A DNA stretch of 44,740 nt from a virus, in the IMG/VR virus record IMGVR_UViG_3300042520_001052, positions 1 to 44,740 of that record; one strand, written 5' to 3'. The first letter of the stretch is position 1. Every line of letters starts with the position of its first letter. Below are positions 1 through 44,740 of this stretch, in pieces. A program made the translations under genes and the position numbers. The notes under the pieces are model-generated. The model ran no database searches and had not been told where the DNA came from. It saw only the letters and a list, made by a program, of their open reading frames with translations.

Positions 1-194
1 CTAGAGCCAGAATCTCCAGAGCCTCCTGAGCTGCCACCAAAGAGGCCACCAATACCTGATAGCAGATAGTTACTAGCAACATCTTGCAGCACACCTAGGA
101 ACTCAGAACCTCCACCTGTTCTTTGCTCTCCTGACACTGGGTCAAAGGTAGCTGACTTAAGACCTTCAGCCATACTACCAGCAGCAGACTCGAA
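1..194. repeat. Left copy of the 194-bp terminal overlap
   Basis: This stretch is repeated at 44547-44740, base for base except position 67 (T here, G at 44613). The two copies lie in one continuous reading frame across the join, which is what a circular or circularly permuted genome gives when an assembler leaves overlapping ends. The unique genome is then about 44,546 bp. A short physical direct terminal repeat cannot be excluded, but packaging ends inside a virion gene reading frame are less likely. Confidence 0.95.
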
Positions 195-806
195 GTTAAT
201 ATCAAAGATGCTACCAAGATCAGGAGTCTTAACTGTAGGTGTGAAGTCAATGTTACTAGCAGCAGGAGCGCTAGTGCTATCACTTCCAAATCCTTTCATA
301 AGCTTACTGCCTAGCATCAAACCGCCAATACCAAGGGCGGCCATCATTGGGTCAATAGCAGCCCCAGTTTGCTCAGTACCAGTTTGAGTCATAGTGTCAG
401 TAGCGGTAAGCTGACCAAGTGTACCTGCTGCTGCAATCTTCTGGTCAGTAGCTTTATTCTGTTGATTCAAGTCTAACTCAGCAGCTTTAGCGGCAGCAGT
501 AGCACCAAGCTGATTGACATTCTCTTTAGTAGCACTACTATTATATATGCCAGAGCCTCTTTCAGCAGAGCCAATACTTGGCATACCTTGTCTGAACATC
601 AAGTCAATAGCATTTTGCACGGCAGCATTAGTATTAGGAGCAGCCTGACCTAAGATGCTGGTAAGAGCATTAGTGGACGCAGAGCTGGCTGACTTAGCAG
701 AAGTGGTAGTCTTGGTGCCTGTCTGCTTACCAGAGCCTACGAATAGTTGAACAAGGGATGGAATAGCAGACAGGATGCTGCTACCTGAATTAGTTGGTAA
801 TGCCAT
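1..806 (-). CDS. Internal virion protein, gp14-like position (N-terminal part; continues at the right end of the window)
   Basis: This is the 5' part of a gene broken by the contig ends. ATG is at 806-804, with GAGGA a few bases upstream. The frame stays open to base 1 and continues at 44546, ending at the stop at 44249. Joined, it is 1104 nt and 367 aa. The N-terminal two thirds is low-complexity, rich in Ser, Thr, Ala and Gln, with a short Gly/Leu-rich segment (GIGGLMLG). This resembles small internal or ejection proteins of podoviruses. It is followed in the late operon by a 642-aa coiled-coil protein and a 1654-aa protein, the same size order as T7 genes 14, 15 and 16, so a role in the ejection apparatus is inferred from position. 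The two terminal copies differ at one codon (Tyr here, Ser in the right copy). Confidence 0.75.
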   Translation of the reverse strand, partial: MALPTNSGSSILSAIPSLVQLFVGSGKQTGTKTTTSAKSASSASTNALTSILGQAAPNTNAAVQNAIDLMFRQGMPSIGSAERGSGIYNSSATKENVNQLGATAAAKAAELDLNQQNKATDQKIAAAGTLGQLTATDTMTQTGTEQTGAAIDPMMAALGIGGLMLGSKLMKGFGSDSTSAPAASNIDFTPTVKTPDLGSIFDINFESAAGSMAEGLKSATFDPVSGEQRTGGGSEFLGVLQDVASNYLLSGIGGLFGGSSGGSGDSGS

Positions 807-836
807 TATGAATTCCTCACGATTATGATTAAGTTA

Positions 837-1577
837 TTATCCTATCCTAGTACCATATATGGTTCCTAGTACTGACCATGTTACTAAAGAGTCACCATCT
901 ACTGCTGGCCCTGCGGCTCCTCCAAGCCCTCCGCTATAAGAGCCAGTAACAGATGAAGCACCACCACCACCAGCACTTCCGTAGAATCCTCCATTACCTC
1001 CTTGTGTCCACATGTAACCGCCAGCACCTGGAGCTTCTAGTGTGCTATTAGCGCCAGCAAGTCCAGGGCTAGAATTAGAGCTAGTACCTCCCCTACCACC
1101 GTTAGCGAGTCCAGCTCCAGCGCCACCACCACCTCCTGGCCCCATAGCGCCACCGCCACCTCCTCCACCACCTCCAGCTATTGCGCCATTATTAGTAATA
1201 GTAGTAGGAACTCTCACTTTAAGAGCTATAGAACCAGAACCTCCTGGCTTACCGGTAGCAGGGCCAGCACCGCCTCCAGGAACAAGATCACCGCCAGCAC
1301 CTCCATCACCACCTCTACCAAGTATCGCTCCATTATTAATAAGAGTTACAGTTGAGCCAGTAGGCAGCGTACCAGTATCCAAAGCTGGCACTCCAGCAAT
1401 GGCACTGAATACCCTAGCGCCAGCGCCAATACTGACTACAGGGTGCACAACACTAATGCCATCCCAACCATTAGCAGTAAGCATATTGGCCACATTGACA
1501 TTAGCTGTATCAGTAAGTATGGCAAGACCTGAGCTACCGCCTATTGGGGCATTCATCATATGCAAGATGCCAGCCAT
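837..1577 (-). CDS. Glycine-rich tail-tip adhesin-like protein
   Basis: A 246-aa protein whose start overlaps the stop of the upstream gene (TAATG at 1577). Residues 1-90 look like a compact beta-rich or attachment region. Residues about 90-220 consist of long Gly runs (one has nine consecutive Gly) broken by short Asn/Ala/Ser segments, and the end is a short beta-like motif. This pattern is known from the polyglycine-II sandwich of receptor-binding tips such as T-even gp38 and from many podovirus fibre tips. It is the last gene of the fibre cluster (RCC1 fibre, nozzle-like protein, 152-aa protein, this gene). A receptor-binding role is inferred; the glycine architecture is seen directly. The high G/C of the Gly codons creates a spurious Pro-rich frame on the other strand. 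Confidence 0.7.
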   Translation of the reverse strand: MAGILHMMNAPIGGSSGLAILTDTANVNVANMLTANGWDGISVVHPVVSIGAGARVFSAIAGVPALDTGTLPTGSTVTLINNGAILGRGGDGGAGGDLVPGGGAGPATGKPGGSGSIALKVRVPTTITNNGAIAGGGGGGGGGAMGPGGGGGAGAGLANGGRGGTSSNSSPGLAGANSTLEAPGAGGYMWTQGGNGGFYGSAGGGGASSVTGSYSGGLGGAAGPAVDGDSLVTWSVLGTIYGTRIG

Positions 1578-2035
1578 TACGATACTCCAGCACCAAGTAC
1601 AATCCAGGTATTAGAACCAATACGTCTTATGGTGGCACAACCCCAGTTACTAATAGTCTTGTCGCCAACGCTAGTAGTACCTGCTAACACGAGTGTGACG
1701 CCAGAATCAGCAATGAGGCTAATGCTAGCTGAGCTAATATTGACAACACTAATAGTAGCTCCAAGGGGAAACTTGTAACCGATCGTAGTTTCATTAGGAA
1801 CTGTGACATCTGCTGTTGTTTCAATGCATTGCCCCCTATCAGTATAAGTAAGAATATATGGAGAATCTTGGATATTAGGCGGAATATCAAGATACTTATC
1901 AGTACCAGTTTGAAGCTGCCTAAGAGCAGTATAGATAATACTAAGCTCCCTGAACATTTCAGGATCAGTAGTATTAGGACTGATAGGCAGCCTCATATCA
2001 ATAGTATTACTTGGTGTAATAAAGTTATCAGCCAT
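1577..2035 (-). CDS. Tail-associated structural protein, 152 aa
   Basis: A small protein with an N-terminal segment containing MRLPISPNT and a predicted helix (about residues 25-45). Its C-terminal half is beta-rich and contains the motifs ISLIADSGVT and WGCATIRRIGSNTW. That C-terminal pattern (a hydrophobic beta strand, then a loop, then a Trp near the end) is common at the ends of phage fibre and baseplate proteins. The stop overlaps the start of the glycine-rich tip gene, so the two are likely translationally coupled and may act together as tip and chaperone or as adjacent parts of the fibre. The exact function is unknown. Confidence 0.6.
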   Translation of the reverse strand: MADNFITPSNTIDMRLPISPNTTDPEMFRELSIIYTALRQLQTGTDKYLDIPPNIQDSPYILTYTDRGQCIETTADVTVPNETTIGYKFPLGATISVVNISSASISLIADSGVTLVLAGTTSVGDKTISNWGCATIRRIGSNTWIVLGAGVS

Positions 2036-2051
2036 TACTTGCTCCTATTTC

Positions 2052-3674
2052 CTACCTGTTACCATTCTTACTGAATACTAGCACTAATGCTGTAATATGA
2101 AATGCCCCTTTAATAAGCAAGCTATGATTCTGACCTATTGATAAGCAATCATACTGTCTGATACCATCAGCTACCTCCTCATGGGGGTCATAAGTAAGAT
2201 AAGGGTTCTTACCATCTATGCTAGTAAGCACCTTAACTTTAAAATTGGCGTTATCAGAATCAATACTCTCAATAGTGAACCCTTGGATAGCTACAGTATT
2301 AGCCCTGAATATCTGATACTTACCAAGCAACAAAACAGCATCAGAATTGTAATCTCCGTATTCCACAATAGCCATCTTAACAGCGCCATTAGCTGCCATT
2401 ACTGCTAAAGAGTGTCTTGCTGATGGTGCTATGTTCTTATTGACACTCATACTATTATAGGTATCGGTAGCATAAGATTGATATGATACTAGCCCGATAT
2501 CATAATAGGTTGGAATACTGAATAACACTTCATAACTGACTTCAAATAGCTGCACGTGATCTTGCTTAAGCTTACCCCATCTCTTAAGAGCTACATCATA
2601 TACAAGAGTATAACGATATAGAGTTGGGCCATAGCTAATACATAGGAACCTTGAAGCCACGAAAGCAAGTCGCACCTTAAGGTTACTAGCTAGGTATTCC
2701 AAGCTGAAAGTATTAGTGGCTGTGTCAAAGTCCTCATAGACCCTACCGCCGATAAAGTCACTAGCTGCAGGATGGAGTGTTGTACAGCCTCCAAGAGTTA
2801 CCTTTAGCAGTCCGGCTGTTGTCCAAGCATAGTTGCTATTATCCTCACCAGTGCTTGTTACTGAAGTTATATCAGCAATACCACTGCCATTGGGGGCCTC
2901 CTTGAATAACCAAGGATATTGCACGTTACCGGAGAAGCTGGCCACAACAATGTTACCTTGACAATATACAGCAAAGCCAACACCGACTGGGGACAAGAAT
3001 ATGATATTACCAATAGCAGCAGTCGGGGTACCTGAACCGGCACCTGTAATCTGACTAGCTTTGAAATCAAGCACATCAAGAGCAGATGACCAATACAATG
3101 TACTACCATCATGAGCTAGCATATAGTTATTACTAGCAGAAATACCAGTAATTGATGCATTGGTTAGTGGGCTATCCCATTGTATATTAGCAGGGTCAAG
3201 CTCTTGGTTAATAAGATCAACACTGAATATGCCCCAGTTAGCATAGCATATGAATGTAGTGCCAGTAACATTAGCAGTTGTAACCTGACCTGATGCTGGT
3301 TGACCTGGTGGTGTCACTTCCTTCCACGCCCTGGTAATACTGGATAGCATGTATGTCTTACCTTCCAAGCATATTGCTATAAGTCCTCTGTTACCATCAA
3401 AGTCCTTAACCTGAAATACTTTATCAAATGTAAGAACACCATCAACTCCAGCTATAGCATCAACATAAGATACTGACTTATAACCATGAATTGATGGCAT
3501 TACATTGTGCATATAGTATGCCTCAGGTATGCCCTTATCATTAGCGCCTTTATCAAAAAGACTTTGCTGATAATTCTGGTCTATAGCTGGCTGAATAACA
3601 GTCTTACCTTGAAACTTGCTGATAAGAGGAAATTCTTCATCATTAAGGTTTGCTCTATAGTATACCTGAGTCAT
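2052..3674 (-). CDS. Tail hub/nozzle-like virion protein, 540 aa
   Basis: A 540-aa protein with no signal peptide or membrane segment. It is rich in predicted beta strands with repeated aromatic-Gly turns, as in beta-propeller tail proteins. The N-terminus (residues 1-50) carries Asn/Asp-rich acidic segments, and a PSIHGYKSV motif follows near residue 60. In size and in position between the fibre genes it fits the tail nozzle or stabilisation proteins of podoviruses (T7 gp12- or P22 gp10-type). No diagnostic motif was found, so this assignment rests on size, composition and position. Confidence 0.55.
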   Translation of the reverse strand: MTQVYYRANLNDEEFPLISKFQGKTVIQPAIDQNYQQSLFDKGANDKGIPEAYYMHNVMPSIHGYKSVSYVDAIAGVDGVLTFDKVFQVKDFDGNRGLIAICLEGKTYMLSSITRAWKEVTPPGQPASGQVTTANVTGTTFICYANWGIFSVDLINQELDPANIQWDSPLTNASITGISASNNYMLAHDGSTLYWSSALDVLDFKASQITGAGSGTPTAAIGNIIFLSPVGVGFAVYCQGNIVVASFSGNVQYPWLFKEAPNGSGIADITSVTSTGEDNSNYAWTTAGLLKVTLGGCTTLHPAASDFIGGRVYEDFDTATNTFSLEYLASNLKVRLAFVASRFLCISYGPTLYRYTLVYDVALKRWGKLKQDHVQLFEVSYEVLFSIPTYYDIGLVSYQSYATDTYNSMSVNKNIAPSARHSLAVMAANGAVKMAIVEYGDYNSDAVLLLGKYQIFRANTVAIQGFTIESIDSDNANFKVKVLTSIDGKNPYLTYDPHEEVADGIRQYDCLSIGQNHSLLIKGAFHITALVLVFSKNGNR

Positions 3675-3697
3675 AGTTATAAGCCCTGTTAAACTGT

Positions 3698-5686
3698 TTA
3701 AGCTGTTACTTGTCTGAATTGAGCACTGAAGAATCCATCATCATGGTATTTTCTACCTTGACCTCCACCTAGTGCCCACTGTCTACCGTCACTGGATGCA
3801 ATTACTACAGAGCCATTGATAGCGTCAGTATTACCGTTATTTGCCATATCGACTATAGCATTAATTTGAGAACCTCCCCAACCATCAGCAGTATTCCATG
3901 GAGCTGGAATCTTTTGAGCTAGCTGATTAGATGTAGCTGATGCTGAAGTAGCACTAACAATGTTAATACCTTCACAGTTACCGTGAATCCATAAGCCATC
4001 ATTAGCATCAACTATTAGCCAACCGCCGCCTGTGCTAACCATAGCTTGAAAAGGTAGCACGTACTTGATACCAGTTCTAGGATATGCAGCAGGTGTAGTG
4101 TTAACAGAGCCATCAATAGTAGTTACAGAGCTGTTAGTATTCTGTGCAGTAGCACTCGGCTGTGCTGGAGCATTAACTGGAGTTGTAACAGTACCATTGC
4201 CACACTGACCATTGGCATTGTAGCCCCAATTATATATAGTACCATTAGGGGCCGCAGGGGTTCCACCAAGAGCTGCTACTGACAGCCAGGTAAAATAAAT
4301 ACTACTATATGAGCCAGCTATAGTTTGGTAACTTGTCTGTTGAGTAGTGCCACCATTACCTATAGTGCCATAGGTGTTCTGACCACAAGCAAGCAAAGTT
4401 CCATCTGTCTTAATAGCAAAAGAGCTACATCCTGTTTGCGTAGTTGTAGTCACCATAGCTTGATGCGCTTCAACCTGATAAATACTGGTGAGAGCTGCGA
4501 TAGCTACAAATGAATGATTAGCTGAGTTATTAGTAGTAGTTCCTATACCTAAAGCACCGTTACTATTATCGCCACAAGCATAACCTTGACCTGAACTGTC
4601 AACAATAAGGGTGTGAAGTCCAGAACCGCTAATTTGTACAGCTTTCTTAAGCGGGTCAGCAGTTAGGAAGCCTGAGTTACCAGCAATGAGTGTTGGAGTA
4701 CTAATGATGGCAGTATTGCTACCAATACCAAGCTGCCCAAAGTTATTAATACCCCAAGCAAACACACGTCCGTTCACATCAATAGCATGAACAGTCTTAC
4801 CTTGTAGTGTATTAGCATATGTAGGATTAGGGGTAATACCACATTGCTGACCGACATGTAGGCCCACAATAGTATTAGGTAAGCTGTTATAAGTACTAGC
4901 AGGCCCTAAGTATGGAATCTTAATCCAAGCATACTGGTCAGTAGTATTGCCAGTACCTAGCAAGCCTTGGGCGCCACTACCAATAGCAAATACATAGCCA
5001 AGCTTAGTAAGTGCAAGCAAGGTATTACCAGCAACATAAACCTGAACAAAATAATCTCCTGATGCCATAACACCATTTAAGGCAGAGAAGTTATTAAGAA
5101 CTCTGGTGCCAAAGGTATCACCAAGGTTATTAGTGCCAGCAAATCTAAATGCTACATCATTACCTCTTACTACAACTTCATGGTTCTCATTAAGCCACAC
5201 ATGGAAAGTTGAGCCAAGGTATCTTGCTTGGCTACGCTTAACTGGGCCACAAGCAGGGTTAGGCAATCCGTTATTAGCAAAATAGTTAGTACCTGAATCA
5301 ATAAGCCAAGGGGTTGTAGCTGAAGCTGCTACTAGGGGCAAATCGCTAGTAAGGACTTCTGGCCCTTTGTAGCTAGTATTATTAGCCCAAGCGGGCTTAC
5401 CTGAAGTGGCAGCAGTAAGCACTTGACCAGCACCTCCTATTGGCAGCCTTGCAGCGCCTGAGGTATCCTGGAATAGCAAGTCACCGGTAGTGGTAAGCAC
5501 ATTACTACCTTGACTCATAATATCCCAATAGGTAGCATTAGTTGGTATCTGACCAATAACGGAAGCTACCTTACATACATAGCTATTACCATTATAGCTT
5601 ACAGCTTGGTTCTTGGTATAAGTGGTGGCGCCACTATAGGCCCCTTTCCACACTATAGCAAGCTGCCCTAAATTAAGTGTTGTCAT
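3698..5686 (-). CDS. Tail fibre with RCC1-type beta-propeller repeats
   Basis: A 662-aa protein. Residues about 12-58 look like a carbohydrate-binding module of the 5/12 type (W-K-x-Y at the start, AVSYNGNSYVC in the middle, YWDIM at the end), which is often used as a fibre attachment or sugar-binding unit. From about residue 160 to the end there are seven or eight repeats of a strand, DxxGxxxxxG, then a GxLGxG-like turn. Clear copies lie near 223-247 (GLLGTGN), 300-324 (GRVFAWGINNFGQLGIG), 358-384 (GALGIG), 422-446 and 480-499. This is the signature of RCC1 propellers. In a fibre operon next to the glycine-rich tip it most likely forms the body or receptor-binding domain of the fibre. Confidence 0.75.
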   Translation of the reverse strand: MTTLNLGQLAIVWKGAYSGATTYTKNQAVSYNGNSYVCKVASVIGQIPTNATYWDIMSQGSNVLTTTGDLLFQDTSGAARLPIGGAGQVLTAATSGKPAWANNTSYKGPEVLTSDLPLVAASATTPWLIDSGTNYFANNGLPNPACGPVKRSQARYLGSTFHVWLNENHEVVVRGNDVAFRFAGTNNLGDTFGTRVLNNFSALNGVMASGDYFVQVYVAGNTLLALTKLGYVFAIGSGAQGLLGTGNTTDQYAWIKIPYLGPASTYNSLPNTIVGLHVGQQCGITPNPTYANTLQGKTVHAIDVNGRVFAWGINNFGQLGIGSNTAIISTPTLIAGNSGFLTADPLKKAVQISGSGLHTLIVDSSGQGYACGDNSNGALGIGTTTNNSANHSFVAIAALTSIYQVEAHQAMVTTTTQTGCSSFAIKTDGTLLACGQNTYGTIGNGGTTQQTSYQTIAGSYSSIYFTWLSVAALGGTPAAPNGTIYNWGYNANGQCGNGTVTTPVNAPAQPSATAQNTNSSVTTIDGSVNTTPAAYPRTGIKYVLPFQAMVSTGGGWLIVDANDGLWIHGNCEGINIVSATSASATSNQLAQKIPAPWNTADGWGGSQINAIVDMANNGNTDAINGSVVIASSDGRQWALGGGQGRKYHDDGFFSAQFRQVTA

Positions 5687-5695
5687 TCATATCTC

Positions 5696-6163
5696 CTAGT
5701 AAGTTAATATCAATTCGCCAGCATTATTAATTGCTAGGCTAGTATTATTTGGTGCAAATGTCCATGATTCGTAATCCTCGGTATCCCAAGTACCAGTACC
5801 GTAATCAGCTACTAGATTATATTCTGAATCTTGCCTGATACCTAAGAACATTACCTGATTGACTACAGCTCCTGATATGGAGCCAAGAATAGTAGCAACT
5901 AAGTTATCAACATACTGCTTAGCAGTAGCTGATTCAGGGTCACTTGGAACCAGTGGAACCTTAAGTTGCCCAAGACTAGTATCGCCTGAATTCTTAAGGT
6001 AGCCTACAGCAGCCAAGTTAAGAGCATTAAGCTGGGTAGTAATGTTACTGAATTGAGCAAGATAGTAAGCTTTAATAGCTCTTATCTCCTCAGCGGTATA
6101 TGGGCCAGAATAATCGCTAGCAAGAGGGGCACTAGCATTAGCTGCATCAACAATGTATGCCAT
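5696..6163 (-). CDS. Short tail-fibre-like protein, 155 aa
   Basis: The middle of the protein (residues 58-85) reads as a typical fibre module, with NSGDTSLGQLKVP followed by a segment ending in AKQYVDN. Such segments are common in trimeric tail fibres of podoviruses and prophages. The N-terminal 50 residues are helical, and the C-terminal 50 form a small aromatic beta domain. The stop at 5696 lies 10 bp before the RCC1 fibre, and the start overlaps the stop of the adaptor gene (TAATG), which suggests coupling. It may be an anchor that joins the fibre to the tail. The function is inferred. Confidence 0.6.
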   Translation of the reverse strand: MAYIVDAANASAPLASDYSGPYTAEEIRAIKAYYLAQFSNITTQLNALNLAAVGYLKNSGDTSLGQLKVPLVPSDPESATAKQYVDNLVATILGSISGAVVNQVMFLGIRQDSEYNLVADYGTGTWDTEDYESWTFAPNNTSLAINNAGELILTY

Positions 6164-6795
6164 TAGATTGCTCCTATTTCATTTCTGATAATGTCAAGCC
6201 TGTTCTCTTGAGTCATAGCTAGCTGCATTTTATACTCCTCAGACTTACCAATGATTCTAAATATCTCAGCAGCAGCATGAGTATATAGCACGTAATCGTA
6301 AAGGTCAGCCATCCAATCAGAATAGTTAGCCAACACGCTAGTGCTAGGTACAGCATAATACGTGATAAGAACATTATCCACCTGCCTAGGAGCTACTATA
6401 TTAAGGTTACTGCCAAAGCGGTACCAATAGGATTGGTACTCTTGATTATAACCATCGAATAAGTTATCAGGTGCCCGCTCTTTGAATACTAGCTTACCGT
6501 AATAGCCTGAGCTAGATTGGATACTGGCAGGTTGACTAGCTAATGCTTCCTCAATCTCCATTATCTTTCTAGCTGATGGATGCATACCAAGAGAAGCTAA
6601 TGACAACTCATAACGATAATTGTTAGGGTTAGGTTGAGTCAGAGCTTGTAGCTTCTTAGCTAAATCCCTTGGATAATCCATTGCTGAGTGTTCTTTAATG
6701 ATAGCTCTTTTAAGCGCCAGAATAGTTTCATTAACCAAGTCAGGACGCTTAGTGACAGTAATAACACTATCCTGTAATTCCGCAAATGTTGTCAT
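6163..6795 (-). CDS. Head-tail adaptor / tail tube-like protein, 210 aa
   Basis: The size and overall pattern resemble podovirus adaptor proteins (T7 gp11 / P22 gp4-type; the phage adaptor family). There is an N-terminal helical segment starting FAELQDSV, a central beta segment with WYRFGSNLNI, a strand VLITYYA, then a C-terminal helical part (YDYVLYTHAAAEIFRIIGK) rich in aromatic and charged residues. It lies between the capsid and fibre genes, where adaptors are expected. It would sit under the portal and join head to tail. Moderately sure from pattern and synteny. Confidence 0.65.
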   Translation of the reverse strand: MTTFAELQDSVITVTKRPDLVNETILALKRAIIKEHSAMDYPRDLAKKLQALTQPNPNNYRYELSLASLGMHPSARKIMEIEEALASQPASIQSSSGYYGKLVFKERAPDNLFDGYNQEYQSYWYRFGSNLNIVAPRQVDNVLITYYAVPSTSVLANYSDWMADLYDYVLYTHAAAEIFRIIGKSEEYKMQLAMTQENRLDIIRNEIGAI

Positions 6796-6807
6796 TAGCC
6801 TTGCTCC

Positions 6808-7266
6808 TTATTTCTTAGCACCTAGTTGTGGCTTAGTGGGAGCTGCTGGAGCAGATGGAGCACTATTCTCAATAAAACCAGCACCTTCCATAACAGCAGG
6901 GTTCTCAGCTACCAGCTCATTAACAGTGCCAGTTACCAAAGCTTGCGCTAATTGACTATCCAGTTCAGCTACTGCTGCATTAGGCTTAGTACCCATGCTG
7001 GTCATAATGCCTTGTACCAAGTTATTGGCTTGATTAGAGCCTACAATCGTATGCACAACAGGAGCCGCTTCAGTTGTTGGGTCATATTCGCGAATAGAGT
7101 ATTGGCCTTCGCTGGTAGCTTTAAGCCACTTCTCAAGAGCTTCTTGCTTAGCTTCATCATGAACTATGGAGATGCCGTCTTTGAAACTAACAGTTCCGAG
7201 TTCAAGTCCTAAGTCAAGAGACATTACTACACCTCTGTTACCAAAATCATATACTTTTGATGCCAT
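6808..7266 (-). CDS. Hypothetical virion-cluster protein, 152 aa
   Basis: The start is taken at the ATG at 7266 rather than 7284, because GAGGA lies seven bases upstream of 7266 and the upstream codons overlap that ribosome site. The N-terminus (MASKVYDFGNRG) is beta-like, the middle is acidic and helical, and the C-terminus (about residues 128-152) is a flexible Ala/Pro-rich tail ending GAKK. It follows the major capsid gene and precedes the adaptor, a position often held by head decoration or completion proteins. No family was recognised. Confidence 0.6.
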   Translation of the reverse strand: MASKVYDFGNRGVVMSLDLGLELGTVSFKDGISIVHDEAKQEALEKWLKATSEGQYSIREYDPTTEAAPVVHTIVGSNQANNLVQGIMTSMGTKPNAAVAELDSQLAQALVTGTVNELVAENPAVMEGAGFIENSAPSAPAAPTKPQLGAKK

Positions 7267-7293
7267 GTTATTTTCCTCAATCATTTATAATAG

Positions 7294-7307
7294 AGCCATC
7301 CTTGGCT
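7294..7307 (-). other. Hairpin with AAGGAT loop downstream of the capsid gene
   Basis: On the minus strand AGCC and GGCT pair around the six-base loop AAGGAT. The hairpin lies between the stop of the major capsid gene and the next gene, preceded by TAGTAAGGAT. Very similar hairpins occur at 27777-27792, 34858-34871 and 37321-37334, all at gene ends. A role in mRNA 3'-end processing, stability or partial termination is possible but not shown. Confidence 0.5.
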
Positions 7308-7340
7308 ATGAATCCTTACTAACTAGCTGCTGTTATACTA

Positions 7341-8801
7341 CTAGGCTACAACAGTACCGGCAGGGCCGACAGCTTGTCTAATGTTAGTCATAACACCACA
7401 ACCTGCTGGGTTCTTGTTCATAATTGTCAATTCAGACAACAACGAACCACCCACAGCGTCAATAGCATTATCAACAGCAGTACCAGCTTGGTTGTATTCT
7501 TCAGATTTAGTCTTACGGCCAATCATGTAAGCGATACTGATAGCTGAGATATCAACAGTAATAGCCAGAGTTTGCCAGAAGAAGTTGGTATTAAGCAATG
7601 GATGCTCGATAACAATTAAGTCACCACGAGTCAGATGCAAGCGGCTGAAACGCAAGCCCCACTCAGTTTTACCGTTTTCCATGAAGTATGTAGCATTAGC
7701 ACGTGCCAATCTGTTAAGAACAGTATGAGCAGTACGACCTACGAATACAACACGTTCCAGAGCAGAACCTGGGTCATAAGACATATCGAATTGAGCATTA
7801 GCCCAGTCTTCCAAGTCACCCATGCTAAGAGCGCCAGCAGTAGGAGTGCCAGAAATGGAGCTATTGGCAGTCTTAATGTTAGCAGTAGAATCTTGTCCTG
7901 GTAAGAACAGTGATGCAGCTTGTGAATCCTTGATTTGAGCAATCAAGCCATTCATGGTGCGGCCTTGGTAGTTAGCAGAACCGCTAGTGATACCAGAAAC
8001 GATAGCACCCTTACCAAAGATCATGGATGCTTCAATATCTTTAGCATGGTATTGAGCACACTCATTGCGAGATTTAGCAATGTTAGTATCACCTACCAGG
8101 TTTTGGATAGCAGCAACAGTACCAGAGACAGCCCAAGCATTACGGAAAATCTGTGTGTAGTTGACAACACGAATTTCTTTAGTCAGAACTGAGTTAGGTC
8201 TGGTGCTAGCATCAGCAAAAGCATTACCGATATGCACGAATACTGGTGCCAAGTTAGCGGTAGCAGTGTAGGCAGTACCTTGACCGGCAATACCAGTACC
8301 AGCAGAGTCACCGATGTTACGGGCAACAGTGATGTTAGTGCCAGATACAGCTGTTACTTGAATAATCTCGCCAGCCAATGTGGTATCAACCGAGGAGAAT
8401 ACGTTGGTGCTAGTATTGTAGTAACCAATGAATTTATACAAGCTATTAGGAATAGCCAATGCAGCAGAAGCAGCGTCAACAGCAACAACAGTAGTAGCTA
8501 CGTTAGTAATAGCTGTGTTGACAGCAGCTTGGAATAAAGGAAATACCAATACTTTGCTGTAGAAACCATGCTCGATCTGGGTAGCAGTTTCTTCTTTCAA
8601 GCGAGCTGATAAGCCGAAAAGAGTTGCATCACCTTTAGGCAGCAGATACTGCACCATAGTGGCAAATGACTTTTTGACCAAATCAGAGTTAATAGCAGGG
8701 GTAGCGGTAGGATAACCGCCAATGTCAAAAGCGCCGCCGCCAGAGTTAGACAATTGTGGAGAGCCTGAAAAGCCAGGATTAAAAGGGCCATAGTTAGCCA
8801 T
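7341..8801 (-). CDS. Major capsid protein
   Basis: A 486-aa protein placed directly after the scaffold gene, as in most tailed phages. The N-terminal 30 residues are Gly/Ser/Pro-rich. The block at about residues 40-90 contains VKKSFATMVQYLLPKG, LFGLSARL and EHGFYSK, a pattern I associate with the DUF5309 / SU10-type major head protein family. A Thr/Val/Ala-rich beta region follows (about 95-200), then a helical region with RNECAQYHAKDIE and a C-terminal domain with ERVVFVGRTAHT. Codon use differs slightly from neighbours (more regular CAA, GCA and AAC), as expected of the most highly expressed gene. The start is the ATG at 8801. Confidence 0.85.
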   Translation of the reverse strand: MANYGPFNPGFSGSPQLSNSGGGAFDIGGYPTATPAINSDLVKKSFATMVQYLLPKGDATLFGLSARLKEETATQIEHGFYSKVLVFPLFQAAVNTAITNVATTVVAVDAASAALAIPNSLYKFIGYYNTSTNVFSSVDTTLAGEIIQVTAVSGTNITVARNIGDSAGTGIAGQGTAYTATANLAPVFVHIGNAFADASTRPNSVLTKEIRVVNYTQIFRNAWAVSGTVAAIQNLVGDTNIAKSRNECAQYHAKDIEASMIFGKGAIVSGITSGSANYQGRTMNGLIAQIKDSQAASLFLPGQDSTANIKTANSSISGTPTAGALSMGDLEDWANAQFDMSYDPGSALERVVFVGRTAHTVLNRLARANATYFMENGKTEWGLRFSRLHLTRGDLIVIEHPLLNTNFFWQTLAITVDISAISIAYMIGRKTKSEEYNQAGTAVDNAIDAVGGSLLSELTIMNKNPAGCGVMTNIRQAVGPAGTVVA

Positions 8802-8832
8802 AATATTTACCTCGATAAGTTATTAATAAGAG

Positions 8833-9549
8833 TTAAGATGGAAACTCAGTGCTAAGCCAAGCGGCCCAGTCCTGTTCTTGTTGGGTATTAGCAATAGTAT
8901 TAGAATAGCCTGCGGGAGCATTAGCTTTCTTCACCATACCAGGATTAAATGCCTCACCAGCTTTTTCTAAGTACTGGTTAAGCATCTTATTGAGATCAGC
9001 TTGCGAAGCATTAGGGAACTTAGCAATGATTTGTGATTGGGCTGCTTTTACTATTGGGGCAAAAGCTGGGTTTGATAGTGCTGGGTTAGTGGCAGTAACA
9101 TTCTCCGCCAGACCCATGGATTTAATGGTACGTTGAATCTTTTCATCCATACTTGCTTCAGTACTCTTAACAGCAGCTTCAATAAGCTTAGTGGTGGCTA
9201 CTGCATTTTGTTGGTAGCTCATTCTGTTAACAGCATTAAGGGCTTCCATAGTAGCGGTAACTGCGTCCTCACCACCCATAGCAAGACGTTGGCGGATTTC
9301 AGGAGTAACAGCTTGTGAGTAATCAATCTTACCAGCAATCTCTGCTAACTGCGCAGGATCTAAGTTGAAATTGATACCACCTTGGCTACCTTGTTTGTCA
9401 TCATTCTGCCATAAGGTTTCAAATGGGTCAGGTTGTGCGGCTGGCGCAGCAGGAGCTGGATTCTCAACAGGAGCAGCAACAGCAGGAGCTGGTTGTGTGG
9501 CCGCTTGTTGTTGTGTTGATGATGGAAAGATTTTATCTAAAAATGACAT
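8833..9549 (-). CDS. Scaffolding protein
   Basis: A 238-aa protein immediately before the capsid gene. Residues 10-45 are a Pro/Ala/Gln-rich disordered stretch, followed by an acidic Asp/Gln/Asn segment and then mostly helical sequence to the end, with a hydrophilic C-terminus (EQDWAAWLSTEFPS). This composition, length and position are typical of podovirus scaffolds, which guide procapsid assembly and then leave. Catalytic motifs (serine protease type) were not seen, so a fused protease is unlikely. Confidence 0.75.
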   Translation of the reverse strand: MSFLDKIFPSSTQQQAATQPAPAVAAPVENPAPAAPAAQPDPFETLWQNDDKQGSQGGINFNLDPAQLAEIAGKIDYSQAVTPEIRQRLAMGGEDAVTATMEALNAVNRMSYQQNAVATTKLIEAAVKSTEASMDEKIQRTIKSMGLAENVTATNPALSNPAFAPIVKAAQSQIIAKFPNASQADLNKMLNQYLEKAGEAFNPGMVKKANAPAGYSNTIANTQQEQDWAAWLSTEFPS

Positions 9550-9561
9550 GGCTATGATTCC

Positions 9562-9828
9562 TTATTCCTCAGTTGTTAGTATTGATGCTACTGCATCGGC
9601 TCTTTGAAGCATATATTGTAACATGGTTAGCTGGCCCTTGATAGCAGCATCTTCTAAGAGGCTCTTACCAGGATTGGCTAAATCATGTATAATATTAGCT
9701 CGTTTCATTGCGCACTCAGCAATATCATTCTGTATTACTGCACGCTGTTCTGCTGTCAGATGGTAGCCTGCTTGCTGCTCTTCATCTGATAACAAGAATT
9801 GGGTAAAACTATTAATCTGTATCTGCAT
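9562..9828 (-). CDS. Hypothetical small late protein, 88 aa
   Basis: The frame could start at 9870, but the ATG at 9828 (protein starting MQIQINSF) is preferred because the longer form would overlap the zinc-ribbon gene upstream by 59 bases. The preferred start leaves a 17-base overlap, although its ribosome site is weak. The protein is mostly helical with an acidic N-terminal part (SDEEQQAG) and ends just before the scaffold gene. No family was recognised. Its position between portal and scaffold suggests a head-assembly role, which is only a guess. Confidence 0.6.
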   Translation of the reverse strand: MQIQINSFTQFLLSDEEQQAGYHLTAEQRAVIQNDIAECAMKRANIIHDLANPGKSLLEDAAIKGQLTMLQYMLQRADAVASILTTEE

Positions 9829-9979
9829 CAATCTTACTCGCTTTATTAAATTGAGTGTGAATAAAACCACAATGAGGACAAGTCATGTTATGTAATGGTT
9901 TCCAATCACCTATAGTCCACCACTTATTACACACAGTGCACCTGAAGTGGGTTAATGTCTCTACGCTATATAGTATCAT
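9812..9979 (-). CDS. Small zinc-ribbon protein, 55 aa
   Basis: A short gene on the minus strand starting at the ATG at 9979 (GAGTGAG upstream) and ending at TAA 9812. It carries two CxxC knuckles: residues 14-17 (CTVC) and 34-37 (CPHC), with WW between them. Four cysteines in this spacing make a zinc ribbon likely. The gene overlaps the next one by 17 bases. Zinc ribbons of this size in phages bind nucleic acid or protein partners, and the role here is unknown. A second, unrelated zinc ribbon is encoded at 35553-35699. Confidence 0.65.
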   Translation of the reverse strand: MILYSVETLTHFRCTVCNKWWTIGDWKPLHNMTCPHCGFIHTQFNKASKIDADTD

Positions 9980-10023
9980 TATTGCTCACTCTGTTACTAT
10001 TATTTTATTGCCAGCCTTCATTC

Positions 10024-10195
10024 AAAACCCGACCCGAAATACTATAACGCCTGCCGGCATCCGCTATCAATGGACGCTACGCTCAGTCCTCGAAAAACCA
10101 TGCTTCGCTACGCTCGCATTATTAGTTTTTCTCCGGGCTGCCATTGACATCGGTGCCTAGGCCGGCTTTGGCGTTTCGGGTCAAGGTCGGGTTTT
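10024..10195. repeat. Nested inverted-repeat element, about 172 bp
   Basis: The outer arms are AAAACCCGACCCGAAA at 10024-10039 and TTTCGGGTC...GGTCGGGTTTT at 10174-10194; they pair except for a 6-base insertion on the right. Inside these, ACGCC/GCCGGC (10047-10058) pairs with GCCGGC/GGCGT (10161-10174). TCAATGG (10067-10073) pairs with CCATTGA (10140-10146), and GAAAAAC (10092-10098) with GTTTTTC (10125-10131). Two small hairpins, GGAC/GTCC (10072-10089) and ATGC/GCAT (10100-10119), both carry GCTACGCTC in the loop. The element is more GC-rich than its surroundings. It could be a mobile palindromic element, an integron-attC-like fold, or a structured RNA in the late mRNA. No coding frame was found in 9980-10206. 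Confidence 0.75.
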
Positions 10196-10206
10196 TTCGC
10201 TCCCAC

Positions 10207-10410
10207 TCAGTCTGGCCCTGATTCTAATGTCTCATCAACATAACCGCTATCAGCTTCATGCCAACCTTTCTCCCACCACTTATGTAAGCCAATAACTCTC
10301 TCAGTCACAAAAGGATTAGAGGTTATTGGCTCCCCGTTAGTAGCAGCTTTGTATCCAAGGTTATAGGCTTTATCAGCATTATGCTTGGCACTACTACTTT
10401 GCTTTTTCAC
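10207..10410 (-). CDS. Ribosome modulation factor-like protein, 67 aa
   Basis: The pattern A-x3-GY-x-A-x3-G, then NPF, then W-x3-GW-x-EA matches the ribosome modulation factor (RMF)/CrpP family, which in bacteria binds the 30S subunit and dimerises ribosomes in stationary phase. Residues about 15-53 cover this motif; the basic N-terminus (MKKQSSSAKH) is also family-like, and the C-terminus is acidic. It overlaps the portal gene by four bases (ATGA-type). Phage-encoded members exist, and their function in infection is not established. The family call is based on motif reading only. Confidence 0.55.
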   Translation of the reverse strand: MKKQSSSAKHNADKAYNLGYKAATNGEPITSNPFVTERVIGLHKWWEKGWHEADSGYVDETLESGPD

Positions 10411-12455
10411 ATTGGCTCCTGCTGCTCTTGTGGCTGCTCACCTCCTGGCATACCAGCTTCCATAATCTGCTGTATCAGACTCTCTTGCTTCTCCTCTTGC
10501 TCACCAGACTTGTCAGCAACAGTGCCATCAGGATTAAGACCATAGTCAGCAGGTACTGGTTGAGGAGGAAATTGCTGTGCAGAGGCTTGCGGATTAGCTT
10601 TCACTATCTGGGCTACTGTTGCTTGCCATTGCATTTGAGCTTGCTCGAACATAAGTTGCTCTTTAGGTTTCTCGAATTCCTTAATGTCAGCACCTTGCAA
10701 CTTAATCATATAGGAGAAAAGACCAGCTACATTATAACCTGATTGCAATTGCTGGCTACTGCCTATGATTTGCAACGCTGTCTGCCACACATCCGCATGC
10801 ATCTCAGTATTAGCTGGGATAGCACCATCAGTAATCTTGAATTCCCACACAGCTTGTCTCAGCATTAGCGGGTCAACAATCACCTCGTTATCAGTATCAG
10901 CATAATAGAGGGATTCATTACCTTGGTATTGCATGATATTGATACCAAGAATGTGCTTAGCTGGGGTGAAGAACTGATCTTCAAGCACAATAGCTGCTGA
11001 CTTAGGCTTGCTATCAGCATTAGACATTACATCCTGGTATTCACTAAGAGTCTTGTTACCTTTCTGGAACTGACCTCTTTGCGCTTTATTCTGGCCTGCA
11101 AGTTGGTCCGCCATCTGTCCTATTAACTGAGTCTCTTGCAAGCTGATACTGGCTTGGTCATCACTAAATGGTATTGGCCAGTAGATTTCATTAAGAGGCA
11201 CACCTTGATAGGCAGCAGGCTTAATAGGAATCTTAGCAGTAGGATTCTTACTATTAATATTCTTTTCATCCACATAAAGAGGATTGAATAAGCCTTTATC
11301 ACTAATAGCTCTACGTCTTGAAGCCATTACTGAGTTCATAAGAGCAGATGCCACCTGTTGGAATGGCTTCATATTTGCTGCTAATGACTTAGTTTGATAC
11401 TTAATGCCATCATCATTGGGGCAAGCAAATAGCACTGGTATCATCTCATGAGCATTAGTTTGGCGCTCAATATAAATGATAGTGCTGAAATTGACTATTA
11501 GGAACTTCCATACTTGAGGAGTATTAGGTTGTGGTGCCTGAATACCGAAATCAGCAGGAAGGATACGAGCATACAAGGTGGTAATAATATAGAGACCCTT
11601 ATAAGCTATTCCGCTATTATTCTGCAATCCTGCCCAAGAGAACCAATCCATACCTTGTGTTAATGACTGCACAGCAGTAAGAGCTTCTGGGTTCACTTGC
11701 GGCACATAGTATTCAGTAAGCATAGTGCCAGAATTAAGTGCAGCATTGATATTAGGGATAATAGCATCCTCACCAAGTTCCGCTATTATCTGCTTAATGC
11801 GATTCCTAGATACTAGTTCATGGTAGCCTGCATACTCACCTTTAGTGGCAACATCTTGTGGTAACACTGTGGTATCCCAAAATGTATTATAGAGGTCAAG
11901 GCGCTTAATGCTGTTACCTTCCCAGATAATATTCCTAGGCTTACCTTCTTTGCTACTGAATTTGAGATCAGTCTCGATGAGAGCAGTATTAGCTTTAGTC
12001 CAGGATACCTCACAAGCACCAAGACCGTATTTACCACAATCCCTGAAGAACTTTATCAGCTCAGATTTCCAACGACCTTTGCGCGCCTGCTTATCTAATA
12101 GCGCATTCATCTGCAATGCAGCATCAGCATACTTAGGTGGTGCTACTACTGGAAATACAGGAGTCTGCGAACAGAATACTTCAGTCATGAACGCTGTCCA
12201 GGAATCAACTTGGTCAGCTACTATTGGCACTGTCACATCTTGGAAGCGACTAGCATCACCTAAGTTATTAGCAAGGCGGGCACGCTGATGTTCCTCTCCT
12301 CTGTTATTCTCCCGATAATATTCTCTATCAGCAGATTCAAGTACCTGCCTAATGGTATAGAAATAAGTCCACCGGGTTCTGATATTCCACATATAGGATA
12401 CCAGAGCTGCTTGCGATTCCTTTGATATTTTTAGTATTGTCTGGCTTGAGGCCAT
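10407..12455 (-). CDS. Portal protein
   Basis: A 682-aa protein two genes downstream of the large terminase. The N-terminal helical region (ADREYYRENNRGEEHQRAR) is typical of podovirus portals, followed by an alpha/beta core with the CGKYGLGACEVSW segment and an aromatic-rich wing. There are long helices near 420-460 and a Gln/Pro/Glu-rich disordered tail from about residue 600 (QQFPPQPVP, GGEQPQEQQEP). Twelve copies would form the DNA entry ring and connect to TerL and the adaptor. Length and order TerL-portal-scaffold-capsid support the call. Confidence 0.85.
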   Translation of the reverse strand: MASSQTILKISKESQAALVSYMWNIRTRWTYFYTIRQVLESADREYYRENNRGEEHQRARLANNLGDASRFQDVTVPIVADQVDSWTAFMTEVFCSQTPVFPVVAPPKYADAALQMNALLDKQARKGRWKSELIKFFRDCGKYGLGACEVSWTKANTALIETDLKFSSKEGKPRNIIWEGNSIKRLDLYNTFWDTTVLPQDVATKGEYAGYHELVSRNRIKQIIAELGEDAIIPNINAALNSGTMLTEYYVPQVNPEALTAVQSLTQGMDWFSWAGLQNNSGIAYKGLYIITTLYARILPADFGIQAPQPNTPQVWKFLIVNFSTIIYIERQTNAHEMIPVLFACPNDDGIKYQTKSLAANMKPFQQVASALMNSVMASRRRAISDKGLFNPLYVDEKNINSKNPTAKIPIKPAAYQGVPLNEIYWPIPFSDDQASISLQETQLIGQMADQLAGQNKAQRGQFQKGNKTLSEYQDVMSNADSKPKSAAIVLEDQFFTPAKHILGINIMQYQGNESLYYADTDNEVIVDPLMLRQAVWEFKITDGAIPANTEMHADVWQTALQIIGSSQQLQSGYNVAGLFSYMIKLQGADIKEFEKPKEQLMFEQAQMQWQATVAQIVKANPQASAQQFPPQPVPADYGLNPDGTVADKSGEQEEKQESLIQQIMEAGMPGGEQPQEQQEPM

Positions 12456-12709
12456 TAGCTTCTCCTAGTATAAGTTACTGCGTTATTGGGGCCAAGCTTC
12501 CACTCATACCTGGGAGTAAGTTGGTGTGATTCTATCTCATCGAATAGAGTAGAGCAGCCATGTATTGTCATTGTGTCGGTAGCATAGTTAATGGTAATAC
12601 CATTAACCGCTAGCTGTGACTGAAGCCTTAGCAGAATACTGGGACTAGCTTTGGCGGCCTCTGCACTAACTTCCACGCAACCTCTTCTATTTAGTATTGG
12701 GTCTGGCAC
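12455..12709 (-). CDS. Hypothetical protein between terminase and portal, 84 aa
   Basis: A small protein whose stop overlaps the portal start (TAATG at 12455). It begins MPDPILNRRGC, has a helical segment near 15-35 (AAKASPSILLRLQ) and a beta-like C-terminal half (TPRYEWKLGPNNAVTYTR). Genes in this position in other podoviruses are often small conserved proteins of unknown role. No family was recognised. Translational coupling with the portal is likely. Confidence 0.6.
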   Translation of the reverse strand: MPDPILNRRGCVEVSAEAAKASPSILLRLQSQLAVNGITINYATDTMTIHGCSTLFDEIESHQLTPRYEWKLGPNNAVTYTRRS

Positions 12710-12723
12710 TTATTATCTCCAAG

Positions 12724-14223
12724 TTAAAATTCACAAGTTTCCTCCAATTCCCATACTTCATTGCTATCACCAGAAGCCATCATGTTATGAATGGTAATCT
12801 TATGACTAAATTCAGTAAGAACTTTAGGGATATAGGTAATACAGTCTAAGATACCATCCACATTGTTGGTCTTAAGAGCATTGAAATCTATTATCTGCCT
12901 ACTAGCTAATGGCCAAGCATCTGGATGTATTAGTATCTCTCCTGTAGTCAGGGATTTAAACATATCCAGGATTCTGCTATTCTTACTGCGGCTGCCGGAA
13001 TATATAGGTTCTACTGCTAGTTCATATAAGCCTAGTCTTACTCTATACTTGTCCATCCAGAACTTAAGTGAGTATTGGTAAGCATTAGCCTCAATACAGA
13101 TAAGGCTGCATCCCCATTGCATAGCAGCCCTCAATGACCTAGTAATAGTTTCTTCAGGAGAATAGCGGCCCTCATCAAGAACTCGCACAACTGGCTTACC
13201 AGCAATGATGCAATTGACACTAATTGTTACACTATCGCTATTAGTCTTATCATTAGATGGGTCAATGATAATGAAGTTGCCAGCACTTATCTCATCCTCT
13301 CCGAAAGGGTAGGTAGGAATCTTACTGATATCAATGTTATTATTAGCATTAGCTGTCTCATCATTAAGCACTTCAGCATAGAAGATTTCAGGATGGCCTG
13401 AATTAGCATCATTACGGTATTCATCTAATAGCTGCTTAAGAGGTTTCAAGTCCTCCCACAAGCTGGTTCCGTCAGCAAGGATGCCACCAACAATGAACTT
13501 AATCCACTCAGTATTATGCTTGAGATTCCTTAATATACTGTGAGGAGTGGGATACATATTAGCTAAAAAGATATAGAGACAGCCTTTGTGGCTAGCAGCT
13601 TTCATAGCAGTTCCTAACATCCATTGTTGTATTGAGCTGCTTACCAATTCACTATCAGCATCCTCTCTTGTCTGTATGTCATCGAATACCATAACATCAG
13701 GACGTTGATGCTTAATGTTAAGACCACGAACAGAGCCACCTTGACCGATAGCAGTAAGTACAATATTCCTTCCCTTAAAACCAAAGCGTTTCTGCTCTTG
13801 TGTATCCTTCTCAATACCAACACGCCAGTCACCAAAAAGGGCAGTAATATTATTCTCATCAAGCATATCAGCAATGTCACTGATAATATTCTGAGCATGA
13901 GTGGCGGTGGAGCAGATGACAGCAATATGAGTCTTATTAGTAAAGATGATCATCCATAGGATTGCTAGTTTTACTAAAGAGGTCTTAGCAAAACCACGAG
14001 GAAAACCTACTGCTATCTTACTAAAGTCCCTATGACGCTGACTATAGTCTTGCAATAGCTGCCATATAATATGATAGGTTTCAGGATAGGAGTATTCGGT
14101 AACAAGGGGCAAAGCCAGCATAGCAAAGAAGTCAAGGTCTTGTCTGGCTAGTTCATATGCTTGCTGGTGGTCAAGAGCTGTCTGACCTACCTCTTGGTAA
14201 AGGGATGGGAGTTGGCTGCTCAT
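12724..14223 (-). CDS. terL: Large terminase subunit (packaging ATPase/nuclease)
   Basis: A 499-aa protein. Walker A is GFPRGFAKTS (residues 73-82) and Walker B is VMVFDD (177-182), with STATHA (105-110) as a candidate coupling motif. The C-terminal nuclease domain has acidic residues D321 (IIIDPSND), E378 (CIEAN) and D460 (GILDCITY), arranged as in the RNase H-like nuclease of terminases. It cuts concatemeric DNA and drives translocation into procapsids. It precedes the portal and follows two small overlapping genes and TerS. The start at 14223 is preferred, although the ribosome site is weak. The family of packaging strategy (headful or cohesive) cannot be read from this alone. Confidence 0.93.
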   Translation of the reverse strand: MSSQLPSLYQEVGQTALDHQQAYELARQDLDFFAMLALPLVTEYSYPETYHIIWQLLQDYSQRHRDFSKIAVGFPRGFAKTSLVKLAILWMIIFTNKTHIAVICSTATHAQNIISDIADMLDENNITALFGDWRVGIEKDTQEQKRFGFKGRNIVLTAIGQGGSVRGLNIKHQRPDVMVFDDIQTREDADSELVSSSIQQWMLGTAMKAASHKGCLYIFLANMYPTPHSILRNLKHNTEWIKFIVGGILADGTSLWEDLKPLKQLLDEYRNDANSGHPEIFYAEVLNDETANANNNIDISKIPTYPFGEDEISAGNFIIIDPSNDKTNSDSVTISVNCIIAGKPVVRVLDEGRYSPEETITRSLRAAMQWGCSLICIEANAYQYSLKFWMDKYRVRLGLYELAVEPIYSGSRSKNSRILDMFKSLTTGEILIHPDAWPLASRQIIDFNALKTNNVDGILDCITYIPKVLTEFSHKITIHNMMASGDSNEVWELEETCEF

Positions 14224-14235
14224 TTGATTTGGTTC

Positions 14236-14406
14236 CTATTTCCTGTTTCCGATAAGCCTATTAGTAACCAAGGTGGCAATCTCAGCAATGGCTCTTATGG
14301 GTCTTGATACAGAGCTGATAGCATCTCTCGTTACGTTGACCGTAGCAATGAGGTGAGATGCTGCCGCTGGCTTCTGACTATTATCATTGCTCTTATCAGG
14401 CTGCAT
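14236..14406 (-). CDS. Small hypothetical protein upstream of terL, 56 aa
   Basis: ATG at 14406 with GAGAG upstream, TAG at 14236, 12 bases before the terL start. The protein has a hydrophilic, Asn/Ser-rich N-terminus (QPDKSNDNS) and a helical amphipathic part (RPIRAIAEIATLVTNRLIG). Its start overlaps the end of a 32-aa frame. The compact spacing in the late operon supports a real gene, but no family was recognised. Confidence 0.5.
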   Translation of the reverse strand: MQPDKSNDNSQKPAAASHLIATVNVTRDAISSVSRPIRAIAEIATLVTNRLIGNRK

Positions 14407-14494
14407 ATTGCTCTCTCATAGCCATTAGCATAGCCAAAGCAGCACTATTCATAGCTTTCTGAGCAGGGTGGCCAGTAGATTTGCGGCTATTCAT
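14396..14494 (-). CDS. Possible mini-gene, 32 aa, between terS and the 56-aa gene
   Basis: ATG at 14494 overlaps the stop of terS, and the TGA at 14396 overlaps the start of the 56-aa gene, so the three frames form a chain of short overlaps. The product starts MNSRKSTGHPAQKAMNS and is followed by a Met/Ala-rich helix. With only 32 codons this is weak evidence, but without it 80 bases of this compact operon would be untranslated. Confidence 0.35.
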   Translation of the reverse strand: MNSRKSTGHPAQKAMNSAALAMLMAMREQYAA

Positions 14495-15074
14495 AATAGG
14501 CAATCTTACTTGATCTGTGACTTGAGTGTGTGAGTTTCTGTGTTGGGTCATTTGAGTGTTCATTACTTATTACCTCCAATTGAGAGGATTGCATAGTTAG
14601 TAGGTTCTTATCACCAGCTTGCACTATTTGGTTATTAATATCTTTAACATATCTTTGCATTAGCTGGGTTGGTAACATTAATTGTACCACAGTCTGATTA
14701 ACAGTTGTAATATTGTTATCACCGTTAGCGCCCCTTCTTTTGAGGCCATTAATAGCTACCAAGTTCCTGACTTTCTCAGTAGTAGTTTTAAATGCTAGCG
14801 GGTTGTTGTCAATATCACTTTCAATCTTGCCTAGTAACTTATCTTCAATAGCATCGTAACGTTTATCTCTTGCTGTTGCTTCTGTCAGATTAGCCAGCTT
14901 GTATTCTTGCACAGCCGCTTTGAAAGCATCATCAGATAGTAGTTGACTGATATAGCTGGGATCACATCCTATGGCTGAGGCTACTCTATGGGCTTCAATA
15001 CCTTGACCGAGCAATTTGCAAATTCGGCCTTGGATACCTTCAAATTCATGGGTTTGGGTGACTGGCTGGGTCAT
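14487..15074 (-). CDS. terS: Small terminase subunit
   Basis: A 195-aa protein with an N-terminal helix-turn-helix at about residues 30-50 (VASAIGCDPSYISQLL), a helical central oligomerisation region and a flexible Gln/Ser/His-rich C-terminus. This layout is that of small terminases, which recognise the packaging site and regulate TerL. It is the first gene of the minus-strand block. The ribosome site AAGGAG lies just before the ATG at 15074, and a candidate leftward promoter lies at 15119-15146. Confidence 0.75.
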   Translation of the reverse strand: MTQPVTQTHEFEGIQGRICKLLGQGIEAHRVASAIGCDPSYISQLLSDDAFKAAVQEYKLANLTEATARDKRYDAIEDKLLGKIESDIDNNPLAFKTTTEKVRNLVAINGLKRRGANGDNNITTVNQTVVQLMLPTQLMQRYVKDINNQIVQAGDKNLLTMQSSQLEVISNEHSNDPTQKLTHSSHRSSKIAYYE

Positions 15075-15118
15075 GGCGGCTCCTTTCTGACTAATTATTT
15101 TTTCTAAAGCATGTTGCT

Positions 15119-15146
15119 ATTATATATAAGGAATAGCTCCTGCCAG
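15119..15146 (-). promoter_or_regulatory. Candidate leftward sigma70-type promoter for the late block
   Basis: On the minus strand CTGGCA (15146-15141, four of six consensus bases) is followed after 16 bases by a perfect TATAAT (15124-15119). It would start transcription just upstream of terS. The -35 is weak, as expected for a promoter needing an activator. No phage RNA polymerase gene is seen, so host polymerase must read it. Confidence 0.45.
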
Positions 15147-15361
15147 GGGAGTGCGGCAGCCGAGTGGGAATCCCTAATACCAGTAACCTGAATCTTAATC
15201 TTAATACTAATAGCAATGGAGAAAAGCTTGCTGGAAAAGTTTAGGAAAATTTTGCTGGATCAATAGGAGGGGGAGCGGCGTCAGAACTAAAAAGGCTTTG
15301 GCCCCGGCCTATTATGTTATAACATTGCATGGTACTGGTTAAGTATTTTGCGATGCCTCAT

Positions 15362-15409
15362 TATGGTGCAGAATCACTAATATGGTGCATAGAATCACCA
15401 TTATGGTGC
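15362..15409 (+). repeat. Three TATGGTGC direct repeats
   Basis: Copies begin at 15362, 15381 and 15402. GAATCAC follows the first two (15371 and 15392). Spacing is 19 and 21 bases. These look like binding sites for a regulator or initiator in the divergent region. Confidence 0.65.
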
Positions 15410-15490
15410 GTGGCTTGGTATATTAGCTAATGATAATACTGGTAAACTATTGATAATACTAGGTTTATTTTGTTGCATGAGTTGGCATAG

Positions 15491-15524
15491 TGATTGCATT
15501 AGTATTAATGTAATCACGCAATCA
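15491..15524. promoter_or_regulatory. Operator-like inverted repeat upstream of the first early gene
   Basis: TGATTGC at 15491 pairs with GCAATCA at 15518, and CATTA/TAATG form an inner palindrome (15497-15510). A TTGGCA at 15482-15487 and TATTAA at 15503-15508 could be promoter boxes, but the spacing (15) is poor. The position just before the first plus-strand gene suggests early promoter control. Confidence 0.45.
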
Positions 15525-15550
15525 TCACTTTTAACCTTTGAGGCTATCAC

Positions 15551-15772
15551 ATGACCAAATCGGAGACTGTAAACGTAGCAAATACCATATATGGTTTAAT
15601 ACTAGGCAAACCTAAAGCCTTCATGTTTACTAGCATTAAGGGAGCCAGTGAGGATACTGTTATATGTAATGACAAGGCGGAAGCGGATAGACTTGAACAG
15701 GCTTTAGCGTGTGCAGGTATCCATACTGCTAGGAGTAAAGTAGTTCTCAATGCAGTATCAATCATCTTTTAA
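15551..15772 (+). CDS. First early protein, 73 aa, unknown
   Basis: Starts at ATG 15551 after the leader TTGAGGCTA, which also precedes three other early genes. The product is a small soluble alpha/beta-looking protein (AFMFTSIKGASED, then a helix EADRLEQALACAG). No family was recognised. Its position at the head of the early block suggests host takeover or regulation, but nothing in the sequence shows which. Confidence 0.65.
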   Translation: MTKSETVNVANTIYGLILGKPKAFMFTSIKGASEDTVICNDKAEADRLEQALACAGIHTARSKVVLNAVSIIF

Positions 15773-15787
15773 TAGGAGTAATCAACC

Positions 15788-15955
15788 ATGACCAGCACTA
15801 CCACACAACAATATATACTAGTTAACAGGCTTGCTATCATTGCTTATGATGGTTTGAGCCAAGCAAATAAAGGGAACCCATTTTGGAGCAAGTCAGAAGC
15901 AATGCAGGCTATTAATGGCGCTAGAGTGCTAGTAAGAGCTAGGAAACTGAGCTAA
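15788..15955 (+). CDS. Small early protein, 55 aa, unknown
   Basis: ATG at 15788 is preceded by AGGAG. The protein is basic with a central helix (ILVNRLAIIAYDGLS) and a C-terminal basic tail (RVLVRARKLS). It lies 15 bases after the first early gene. No family was recognised; the good ribosome site and tight spacing support a real gene. Confidence 0.6.
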   Translation: MTSTTTQQYILVNRLAIIAYDGLSQANKGNPFWSKSEAMQAINGARVLVRARKLS

Positions 15956-15976
15956 AACTGATGTTTAGGCGGGAAA

Positions 15977-16033
15977 ATGGCTTTTTGTCCAAAGTGGCTA
16001 CATGGCTCAAATGGCTTTATGGCTCAAATGGCT
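15977..16033 (+). repeat. Left iteron array (RTGGCT, 8/9-bp phase)
   Basis: Six copies of RTGGCT in 57 bases. The last four form two perfect tandem 17-bp units (16002-16018 and 16019-16035). Confidence 0.75.
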
Positions 16034-16310
16034 TTCCCCCCCATTTTCCCCCCATTTCGGTTTCCCCTATTACCACCAGCTATTACCACCGCCTACTACT
16101 AATAGCTCCCTCAGTAGAGCTGAGACTGATACTATATCTTTATTAAGATACTATTTTTAAGTAGGAGGGTATATATAGGTGTACGATTCCTCATAATTGA
16201 GGGATATTCTCAGTATAAGGTTTACCTGTTAGTGTGCTAATAGTGAGAGGATGAGATGACAGGGCTAATGGTAATAGGAATGAGGCAACCAAGGCCCAAA
16301 ATGAGGCTAT

Positions 16311-16343
16311 AAGCCACTTAAGCCACAATGCCATTTAAGCCAC
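16311..16343 (-). repeat. Right iteron array, inverted (AAGCCAC)
   Basis: AAGCCAC begins at 16311, 16320 and 16337, and ATGCCAT near 16328 fills the gap as a degenerate copy. Read on the minus strand these are GTGGCTT, the same core as the left array. Confidence 0.7.
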
Positions 16344-16384
16344 TTTTGCGCAAATCTATTATTTTTTAGCCCAATAATTGAGCA

Positions 16385-16413
16385 TTGACAATATGAGGTT
16401 TTTATGATATATG
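16385..16413 (+). promoter_or_regulatory. Candidate sigma70 promoter
   Basis: A perfect TTGACA (16385-16390), then 17 bases, then TATATG (16408-16413). It would serve the early genes after the iteron region. The small frame at 16404 begins inside it, so either the frame or the promoter may not be used. Confidence 0.55.
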
Positions 16414-16499
16414 ATAGAATTCAGGATTTGAGCTGGCTTGAACTGGTAGCAATAGCTGCCATTCATGCAGTATTTATTGATGTAATTTTGCACTTATGA
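16404..16499 (+). CDS. Possible hydrophobic micropeptide, 31 aa
   Basis: ATG at 16404 has GAGG five bases upstream, and TGA is at 16497. The second half is a hydrophobic helix (ELVAIAAIHAVFIDVILHL) with the length of a membrane segment. It overlaps the candidate -10 box of the promoter at 16385, so an mRNA from that promoter would lack its start. Weakly supported. Confidence 0.3.
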   Translation: MIYDRIQDLSWLELVAIAAIHAVFIDVILHL

Positions 16500-16518
16500 G
16501 GAATGAGGAGTGTATAGA

Positions 16519-16713
16519 ATGAGATATGATCTAATTAGGAATGGCAAGGTAATCAGCCATTTTGAGGATACCGCTATTAGCACTAAACAGCTTATTGACT
16601 TACATAGATTAGGATATAAGTTTGCGCCCCGCGTAGCGGCATACTGCGAGCCATTACCACAAAGACTAGAATCAGAGCTGCCCATGCTATTGCAGCATCA
16701 AGCCCTATCCTAA
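16519..16713 (+). CDS. Small early protein, 64 aa, unknown
   Basis: The frame could begin at GTG 16510, but ATG 16519 has GAGGAG eight bases upstream and is preferred. Sequence begins MRYDLIRNGKVISHFEDTAI, with a helix near residues 22-33 (STKQLIDLHRLGYKFAPRV). It looks like a compact regulatory or adaptor protein. No family was recognised. Confidence 0.6.
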   Translation: MRYDLIRNGKVISHFEDTAISTKQLIDLHRLGYKFAPRVAAYCEPLPQRLESELPMLLQHQALS

Positions 16714-16748
16714 ACCATAACCACCACTAATATTATTGAGGCTATATT

Positions 16749-16988
16749 ATGAAAATCAAACCAGAACATTACGAACAAATGAAAGCTGCTATCAACTCTC
16801 TTGATAGGCAGAAAGTAACAGAACATAAAGCACTAGGCTTAGGCCAAAATAAAGAAAAACGCTTTGTTTGGGATTTATTCAGTGCTGCTAAATTATATAG
16901 CTTTGCAAGTGTTACGTTGTATAGTTATTTGAATGATTCCCATATAGAAACCGCGCTATTTAAAATAGTTAAAGAACTAGAATTATAA
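16749..16988 (+). CDS. Conserved-type small phage protein, 79 aa
   Basis: The leader TTGAGGCTA precedes ATG 16749. The pattern IKPEHYEQMKAAI, then KRFVWDLFSAAKL, then LYSYLNDSHIETAL resembles a small protein seen in many phages and prophages of proteobacteria, whose function is unknown. It is helical throughout with an invariant-looking WDL and DSHI. This recognition is from pattern memory and should be tested by search. Confidence 0.6.
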   Translation: MKIKPEHYEQMKAAINSLDRQKVTEHKALGLGQNKEKRFVWDLFSAAKLYSFASVTLYSYLNDSHIETALFKIVKELEL

Positions 16989-17023
16989 CATCCATTACAA
17001 TAACACCCATTGAGGCTAACATT

Positions 17024-18031
17024 ATGAGACTATTCTGTACAATATCAGGCTTAGAGTCTGAATTACCACAATTCGCCAGTCCAGCTATTAGGCAAGAGTG
17101 GCAGCATCCTATATTTAGCCTGTCTAGGGCTGAGCTATTAAGGATATATAAGGCAGCTTGGCAGCGGCAACGACTAAGCAAGTCAGAAAGCAGGCTCTTA
17201 GCTCTTGCACTTTTCAATTCCAGCCAGCTAGTAACATGGGTAGCGGCAGCATCTCACCTGCCATCCAGCCTAATCAATCAAGAACCTCAAATTGCTCAAT
17301 CCCTGCCGCTATTAGCGGAAGTGATTGAATTCAGCCTATCTTGTCCTTCATGGCCGCAATCCCAATTAGCACATTTTCCGAGCATAATAATTGATTCTAG
17401 TAATAACCATGACTTATCCATTATGGTTACAAGCTGCGAGTTATGGCTTGCCGCTATTGCTGATTACCATGCAGGCTATTATCGCCAATATCAAGAGAAG
17501 CGTGACGCTGAGAAAGCTAACTTTTTATCCCACCTATCAGCATTTTCCAGCAGAAAACCATCCCGCTATATTAAAGCACTAAGCCGATATGTCATTGATG
17601 CGATACCCTCAAGTCACTGGCAAGATAGGCAAGAACGTGAGCACATGAGATATATAATAGAGTATTCAGGCTTAGTTCATACCTTAGAAAGCAAGCCAAT
17701 AGCGCCAATTACCAGCGCCCAGTGTAATCAATTGCTGGATACCATTACAGACTGTTTATCGCTTGATAATCTGCATGTCTGGAAAGCATACCAAGCTGTC
17801 AAGCTAATGCTGGAATCTGGTGGACATAATGCCTATGGTGCAATGATGCTAGAGAACCAAGCAGAACAAGATAAGGAGCAGGAACTAAGGCAGGCAGCAA
17901 TGGCTCAATTAGGAGAAAGGCCACAAGGTTTTATAGCTGCAATGGCTTATGATGCTGAGGTGTTGCGCATTATGGCAACTATGGCGGCAACGGCAGTATA
18001 TCACCTGCCACAAAATGACGAGGCTCAATAA
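17024..18031 (+). CDS. Hypothetical early protein, 335 aa
   Basis: ATG 17024 after TTGAGGCTA. The protein is helical, rich in Ser, Ala, Gln and Trp, with no signal peptide, membrane segment or nucleotide-binding motif. It contains a segment SRYVIDAIPSSHWQDRQERE and ends in an Ala/Met-rich helix (AAMAYDAEVLRIMATMAATA). The stop is one base from the start of the next gene. It could be a replication-associated or host-takeover protein; nothing in the sequence decides it. Confidence 0.65.
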   Translation: MRLFCTISGLESELPQFASPAIRQEWQHPIFSLSRAELLRIYKAAWQRQRLSKSESRLLALALFNSSQLVTWVAAASHLPSSLINQEPQIAQSLPLLAEVIEFSLSCPSWPQSQLAHFPSIIIDSSNNHDLSIMVTSCELWLAAIADYHAGYYRQYQEKRDAEKANFLSHLSAFSSRKPSRYIKALSRYVIDAIPSSHWQDRQEREHMRYIIEYSGLVHTLESKPIAPITSAQCNQLLDTITDCLSLDNLHVWKAYQAVKLMLESGGHNAYGAMMLENQAEQDKEQELRQAAMAQLGERPQGFIAAMAYDAEVLRIMATMAATAVYHLPQNDEAQ

Positions 18032-18032
18032 C

Positions 18033-18410
18033 ATGAAAACTACCATTTCAATCAATCAGACCAAACCAGTATCCATCAATCGCTATTTACTGGAATCCAT
18101 AGAACATCAATCTAAGCTAGATATTATCAGTGCAATCTACCATCAATGGAATATCGCACCACTTAAGCAGGCGGGTATAGTGCGCGCTTATCTGCTAAAT
18201 TGGACACCATCCCATTTTATAAGCCAGATAAGTTCCGCTCTTGATTCTAAGCCCCCAATAATTGAGCGTGAAGGCATAAGCTATCAAGTTATTTTTCAAG
18301 ATAGCAATAATGGCTTAATTGATTGCTATAAGGCAAGGAAAATAGCGGTATCTTTTCGGCACTGTCAAGAGCTAGACTTAAGCGTGGCTCTTATTAAGTT
18401 AATTTATTAG
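18033..18410 (+). CDS. Hypothetical early protein, 125 aa
   Basis: An open frame extends up to 17949, but that part overlaps the 335-aa gene. ATG 18033 is chosen because GAGG lies upstream and the preceding stop is at 18029-18031. The product begins MKTTISINQTKPVSINRYL; helical and beta segments alternate. No family was recognised. Confidence 0.6.
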   Translation: MKTTISINQTKPVSINRYLLESIEHQSKLDIISAIYHQWNIAPLKQAGIVRAYLLNWTPSHFISQISSALDSKPPIIEREGISYQVIFQDSNNGLIDCYKARKIAVSFRHCQELDLSVALIKLIY

Positions 18411-18425
18411 GATTAAGAGGTCATT

Positions 18426-18626
18426 ATGTATCTGTATAAACCAAACAAAAACAGCTATACCAGACAACAACTAGCTATTTATCTTAATCAACCATTAAAA
18501 CTTAGGCTTTACGTGTATAAATCAGAAAAATCTATAGAATCACTTACTGCTGAAATTAAAACCCAACCAGTAAGGAAAATAAAAGTTTCTATGCTTAAAA
18601 AAGTATTTAAGTTTGAAATCCTATAA
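18426..18626 (+). CDS. Small basic early protein, 66 aa
   Basis: ATG 18426 follows AGAGG. The protein is strongly basic (Lys/Arg-rich) with YTRQQLAIYLN near the start, which could be the first helix of a DNA-binding fold, and a Lys-rich end (VRKIKVSMLKKVFKFEIL). A nucleic-acid-binding role is possible but not shown. Confidence 0.6.
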   Translation: MYLYKPNKNSYTRQQLAIYLNQPLKLRLYVYKSEKSIESLTAEIKTQPVRKIKVSMLKKVFKFEIL

Positions 18627-18656
18627 CCTACCACCTACAATTTGAGGCTAACTATT

Positions 18657-20390
18657 ATGGCTCTTGACCTAAGCAAATATAAACAGAAACCAACTAATCA
18701 GACTATTGGCGGATTAGTAATTCCTACCCGCAAAGCGGCTACACAAATGCTGCAACCTGAGCAACCAGAACCATTAAAGTTATCATTACCACAAAACCAG
18801 AACCACCAACCAATACCCCAAATCATAACAGCTTGGAACGCTGATGGCTCTAGTAAGGATATTATACTCAATGCTAAACAATACGAGTTTGCAAGCCTGC
18901 TAGCTAATGGGCTTTCTTGCGTTCTTATTGGTGCTGCCGGTACTGGTAAGACAACATGCACCCAAGCCGGAATCGCTGCTCTTATGCAAACTGGCTCAGT
19001 GCTGCATATTCAGGATAGTAGCCACAAGTATATAAAATCAGGCGCGCCTGGCTTGCTGGTAACAAGCTATACTAGGCGAGCCGTTCAGAACATAAAGCGC
19101 CAAATGCCACTTGATATTGCTGCCAATACCATTACCATTCATAAATCCCTAGAATATAGCCCAGTGTTCTATGAGGTGCTAGATGAGGAAACTGGTAAGA
19201 TGAGAAACAAAAGAGTATTTGAACCGAAAAGGAATCTATTAAATCCACTCTGTAACAATATCCAGACAGTTATCATTGATGAGGCATCAATGCTCAGTGT
19301 TGAGCTATTCGAGGAACTCAGACAAGCGTTATCAACTAATTGTCAGTTTGTATTCATTGGTGATCTTAATCAGCTCCCGCCAGTTTTCGGACATGCTATA
19401 TTAGGCTATAAACTGTTAGAGCTGCCAGTAATAGAACTTACCGAAGTTTACCGACAAGCTTTAGAAAGCCCCATTATCAGGCTTGCCCATAGAATCCTAT
19501 CCGGTAAACCGATTATGCAATTTGACATGGCTTCATTTTGTGAACCTGGAAAACTGCAAATCATACCCTATCCAAAGCAGCTAGATTCAGAACATGCCAT
19601 GCTTGAAACTTGCAAAATGTTTTATGCTGGTTATGATTCAGGCTCTTATAATCCTGATACAGATATAATCTTATGCCCACAAGTAAATGATAAAACTGAC
19701 AAAAAATTTAATTGCACTCTTATTAATAAATACATCGGTAATCATATAGCCAGAAAAGAAGGCAGGATTACCCATGAAATTATTGCATCATTCCATAAGC
19801 TATATTATTCAGTAGGTGATAAGGTCATATATGATAAACAGGATGCAACAATAGTTGATATAAGGCTTAATGAATCCTATCTAGGCTCAGAATTCCAAGC
19901 CCCAAGCCAGCATTTAGATTACTTCGGACATAATGAACATGAAGCTTTCAAGCTTATTCAAAATACTGACATAGATATAGACAAACTTATTGAGGATGCA
20001 ACCTATAGCATTGAGGAAGGCGCAAAACTGGCAGCAAGCCATATTGTAACCATTGAACTTACCGATTCACATAATGATGAATTCATAAAGCTAGAGCTAA
20101 AAACAGTAGGAGAATTACTGGCTCTTGATCTTGCATATGCAATGACTATTCACAAGTCACAAGGCAGCGAGTGGCGTAAAGTATTCTTGCTATTCCATAA
20201 AAGCCACAATAACATGCTATGCCGTGAGCTGTTATATACAGCTGTAACTCGTGCGCGTGAAACTTTAGTAATGGTATGCGAAAAGGATAGCTTAATAAAG
20301 GGAATTACTAAGCAAAAAATTAAAGGTAATACACTAGCAGAGAAGGCAGAATACTTTAAAGGTAAGATAGCAAGTAATACCAGCAGCTAA
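18657..20390 (+). CDS. SF1 helicase, RecD/Dda-like
   Basis: A 577-aa protein starting at ATG 18657 after TTGAGGCTA; an earlier TTG at 18642 lies inside that leader and is rejected. Motifs in order: Walker A GAAGTGKTT (92-100), motif II VIIDEASM (205-212), motif III GDLNQLPPV (235-243), motif IV TEVYRQ (262-267), motif V region HKSQGSEW (499-506) and motif VI TAVTRAR (528-534). This is the SF1B (RecD2/Dda) set, which unwinds DNA 5' to 3'. The 230-residue region between IV and V is longer than the minimal core and probably holds an SH3-like or specificity domain. Likely the replicative or recombination helicase, since no DnaB-type helicase is seen. Confidence 0.88.
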   Translation: MALDLSKYKQKPTNQTIGGLVIPTRKAATQMLQPEQPEPLKLSLPQNQNHQPIPQIITAWNADGSSKDIILNAKQYEFASLLANGLSCVLIGAAGTGKTTCTQAGIAALMQTGSVLHIQDSSHKYIKSGAPGLLVTSYTRRAVQNIKRQMPLDIAANTITIHKSLEYSPVFYEVLDEETGKMRNKRVFEPKRNLLNPLCNNIQTVIIDEASMLSVELFEELRQALSTNCQFVFIGDLNQLPPVFGHAILGYKLLELPVIELTEVYRQALESPIIRLAHRILSGKPIMQFDMASFCEPGKLQIIPYPKQLDSEHAMLETCKMFYAGYDSGSYNPDTDIILCPQVNDKTDKKFNCTLINKYIGNHIARKEGRITHEIIASFHKLYYSVGDKVIYDKQDATIVDIRLNESYLGSEFQAPSQHLDYFGHNEHEAFKLIQNTDIDIDKLIEDATYSIEEGAKLAASHIVTIELTDSHNDEFIKLELKTVGELLALDLAYAMTIHKSQGSEWRKVFLLFHKSHNNMLCRELLYTAVTRARETLVMVCEKDSLIKGITKQKIKGNTLAEKAEYFKGKIASNTSS

Positions 20391-20400
20391 AAATAACCTA

Positions 20401-20428
20401 TTGACAAACAAAAATATTGCTGTATAGT
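20401..20428 (+). promoter_or_regulatory. Strong candidate sigma70 promoter for the 234-aa gene
   Basis: Perfect TTGACA at 20401-20406, a 16-base spacer, and TATAGT at 20423-20428. It lies 80 bases before the 234-aa gene and directly after the helicase. This is the best consensus promoter in the window. Confidence 0.7.
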
Positions 20429-20467
20429 TGGCTTCACTTGATAAGTAATACTAAGTCAAGCCAACTA
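20425..20467. promoter_or_regulatory. Operator or 5'-leader inverted repeat
   Basis: TAGTTGGCTT (20425-20434) and AAGCCAACTA (20458-20467) are perfect 10-bp inverse copies; the first overlaps the -10 box. Between them ACTTGATAAGT and AGTATTACTT form smaller symmetries. As DNA it can be an operator that blocks the promoter; as RNA it would form a leader hairpin that protects the mRNA. Confidence 0.6.
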
Positions 20468-20508
20468 ATTCACCACTAAAAAGCTGATAATCAGCTAAGG
20501 AATCTAAA

Positions 20509-21213
20509 ATGTCTAATCAAGAAACTAAAGCCCCTGTAACAAAATTCCATTTCAAAGAAATCAAAAAGGATGGCGTTACAATCGAACCAAAACGCGCCAG
20601 CTTTGAAACAACCATTGTTCCCGAAGTCGGCGCACAAAACATTGTTGATATTATTTTCAGTGATACTGAAAGCGACGAAAGAAAAGAAAAGCTATTGAAT
20701 TACTTGGCTCGTTTGCACAATGATCAAGTATATAAAGCTGCCCAGCTACAAATCGGTGCAAAATTAGCATCTTTTGGCGATAACTTGGAAGCGAAAATTG
20801 CCTACGTTCTTACTGATGCCGACTTGGATACCAGCAAACTAGACTTGTGGACTCTGGCCTATACTGAACCTGCCCAACGTGGCGGCGGTAAACAATTTAG
20901 CGATGAATTAGTAGCTGATACCATTAAATCATTTGTTGATTTTGGCGTGGCTAACTTCAAAAAGGCTGACGGTACACCAGTATCCCGTGAAGGTTTGGTT
21001 AAATCAGCAGATGAAATATTTAAAAACCGCTTTAAAAATACCAAGTCAGACAAACGTACTATTCAACTATTTAAAGACCGTATTACTTTATGGTTTGCTG
21101 GAATCAATCCTGAATTGCAAACAGCATATGCCGCTTTCGCTGAAAACTTGATAGGTAAAGCTGATAATTATTTGAATCCAAGCAATGAATCAGTAATCGG
21201 CAAATTTGAATAA
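20509..21213 (+). CDS. Highly expressed unknown protein, 234 aa, own transcription unit
   Basis: A soluble protein with no signal or membrane segment. The N-terminal 40 residues are charged and beta-like (FHFKEIKKDG); the remainder is helical with a Lys-rich region near 170-190 (FKNRFKNTKSDKRT). Codon use is unlike its neighbours (more AAA, GGC, TTG and GCC), resembling the capsid gene, which suggests very high expression. A consensus promoter and operator lie upstream, and a strong terminator downstream, so it is monocistronic. Candidates include an abundant DNA-binding, takeover or anti-defence protein; the sequence alone does not decide. Confidence 0.75.
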   Translation: MSNQETKAPVTKFHFKEIKKDGVTIEPKRASFETTIVPEVGAQNIVDIIFSDTESDERKEKLLNYLARLHNDQVYKAAQLQIGAKLASFGDNLEAKIAYVLTDADLDTSKLDLWTLAYTEPAQRGGGKQFSDELVADTIKSFVDFGVANFKKADGTPVSREGLVKSADEIFKNRFKNTKSDKRTIQLFKDRITLWFAGINPELQTAYAAFAENLIGKADNYLNPSNESVIGKFE

Positions 21214-21303
21214 TTCGCATCCTGTTCCAAGTGGTTAGCCTTCCACCTAAAAAGGCTTGATTGTGTTGTAACCTACCGAAGAAAGCCAGCAATGGCAACT
21301 CAT

Positions 21304-21336
21304 GCCCCATGCGCTTTATAGCCTTGGGGCTTTTTT
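21304..21336 (+). terminator. Rho-independent terminator after the 234-aa gene
   Basis: GCCCCA (21304-21309) pairs with TGGGGC (21325-21330), immediately followed by TTTTTT. This ends the isolated unit in the rightward direction. Confidence 0.85.
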
Positions 21337-21378
21337 ATGCCTAGCATATAGTAAGAGAATCACATAAAGGCATAAGCC

Positions 21379-21768
21379 ATGCAAACAGCCACCGAAATTC
21401 CTATTGATGCTATTGATGATAGCAGCTACAAAGCCAGCTTATTGACAGCATTTAAAAGTAAATCTAAATACCTGGAGTTGTGGCAAGAACTAAAGCATAC
21501 TAGGCAATTAGAAATCAAACTAGATGCTAGAATCTATAAGCACCATAAACAATACAGCGATAGCTTAGGCCGATTACATAAACAGGATAGCTACTTTGCA
21601 GAATTTTGCCAGCTTGAATATGGCACTCAGCTATACTTTTATAGCAAACATGATTCAATAAAACATAGCATGGTAATCAAGCTACTAAGTAAAGATGACT
21701 ATCATAAACATCTAAGCAGCAATGCTAGGCTTAGCCAATCAGTAAAGACAATTAGCAGATTTGAATAG
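21379..21768 (+). CDS. Hypothetical protein, 129 aa
   Basis: Starts at ATG 21379 with AAAGG upstream. Charged, Lys/His/Tyr/Ser-rich and mainly helical (KYLELWQELKHTRQLE). No membrane segment or known motif. It is the first gene after the terminator, so it needs its own promoter or readthrough; no good promoter was recognised in 21337-21378. Confidence 0.6.
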   Translation: MQTATEIPIDAIDDSSYKASLLTAFKSKSKYLELWQELKHTRQLEIKLDARIYKHHKQYSDSLGRLHKQDSYFAEFCQLEYGTQLYFYSKHDSIKHSMVIKLLSKDDYHKHLSSNARLSQSVKTISRFE

Positions 21769-21790
21769 TAACCAGAATGGAGAATATAAA

Positions 21791-22231
21791 ATGACTTTCG
21801 TAATTCCTAATAAGAAACCAGCAACTCAGCAGCCCATAGTACAAACTGCCAGCTTAGTGGTTAAACACCTAGAGCAAGCTGTGGCTATTCAGCAAGAGCA
21901 GCAAGATCAACCAGTAATACCAACAACAACTACTTCGCAAGCTGTGGTTAATAGCCCTGCTAATTATGCTAATCATCTTGATCTAGCTATCGAGCAGCAA
22001 CTAGCAGCTCTTATCAGTAAGATTGAATCATCAATACCAGATGTAAGGCATGAGATGATAACAATTCACAAAGCATTAGCTAAAGATCCTGCACAAGTTA
22101 CTATCCTCAGTACTGAACAACGTGCTGCTATCTTTGCTGGTTACAGTAAGCTGTCAGGTATTGAGCTAGTAGCTAAGGCAGCAGCTAAGAAAGGTAGCAA
22201 GACTCCTATTAGTATTGATATGTTTGAATAG
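21791..22231 (+). CDS. Hypothetical protein, 146 aa
   Basis: The frame opens at 21761, but ATG 21791 has GGAG upstream and begins a clean N-terminus (MTFVIPNKKPATQQP). Residues 10-65 are Gln/Thr/Val-rich and probably disordered; residues 70-146 are helical with a basic segment (KAAAKKGSKTPISIDMFE). A C-terminal acidic-aromatic tip (DMFE) can be a protein-interaction tail. No family was recognised. Confidence 0.6.
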   Translation: MTFVIPNKKPATQQPIVQTASLVVKHLEQAVAIQQEQQDQPVIPTTTTSQAVVNSPANYANHLDLAIEQQLAALISKIESSIPDVRHEMITIHKALAKDPAQVTILSTEQRAAIFAGYSKLSGIELVAKAAAKKGSKTPISIDMFE

Positions 22232-22246
22232 CCCCCCCCCACTATT

Positions 22247-22732
22247 ATGAATATATTCTATCTTGACCCTAACCCAGTACTAGCAGCTCAATGTCATTGT
22301 GATAAGCACGTAGTTAAGATGATATTAGAATCAGCTCAGCTATTATGTACTGCTATTAATACTGTTGCCAGTGATAAGATTACTCCCTATAAGAGTACCC
22401 ATGTTAGCCATCCTTGTACTATATGGGCAGGCGCTAGTGTTGGTAACTGGCTGTGGCTATATGATTTAATGATAAGCTTAGAACTAGAGTGGAACTATCG
22501 CTGGCAGCATGATAAGAGTCATCAATCTGTTAGTGACTTATGCAAAGCTGATGTTTTTGATAAAGCAATAACACTGTTACCAGCAGGCCCAATGACAGAG
22601 CCGCCAAAATGTATGCCAAGTTTGTATCACATACCTAATGACACAGTAGCAAGCTATCGCTATTACTACAAAGTAAGTAAGCATAACCTGTTACATTATA
22701 CCAGACGACCCAAACCAGAATGGTTATCATAA
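22247..22732 (+). CDS. Conserved phage protein, possibly pyrimidine-dimer glycosylase-like
   Basis: The pattern MNIFYLDPNP, then CHCDKHVVKMILESAQLL, then KSTHVSHPCTIWA, PPKCMP and YYYKVSKHNL is that of a family common in phages. It has an N-terminal helical core with CDKHVVK and a C-terminal basic region ending in TRRPKPEW. Some members are labelled as related to T4 endonuclease V (pyrimidine-dimer DNA glycosylase), but this is not proved. The ribosome site is poor, and a run of nine C (22232-22240) lies just before the start. If enzymatic, it would repair or process DNA in the replication module. Confidence 0.7.
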   Translation: MNIFYLDPNPVLAAQCHCDKHVVKMILESAQLLCTAINTVASDKITPYKSTHVSHPCTIWAGASVGNWLWLYDLMISLELEWNYRWQHDKSHQSVSDLCKADVFDKAITLLPAGPMTEPPKCMPSLYHIPNDTVASYRYYYKVSKHNLLHYTRRPKPEWLS

Positions 22733-22733
22733 C

Positions 22734-23096
22734 ATGAATACTGAGATGCCAACACTTAAACAGCATATTGCTTTAATACTAGCACTGTTAAGAGTAAGTC
22801 CTAATAGAGAATTCTATCAGCTATATGGATTTGCTAGGCAGCTAGTTAGCAGGAGTGATATGCACAAGGTTACTAATAATGATATTGATTACTTCATTAA
22901 TGACGACCATTACTGGTTACATGATGGAATGAGAGCTTACTATTATGACCGCACCATCAATACAGGCATAGGCCCAAAGACAATGCGCTGGTTTGTAGAG
23001 AATCACCTAATACCATTAATTGAATTGCACTTAACAATAGAAAGACATGGCATCAGAACACAGGTAACAATAGAGTCAGTGGAGAATTTATTATGA
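22734..23096 (+). CDS. Hypothetical protein, 120 aa
   Basis: Starts one base after the preceding stop. Helical with aromatic-rich centre (DDHYWLHDGMRAYYYDR) and a basic-to-neutral C-terminus. The N-terminal helix (LKQHIALILALLRVSPN) is amphipathic. No family was recognised. Probably cotranslated with its neighbours. Confidence 0.6.
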   Translation: MNTEMPTLKQHIALILALLRVSPNREFYQLYGFARQLVSRSDMHKVTNNDIDYFINDDHYWLHDGMRAYYYDRTINTGIGPKTMRWFVENHLIPLIELHLTIERHGIRTQVTIESVENLL

Positions 23097-23344
23097 ACAA
23101 GATGAACACATTTAGATTAAAGACAACATCAAGATATGATTTTACAACTACATTCCCGACATTAGAAGCAGCTAATAACTTTATATCAAAGCACCTTGGT
23201 AAGAATAAAGCTTGTGGTATGGACTACAACACAGCAATCAAAGTAGGTAATGCGTGGGTAGTCACTAACAAGTATGACCCTCGTTGCAATGATAAAATCT
23301 CACCGGTAAGAGCAGGTTATCAAGGTAACATGTGTCATGGATAG
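23093..23344 (+). CDS. Hypothetical protein, 83 aa
   Basis: Start overlaps the preceding stop (ATGA type at 23093). An alpha/beta protein with FPTLEAANNFISKHLG in the middle. The last eight bases (ATGGATAG) are also the start of the HNH gene: the stop TAG lies inside that gene's third codon. This eight-base junction recurs exactly after the HNH gene. Confidence 0.6.
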   Translation: MNKMNTFRLKTTSRYDFTTTFPTLEAANNFISKHLGKNKACGMDYNTAIKVGNAWVVTNKYDPRCNDKISPVRAGYQGNMCHG

Positions 23345-23822
23345 CCGCTTATTAGATTACATTGTTTACGAACCAACTACTGGAATAATACGATTACGTA
23401 ACCAGTATAATAGGTCTTTTAATGGTAGCGTTGCTGGATTTAAAGATAAGGATGGGTATATAGTAATCGGCATACAAGGTAAGATATATAAAGCACACAG
23501 ATTAGCTTGGTTATCTATACACGGAGATATTCCTGATGACACACAAGTTGACCATATCAACGGTATTAAAGATGATAATAGGTTGTGTAATCTCAGGCTT
23601 GCTACAAGAAGTCAAAACAAACATAATACTAGATTACAGTCTAATAATACCTCTGGTATAAAAGGATTAAGTTTTAATAGGCAAAGAAATAAATGGGTAG
23701 CTAGAGTAACAATAAAGGGTACAGTACACCATCTTGGTATGTTTACAGTTAAAGCGACTGCTGAAAAAGTATTAAAAGAATTTAGGGAAACCAACTTAGA
23801 GGAGTACGTAAACCATGGATAG
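23337..23822 (+). CDS. HNH homing endonuclease with AP2-like C-terminal domain (first copy)
   Basis: A 161-aa protein. The HNH motif begins VDHINGIKDDNR at residue 71 (catalytic D72, H73, N75, N81, and N85 in NLRLATRSQN). Residues 107-155 have the GIKGLSFNRQRNKWVARV pattern of an AP2-type DNA-binding domain. Such genes are mobile free-standing homing endonucleases that cut genomes lacking them and spread by repair. It sits exactly between the 83-aa gene and the nuclease gene, with ATGGATAG overlaps at both ends, which suggests a seamless insertion. Its 3' end also supplies the GAGGAG ribosome site for the nuclease. Confidence 0.88.
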   Translation: MDSRLLDYIVYEPTTGIIRLRNQYNRSFNGSVAGFKDKDGYIVIGIQGKIYKAHRLAWLSIHGDIPDDTQVDHINGIKDDNRLCNLRLATRSQNKHNTRLQSNNTSGIKGLSFNRQRNKWVARVTIKGTVHHLGMFTVKATAEKVLKEFRETNLEEYVNHG

Positions 23823-24720
23823 TAGATTAAAATTAATATCTAATAGTAGCGTGCTATCTGTACATTCTTGTCCGCGAAGATACCAGCTAAGAAAGCTGTG
23901 GCCTGAGTATCTTGGCGATGTGTCAGTAGATACAGTGTACGGCTCTATGTTCCATACTGGTATCCAACAATTCCTATCAACAGGTAATCTGCAAGAAGCT
24001 ATGCTATTAGCTGCTACTGAATGGCGCTTAGAACTTTATGAGTTTAAGAAAGAAAAGAGTTTCTGGCATTGTTGGAACGCTATTGAGCAATTCGCTTTCC
24101 TATATCCTGAATCCCCATTAGCTGACTATGAGATACTTATCTATAATGGTAAGCCAGCAATGGAGTTAGGTTTCTGTATCAGCCTTCCTGACGGCTTCTA
24201 CTATCGAGGCTATATTGACTTAGTAATGCAGCATAAGCATACTGGCAGCATCCTAGTAGTTGACCTTAAGACTAGCGGTATGAATCATAGCAATCCAGCT
24301 AAGTATCAGAACAGCAGCCAGAACATAGCTTATTCAGTAGTACTTGATACAGTAGCGCCGGGATTGCAGACATTCAATGTAATGTATTATGAATACCTGA
24401 CTTATCTTAATAAGTTTGTAGCTCATGACTTTGTTATTGATAACCTTGAGCGAGCCACTTGGATAAGGGACTTGCTGATGGAATGTCAGATTATGCAGTT
24501 CTATGATAATAACAGTGAGTGGCCTAAGCATGGTGAAAGCTGTGTTAGTTATGGCCGCTCTTGTGAGTTCCTGGATAATTGCACAATGCCAACAGCAGCT
24601 TTGCTAGGCACTCATAAGCAGGAGGATGAAGCATTAAGCATTGATAGCAAAGCACCCTATGATATCTATATCACATTAGAAGAGATTATTAATAGCCAGA
24701 TTAATTTGATTGAGGAATAG
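23815..24720 (+). CDS. PD-(D/E)XK exonuclease, Cas4/RecB-like with probable Fe-S cluster
   Basis: A 301-aa protein. Nuclease motifs in order: GSMFHTG with H47, E117 (MELGF), GYID with D135, VVDLKT with D150 and K152, and Q169 (SSQNIAYSV). Four cysteines are placed as in iron-sulphur Cas4/AddB nucleases: C19 (SCPRRY) near the N-terminus and C243, C250 and C256 near the C-terminus. It probably resects DNA ends for recombination together with the Sak4-like ATPase three genes downstream. Its first codons (MDSRL) are mirrored by the start of the inserted HNH gene. Confidence 0.85.
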   Translation: MDSRLKLISNSSVLSVHSCPRRYQLRKLWPEYLGDVSVDTVYGSMFHTGIQQFLSTGNLQEAMLLAATEWRLELYEFKKEKSFWHCWNAIEQFAFLYPESPLADYEILIYNGKPAMELGFCISLPDGFYYRGYIDLVMQHKHTGSILVVDLKTSGMNHSNPAKYQNSSQNIAYSVVLDTVAPGLQTFNVMYYEYLTYLNKFVAHDFVIDNLERATWIRDLLMECQIMQFYDNNSEWPKHGESCVSYGRSCEFLDNCTMPTAALLGTHKQEDEALSIDSKAPYDIYITLEEIINSQINLIEE

Positions 24721-24730
24721 GAGGTAGCCA

Positions 24731-25003
24731 GTGGCAACAGTTAGAATACAGTTATCAGCAAATGAGTTAGCATCAATAGAATCAGCATTATCACCAAGAG
24801 TATCTGATACTGATGACATTAAGCTGCTAATTAAAATTCAGCGTGCATTAGTATCAGCAGGAGGTAAGATCAGCAAAGGTGGAATAATCAATAACACTAA
24901 CAGTATGACAGTGGATTCAATACTAGCTAAGATGGTATCAGATGAACCAATAACAGAAGAAGAAAGAGACTTTTATAAACAAGCAACAGGACAAGAGATA
25001 TGA
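24731..25003 (+). CDS. Hypothetical protein, 90 aa
   Basis: GTG start at 24731 with GGAGG upstream, a strong ribosome site. Sequence begins MATVRIQLSANELASIESAL; residues 14-35 and 60-90 are helical, and the tail is acidic (SDEPITEEERDFYKQ). Starts ten bases after the nuclease. Likely a small replication-module accessory protein; no family was recognised. Confidence 0.6.
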   Translation: MATVRIQLSANELASIESALSPRVSDTDDIKLLIKIQRALVSAGGKISKGGIINNTNSMTVDSILAKMVSDEPITEEERDFYKQATGQEI

Positions 25004-25203
25004 GAACAAAAGTAGCTAAAAGATTGAGAAGATCAGCAATGATACTAACTAATAGATCAGTTAAATCTGATAGCCAGCTAATACATAAGAATAGCGACCC
25101 AAAGAGAAAAGATTATCACACTGCAATCCTAAAGCCAAACTGCACTAGAGCCAAGTATCAGCAACTTAAGAAACAATACTATCAGGAGCGCAGACATGCC
25201 TAA
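25000..25203 (+). CDS. Small highly basic protein, 67 aa
   Basis: Overlaps both neighbours by a few bases. About a third of the residues are Lys or Arg (MRTKVAKRLRRSAM at the start, QERRHA at the end). A nucleic-acid-binding or bridging role in the recombination module is likely from charge; no family was recognised. It precedes the Sak4-like gene and may be translated with it. Confidence 0.6.
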   Translation: MRTKVAKRLRRSAMILTNRSVKSDSQLIHKNSDPKRKDYHTAILKPNCTRAKYQQLKKQYYQERRHA

Positions 25204-26149
25204 GTTATCATCACTAGCTGGCGGTAAAGCGCCACAACATGCGCTAGTATTCGGACCGCCTAAGACTGGTAAGACACAGCTAATAGGAGAACTTAGTAAA
25301 GAATTCAATATTATTTGGTTTGACATTGAAGCTGGTAAGGATACACTGCTGAAACTACCAATGGAGCAACAAGAACGCATTACTCTTATCAGTGTGCTTG
25401 ATACCATTGATGAGCCACGTGCCCATGCTACCATTGATAAGATTCTAATGGGTGGCGACTTCCATATCTGTGACGATCATGGTACTGTTGATTGCACTAG
25501 ATGCACTAAAGATATGGTTGATCGCTGGACTGATATTCATATTCCTACTAGCATTGCTGATGGTGGCTGCGAGACAGTAGTGGTATTCGATTCCCTATCA
25601 CAGCTTACTACCAGCATCAATAGTACATGCAATAAGCATCTTGGTAGTAGCATCAAGTTGGACTGGGCGCCATCCCGTAAGGATAAGGATAGCATGGCAG
25701 AGTATGAGTTCCAGATGAAGTATCTTAATCGCATCATGTCCAGAATTCAAAATGCGCCATTCCATGTAGCATGTACTGCTCATGAGATTGAAGCTGAGCG
25801 TGAAGATGGCGGTGTCCGTATTGTCCCTAGCATCGGAACTAAGAACTATGCTATTAACAGTGCTAAGTATTTCGGACATGTTATCTACATGGATAAGATT
25901 AATCTACAGCACAAGGCATTTTCGGATACAGGTTATAGTAATAGAATCCTTACTGGTAGCCGCCTTGATGTAGCATTAGAAGGTATGGGTGAGATGAGCT
26001 TACTGCCTATATTCAGAGGTGAGGCTGGAGTAGGTCGTAATAATAGGATGCAACAAGCAAGTGCAGTATTGAAAGATGTATCAGCTACAGTAAGCAGCCA
26101 AGGCAATCAAGTAGCAAAACCAACATTCACACTAGGAGCAAAGAAATGA
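25196..26149 (+). CDS. Sak4-like RecA-fold ATPase (recombinase)
   Basis: A 317-aa protein with Walker A GPPKTGKT (residues 20-27) and Walker B VVVFDSLSQL (128-137). Residues 92-103 hold C92, C100 and C103 with a nearby His (HICDDHGTVDCTRC), which could form a small metal site. The size and motifs are those of phage Sak4/AAA_24-type ATPases, which act with an SSB-like protein in single-strand annealing and recombination. An SSB-like gene (27239) lies close downstream and a nuclease (23815) close upstream. Codons and spacing are continuous with the operon; it ends in an ATGA overlap. Confidence 0.8.
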   Translation: MPKLSSLAGGKAPQHALVFGPPKTGKTQLIGELSKEFNIIWFDIEAGKDTLLKLPMEQQERITLISVLDTIDEPRAHATIDKILMGGDFHICDDHGTVDCTRCTKDMVDRWTDIHIPTSIADGGCETVVVFDSLSQLTTSINSTCNKHLGSSIKLDWAPSRKDKDSMAEYEFQMKYLNRIMSRIQNAPFHVACTAHEIEAEREDGGVRIVPSIGTKNYAINSAKYFGHVIYMDKINLQHKAFSDTGYSNRILTGSRLDVALEGMGEMSLLPIFRGEAGVGRNNRMQQASAVLKDVSATVSSQGNQVAKPTFTLGAKK

Positions 26150-26280
26150 TTGACGCAGAAAATGAGTATGATAACGATGAAATCGAGGAAGATAAGGAAT
26201 CCATATATGAAGAAGACTACCTTGATGATGACAATGATGATGGTGATGACAGCCTAGCAGGAGCAGATAATTATGAATGA
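26146..26280 (+). CDS. Acidic mini-protein, 44 aa
   Basis: Overlaps the Sak4-like gene (ATGA) and the DHH gene (8 bases). About 22 of its 44 residues are Asp or Glu and only one is Lys. No fold is predicted beyond a disordered or helical acidic chain. Such proteins may mimic DNA, or act as a detached version of the acidic tail of SSB proteins that binds partner enzymes. Location between a recombination ATPase and a phosphoesterase supports a regulatory role. Confidence 0.6.
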   Translation: MIDAENEYDNDEIEEDKESIYEEDYLDDDNDDGDDSLAGADNYE

Positions 26281-27172
26281 TACTAATAGCCCAATAATCC
26301 TGTTTCACGCCCACTGTCTTGATGGATTCGGTGCTGCTTATGCTACATGGAAACACTTTGGTGATAATGCCAGCTATTTTCCTGTTAGCTATGGTGACAG
26401 CATAGAGCATATAGATACTGTAGGTAAGGATATTTATATTGTAGATTTCAGTTTCCCGCCAGAGCAAGTGGCTAAGATGTTGGAAGTGGCAGCTAATATT
26501 ACTATTATAGATCATCATAAAACATTCATTGATGCTGTGGAATCTGACGGTTACTGCAATGAGAATGGCACACCCTGGGAAAGACTTGATATTCATTATG
26601 ATCTTAACAAGAGTGGCGCTGTTCTGACTTGGGAATACTTTGCTATCAGCGAGCAAGTGCCAATGCTATTAGGTCATATTCAAGATAGAGACCTATGGCA
26701 GTTCAAGCTAAATGGCACTAAGGAGATATGTGCAGCTCTTAGTAATAAGATATTGGTAGAGCGCACTTTCGATTACTGGGATTTCCTAGTTCATGCTTTC
26801 GATACTGATGACTTGGAAGTGATGCATGACACTTATGCTAAAGGCAGAGCAGTAATAGCAACCCAGGAAATGCTGATTCAGGAATGTATGGCTACCGCTA
26901 GTAAGTCTATGGTAGATGAATTTGGAATTAACATTGTGCAATGTAATGCCCCTGCGTCAATAGCATCAGAACTTGGCAATAGGTTAGCTGAGCAGCACCC
27001 AGATTGTATCGCTGTTATTTATAGTAACGATCATGTTAAGCAGCTTGTTAAGTGCAGCCTCAGATCAGTAGGTGATGTAGATTGTACAGTACTAGCTAAG
27101 CATTTTGGGGGCGGCGGTCACAAGAACGCAGCAGGTTTCACAACAACAATAGGAGAAGTAAGAACTAGATAG
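26273..27172 (+). CDS. DHH-family phosphoesterase
   Basis: A 299-aa protein. N-terminal DHH domain: HAHCLDGFGAA (12-22; H12, H14, D17), VDFS (57-60) and IIDHHKT (78-84). C-terminal DHHA1-type domain: GGGGHKNAAG (279-288). All metal-ligand positions are present. Relatives degrade short oligonucleotides (NrnA), cyclic dinucleotides (GdpP) or bisphosphate nucleotides, or resect single-stranded DNA (RecJ, which is longer). Here it lies in the replication module, so roles in removing short oligos or destroying nucleotide signals made by host defences are possible. The start overlaps the acidic gene. Confidence 0.85.
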   Translation: MNDTNSPIILFHAHCLDGFGAAYATWKHFGDNASYFPVSYGDSIEHIDTVGKDIYIVDFSFPPEQVAKMLEVAANITIIDHHKTFIDAVESDGYCNENGTPWERLDIHYDLNKSGAVLTWEYFAISEQVPMLLGHIQDRDLWQFKLNGTKEICAALSNKILVERTFDYWDFLVHAFDTDDLEVMHDTYAKGRAVIATQEMLIQECMATASKSMVDEFGINIVQCNAPASIASELGNRLAEQHPDCIAVIYSNDHVKQLVKCSLRSVGDVDCTVLAKHFGGGGHKNAAGFTTTIGEVRTR

Positions 27173-27238
27173 TAATAGCAGTAACACGTAGTAACTTTAA
27201 TCTTTAATCTATAACCAATAACCTAATAGGTAAATAAA

Positions 27239-27748
27239 ATGACAACTGAAATGAACGCACAAGCAAATGATGAATTGGAGATGTTTGAGTTCTCGATAGA
27301 TGACTTACCAGATCTTCCTGAGTTTGTTACCTGGCCAGTAGGTACATATAGCGTAGAAGGTGTTAGCTTGAAACGTCGTGACATTGAAATTGGCGATGAC
27401 ACAAGAGCAGCAATTGAGCTGACAGTTAAGCTGGAAAGTATTGTAGCATTCAAGCCTGCAACTGCTACATTACCAGAAGTTGGTAGCACTCAATCATGGT
27501 CTTTCTTCTTGGAAGGTAAGGATGAGCGTAGCACTAACTTTGCACAAGGCAAGATCAAGCAGTTAATGGCACCATTCAAAACTCTGACTGGCGGTTCTGG
27601 TAGCTTGCCTGAGATTGCAAGAACAATACCAGGAGCTAAGTTCAATATCGTTACTGATATCAGAACTAGTAAGCTCAGTGACGAAGCTAAGAAGAATGGT
27701 GAAGAAGCTAAGGTTTATAGTGGTATCAAGAATCTTTTCTTAGCTTAG
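27239..27748 (+). CDS. SSB-like / DUF669-type protein
   Basis: A 169-aa protein. The N-terminal 30 residues are acidic (DELEMFEFSIDDLPDLPEF), then a beta-rich core with WPVGTYSVEGVSLK and LTVKLESI, typical of OB-like or DUF669 proteins. The C-terminal third is basic to neutral and ends KVYSGIKNLFLA. Such proteins occur beside Sak4-type ATPases and are believed to bind single-stranded DNA. The acidic N-terminal arm is a possible partner-binding tail. Preceded by a 66-base gap with AGG upstream of the ATG. Confidence 0.6.
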   Translation: MTTEMNAQANDELEMFEFSIDDLPDLPEFVTWPVGTYSVEGVSLKRRDIEIGDDTRAAIELTVKLESIVAFKPATATLPEVGSTQSWSFFLEGKDERSTNFAQGKIKQLMAPFKTLTGGSGSLPEIARTIPGAKFNIVTDIRTSKLSDEAKKNGEEAKVYSGIKNLFLA

Positions 27749-27776
27749 CCAGTAGCCTGGTAGTAAGGATGATATT

Positions 27777-27792
27777 GCCACAAGGAAGTGGC
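27777..27792 (+). other. Hairpin with AAGGAA loop
   Basis: GCCAC (27777-27781) pairs with GTGGC (27788-27792) around AAGGAA, followed by TCATTATTTT. The preceding sequence TAGTAAGGAT also precedes the hairpin after the capsid gene. It may be a weak terminator or an mRNA processing site. Confidence 0.5.
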
Positions 27793-27830
27793 TCATTATT
27801 TTAGCATTCTTAACTGAGAGGATTAAAGTA

Positions 27831-28022
27831 ATGTCACATGTAAGTAACACAGAACCAAGAGTTATCATATGTAAGTTATGTAAGAAACCTCTTACTACTA
27901 ACCAGCGTGCAAGGCGTTACCATGTTGAGTGCGCTAAATTTGTTCAATCAGAAAGATCAAGAACCTGGTATAAAGATAAGGAGAAAAGTAATGACAGCAG
28001 TATCAACACCAAAATTAACTAA
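27831..28022 (+). CDS. Small zinc-finger-like protein, 63 aa
   Basis: Residues 14-34 contain C14xxC17 and H31xxC34 in a basic context (CKLCKKPLTTNQRARRYHVEC), a plausible zinc finger. The tail is charged and probably disordered. It overlaps the next gene by 32 bases. A nucleic-acid or protein-binding role is inferred from motif only. Confidence 0.6.
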   Translation: MSHVSNTEPRVIICKLCKKPLTTNQRARRYHVECAKFVQSERSRTWYKDKEKSNDSSINTKIN

Positions 28023-28242
28023 GAAAGAAATCAGACAGGAGCTATATAAGAAATCAATACCTGAATTGAAAGATACCATTGCATACCATGAAGCTAAGGC
28101 AGCAGCTAATCAGCGCATTGTTGCTATCGCTAAGTTATGTCTTAAGTCACTGGAGAAATCAGATGAAGTTGATAATAGCAGCACTGATAATGCTAAGCCT
28201 GAACAGCCTAGTGATAGCAGCAACAGCGAGGACTCTGTATGA
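27991..28242 (+). CDS. Hypothetical coiled protein, 83 aa
   Basis: The frame opens earlier (27907), but ATG 27991 has AAGGAG upstream and is chosen. Residues 8-45 are helical and basic (TKKEIRQELYKKSIPELKD), and the C-terminal 30 are a Ser/Asp/Glu-rich disordered tail. No family was recognised. Its end overlaps the next start (ATGA). Confidence 0.6.
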   Translation: MTAVSTPKLTKKEIRQELYKKSIPELKDTIAYHEAKAAANQRIVAIAKLCLKSLEKSDEVDNSSTDNAKPEQPSDSSNSEDSV

Positions 28243-28448
28243 GCGCGCAGGAGATACCAGCAATAGCGGATTTGGAAGTGCTAGTAAAGCTATGGTTCAA
28301 CAATCACAGCCAACAGCTAGGAGACACAGTAATCACAGTAGAAAGCCAAGGATTAGGAAGTTACCAGCTAAGTATAAGCGAGGTAAGATACATGTCACTA
28401 GATGAAGCAATAGCAATAATGGAGTCAGCAGATGAGCAAAAGCATTAA
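28239..28448 (+). CDS. Hypothetical protein, 69 aa
   Basis: Starts in an ATGA overlap at 28239. A small alpha/beta protein with VKLWFNNHSQQLGD and SLDEAIAIMESADEQ at its end. A different open frame through the same DNA (28163-28405) has a signal-peptide-like start; this frame is preferred because of the overlapping stop/start chain and balanced residues. Confidence 0.55.
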   Translation: MSAQEIPAIADLEVLVKLWFNNHSQQLGDTVITVESQGLGSYQLSISEVRYMSLDEAIAIMESADEQKH

Positions 28449-28701
28449 GGGCATTGAGCGCCAAATAAGAAAATGGTGGATGCTAATAACAGCACCTGAA
28501 GGGTTAGTAAGAATAGCTGGCGGTTACTATATTTTGCGAGAAGGATTTGCAGTACCCCAAGTAGTAGCCTATCCTGTAGTATTCGCAGGTATCAGTGGCT
28601 GGGCATTAGCAAAAGGATTACCTAATAGATACTTTACTAATATGAAACTGGCTAAGCAGAAAAGTATTGAAGCTAGATTCTTTATTGAATTTATGGAATA
28701 G
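28432..28701 (+). CDS. Small protein with hydrophobic centre, 89 aa
   Basis: Starts at ATG 28432 inside the end of the previous gene. The N-terminal 25 residues are basic and aromatic (IERQIRKWWMLI); residues 30-62 are hydrophobic with two possible membrane helices (IAGGYYILREGFAV and VVAYPVVFAGISGWALA). The C-terminus is basic. A membrane-associated role is possible; no family was recognised. Confidence 0.55.
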   Translation: MSKSIKGIERQIRKWWMLITAPEGLVRIAGGYYILREGFAVPQVVAYPVVFAGISGWALAKGLPNRYFTNMKLAKQKSIEARFFIEFME

Positions 28702-28713
28702 CAGGAGGCAGTT

Positions 28714-28887
28714 ATGGCACAATATGAAGCTACACTTACTATTAAATGGTATCCAGAACTTAAGCATAAGACTCCTGATGCGGAGCTTGGCGTTGTAATA
28801 GCTCATAACTTAGAGCTGCTTAAAGGTGAAGGTATAGTAATAGTAAGTAAGGATATTAAGCCGCTGCCTAGCAGGGGGAGAAAGTAA
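28714..28887 (+). CDS. Small protein, 57 aa
   Basis: ATG 28714 with GGAGG upstream; TAA at 28885. A compact beta-rich protein (ATLTIKWYPELKHK, then GIVIVSKDIKP) ending in a basic tail. It lies 5 bases before the DNA polymerase start. No family was recognised. Confidence 0.6.
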   Translation: MAQYEATLTIKWYPELKHKTPDAELGVVIAHNLELLKGEGIVIVSKDIKPLPSRGRK

Positions 28888-28892
28888 CCATT

Positions 28893-31088
28893 ATGAAAAT
28901 CTTATTTCTAGGACTTGAGGCTGATCGCCCTTTCCTATCACATCTACGACAGCATGTCAGTAGCTTCTCACTTAGGCAGCATGATTTCATTGAGGAGATT
29001 GTGCTGCAATATGGTAAGACTGGCACTACTCATATCATAACAACTCAGCAATCCCTGATACCCTTACTGTGCCATACAGCTAGTAGCAAAGAGCAGACTC
29101 TTGATAACTATGCTGGTAGCTGGGTTACTCATCAGGCAAGCGGTATGCACTTCCTTTTTGTGCATCCTCTTAAGCAATGCCTGACAGTGTCTCATGGTAA
29201 GTTCTTGCTGGAAAGATATATCAGTAAGTTTACGAAACCAGCTAACTGGGTAACTACTGATACTTTTAATTGGAAAATACTGGAGACTCTGGATGATTAT
29301 GATGTCGCTTTTGATAGCATTAGCAACGCTAGCTTATGTGCTGTTGATATCGAGACTAGGCCTGATCTTAGCATTAGCTGTATCAGTTACACTTGTGTTT
29401 TTAATGAGCGCAAAGGCAGCTGGACTACTCGCACCTATGTGATGCCACTTCCTTATAATCTGGAGGAGGATGATTACCATATCCGCTATCAATACCTAGC
29501 TAAATTCAATAACACACCACAAACACCTAAGATACTACAGAATGGAAAATATGATGCAGCTTACTTACAACGATATAATATCCCTCTTGCTGGTTATATG
29601 TTTGATACTCAATTGTGTCATCATGCTTGGTATGCGGAACTTCCTAAAGCCCTTGACATTATCGCCACATTCTATATCCGTCAGTCATGCTTCTGGAAGA
29701 ATGAAGGTGATACTGGTAATACTTATGACCTCTACTACTATAATGCTCTTGATACTTGGCATACTGCATGGGTTTTCATTCAGTGGTTAGTAGAGTCACC
29801 AGCCTGGGCTAAGCACAATTACTTGCTAAGTTTCCAAACAGTAGCACCTAATTTCTTAATGGAGTCAACAGGGTTAGCAGTAAACTATGAGCAGTTCTAT
29901 GAAGTACAAGCTGAGCATCAAAGTAAGAAGGAAGCTGCGCTTGCTGAGCTTCGTGCTAGTATCGGTAATGCTAACTATAATCCTGGCAGTTCTCAGCAGA
30001 ATCTTAAGCTATTACATATTCTAGGCTGCAAGGACGTTAAGAACGCTGATGCTAAAGTAATGAATAGAGTTAGTCATAGGCATCCATTCATAGCTCTGTT
30101 AGTTGAACTGATAAGTAACTATGCTAAAGCCGCTAAATTAGTAAGCACATACCTCAATGAAGAAAAACATTTTAATGGTCGCGTATTATATAGTCTTAAC
30201 CCTACTACTGATACTGGGAGGAATAAGTCTAAGAGCCACCACTTCTGGACAGGGTTTAATATTCAAAACATTCCAAGAAGCGGCGGTATTAAAAGGTTCA
30301 TTGAAGCAGATGAGGACTTCCTGATAACAGAAGCTGATTATGCACAGGCTGAATCACGAGACACTGGATATATTACTGGCGACTTAGTACTGATTGATAA
30401 CGTGGAGTCTGATAGGGATTTCCATAAGTCAAATGCTAGCATGTTTTTTGGTGTGCCCTATGAGCAGGTTGATAAGGAATTGCGCCAGTTAGGTAAGCCA
30501 GTTAACCATGGTAAGAACTATCTGATGGGTGAGGAAACTCTTATTGATAGCATGGGCTTAGCTAATATTTTTAGAGTGCAATCCAGGTTAGGACTTCCTA
30601 AGTATTGGACTCCTAAGCAGGTGGCTAAGTATCTTGGTGACCTATTTGATAATGTCTATCCAGTAGTATCTAAGGAGTATCCGCAATGGATTAAAGAGCA
30701 AGTATTGAAATGCAGGATGCTAGTAAATCCTTATGGTTGGGTACGATATTGTTTCGGTGACCCAATTAAGAATAAGAGCGTGCTAAGAGCATTAGTAGCG
30801 CATCTGCCACAAGGTACTAATGCACAAGCTCTTAATCTAGCAACCCGCTTAGTATTTGATAGAGTATGGAAACCTAATAGTGATAACTTTAAAATGAACG
30901 CACAAATACATGATAGTTTATTATTTCAAACAAGAATAGGACATGAAGCATTAGCACAACAGGTAGCAGATTGCATGTTAGAAGCTAGTACACTTGATGT
31001 TACTGATATTAAGGGAGTAACCAGAAGAATGAGAATACCAGTTGACTTATCCAGTGGAGGAAAATCATGGGCGGACAGCAAGGAATGA
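28893..31088 (+). CDS. DNA polymerase, family A, with 3'-5' exonuclease domain
   Basis: A 731-aa protein. Exonuclease motifs: VDIETRP near residue 154, NGKYDAAY near 216 and YYYNALDTWHT near 283. Polymerase motifs: A, ADYAQAESR (D482, E487, R489); B (O helix), R531-K535-H539-Y543 in RQLGKPVNHGKNY; C, IHDS (H673, D674, S675). The catalytic acids D482 and D674 are present. Two positions are unusual: His539 aligns with E. coli Phe762 (T7 Tyr526), and motif C reads HDS instead of HDE. No N-terminal 5' nuclease domain, as is usual in phages. It is the replicative polymerase of this phage, followed by an HNH gene. Confidence 0.93.
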   Translation: MKILFLGLEADRPFLSHLRQHVSSFSLRQHDFIEEIVLQYGKTGTTHIITTQQSLIPLLCHTASSKEQTLDNYAGSWVTHQASGMHFLFVHPLKQCLTVSHGKFLLERYISKFTKPANWVTTDTFNWKILETLDDYDVAFDSISNASLCAVDIETRPDLSISCISYTCVFNERKGSWTTRTYVMPLPYNLEEDDYHIRYQYLAKFNNTPQTPKILQNGKYDAAYLQRYNIPLAGYMFDTQLCHHAWYAELPKALDIIATFYIRQSCFWKNEGDTGNTYDLYYYNALDTWHTAWVFIQWLVESPAWAKHNYLLSFQTVAPNFLMESTGLAVNYEQFYEVQAEHQSKKEAALAELRASIGNANYNPGSSQQNLKLLHILGCKDVKNADAKVMNRVSHRHPFIALLVELISNYAKAAKLVSTYLNEEKHFNGRVLYSLNPTTDTGRNKSKSHHFWTGFNIQNIPRSGGIKRFIEADEDFLITEADYAQAESRDTGYITGDLVLIDNVESDRDFHKSNASMFFGVPYEQVDKELRQLGKPVNHGKNYLMGEETLIDSMGLANIFRVQSRLGLPKYWTPKQVAKYLGDLFDNVYPVVSKEYPQWIKEQVLKCRMLVNPYGWVRYCFGDPIKNKSVLRALVAHLPQGTNAQALNLATRLVFDRVWKPNSDNFKMNAQIHDSLLFQTRIGHEALAQQVADCMLEASTLDVTDIKGVTRRMRIPVDLSSGGKSWADSKE

Positions 31089-31144
31089 TTCCAAGCTAGT
31101 ACTGCCTAACCCAATAACCTAACCAGCCTAACAAGGCAGATATT

Positions 31145-31651
31145 ATGTATGAAAAATACAAAGTACTATCTATAGTGGACTGGAATAACCTATTTTTATA
31201 CGAGCCAGACTGTGGCAACATGTATTATAGGTATTTCAATGGTGCTGAATTCATAAAAGGCACACTAATTACCAGTGTGCACGATGGTTACATTACTGCT
31301 AAAACCAGAGGTAGCTATTTTAGAGCACACATTATAGCTGTAATACTAATGACAGGTAAGTATCCAGATGAATCTTTTGAGGTTGACCATGTTAATAGGG
31401 ATAGAAAAGATAATCGTTGGTCAAATCTAAGATTAGCTACAAGAACACAAAATCAAGCTAATAAATCTTTGCAGAAAAATAATACACACGGAAGTAAAAA
31501 CGTATCTTTTGATAAAGGCTATTGGCGTGTATTAGTAACATGTAAAGGTAAGAGATACGATGGTGGTAGATTTAGTAACAAAGAGGATGCAATAAATAAA
31601 GCTACTGAGCTAAGAAATAAAGTGTTCGGGGAGTTCGCATGTCATGCTTGA
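31145..31651 (+). CDS. HNH homing endonuclease with AP2-like C-terminal domain (second copy)
   Basis: A 168-aa protein with the same architecture as the copy at 23337. HNH motif: VDHVNRDRKDNR with D81, H82, N84, N90, and N94 in NLRLATRTQN. Residues 112-160 form the AP2-like part (GSKNVSFDKGYWRVLVT). The two copies are clearly related but diverged. It lies between the polymerase and the DUF3987-type ATPase and overlaps the latter by eight bases, as the first copy does with its downstream neighbour. It brings GGGGAG as ribosome site for that gene. Confidence 0.88.
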   Translation: MYEKYKVLSIVDWNNLFLYEPDCGNMYYRYFNGAEFIKGTLITSVHDGYITAKTRGSYFRAHIIAVILMTGKYPDESFEVDHVNRDRKDNRWSNLRLATRTQNQANKSLQKNNTHGSKNVSFDKGYWRVLVTCKGKRYDGGRFSNKEDAINKATELRNKVFGEFACHA

Positions 31652-32963
31652 TATTAATACCTACCCAGAAGAATCATTCTTTACACTCTACTTTAAATAT
31701 TGTGGATATCCTCACAATACAGAAGCCTCTCTAACAGTACATCGCTGGTGCGCAATATCAGTATTAGGTGCAATGTTAGGAAGACAATTCGTTTTCCCTT
31801 TTGGCGATGGAGAGCTATTACCCAATAGCTTTATCCAAATAATAGGAGTGCCAGCTACTAGGAAATCAACCGCTATTAAGCAATCTAAAAAGCTTCTTAA
31901 GCGTTATGGTTATGGTAGTTTCGCACCTGAAAAGATTAGCTTAGAGAAATTCTTAATGGAACTACATGAGCTTACTTGGGGCACTGAGAGTGGTGAAACT
32001 GATACCAGTCCAGAACAATCATTTGAGTCTAGCATATTCGGTTCAGATAATCCTAAAGAAGCAGCAGAGCTATTAGATATAGCTGAAATGTATATTGCTA
32101 GCGATGAGTTTGTAGACTTCATCGGCCGTAATAACGTAGACTTCATCAGCTTATTAGGTACACTCTGGGACTATGCTGGAGTGTATGACAGGAAACTGAA
32201 ACATTCTAAAGCAGTCTATATTAACAACCCTACCATTAATATTATTGCTGGTAATACCCATGAAGGTTTCAATCAGGCTTTCCCGCCAGACATACAAGGT
32301 CAGGGATTCTTCAGTCGATTACTTCTTATTCATGCAGAACCTACTGGTCGCAAGATTACTATCCCTAAAGCTCCTAGTAATACGGATGTGGAAGCAATAG
32401 TAGCAATGATGCATAAAATCAAGAGCACTTGTATTGGTGCAGCAAAACATACAGAGCAAGCAGAGCAGTTAGTAGAAAAGCTCTATCATAGCTGGAAACC
32501 ATTAGAGGATACTAGATTTGAGCATTACTCAGGTCGAAGATTAACTCACTTATTAAAACTATCATTAGTATGTGCAGCAGCCAGGTTATCAAGAGAGATT
32601 CATTCTTGTGATGTTCTTATGGCTAACACGCTACTGACCTTCGCTGAGTACCAAATGCCTAAAGCTATGGGCCACTTTGGTAAGGGAAGAAACTCAGCAA
32701 TAACTCACAAAATCTTAGCTGCCATTAATGCAGCAGATGAACCAGTAACAATGGCAGAAATCATGAAGCTAATACATACTGATGTTGATAAGCTCTCTGA
32801 TGTTCCCAATTTGGTAGCAGAGCTACAAGCTACTAATAAGATTCAGGCAGTAAAGACAGCTAAGGGTAATGGCTTCTTAGCAGTACATGCTGCAAGAGCA
32901 ATTGCTGATACAGCATTGATTAAACCATCATGGTTAGCAGCAGAAGAAACAAAACTTTCTTAA
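31644..32963 (+). CDS. DUF3987-type ATPase (primase-helicase-like)
   Basis: A 439-aa protein. Walker A GVPATRKST (68-76), a Walker B-like region near residue 155 (IASDEFVDFIG), and a sensor-like GNTHEGF motif with RLLLIHAEP downstream. This is the pattern of the DUF3987 / phage primase-helicase ATPase domain. The C-terminal 90 residues look like a winged helix (AAINAADEPVTMAEIMKLI). It probably works with the SF1 helicase and the polymerase at the replication fork. No zinc-binding primase domain was seen. Confidence 0.75.
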   Translation: MLDINTYPEESFFTLYFKYCGYPHNTEASLTVHRWCAISVLGAMLGRQFVFPFGDGELLPNSFIQIIGVPATRKSTAIKQSKKLLKRYGYGSFAPEKISLEKFLMELHELTWGTESGETDTSPEQSFESSIFGSDNPKEAAELLDIAEMYIASDEFVDFIGRNNVDFISLLGTLWDYAGVYDRKLKHSKAVYINNPTINIIAGNTHEGFNQAFPPDIQGQGFFSRLLLIHAEPTGRKITIPKAPSNTDVEAIVAMMHKIKSTCIGAAKHTEQAEQLVEKLYHSWKPLEDTRFEHYSGRRLTHLLKLSLVCAAARLSREIHSCDVLMANTLLTFAEYQMPKAMGHFGKGRNSAITHKILAAINAADEPVTMAEIMKLIHTDVDKLSDVPNLVAELQATNKIQAVKTAKGNGFLAVHAARAIADTALIKPSWLAAEETKLS

Positions 32964-32998
32964 TTCCTATTAAGGGCATTGCCCAGGAGTAACATATT

Positions 32999-34579
32999 AT
33001 GAGTGATAGAATAAGACCAAGTGATTTACCTTACGCTGGTGACAGACCAAGTGGTGTAGGGTTATGTAAGAATAGCAATGGTGATTTGCTATGGGATAGC
33101 GGTAGTAATATTAGTAACACTAGTAGTTGGTCTGGTGAATTTTTAAATAAACCTGTTTTGGTCGTAATCGGCGACAGCATTAATGCCGGTCAAAACTATA
33201 TTGATTCAGCAGTCACGCTATCAGGCTCCGGCAATATAGGCACAATTGGCACGTTTGGCGGTAACACAGTACCAGGACAAACCATTTTTATATCAGGTGT
33301 TGCTCAAGAGGAGTGGAACGGTGAAAAAATAGTTGCAACGTATGATTCAGCAACCAGCACGATCACATTTATTAACAGCATGACATTAACCGCAAGCCCG
33401 ACCGCAAAAGCGGGCATGGCTATCAATGTGTTAGTTGATAACTTCACAAATCAAAGGGCTTTTTTACATAATTTTAATGCGGCTATTGGTAACTACTACG
33501 ACATTAGAAATCGTGCAGTATCAGGCACCACCAGCGCCGAAACGTTAGCTAATTTTTCAGAGCATGTACTGTCGTTAAATCCGGCTGTTATCTATGACAA
33601 CTGCGGGATCAATGACGTTAATTCTGGCACCGTAGCCGAGGCCGATACCATTGCAAATATAACAGCCATGGCTGACCTTGCAGCGAGCAACGGCATCAAA
33701 TACTGGCGTGCTGAAATAACGCCTATCCTTGAAACTGGCTCAAGCTACAGTTTAGCCAAGAAAAAACAAATTCTTAGAATCAATCAAGCTATTCGTCGAT
33801 TGGCTGATATTTATCCAAATTTTGTTTTAATCCCGGCCAATGCGGCATTAACAAACAAAAGCACTGGAAATGGCGTGACAAGCTATTGGAGTGATGCGAC
33901 AGGTATTCATCCAAACTCCAACGGTATGCACCAGATTTACAAGCTGCTGCTTGCCACGTTTTCTAGCCAGTATCCTGTTGCTTCTCCTCTTATTACTGAT
34001 GGCAATTTGTCTTATAACTACGACAACGCCAGCAAACAAGCAGTAAGAAATCCATTGATGCTGGGCACTCAGGCGGCATCAGGCACAGGCGTTTCAGGCA
34101 ATATCCCTACAAACTGCTCGGCAGGATGGGATACAAGAGCAGGCACGGGAACAGTCACGTTTTCGGTTGCTAATCGCTCAGATGGTTACGGGCAAAATAT
34201 TGTGGCATTGATTGGTGGCACTACTAACGACAACGACCGCATATTTATCAGGCCAACAATCGATAAAGCAGCTTTCGTTAATGGTGATATTGTGCGTTTC
34301 AGTATGTCATGCAAACGCACCGGCGCGGCTAATTTAAGAGCTGTTCAAATCGGTTTGTTTAATTCGTCAACATACTGGAACGCAAACAATCAAGGCGCTG
34401 ATCCTGGCTCTGGATTTGATGCAATTACAGATGATGTTGAATTAACCCTAGTCAGTAAGCCGATATTGTGGGGCGACTGGCAAACGCTGATGAACGCTCT
34501 CAATATCTGGGTGGTGTTTAAGGCTGGTGCTACTGGGACTTTTGAGTTTGGGCGTGTTTCACTAGAGAAGGTCGGATGA
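32999..34579 (+). CDS. SGNH/GDSL hydrolase, possible carbohydrate esterase of the virion
   Basis: A 526-aa protein. SGNH blocks: GDS with S60 (VVIGDSINAG), G176 (AVSGTT), GIND with N205 and DATGIHPN with D299 and H304 (usual spacing is D-x-x-H). The N-terminus (MSDRIRPSDLPYAGD) looks like a fibre attachment segment. Residues about 350-526 form a beta-rich module typical of carbohydrate-binding domains. Such proteins deacetylate surface sugars. It lies on the plus strand among early genes, unlike every other virion gene here, and by eye has more GC-rich codons, which suggests recent acquisition. Confidence 0.75.
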   Translation: MSDRIRPSDLPYAGDRPSGVGLCKNSNGDLLWDSGSNISNTSSWSGEFLNKPVLVVIGDSINAGQNYIDSAVTLSGSGNIGTIGTFGGNTVPGQTIFISGVAQEEWNGEKIVATYDSATSTITFINSMTLTASPTAKAGMAINVLVDNFTNQRAFLHNFNAAIGNYYDIRNRAVSGTTSAETLANFSEHVLSLNPAVIYDNCGINDVNSGTVAEADTIANITAMADLAASNGIKYWRAEITPILETGSSYSLAKKKQILRINQAIRRLADIYPNFVLIPANAALTNKSTGNGVTSYWSDATGIHPNSNGMHQIYKLLLATFSSQYPVASPLITDGNLSYNYDNASKQAVRNPLMLGTQAASGTGVSGNIPTNCSAGWDTRAGTGTVTFSVANRSDGYGQNIVALIGGTTNDNDRIFIRPTIDKAAFVNGDIVRFSMSCKRTGAANLRAVQIGLFNSSTYWNANNQGADPGSGFDAITDDVELTLVSKPILWGDWQTLMNALNIWVVFKAGATGTFEFGRVSLEKVG

Positions 34580-34623
34580 TGACCGAAAAACAAAAACGCC
34601 TAATAGCATAAGGAGCCATTACT

Positions 34624-34839
34624 ATGCCAACACCAGAAGAATGTACTAACCTAAAGGTAGCACATGCTTCTCTTGATAAAAGAGTTGATGCTATCGCGGA
34701 AAGACTTGATGAAGTCTTAGATGAAATTAAAGCTATAAGAGCTTGGGCCTCTAAGTGGGGAACTGCTCTGATGTTAGTAGCCTTACTTGGTAAGGATGCA
34801 ATACCGATACTGAGTAAGGTATTTGGTATTACTGGATAG
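34624..34839 (+). CDS. Candidate holin, 71 aa
   Basis: ATG 34624 with AAGGAG upstream. Residues 5-45 form a charged coiled coil (HASLDKRVDAIAERLDEVLDEIK) and residues 47-66 a hydrophobic helix (WGTALMLVALLGKDAIPIL). The shape, small size and position suggest a holin-like or membrane anchor protein. No lysozyme gene lies beside it, so this is inference. Confidence 0.45.
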   Translation: MPTPEECTNLKVAHASLDKRVDAIAERLDEVLDEIKAIRAWASKWGTALMLVALLGKDAIPILSKVFGITG

Positions 34840-34857
34840 TCAGGATTTAGGAATCCA

Positions 34858-34871
34858 TGACAAGGATGTCA
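34858..34871 (+). other. Hairpin with AAGGAT loop
   Basis: TGAC and GTCA pair around AAGGAT (34858-34871); GGATT/AATCC (34843-34856) forms another hairpin just before it. They occupy the gap between the candidate holin and the next gene. Related hairpins lie at 7294, 27777 and 37321. Confidence 0.5.
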
Positions 34872-34896
34872 CCATCACAATAATAGGAGTCATAAT

Positions 34897-35082
34897 GTGG
34901 ATATGATAGGCGCAGTAATACAAGCTATAATGTTCTTCTTTGGTATTTGGGAAGAGCATAAGGCTATTGATGAATTCTGCCAACAGGTACAAGAGGCAGG
35001 TATGATACCATATCCAGTAGCTGATGCTGATATGGATAAACTTAAAGAGTGTGCTGAGAGGCAGCAGGAGCAATCAAAATGA
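34897..35082 (+). CDS. Small protein with N-terminal hydrophobic helix, 61 aa
   Basis: GTG 34897 is preferred because GGAG lies seven bases upstream; an ATG just before it meets a stop after three codons. Residues 3-17 are hydrophobic (MIGAVIQAIMFFFGI), followed by a charged helix with two cysteines. It could be an anchor, spanin-like, or lysis-related protein. Its end overlaps the dUTPase start. Confidence 0.5.
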   Translation: MDMIGAVIQAIMFFFGIWEEHKAIDEFCQQVQEAGMIPYPVADADMDKLKECAERQQEQSK

Positions 35083-35537
35083 TGCAATACATAAGAACTG
35101 AAATAGCACAAGAGCTAGAACTGTATGAAAAAGGGCTAGTGCCAAGTACTCCTGGCAGCGCAGGTATTGACCTGTATGTGGCAGAGGAGAGACCAATAAC
35201 ACTACATCACAGTGTTCTTACGGTTATCAGAACAGGTCTGCACTTATGGACTAATGATAGCAGTTTGATTACTATTCTAGCCCCAAGATCAAGTTCTGAT
35301 TTCCGCCTTACTAATACTCTTGGATTCATTGACTCAGATTATCAGGGTGAGTTGATGATAAGAGCCTTGGCTAATAGCGAGGATAGACTTATTACTTTCC
35401 AGCCTGGAGATAAGTTTGCCCAAATGTTTATATTACCAGTAATAAGCCCTGTGCAAATTGCCGCTATCGAAGTTGATAACTTTAGCATGACTACTGATAG
35501 AGGTACTGGCGGTTTCGGAAGTACTGGTAAGAGGTAA
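35079..35537 (+). CDS. dut: dUTPase
   Basis: A 152-aa protein. The five trimeric dUTPase motifs are present: I AGIDLYV, II APRSSSD, III NTLGFIDSDYQGEL, IV GDKFAQMFILP, V RGTGGFGSTG. It hydrolyses dUTP to dUMP and pyrophosphate, keeping uracil out of phage DNA and supplying dUMP. Motif V is close to the C-terminus, as expected. It overlaps the preceding gene by four bases. Confidence 0.95.
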   Translation: MMQYIRTEIAQELELYEKGLVPSTPGSAGIDLYVAEERPITLHHSVLTVIRTGLHLWTNDSSLITILAPRSSSDFRLTNTLGFIDSDYQGELMIRALANSEDRLITFQPGDKFAQMFILPVISPVQIAAIEVDNFSMTTDRGTGGFGSTGKR

Positions 35538-35552
35538 GAGAGGTATGCACTA

Positions 35553-35699
35553 ATGGGCTATCATAAATGTCCAGCGTGTGGAAGCACAGCTTGGAGAGTA
35601 TATTATAGTAGGAAGATAATGGAGTGTCATGATTGTCTCAGGCAATTTAGCATTGATGAGATAATGGGCAAAATAACAATTAAGCACCAAAGAGGATAG
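35553..35699 (+). CDS. Zinc-ribbon mini-protein, 48 aa
   Basis: ATG 35553, TAG 35697-35699, AGAGG upstream. Two CxxC knuckles, C6/C9 (CPAC) and C25/C28 (CHDC), spaced as in zinc ribbons, with a basic C-terminus (GKITIKHQRG). It resembles the small zinc proteins that phages use to modify host transcription or restriction; no evidence for either here. Confidence 0.7.
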   Translation: MGYHKCPACGSTAWRVYYSRKIMECHDCLRQFSIDEIMGKITIKHQRG

Positions 35700-35702
35700 G
35701 AT

Positions 35703-35990
35703 ATGAGCAATGATATTGAAGCAACTTTGCAAGAACGTGGTAATCGCTATGGGCCTTTTGATGGTCATGCAGCTATTACGCAAGCATTGAAGGAAGTTAT
35801 GAATAATTCAGTAGATGAAGTTGAAACTAACTGGGCATTGCTATCGGCAAGCCAAAAAGAGGCACTTGAAATGATAGCTCACAAGATAGGTCGCATCCTT
35901 AATGGTGACCCAAATTATGATGACTCATGGCGGGACATTGCAGGCTATGCAGAACTGATAGTTAAGCAACTTAACGGTGAGGGATTATAG
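35703..35990 (+). CDS. DUF6378-type conserved phage protein
   Basis: The pattern LQERGNRYGPFDGHAAI, then SASQKEALEMIAHKIGRILNG, then NYDDSWRDIAGYAELI is a well-known small phage protein family of unknown function (DUF6378). Entirely helical, 95 aa. It starts four bases after the zinc-ribbon gene. The family is often found near nucleotide metabolism genes, and here it follows the dUTPase, so a role in nucleotide pools is plausible but not proved. Confidence 0.8.
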   Translation: MSNDIEATLQERGNRYGPFDGHAAITQALKEVMNNSVDEVETNWALLSASQKEALEMIAHKIGRILNGDPNYDDSWRDIAGYAELIVKQLNGEGL

Positions 35991-35993
35991 GGT

Positions 35994-36599
35994 ATGATAT
36001 TAACTAAGCTTAAAGAGGCTGGTTGGGAGCAAGCTCTATTAGGAATGTCTCTCAGCTATTACGATCATAGTAATGACCTACAGTCTTGGTGGGAAGTTCA
36101 GCTACCTAAAGCTATTAAGAGAGCAGAGAAGCTGGCTCATATGGGAGGCAATTCAGGGGAATCTAAATTCTTGGAAAGCATCCAAGTATGGTTATTCATA
36201 CAGGGTACCAGAGGTTTCTGGCAAGAGTTTGACACCTATAGAATTGGTATTACTAAGCAGTCAGCCAGTACTATGCACACTCTCAGTAAGAGAGCAGTAG
36301 CTACTAACGACTTCAGTCCTAACACCCATCCAGGAACAATAGTAACATTCAATGCTAGACTGCTTGATTACCACAATCCAGACCATCCAGCCTATCATGA
36401 CGTCACTGTACTTAAGGATAATCTGCCAGAGGGTTGGCTGCAAGAGAGGGTAGTATGCACTAATTATAAAGTATTACAGCATATCTATAATCAGCGCCAT
36501 AAGCATCGCTATAAGTATTGGCCCCAAATGATGGCTGACTTGATAGCACAACTGGGTCACCCAGAATATATTATTAGGCAGGAGAATCAAAATGAATGA
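35994..36599 (+). CDS. Hypothetical protein with ThyX-like pattern
   Basis: A 201-aa protein. The segment RGFWQEFDTYRIGITKQSAS (about residues 78-97), followed by TMHTL, recalls the RHRxxSxNxxS region of flavin-dependent thymidylate synthases, and the end (CTNYKVLQHIYNQRHKHRYKYWPQ) recalls the C-terminal substrate-binding region. The classic RHR motif is not intact, so an inactive or divergent relative is likely. It lies beside dUTPase and the DUF6378 gene, which would fit a dUMP-to-dTMP role. Confidence 0.5.
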   Translation: MILTKLKEAGWEQALLGMSLSYYDHSNDLQSWWEVQLPKAIKRAEKLAHMGGNSGESKFLESIQVWLFIQGTRGFWQEFDTYRIGITKQSASTMHTLSKRAVATNDFSPNTHPGTIVTFNARLLDYHNPDHPAYHDVTVLKDNLPEGWLQERVVCTNYKVLQHIYNQRHKHRYKYWPQMMADLIAQLGHPEYIIRQENQNE

Positions 36600-37008
36600 C
36601 AGAATGTTAGAAAAGTTAGATGATATTGATGGTAGGCCCGCTGGACTTGACAGCGATGGAAATCAGCTCTATTACCAGCTACTTCCTAGGGAGCTTATTG
36701 AGCTTAACATGGAGATAGCACTTAAGCATCCCAAATTGCAGCAACTTCTTAATGAAGGATTGAGATCTGATGCTTATGATATGAGTACCTTCTTTGGCAT
36801 CATATTCAGCTATTGCGGTATTGCCCAAGATGGCATGTATGAAGTGGGCGAAATGGCTGAGCAAGCTACCAGGGCACTTGTCAATAAGAGGGAGAATATG
36901 GCTGTCAGTGTTAATACCATCCCGACAGCGCAAGGGCTAGTGCAGCATATCATTGATATGAAGGAAGGTAACAAGGAGGTTGAGATTGTGACTAGCAGTA
37001 AGCATTAA
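36592..37008 (+). CDS. Hypothetical protein, 138 aa
   Basis: Overlaps the preceding gene by eight bases. Begins MNDRMLEKLDDIDGRPAG; helices near 38-56 and 98-116. A GIIFSYCGIAQDGMYEVGEMAEQ segment in the middle. No family was recognised. It may be a partner of the ThyX-like protein by position only. Confidence 0.6.
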   Translation: MNDRMLEKLDDIDGRPAGLDSDGNQLYYQLLPRELIELNMEIALKHPKLQQLLNEGLRSDAYDMSTFFGIIFSYCGIAQDGMYEVGEMAEQATRALVNKRENMAVSVNTIPTAQGLVQHIIDMKEGNKEVEIVTSSKH

Positions 37009-37031
37009 TTAATATTAACTTGGAGAATATT

Positions 37032-37262
37032 ATGGCAGAATTAAAAATATCAGGCTTTGAATTGCTACAACCTCATGAGCAGCGGGTAGTAGAAGAATAC
37101 AAAGAACTGAATGATAGGCATACAAAACTTACATTCTTTACGTCAACGCATCAGTTTCATGTGTTGCAAGATATCGATAAGGAATTACTATTTCAACAAC
37201 AGGCTATTATGACCAAGTATCTAGCTATCTTGGAGCAAAGAATAGCTAGATTTATTAACTAA
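37032..37262 (+). CDS. Small conserved-type phage protein, 76 aa
   Basis: ATG 37032 has GGAG six bases upstream and is preferred over an earlier start at 37020. The pattern QPHEQRVVEEYKELNDRHTKL, then QQAIMTKYLAILEQRIARF at the end, resembles a small helical protein present in many phages of proteobacteria, without known function. Last gene of the plus-strand block. Confidence 0.65.
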   Translation: MAELKISGFELLQPHEQRVVEEYKELNDRHTKLTFFTSTHQFHVLQDIDKELLFQQQAIMTKYLAILEQRIARFIN

Positions 37263-37280
37263 TAGCATCTTAGCAAGCAT

Positions 37281-37316
37281 AAAAAAGTCCTAGCCAGTAC
37301 TGATACCAGCTAGGAC
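37281..37316 (-). terminator. Leftward rho-independent terminator of the late block
   Basis: GTCCTAGC (37287-37294) pairs perfectly with GCTAGGAC (37309-37316). Read on the minus strand the hairpin is followed by TTTTTT (37286-37281). It ends transcription of the late genes just after the 1654-aa gene. Plus-strand transcripts entering from the left meet the hairpin but no T run. Confidence 0.85.
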
Positions 37317-37320
37317 AGTG

Positions 37321-37334
37321 CAACATCCTTGTCA
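37321..37334 (-). other. Hairpin with AAGGAT loop after the last late gene
   Basis: On the minus strand TGAC AAGGAT GTTG forms a short hairpin (one wobble pair), between the stop of the 1654-aa gene and the terminator. Its core is the same as at 34858. Confidence 0.4.
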
Positions 37335-37358
37335 TTCAGAGCAATCTAGTATCAGCTA

Positions 37359-40300
37359 CTATTCTTCACTCTCAGGTTGAGTGAAATCATTAAGCTGTAT
37401 CCCACCCATCATATTCTGCATGTGAATGGAATCCTGTGATTTCATCAGCTTGCTTATCCTATTACTTACGCTAACATTAGCATCCTTTTGTAATCTAGCA
37501 AAGTATCTATTCCATCCATTCTGCTTACCACCTAGTTTGATATACTCTTGTTGGAAGCTATGCAAGTCATCCTCAGTAAGCTCCTGATTACCAGTTACCT
37601 TACTCTTAATAGTTGACCCCAATGCTTTCATCTGGTCATCATGTTTAGCCTTATAGACAGTACTACGATAACTGGCATCAAGAGCAAGAGCTTCATCCAT
37701 TGGCTTAGCGCCTGCCAGCCTTGTCAGATTCACCATACTCATAAGGTCATTAGCAGCAATCAGTGAACCTTGTCTGCTGGTTGCATAACTCTTACCAGTA
37801 GGGCCGAAAGCTTCTAGGACTTGCGCCAAGCCAGTAAGAGGTCTGCTGATTCCGTTATGCTCTAAGCCTTGCAGCAAGCTAGTAGTTACAGAACCGCCTC
37901 CAGCAATCTTATCCACTGTATCTACAAAGTTACTAATGAAGCGAGCACCAATACTGACAGCAGGAATATCAGCAGGATTAAGTGGCACCACTGTTATATT
38001 CCTTGGATTGACATCACCCCTAGTATACATATTAGTTTTCAAGCCTGGATGAATGAGTCCACCAACATTGGATAGCGCACCATACATGAACCAATCAGCT
38101 ACATCCTTGTCCATACTAGCATAAGCTTTAGCAAACATGTCAGTATGGTCGCCATTACCAGCAGCGCCACCTACAATATGAGTATTGATAGCTTGAAATG
38201 CTGGCAGCCCTGACATGCCATATATGCTACCCTGAGCTGTCATCATCAAAGCTGCACTCTTAGCACTACCATTACTGACATAGCGAAAGAAGTTATTCAT
38301 CATTGTAATAGTATAAGTTTGGTATAATCCTACAGCTTGACCGATGGGGCCATTAAACATCATTGGTCGCTGGCTAGCAAGATAGATACCATTAGTTCTA
38401 TTGACAAATGTCTGAATAGCAGATTCGGCAAGCCTCTCTGTGATGATGCCTTGACTGACAGCAATATCAGTAATCTGCTTAGCCACAAGAGCCGCTGTCA
38501 GTCTAGTCATCTCCTCAGCATAAGCATTACCTGTCAGCTCAGAACCTCGTTTAAGGAATCTCTGAGTCTTGTCGAAAGCAAGAGTAATCTTACCTTCCAA
38601 ATCAAGTTGGTATTCCTTACCAGTAAGTGCAAGAGTATCCACAATATCTGATACATCATTCACATGTCTAGTACTGAATCCTCTCTCAGCAGCCCAAGCG
38701 CGCATTTCAGGTTTGAAGCTATCCTTAAGAGCATTAGCAATAAGCTTGTGAGTACTGAGATAGCTATGCTGTGTGCCAGGAATGGTGACATTGCCAAGCT
38801 GAGCTAGCGCTCCAACCGCATCAGTATTGCCAGCCTTAATCTTATCCAGTAAGAACTGAGTCTCAGGTGCAAGCATGACAAGGGAGCCAACCCTATTATT
38901 GATAGCATTAAGAGCATCAAGGCCAAGACCTATGCCCGCAACAATGCTATTAGCCCTTCTGACAAAGGTACCAAGAGCGCCCCTAGGAACCTCATGGTTA
39001 GCAAGTGCATAAGCTACAGCATCGTAATTAACAGTATTGATACCCGCATCTTGAAATGCTTTATTAATAGCATCCAAGTCATCTTGCTTAACAGCACTGC
39101 CAAGACTATGCTTAGCCTCATTCCATAGCTTACTGACTTGCTTATCAGCCCAGTCTTGAGTAAGCTTCATTGGAATCTTATCAGTATTAGGCATGTCAAG
39201 AGCAGTACGGATATAGCTCAGGTAAGGATTATTGCTTTGCTCCTTAGCAAGCTCTCCTGGTTTTTGGAATCCAAGTCTGCTAAGATTCTTATCTGACCAT
39301 CTCTCTGCCAGCTTCTGGAGTTCATCAAATTCCTTGCTATAGAAAGCACCAAATGTCTCATCAAGAAGATTACGCTCCTGCCTATAGTGCCAGTCCATCA
39401 GATGATCTACAATGAGAGAATCCTTAGTTGGTGGCAGATATTCTGATGCTGCCCCTGATCTACCAAGAGCACTATCGAAATAGTTATCAGTAAGAGAATC
39501 CCCTCTCTCGTAATCGCCAATAGCTTTCTTCCATCTATCTACCTCCTTACCTGTAACAGCAGCAGGCTTTCTTACAATACCAGCTTGGAATTCCTCAGGT
39601 ATCAGTGCAAGTTTAGCTTCCAGCTTCTCAGGGTCAGTAGCCCATATCATCTTAGTAGCGCCAGTACCAGTCAGTTGATGGCTATCTGATACGAAAGCAT
39701 AATATGGGTAATCCTTAAGATTGACAGGCGGGGCATAGATAATATCACCATCATAGATTTTGCCACTATTACCAAGTGCTCTTATTTGCTCAAACTTACT
39801 AAGTCTTACCTTATTCAAATCCCTATGCGCTCTGATAAGATTATAAGCTTCCTCAGTTTGGATAGGAATCTCAAGTTTCACATCGCCATTAAGAGCCTTA
39901 GTGCCAGCAAGCACTTCATCATAGCTTTCATGTACTAGCTTCATTTCAGTAGGATGCAGCTTATAGCGCTCGCCAGTATTGCCAATTTGATGCATTACAG
40001 TAACATAATCCATTGTAGCTTTCTGATTGCCATAAAGCTTATAGGCTACAGGATGCAGACTAGCATTGACAGCATTTTTGGTTTCCTGCAGCGTGCGATG
40101 AAAGACAGTACCAATACGCTCAAATACTGAACCTGCTGTCAGATAATTAGAATCAGCAGACTTGAGCATACCGCCGCCAGCGCCAGCTCTTGTTACCTCT
40201 CTCATCATCTGAGTTGGCACTTTAATGAGCTGCTTGAATACTGACTCACCAAGTACTGAAGCTACTGCTGTATCCGCTGCTTGCTCATATATCTTCTGCT

Positions 40301-42323
40301 GTGCTCTGATATTAGCCATAAATGGTATTGCATTAGCAGAATCACCAAGTATTGCCTCAGTATCATATACCAGTTTAAGCTGATTAGGCTGCATTAGAAT
40401 ATCCTGACCAGCTCCTTTAAGCTTACTGATACCATGAAGCTCTTGGTAATCACGTTCATAAGACTGGAGTGCAAATATGTCACGCTCAGGGTTAGCAGTA
40501 TTTACCTCAGTTCCTCTGATAGCCCCTTGCCTGACATTAGCAATATTGGATATAGCATCCTCTGACAGAGTACCCTCCTGCAAATGCTTCTCAATAACAA
40601 CTTTCTTGGAGTCAGTTAGCAGCTTGAGCATATCATCAGCGCTAGTAACAACTTGCTCCTTACCTGATTCTGATATGACTCTAATGCTTGGCAACATGGC
40701 ATCACGCATTTCCTTATAAGCTTTCTCCAGCATTGGAATGTCATACTCTCCTAGTATCTGAGTTGGCTTAAGCATGATACCAGTTTTATGCGCCCACAAA
40801 GTGCGAGCATTAGCCTCAGCCACATCAGTAACGGTTCTAGCATCCCATACCTTATTAGGGTTAATGACATATTTGGAATCGCCAGCAATGACAGCTTTAT
40901 CTTTAAGTACTACTTTCTGACCATTGCCGAGCTTATCCCACAAGCTATTAAATAGGCGAGGTTCAGAGTCAAGCTGACCCATCCTCTCACCCCAAGTATT
41001 TAATAGCTTACTGCTATAACGGTCAATGACAGCATACTGGTCATCAGCAATTTGCTTGCCAGCATTGATAGCAGTCTTGACTTCCTCAACTACCTTCTCA
41101 GCTTTAGTAATGACGCCTTTGCGGGCCACTCCTACCAAACCATTAAGGTGCTGAGCAATAGCATCCATCTTCTGACCATTCTTAAGCCATAGCATGTTGG
41201 TGACTTCATGAATCTGATTAGTAGCTACATCGTCTTCACCAGCAACAAGCTCTCTCCAAATCTGCCTTCTATTGTCATCAATAGCATTATTAGTTCTAGC
41301 CTGCTTCTGAGCCTTAAGAGCATTGAGGGCAGCATCGTCACCGATTGGAGTAGTGTCCAGCTTAGCTTGATTCTCAAAACTGACAGCAAGCTCTTCAAAC
41401 TTCTTGCTACCGACTGAGATACCATCTTGCCATTGAGCACCCATAAGTTTCTTATTAATGGATGATAGCTCCTTAGCAATACCTACACCTCGTACTACAG
41501 CACTGCCAAGACCGCCTACCAAGCCTGATACCCAAGCGCCAGTATAAAGGTTATGAGCTATATCACCAGCATCCTGCTCATCTAGTATTGGGCTGGCATT
41601 AAGCATTGTCTGCACACCAGCTTCAAATACCAGACCTTGAATAGCTTGCTCTCCGGCACCAAGCGCAGCAGCCTTAATAAAGTTAGCATTAAGAGCACTA
41701 AATACATTGCTATTGCTTGCCATGGATTTCAATGCTTCACCATACAAAAAGTCTTGCTTACCTGTCAATAAGCCAGTAGCCTCACTCATACCAATGCCGA
41801 TCTTACCAGTCTTAGCAAATGTATCAAGAGCTTTAGCCCCATAATTATACACTTTAAGAGCGCCAAGGCCAGCAGGAATGGAGGATGCTATAAAGCCAGC
41901 AGTATCAATACCTTCTTTATGCAGAACATAGTATTGAGCCAAGTCGTTATCAAGAGATTGCATCCAGTCATGAGCTTGTTGCTCTTGCATTTCCACTCCT
42001 GGTAAGAAGTTAGCAATACTGATTGTGCTATTATAAAGTTGATTAGCAGCGCTAACAGTTGTGGCCGCTGTAGTTTTCCAGTCATAGCCAGTGATGCCGC
42101 CAATAGCAGCACCAATGACAGTACCTACTGGGCCGAAAGCTGAGCCAGCAGTAGCGCCAGCCCATATACCAGTGCCAGTTCTGACACCAGCCCCAATAGC
42201 TTCAAGTGCAGTCATATCCCCATTAGCAAGAGCATGATTGCCAGCAGCTTTTAGGAAGTCATATTCTGGCTGCCCTGGGATACTAGCAACCTGGCTCTCT
42301 GAGTTATTATCAATAGTTTCCAT
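37359..42323 (-). CDS. Large internal virion (ejection-type) protein, 1654 aa
   Basis: The longest gene in the window, and last of the late block. Residues about 42-80 are a Gly/Ala-rich hydrophobic stretch with GAAIGGITGY, and a second such stretch lies near 265-280; these could insert into membranes. The middle (about 480-960) is charged and mostly helical. The C-terminal third contains QRPMMFNGPIGQAVGLYQTYT, GLPAFQAINTHIVGGAAGN and ITVVPLNPADIPAVS, segments that I associate with large virion proteins of podoviruses. No lytic transglycosylase motif was found. By position and size it matches T7 gp16, which enters the cell first. ATG 42323 follows AAGGA. Confidence 0.7.
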   Translation of the reverse strand: METIDNNSESQVASIPGQPEYDFLKAAGNHALANGDMTALEAIGAGVRTGTGIWAGATAGSAFGPVGTVIGAAIGGITGYDWKTTAATTVSAANQLYNSTISIANFLPGVEMQEQQAHDWMQSLDNDLAQYYVLHKEGIDTAGFIASSIPAGLGALKVYNYGAKALDTFAKTGKIGIGMSEATGLLTGKQDFLYGEALKSMASNSNVFSALNANFIKAAALGAGEQAIQGLVFEAGVQTMLNASPILDEQDAGDIAHNLYTGAWVSGLVGGLGSAVVRGVGIAKELSSINKKLMGAQWQDGISVGSKKFEELAVSFENQAKLDTTPIGDDAALNALKAQKQARTNNAIDDNRRQIWRELVAGEDDVATNQIHEVTNMLWLKNGQKMDAIAQHLNGLVGVARKGVITKAEKVVEEVKTAINAGKQIADDQYAVIDRYSSKLLNTWGERMGQLDSEPRLFNSLWDKLGNGQKVVLKDKAVIAGDSKYVINPNKVWDARTVTDVAEANARTLWAHKTGIMLKPTQILGEYDIPMLEKAYKEMRDAMLPSIRVISESGKEQVVTSADDMLKLLTDSKKVVIEKHLQEGTLSEDAISNIANVRQGAIRGTEVNTANPERDIFALQSYERDYQELHGISKLKGAGQDILMQPNQLKLVYDTEAILGDSANAIPFMANIRAQQKIYEQAADTAVASVLGESVFKQLIKVPTQMMREVTRAGAGGGMLKSADSNYLTAGSVFERIGTVFHRTLQETKNAVNASLHPVAYKLYGNQKATMDYVTVMHQIGNTGERYKLHPTEMKLVHESYDEVLAGTKALNGDVKLEIPIQTEEAYNLIRAHRDLNKVRLSKFEQIRALGNSGKIYDGDIIYAPPVNLKDYPYYAFVSDSHQLTGTGATKMIWATDPEKLEAKLALIPEEFQAGIVRKPAAVTGKEVDRWKKAIGDYERGDSLTDNYFDSALGRSGAASEYLPPTKDSLIVDHLMDWHYRQERNLLDETFGAFYSKEFDELQKLAERWSDKNLSRLGFQKPGELAKEQSNNPYLSYIRTALDMPNTDKIPMKLTQDWADKQVSKLWNEAKHSLGSAVKQDDLDAINKAFQDAGINTVNYDAVAYALANHEVPRGALGTFVRRANSIVAGIGLGLDALNAINNRVGSLVMLAPETQFLLDKIKAGNTDAVGALAQLGNVTIPGTQHSYLSTHKLIANALKDSFKPEMRAWAAERGFSTRHVNDVSDIVDTLALTGKEYQLDLEGKITLAFDKTQRFLKRGSELTGNAYAEEMTRLTAALVAKQITDIAVSQGIITERLAESAIQTFVNRTNGIYLASQRPMMFNGPIGQAVGLYQTYTITMMNNFFRYVSNGSAKSAALMMTAQGSIYGMSGLPAFQAINTHIVGGAAGNGDHTDMFAKAYASMDKDVADWFMYGALSNVGGLIHPGLKTNMYTRGDVNPRNITVVPLNPADIPAVSIGARFISNFVDTVDKIAGGGSVTTSLLQGLEHNGISRPLTGLAQVLEAFGPTGKSYATSRQGSLIAANDLMSMVNLTRLAGAKPMDEALALDASYRSTVYKAKHDDQMKALGSTIKSKVTGNQELTEDDLHSFQQEYIKLGGKQNGWNRYFARLQKDANVSVSNRISKLMKSQDSIHMQNMMGGIQLNDFTQPESEE

Positions 42324-42332
42324 AAAGGTTCC

Positions 42333-44261
42333 TTATCTTCTAGTAGCATCTTCTGGGTTACGACTCTCTACCAGCTTGCTAGCAAACCAGTCAGTAGCCC
42401 CCGGGGCAATACCATGCAGAGCGCTACCTATAGGGCCAGACCTTGTTATCTGGTAAATAAGAGCTGTCTTAACATCAGTAGGATTAGTCATATCAAGCTC
42501 GCGCTCACCAATACCTCTAATCATATAGCTATTCATCATAGGAATACCAAAGCGGCTATAACCTTGTTTAGCATTGTTATAAGTAATAGCCTCTGAATAT
42601 AGTCCTGATAACTCCTTAGCTAGCTCATTCATATTAACATCTTTAGAGGTCAGAGCTTTTTCAGCAAGTGAGCTTATCTCCTCAAAGCTGGTATCAAGAT
42701 TACCCTCTGCTATCTTAGGAGCTAAATACTTACTGAAGAACTTGCCGCCTTTCTTAGCAGTAGCAAAATTAGCAAGCTCAGCAGGTTTAGGTAGTTTGGT
42801 CAAATCACTAGATTCAGGATTCATCATGGCTTCAGTGAAGTGCTTTACCACTCTGGAGTCAGCTTCTACTTTAAGCTCTTTCATGCTAATATTAGCATCC
42901 TCTTTCTTAATAGCTTGCATCTCATAGTCAATTCTATCTTGAATAGCTTTAGCAGTTCTAGCCTGGGATGGTTCCAATTTAGGGTTAAGAACCTGCCTAT
43001 TAATAGCTGCCTCAGTTGGAGTAAATCCAAAAGGAATAACTGGATGCTTTTCTGGTGCTACTTCATACTGCTTCTTAACTGATGCCATAGAATCATTAAC
43101 TGCTTTCCAAGCAATGCTAAGAGAATCTTGTGGATTCTTAGCACGTTTCTGACCATCAATAATAACCTTTTCAGCGTCATAGATATTATCAGGGATATAG
43201 ATAAGGTTATCAGCACCAATAGATGCAACTACTTGCTTATAGCGAGCAACCAAATCTTTCTTACCTTCTTGAACTGCAAGAGCCTTATCAAGTTCAAATT
43301 GCTTCTTAGTAGTGGTAAGTTCATCTCTTAGCTTCTTAGCTTCATCCTTATTACCAGCCTTATCAGCTTTAGCAGCCCTATCTTCCAAATCAAGTATTAG
43401 CTTATTAGCATCTTGCTCTTGTTTAGCATCCCACTTGGTTTGGGCGAAATCCATGCTTTGCTGCTTGAAGTCGTTAGCAATAGAGCGTTGCTCTTGAGCT
43501 GCATTGAACTGAGCTACATCAAGATTATAACGTTTCTCAGCCATAGCTTGATTAGCTTGGAAGTGCCGCTCTGCTTGAGCCATACTTTGATGCTGAAGTA
43601 TTACTGAGTCTTGATGCGCAGCTGCTGATATCATAGCTTGATTGCCAGACATGACAGCTTTAAGTGCATCCACATTAGCGTTAATACCTTTAAGCTTCAG
43701 CTCCTCAGCAGCTTGCTTATTAGCAGCACTTGCAAGTTCCAGCTTCTTAGCAGTAATATCCTCATTAACAGTTTCAGATACTATCTTACTGGTCATTACT
43801 CCTTGCTGAATCTGCTGATTGATATCATTGATTTCTTGGGTTGCCAGTAATGAAGTCTGGGTAGCAGCATTAGCTTTCTCTGCTACTGAATCCTTTTGGA
43901 ACTGAGCAAGTAGCCACTCAAGAGGATTATCTAAGAATCCTACTTGGCTAAGTTGCTCATACTCTTGTGTAGCTGCAAGGGCTTCATCAGTAGCTTGTGC
44001 CTTAGTGGCAGAGAGCTTCTCCATCCTGTAATTAGCAGCATTAGGGTCAGCACCAAGAGCTTTAGCAAGAACCTTACCAACATTGATAGCAGCATTATCA
44101 TCCTTAAGTTTCTGAGCTTCAACCTCAGTTTTAAGTTGTGCTGATGTGGAAGCGCTGTCACTAATAGCTTTAGTAGCTTCCTGAGTCTGCATAGCATATT
44201 GCCCAAATTGCTGATTCATACCAGCTTGGGCTTCCATCAAAGCATCAATTAAACTTGCCAT
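42333..44261 (-). CDS. Coiled-coil internal virion protein, gp15-like position
   Basis: A 642-aa protein overlapping the end of the 367-aa gene by 13 bases. The first 350 residues are strongly helical with heptad-like Ala/Glu/Lys/Gln patterns; one run is rich in Asp/Lys (DRAAKADKAGNKDEAKK). The C-terminal part is more globular, with KKGGKFFSKYLAPKIAEG and RGIGERELDMTNPTDV. It stands second of three internal proteins, as T7 gp15 does, and could form the ejection channel. Assigned from size, order and helical content. Confidence 0.65.
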   Translation of the reverse strand: MASLIDALMEAQAGMNQQFGQYAMQTQEATKAISDSASTSAQLKTEVEAQKLKDDNAAINVGKVLAKALGADPNAANYRMEKLSATKAQATDEALAATQEYEQLSQVGFLDNPLEWLLAQFQKDSVAEKANAATQTSLLATQEINDINQQIQQGVMTSKIVSETVNEDITAKKLELASAANKQAAEELKLKGINANVDALKAVMSGNQAMISAAAHQDSVILQHQSMAQAERHFQANQAMAEKRYNLDVAQFNAAQEQRSIANDFKQQSMDFAQTKWDAKQEQDANKLILDLEDRAAKADKAGNKDEAKKLRDELTTTKKQFELDKALAVQEGKKDLVARYKQVVASIGADNLIYIPDNIYDAEKVIIDGQKRAKNPQDSLSIAWKAVNDSMASVKKQYEVAPEKHPVIPFGFTPTEAAINRQVLNPKLEPSQARTAKAIQDRIDYEMQAIKKEDANISMKELKVEADSRVVKHFTEAMMNPESSDLTKLPKPAELANFATAKKGGKFFSKYLAPKIAEGNLDTSFEEISSLAEKALTSKDVNMNELAKELSGLYSEAITYNNAKQGYSRFGIPMMNSYMIRGIGERELDMTNPTDVKTALIYQITRSGPIGSALHGIAPGATDWFASKLVESRNPEDATRR

Positions 44262-44740
44262 TGAGCACCTACCTTTGCTACCTTTTTAGCTGCCACTATT
44301 ACTTGATGTTTCATATAAGCTGACCATACTGCCACTACTGGGCGCATTACTTGAATCATAAGCTTACTAGCCAGAGTGTGACCATGTAACCAGTTAGCAA
44401 CAAAAGGTATAGCCCAAGAATGGTACCACGCAAACAGCTCAGGATTAAACTCTTTAATAATAGCACCGTATATCGAATCAGCCAGATAAGTATCATCATC
44501 CATATATCCTAATTCGTGCATACGAGTGCAGATAACAGTGCCCATACTAGAGCCAGAATCTCCAGAGCCTCCTGAGCTGCCACCAAAGAGGCCACCAATA
44601 CCTGATAGCAGAGAGTTACTAGCAACATCTTGCAGCACACCTAGGAACTCAGAACCTCCACCTGTTCTTTGCTCTCCTGACACTGGGTCAAAGGTAGCTG
44701 ACTTAAGACCTTCAGCCATACTACCAGCAGCAGACTCGAA
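44249..44740 (-). CDS. Internal virion protein, gp14-like position (C-terminal part; begins at the left end of the window)
   Basis: The 3' part of the gene that starts at 806; positions 44547-44740 repeat bases 1-194. Residues 267-367 of the joined protein contain ICTRMHELGYMDDDTYLADS and PELFAWYHSWAIP, a helical module that I associate with small internal proteins of podoviruses, with CTRMHELG as the most typical segment, followed by a Lys/Val-rich end. The stop TGA at 44249 is read through by the overlapping start of the next gene. An ATG at 44719 is not a gene start but an internal Met (SMAEGLK). Confidence 0.75.
   Translation of the reverse strand, partial: FESAAGSMAEGLKSATFDPVSGEQRTGGGSEFLGVLQDVASNSLLSGIGGLFGGSSGGSGDSGSSMGTVICTRMHELGYMDDDTYLADSIYGAIIKEFNPELFAWYHSWAIPFVANWLHGHTLASKLMIQVMRPVVAVWSAYMKHQVIVAAKKVAKVGAQWQV
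44547..44740. repeat. Right copy of the 194-bp terminal overlap
   Basis: Matches bases 1-194 except for G at 44613 (T at 67). It lies in one reading frame, so the difference changes Tyr (left) to Ser (right) in the internal virion protein. This supports a circular or permuted molecule with a sequence variant in the population, or an assembly error in one copy. Confidence 0.95.

Follow-up and report, generated by a model that had tools for sequence, protein, structure and literature searches.

What is the role of two arrays of short repeats that face each other in a phage genome, and is that role to start DNA replication? We analyzed the whole of virus record IMGVR_UViG_3300042520_001052 (the window; 44,740 bases), whose termini (1-194 and 44547-44740) carry the same 194 bases apart from one mismatch, at position 67; these matching ends imply that the genome is circularly complete at 44,546 bases. 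The early genes occupy 15.5-37.3 kb of the + strand, and both ends of the window carry late genes on the − strand; the arrays sit at the border of these two blocks, beside the replication genes. From its sequence features, the region (15966-16425) is probably a replication origin joined to the promoter of the early (replication) operon.

The polymerase, the helicase, and the gene order place the phage among kin of the Fredfastierviridae (PaMx41, PaP2, and 119X), with Polaromonas phage Tiera, Aeromonas phage P5, and EBPR podovirus 3 as other relatives. It has its gene order and the pairing of a PolA-type polymerase with a Dda-like helicase in common with PaMx41 and PaP2. Protein identity to the Fredfastierviridae, Tiera, P5, and EBPR podovirus 3 is roughly 28-38%, given which the phage would be at most a distant relative of that family, and no nucleotide-level relatives were found among named phages. 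The sequence-only reading had taken the virus for a podovirus, and a podovirus-type genome related to the Fredfastierviridae fits that assignment. An HNH endonuclease gene (31145-31651) lies between the DNA polymerase and primase genes, a position typical of homing endonuclease insertion. The features of the locus and its neighborhood are as follows.

14487-15074: small terminase gene, ~0.9 kb from the arrays
15968..15976, + strand: left outer motif GGCGGGAAA, directly adjoining the first repeat
15977..16033, + strand: left array, six RTGGCT copies and one degenerate slot in 8/9/17 phase
16034..16066, no strand assigned: C-rich tract leading from the left array to the core
16066..16080, + strand: left arm of the inner inverted repeat, CCTATTACCACCAGC, pairing with 16264-16278 at 87%
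16123..16182, no strand assigned: 60-mer of lowest stability in the region, a candidate unwinding element
16153..16187, + strand: central core element ATTTTTAAGTAGGAGGGTATATATAGGTGTACGAT
16186..16205, + strand: palindrome ATTCCTC-ATAATT-GAGGGAT, within an 88% conserved stretch
16264..16278, − strand: right arm of the inner inverted repeat, GCTAATGGTAATAGG
16312..16343, − strand: right array, three RTGGCT copies and a degenerate ATGGCA (16329)
16344..16354, − strand: right outer motif, TTTGCGCAAAA on the − strand (TTTACGGGAAA in the relative)
16385..16425, + strand: TTGACA promoter-like stretch directed toward the early operon, with 93% identity to the relative
17024..18031, + strand: family-wide 335-aa protein with an N-terminal C-x2-[ST]G ... 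HP motif
18642..20390, + strand: Dda/RecD2-like helicase (phrog_325, 7.7e-65), the synteny anchor
20509..21213, + strand: 234-aa protein, remote paralogue of an array-side protein

Do the arrays stand out from chance? The coordinates confirm what had been read from the letters of the window, that six RTGGCT copies on the left oppose three plus a degenerate one in reverse on the right, with spacings of 8, 9, and 17. Copies on the + strand start at 15977, 15994, 16002, 16011, 16019, and 16028 (gaps of 17, 8, 9, 8, and 9), with TTGTCC in the vacant slot near 15986, while those on the − strand start at 16312, 16321, and 16338, which together with ATGGCA at 16329 give gaps of 9, 8, and 9. Tandem short repeats in regular phase, as expected of an iteron origin, are therefore present. 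Six copies fall within a one-strand span of 57 bp, and the maximum in 200 first-order Markov genomes was two. With a relaxed detector, the array pair scores 16—the top tile of the genome—as against maxima of 10 and 13 in simulated 6-kb stretches (300 Markov-1 and 300 Markov-3, respectively). The mirrored pair is the strongest of its kind in the genome, far beyond chance.

A mechanical 61-aa open reading frame (15961-16146) runs across the left array, but indels put it out of frame in the relative and it is not conserved as coding sequence; we therefore took the region as noncoding, in line with the earlier claim, and rejected a coding explanation for the left array. Rfam returned only a sub-threshold, meaningless match. 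Between the arrays, the C tracts and TATTACCACC repeats that had been described are there (two TATTACCACC units, 13 bp apart), but the AT-rich DNA is limited to the middle (16125-16178, 24% GC), and the interval as a whole has 42% GC vs. 41% for the genome. By nearest-neighbor stability, the 60-mer at 16123 is the fifth least stable genome-wide. The central core element contains a run, TATATATA, that forms the center of the interval; it resembles the center element of relatives (ATTTTTAAGTGGGGGTTAAATATATACCG and similar), although the window copy fails the strict pattern used in the counts below. The inner inverted repeat and a pair of outer arms (16003-16047/16298-16342) share a common center at ~16172.

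Is the spacing conserved where the flanks are not? Three IMG/VR contigs (L010, L024, and L026), mutually identical at the locus, match the window at 98-99% identity across most of the genome, as against ~76-82% in an island at roughly 14.4-18.8 kb. This island takes in the origin region, the gene for the 335-aa protein, and the first part of the helicase gene, and it is possibly a recombinational swap of a module holding the origin and an initiator candidate. The two arrays persist inside it with their 8/9 phase, as do outer motif and core, so arrays and phase survive where flanks have diverged to ~76%; loss of the arrays in close relatives without effect, which the sequence-only reading had named as evidence against its proposal, was seen in none of the three contigs. 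The left array of the relative is built of ATGGCT with gaps of 8, 9, 8, and 17, its degenerate slots carrying on in phase. Its coordinates are 6028-6092 in L010/L034, with the same 8/9 phase and a different copy order, and the right-array counterpart (6371-6409 in L034) likewise keeps phase. Repeat variants come in a different order in window and relative, so the copies have been reshuffled without loss of phase.

Conservation is uneven across the locus. The left outer motif is identical in window and relative (11/11 over 15966-15976), although the sequence on either side is not conserved. Identity is 87-88% in the core stretches and 93% from TTGACA to TATATG (16385..16425), the best conserved stretch of its length, while the C tract and gaps reach 38-51%; the C-rich tract itself is 51% identical to that of the closest relative, and other members have C-rich tracts at the equivalent place. 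The 7-bp arms of the palindrome are perfect in the relative and carry one mismatch (G-T) in the window. A simple promoter scan of the window did not list the 16385..16425 stretch, whose TTGACA lies ~40 bp beyond the right array. Elsewhere in the genome, ~500 bases (22230-22749) are missing from the 98% identical relatives L002 and L010, and an open reading frame there (22247-22732) gives a weak match to pyrimidine-dimer glycosylase.

How far does the mirrored layout extend beyond these close relatives? With the helicase beside the site as an anchor, 80 more loci were gathered, and the 6 kb upstream of the helicase were tested against the 6 kb downstream and against shuffled sequence. Mirrored arrays were found by an exact-match detector in 27/65 upstream regions, 1/52 downstream regions, and 0/650 shuffles, and by a relaxed detector in 34/65, 0/52, and 1/260, respectively. 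About half of the relatives had no array by either detector. Mirrored pairs outnumbered same-direction pairs (27 vs. 11), and most of the latter had multiple-of-three spacing, like coding repeats. Five further relatives on GTDB contigs included two with mirrored arrays, while L117, L119, and L121 had none upstream, L117 giving a weak downstream match. The contig of L117 and L116 (NZUJ01000115.1, from a Ponticaulis bin) is 54.8 kb long and carries the helicase region twice, near its two ends; it is probably an over-assembled circular phage genome in a bacterial bin. In Polaromonas phage Tiera (L030), a 72-bp unit with GGGGAT repeats is tandemly duplicated at 43930-44075, in the matching noncoding region; since this does not fit the mirrored pattern cleanly, we rejected Tiera as a case.

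The repeat sequences themselves are unrelated across lineages (TGGCATTG, CAGTCTGG, TAGCACAA, GTTACATG, and CACAAGAG, among others), and left and right arrays are about 100-440 bp apart. PaMx41, for example, has CAAGGT units every 10 bp, arranged as mirror images to either side of the position at which its record begins. Among 220 short gaps, 126 were of 8 bp, 42 of 10 bp, 36 of 9 bp, and 8 each of 7 and 11 bp. Because most relatives thus space their repeats at exactly 8 bp, the 17-bp (8+9) period, earlier put forward as the defining trait, is a local variant specific to this lineage; the family trait is the mirrored, short-period layout. An equal layout, with different repeats, at the same place in many relatives suggests that the site is probably where the phage begins to copy its DNA.

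The unstable center recurs across the family. In 26/33 loci the interval between the arrays falls in the least stable 5% of equal-length stretches of the locus (median 2%), a ranking softened by the generally lower stability of intergenic DNA; low-stability DNA adjacent to the repeats, another mark of iteron origins, is present. The central element takes the form ATTTT-A-(CCC or GGG)-A[AT]AT-CG, with 13 matches in 14.7 kb of intervals vs. 5 in 786 kb outside, a count not fully independent because the pattern was derived from part of these loci. It always lies on the helicase-facing (+) strand and, in all cases but one, at a relative position of 0.46-0.61 in the interval. By profile the element is matched in only part of the family; in the other members, the window among them, it is degenerate. 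In about 16/40 loci, TTGACN lies at most 40 bp before the right array; contact between promoter and array is thus shown in a large subset of relatives, not in this genome.

Our best reading, and one we think has the better part of the probability, is that of an origin served by its own phage initiator and coupled to the early promoter. The resemblance to an iteron origin noted earlier is strengthened by the retained arrays, phase, and core, the family-wide mirrored layout, and the meltable center, although no initiator was identified among the proteins scanned; the site would work like an iteron origin and is a candidate member of that class. A host DnaA-dependent origin was rejected, since no DnaA box (TTATNCACA, with at most one mismatch) was found between 13.9 and 18.4 kb, and the absence of host boxes implies a phage initiator. 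The GC-skew test suggested by the sequence-only reading was only loosely compatible with the site: the detrended GC-skew minimum of the window is at 13,880 (AT-skew minimum at 16,498), and across four genomes the GC-skew minimum is near, not at, the site in three (window, PaMx41, and P5) and elsewhere in Tiera. Because skew is confounded with the gene-strand switch, we did not count it as support for an origin.

How might such an origin fire? A phage-encoded protein would bind the short repeats cooperatively, forming two facing nucleoprotein filaments. Strain from the filaments, or contact between them, may then open the central DNA, whose instability and central position are observed. The Dda-like helicase, DUF3987-type primase, and PolA-type polymerase, whose genes all lie downstream of the arrays, would be loaded, and forks would depart both ways. 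Occupancy of the right array near the TTGACA promoter could let the binder limit its own operon, as in iteron plasmids.

Which early protein could be the initiator? The 335-aa protein has orthologues in 63/65 family genomes, nearly always between array and helicase; its model is all-helical (pLDDT 85.6), and it matched no PDB fold and no Pfam or PHROGs family. It is a possible candidate initiator or loader. In many relatives, a protein of ~225 aa ends near the left array (e.g., 6192-6857 in L104), and profile-profile comparison relates this array-side group to the group of 20509-21213 (probability 95.9%, E 6e-9). Many relatives have two such paralogues per genome, one abutting the left array and a second downstream of the helicase; in the window the array-side copy is absent and the downstream paralogue is the only one. 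A fold search found no PDB match for these paralogues. Pfam and PHROGs scans of the early proteins of the window and the small open reading frames of four relatives gave no known initiator and no winged-helix, HTH, ribbon-helix-helix, ParA, ParM, or TubZ protein, although distant homologues could escape such scans. In Mantel tests of co-variation with repeat sequence, four protein families all correlated via common ancestry and none stood out. The suggestion that initiator candidates lie among the early proteins thus yielded two conserved families lacking a known fold, neither of them singled out.

Could the arrays instead serve transcription alone? The main rival reading, which we consider unlikely, is that they are operators through which a regulator loops the DNA and represses or activates the early promoter. 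An array in contact with a promoter, together with easily melted DNA, is what a purely regulatory region could show as well; in favor are the TTGACN within 40 bp of the right array in about 16/40 relatives and, in this genome, the promoter stretch as the best conserved part. MetJ-type operators consist of 8-bp tandem sites, cooperatively bound and overlapping a promoter, and the 8-bp tandem sites here recall such arrays; they form one cluster, however, whereas this locus has both a mirrored distant cluster and a central core. A loop has no need of a conserved, central, polar core in its spacer, or for that spacer to hold the least stable DNA of the locus, and the left array, often larger than the right, is ~300 bp away.

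We think it quite improbable that the pair is a centromere-like partition site segregating an episomal phage. In plasmid R1 parC and pSM19035 parS, short tandem sites touch a promoter, and the likeness includes two clusters of such sites around or beside a promoter with a period of 7-11 bp. The same-family phage Shea persists as an episome (PMC13348215), which makes partition worth testing. Unlike parC and parS, the locus has a conserved meltable core, and neither a linked partition motor (ParA, ParM, or TubZ) nor a site-binding adaptor such as a ribbon-helix-helix protein was found by the Pfam and PHROGs scans of the early proteins. Searches among PLSDB plasmids gave no close family member, only generic RecD-like helicases, and family members were found in none of the GTDB isolate genomes, only on about six phage-sized or short metagenome-bin contigs.

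A packaging or genome-end site recognized by terminase is very unlikely. It is suggested by the small terminase gene nearby and by record openings: the records of PaP2, 119X, PaMx33/35/41/43/46, and Ph_15 all have position 1 at nearly the same spot between the arrays, give or take a few bases. That shared start may reflect a convention copied from record to record, or else a physical terminus or nick in the DNA. Against packaging, later records begin elsewhere and read across the site, terminal repeats are absent at the opening point, and Shea is reported to be terminally redundant. Least credible of all, a functionless repeat-rich spacer produced by slippage and kept by descent would predict the differing copy order of window and relative, but not the persistence of mirrored geometry and position while repeats are replaced family-wide, nor the copy identity maintained in arrays 300 bp apart.

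How does an origin of this form compare with those already described? Like theta-plasmid iteron origins and the phage lambda ori, it combines tandem sites of initiator type with an adjacent AT-rich segment of low stability, and it lies near replication genes; such origins often overlap the promoter of the replication operon. It differs from them in placing the AT segment between two facing arrays and in having a site period of 7-10 bp rather than about 17-22, no recognizable Rep or O protein, and a site sequence that turns over inside one phage family. Satellite phage P4 has two separate sets of short type I iterons, ori and crr, that act jointly. The two separate short-repeat sets are alike, whereas those of P4 are kilobases apart and bound by a primase-helicase initiator (alpha protein), and here the sets are mirrored and 100-440 bp apart. 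A mirrored, short-period, sequence-replacing architecture was not found in the literature we searched, which excluded most subscription journals, nor was a described origin for this phage family found in the searchable papers, and to our knowledge no such origin architecture is known.

Tentatively, and with rather less confidence than for an origin as such, we suggest a new origin architecture in which two mirrored initiator filaments of ~8-bp period squeeze a central unwinding element, with the geometry conserved and the sites replaced between lineages, and with an undescribed initiator family that may be the C-x2-[ST]G..HP protein, the ~225-aa pair, or another early protein. The element is small, well bounded, and family-wide, and its dozens of natural variants make origin, initiator, and spacing rules directly testable. 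If confirmed, the geometry of the arrays would be under selection, while the sequence of the sites would be free to change together with the protein that binds them.
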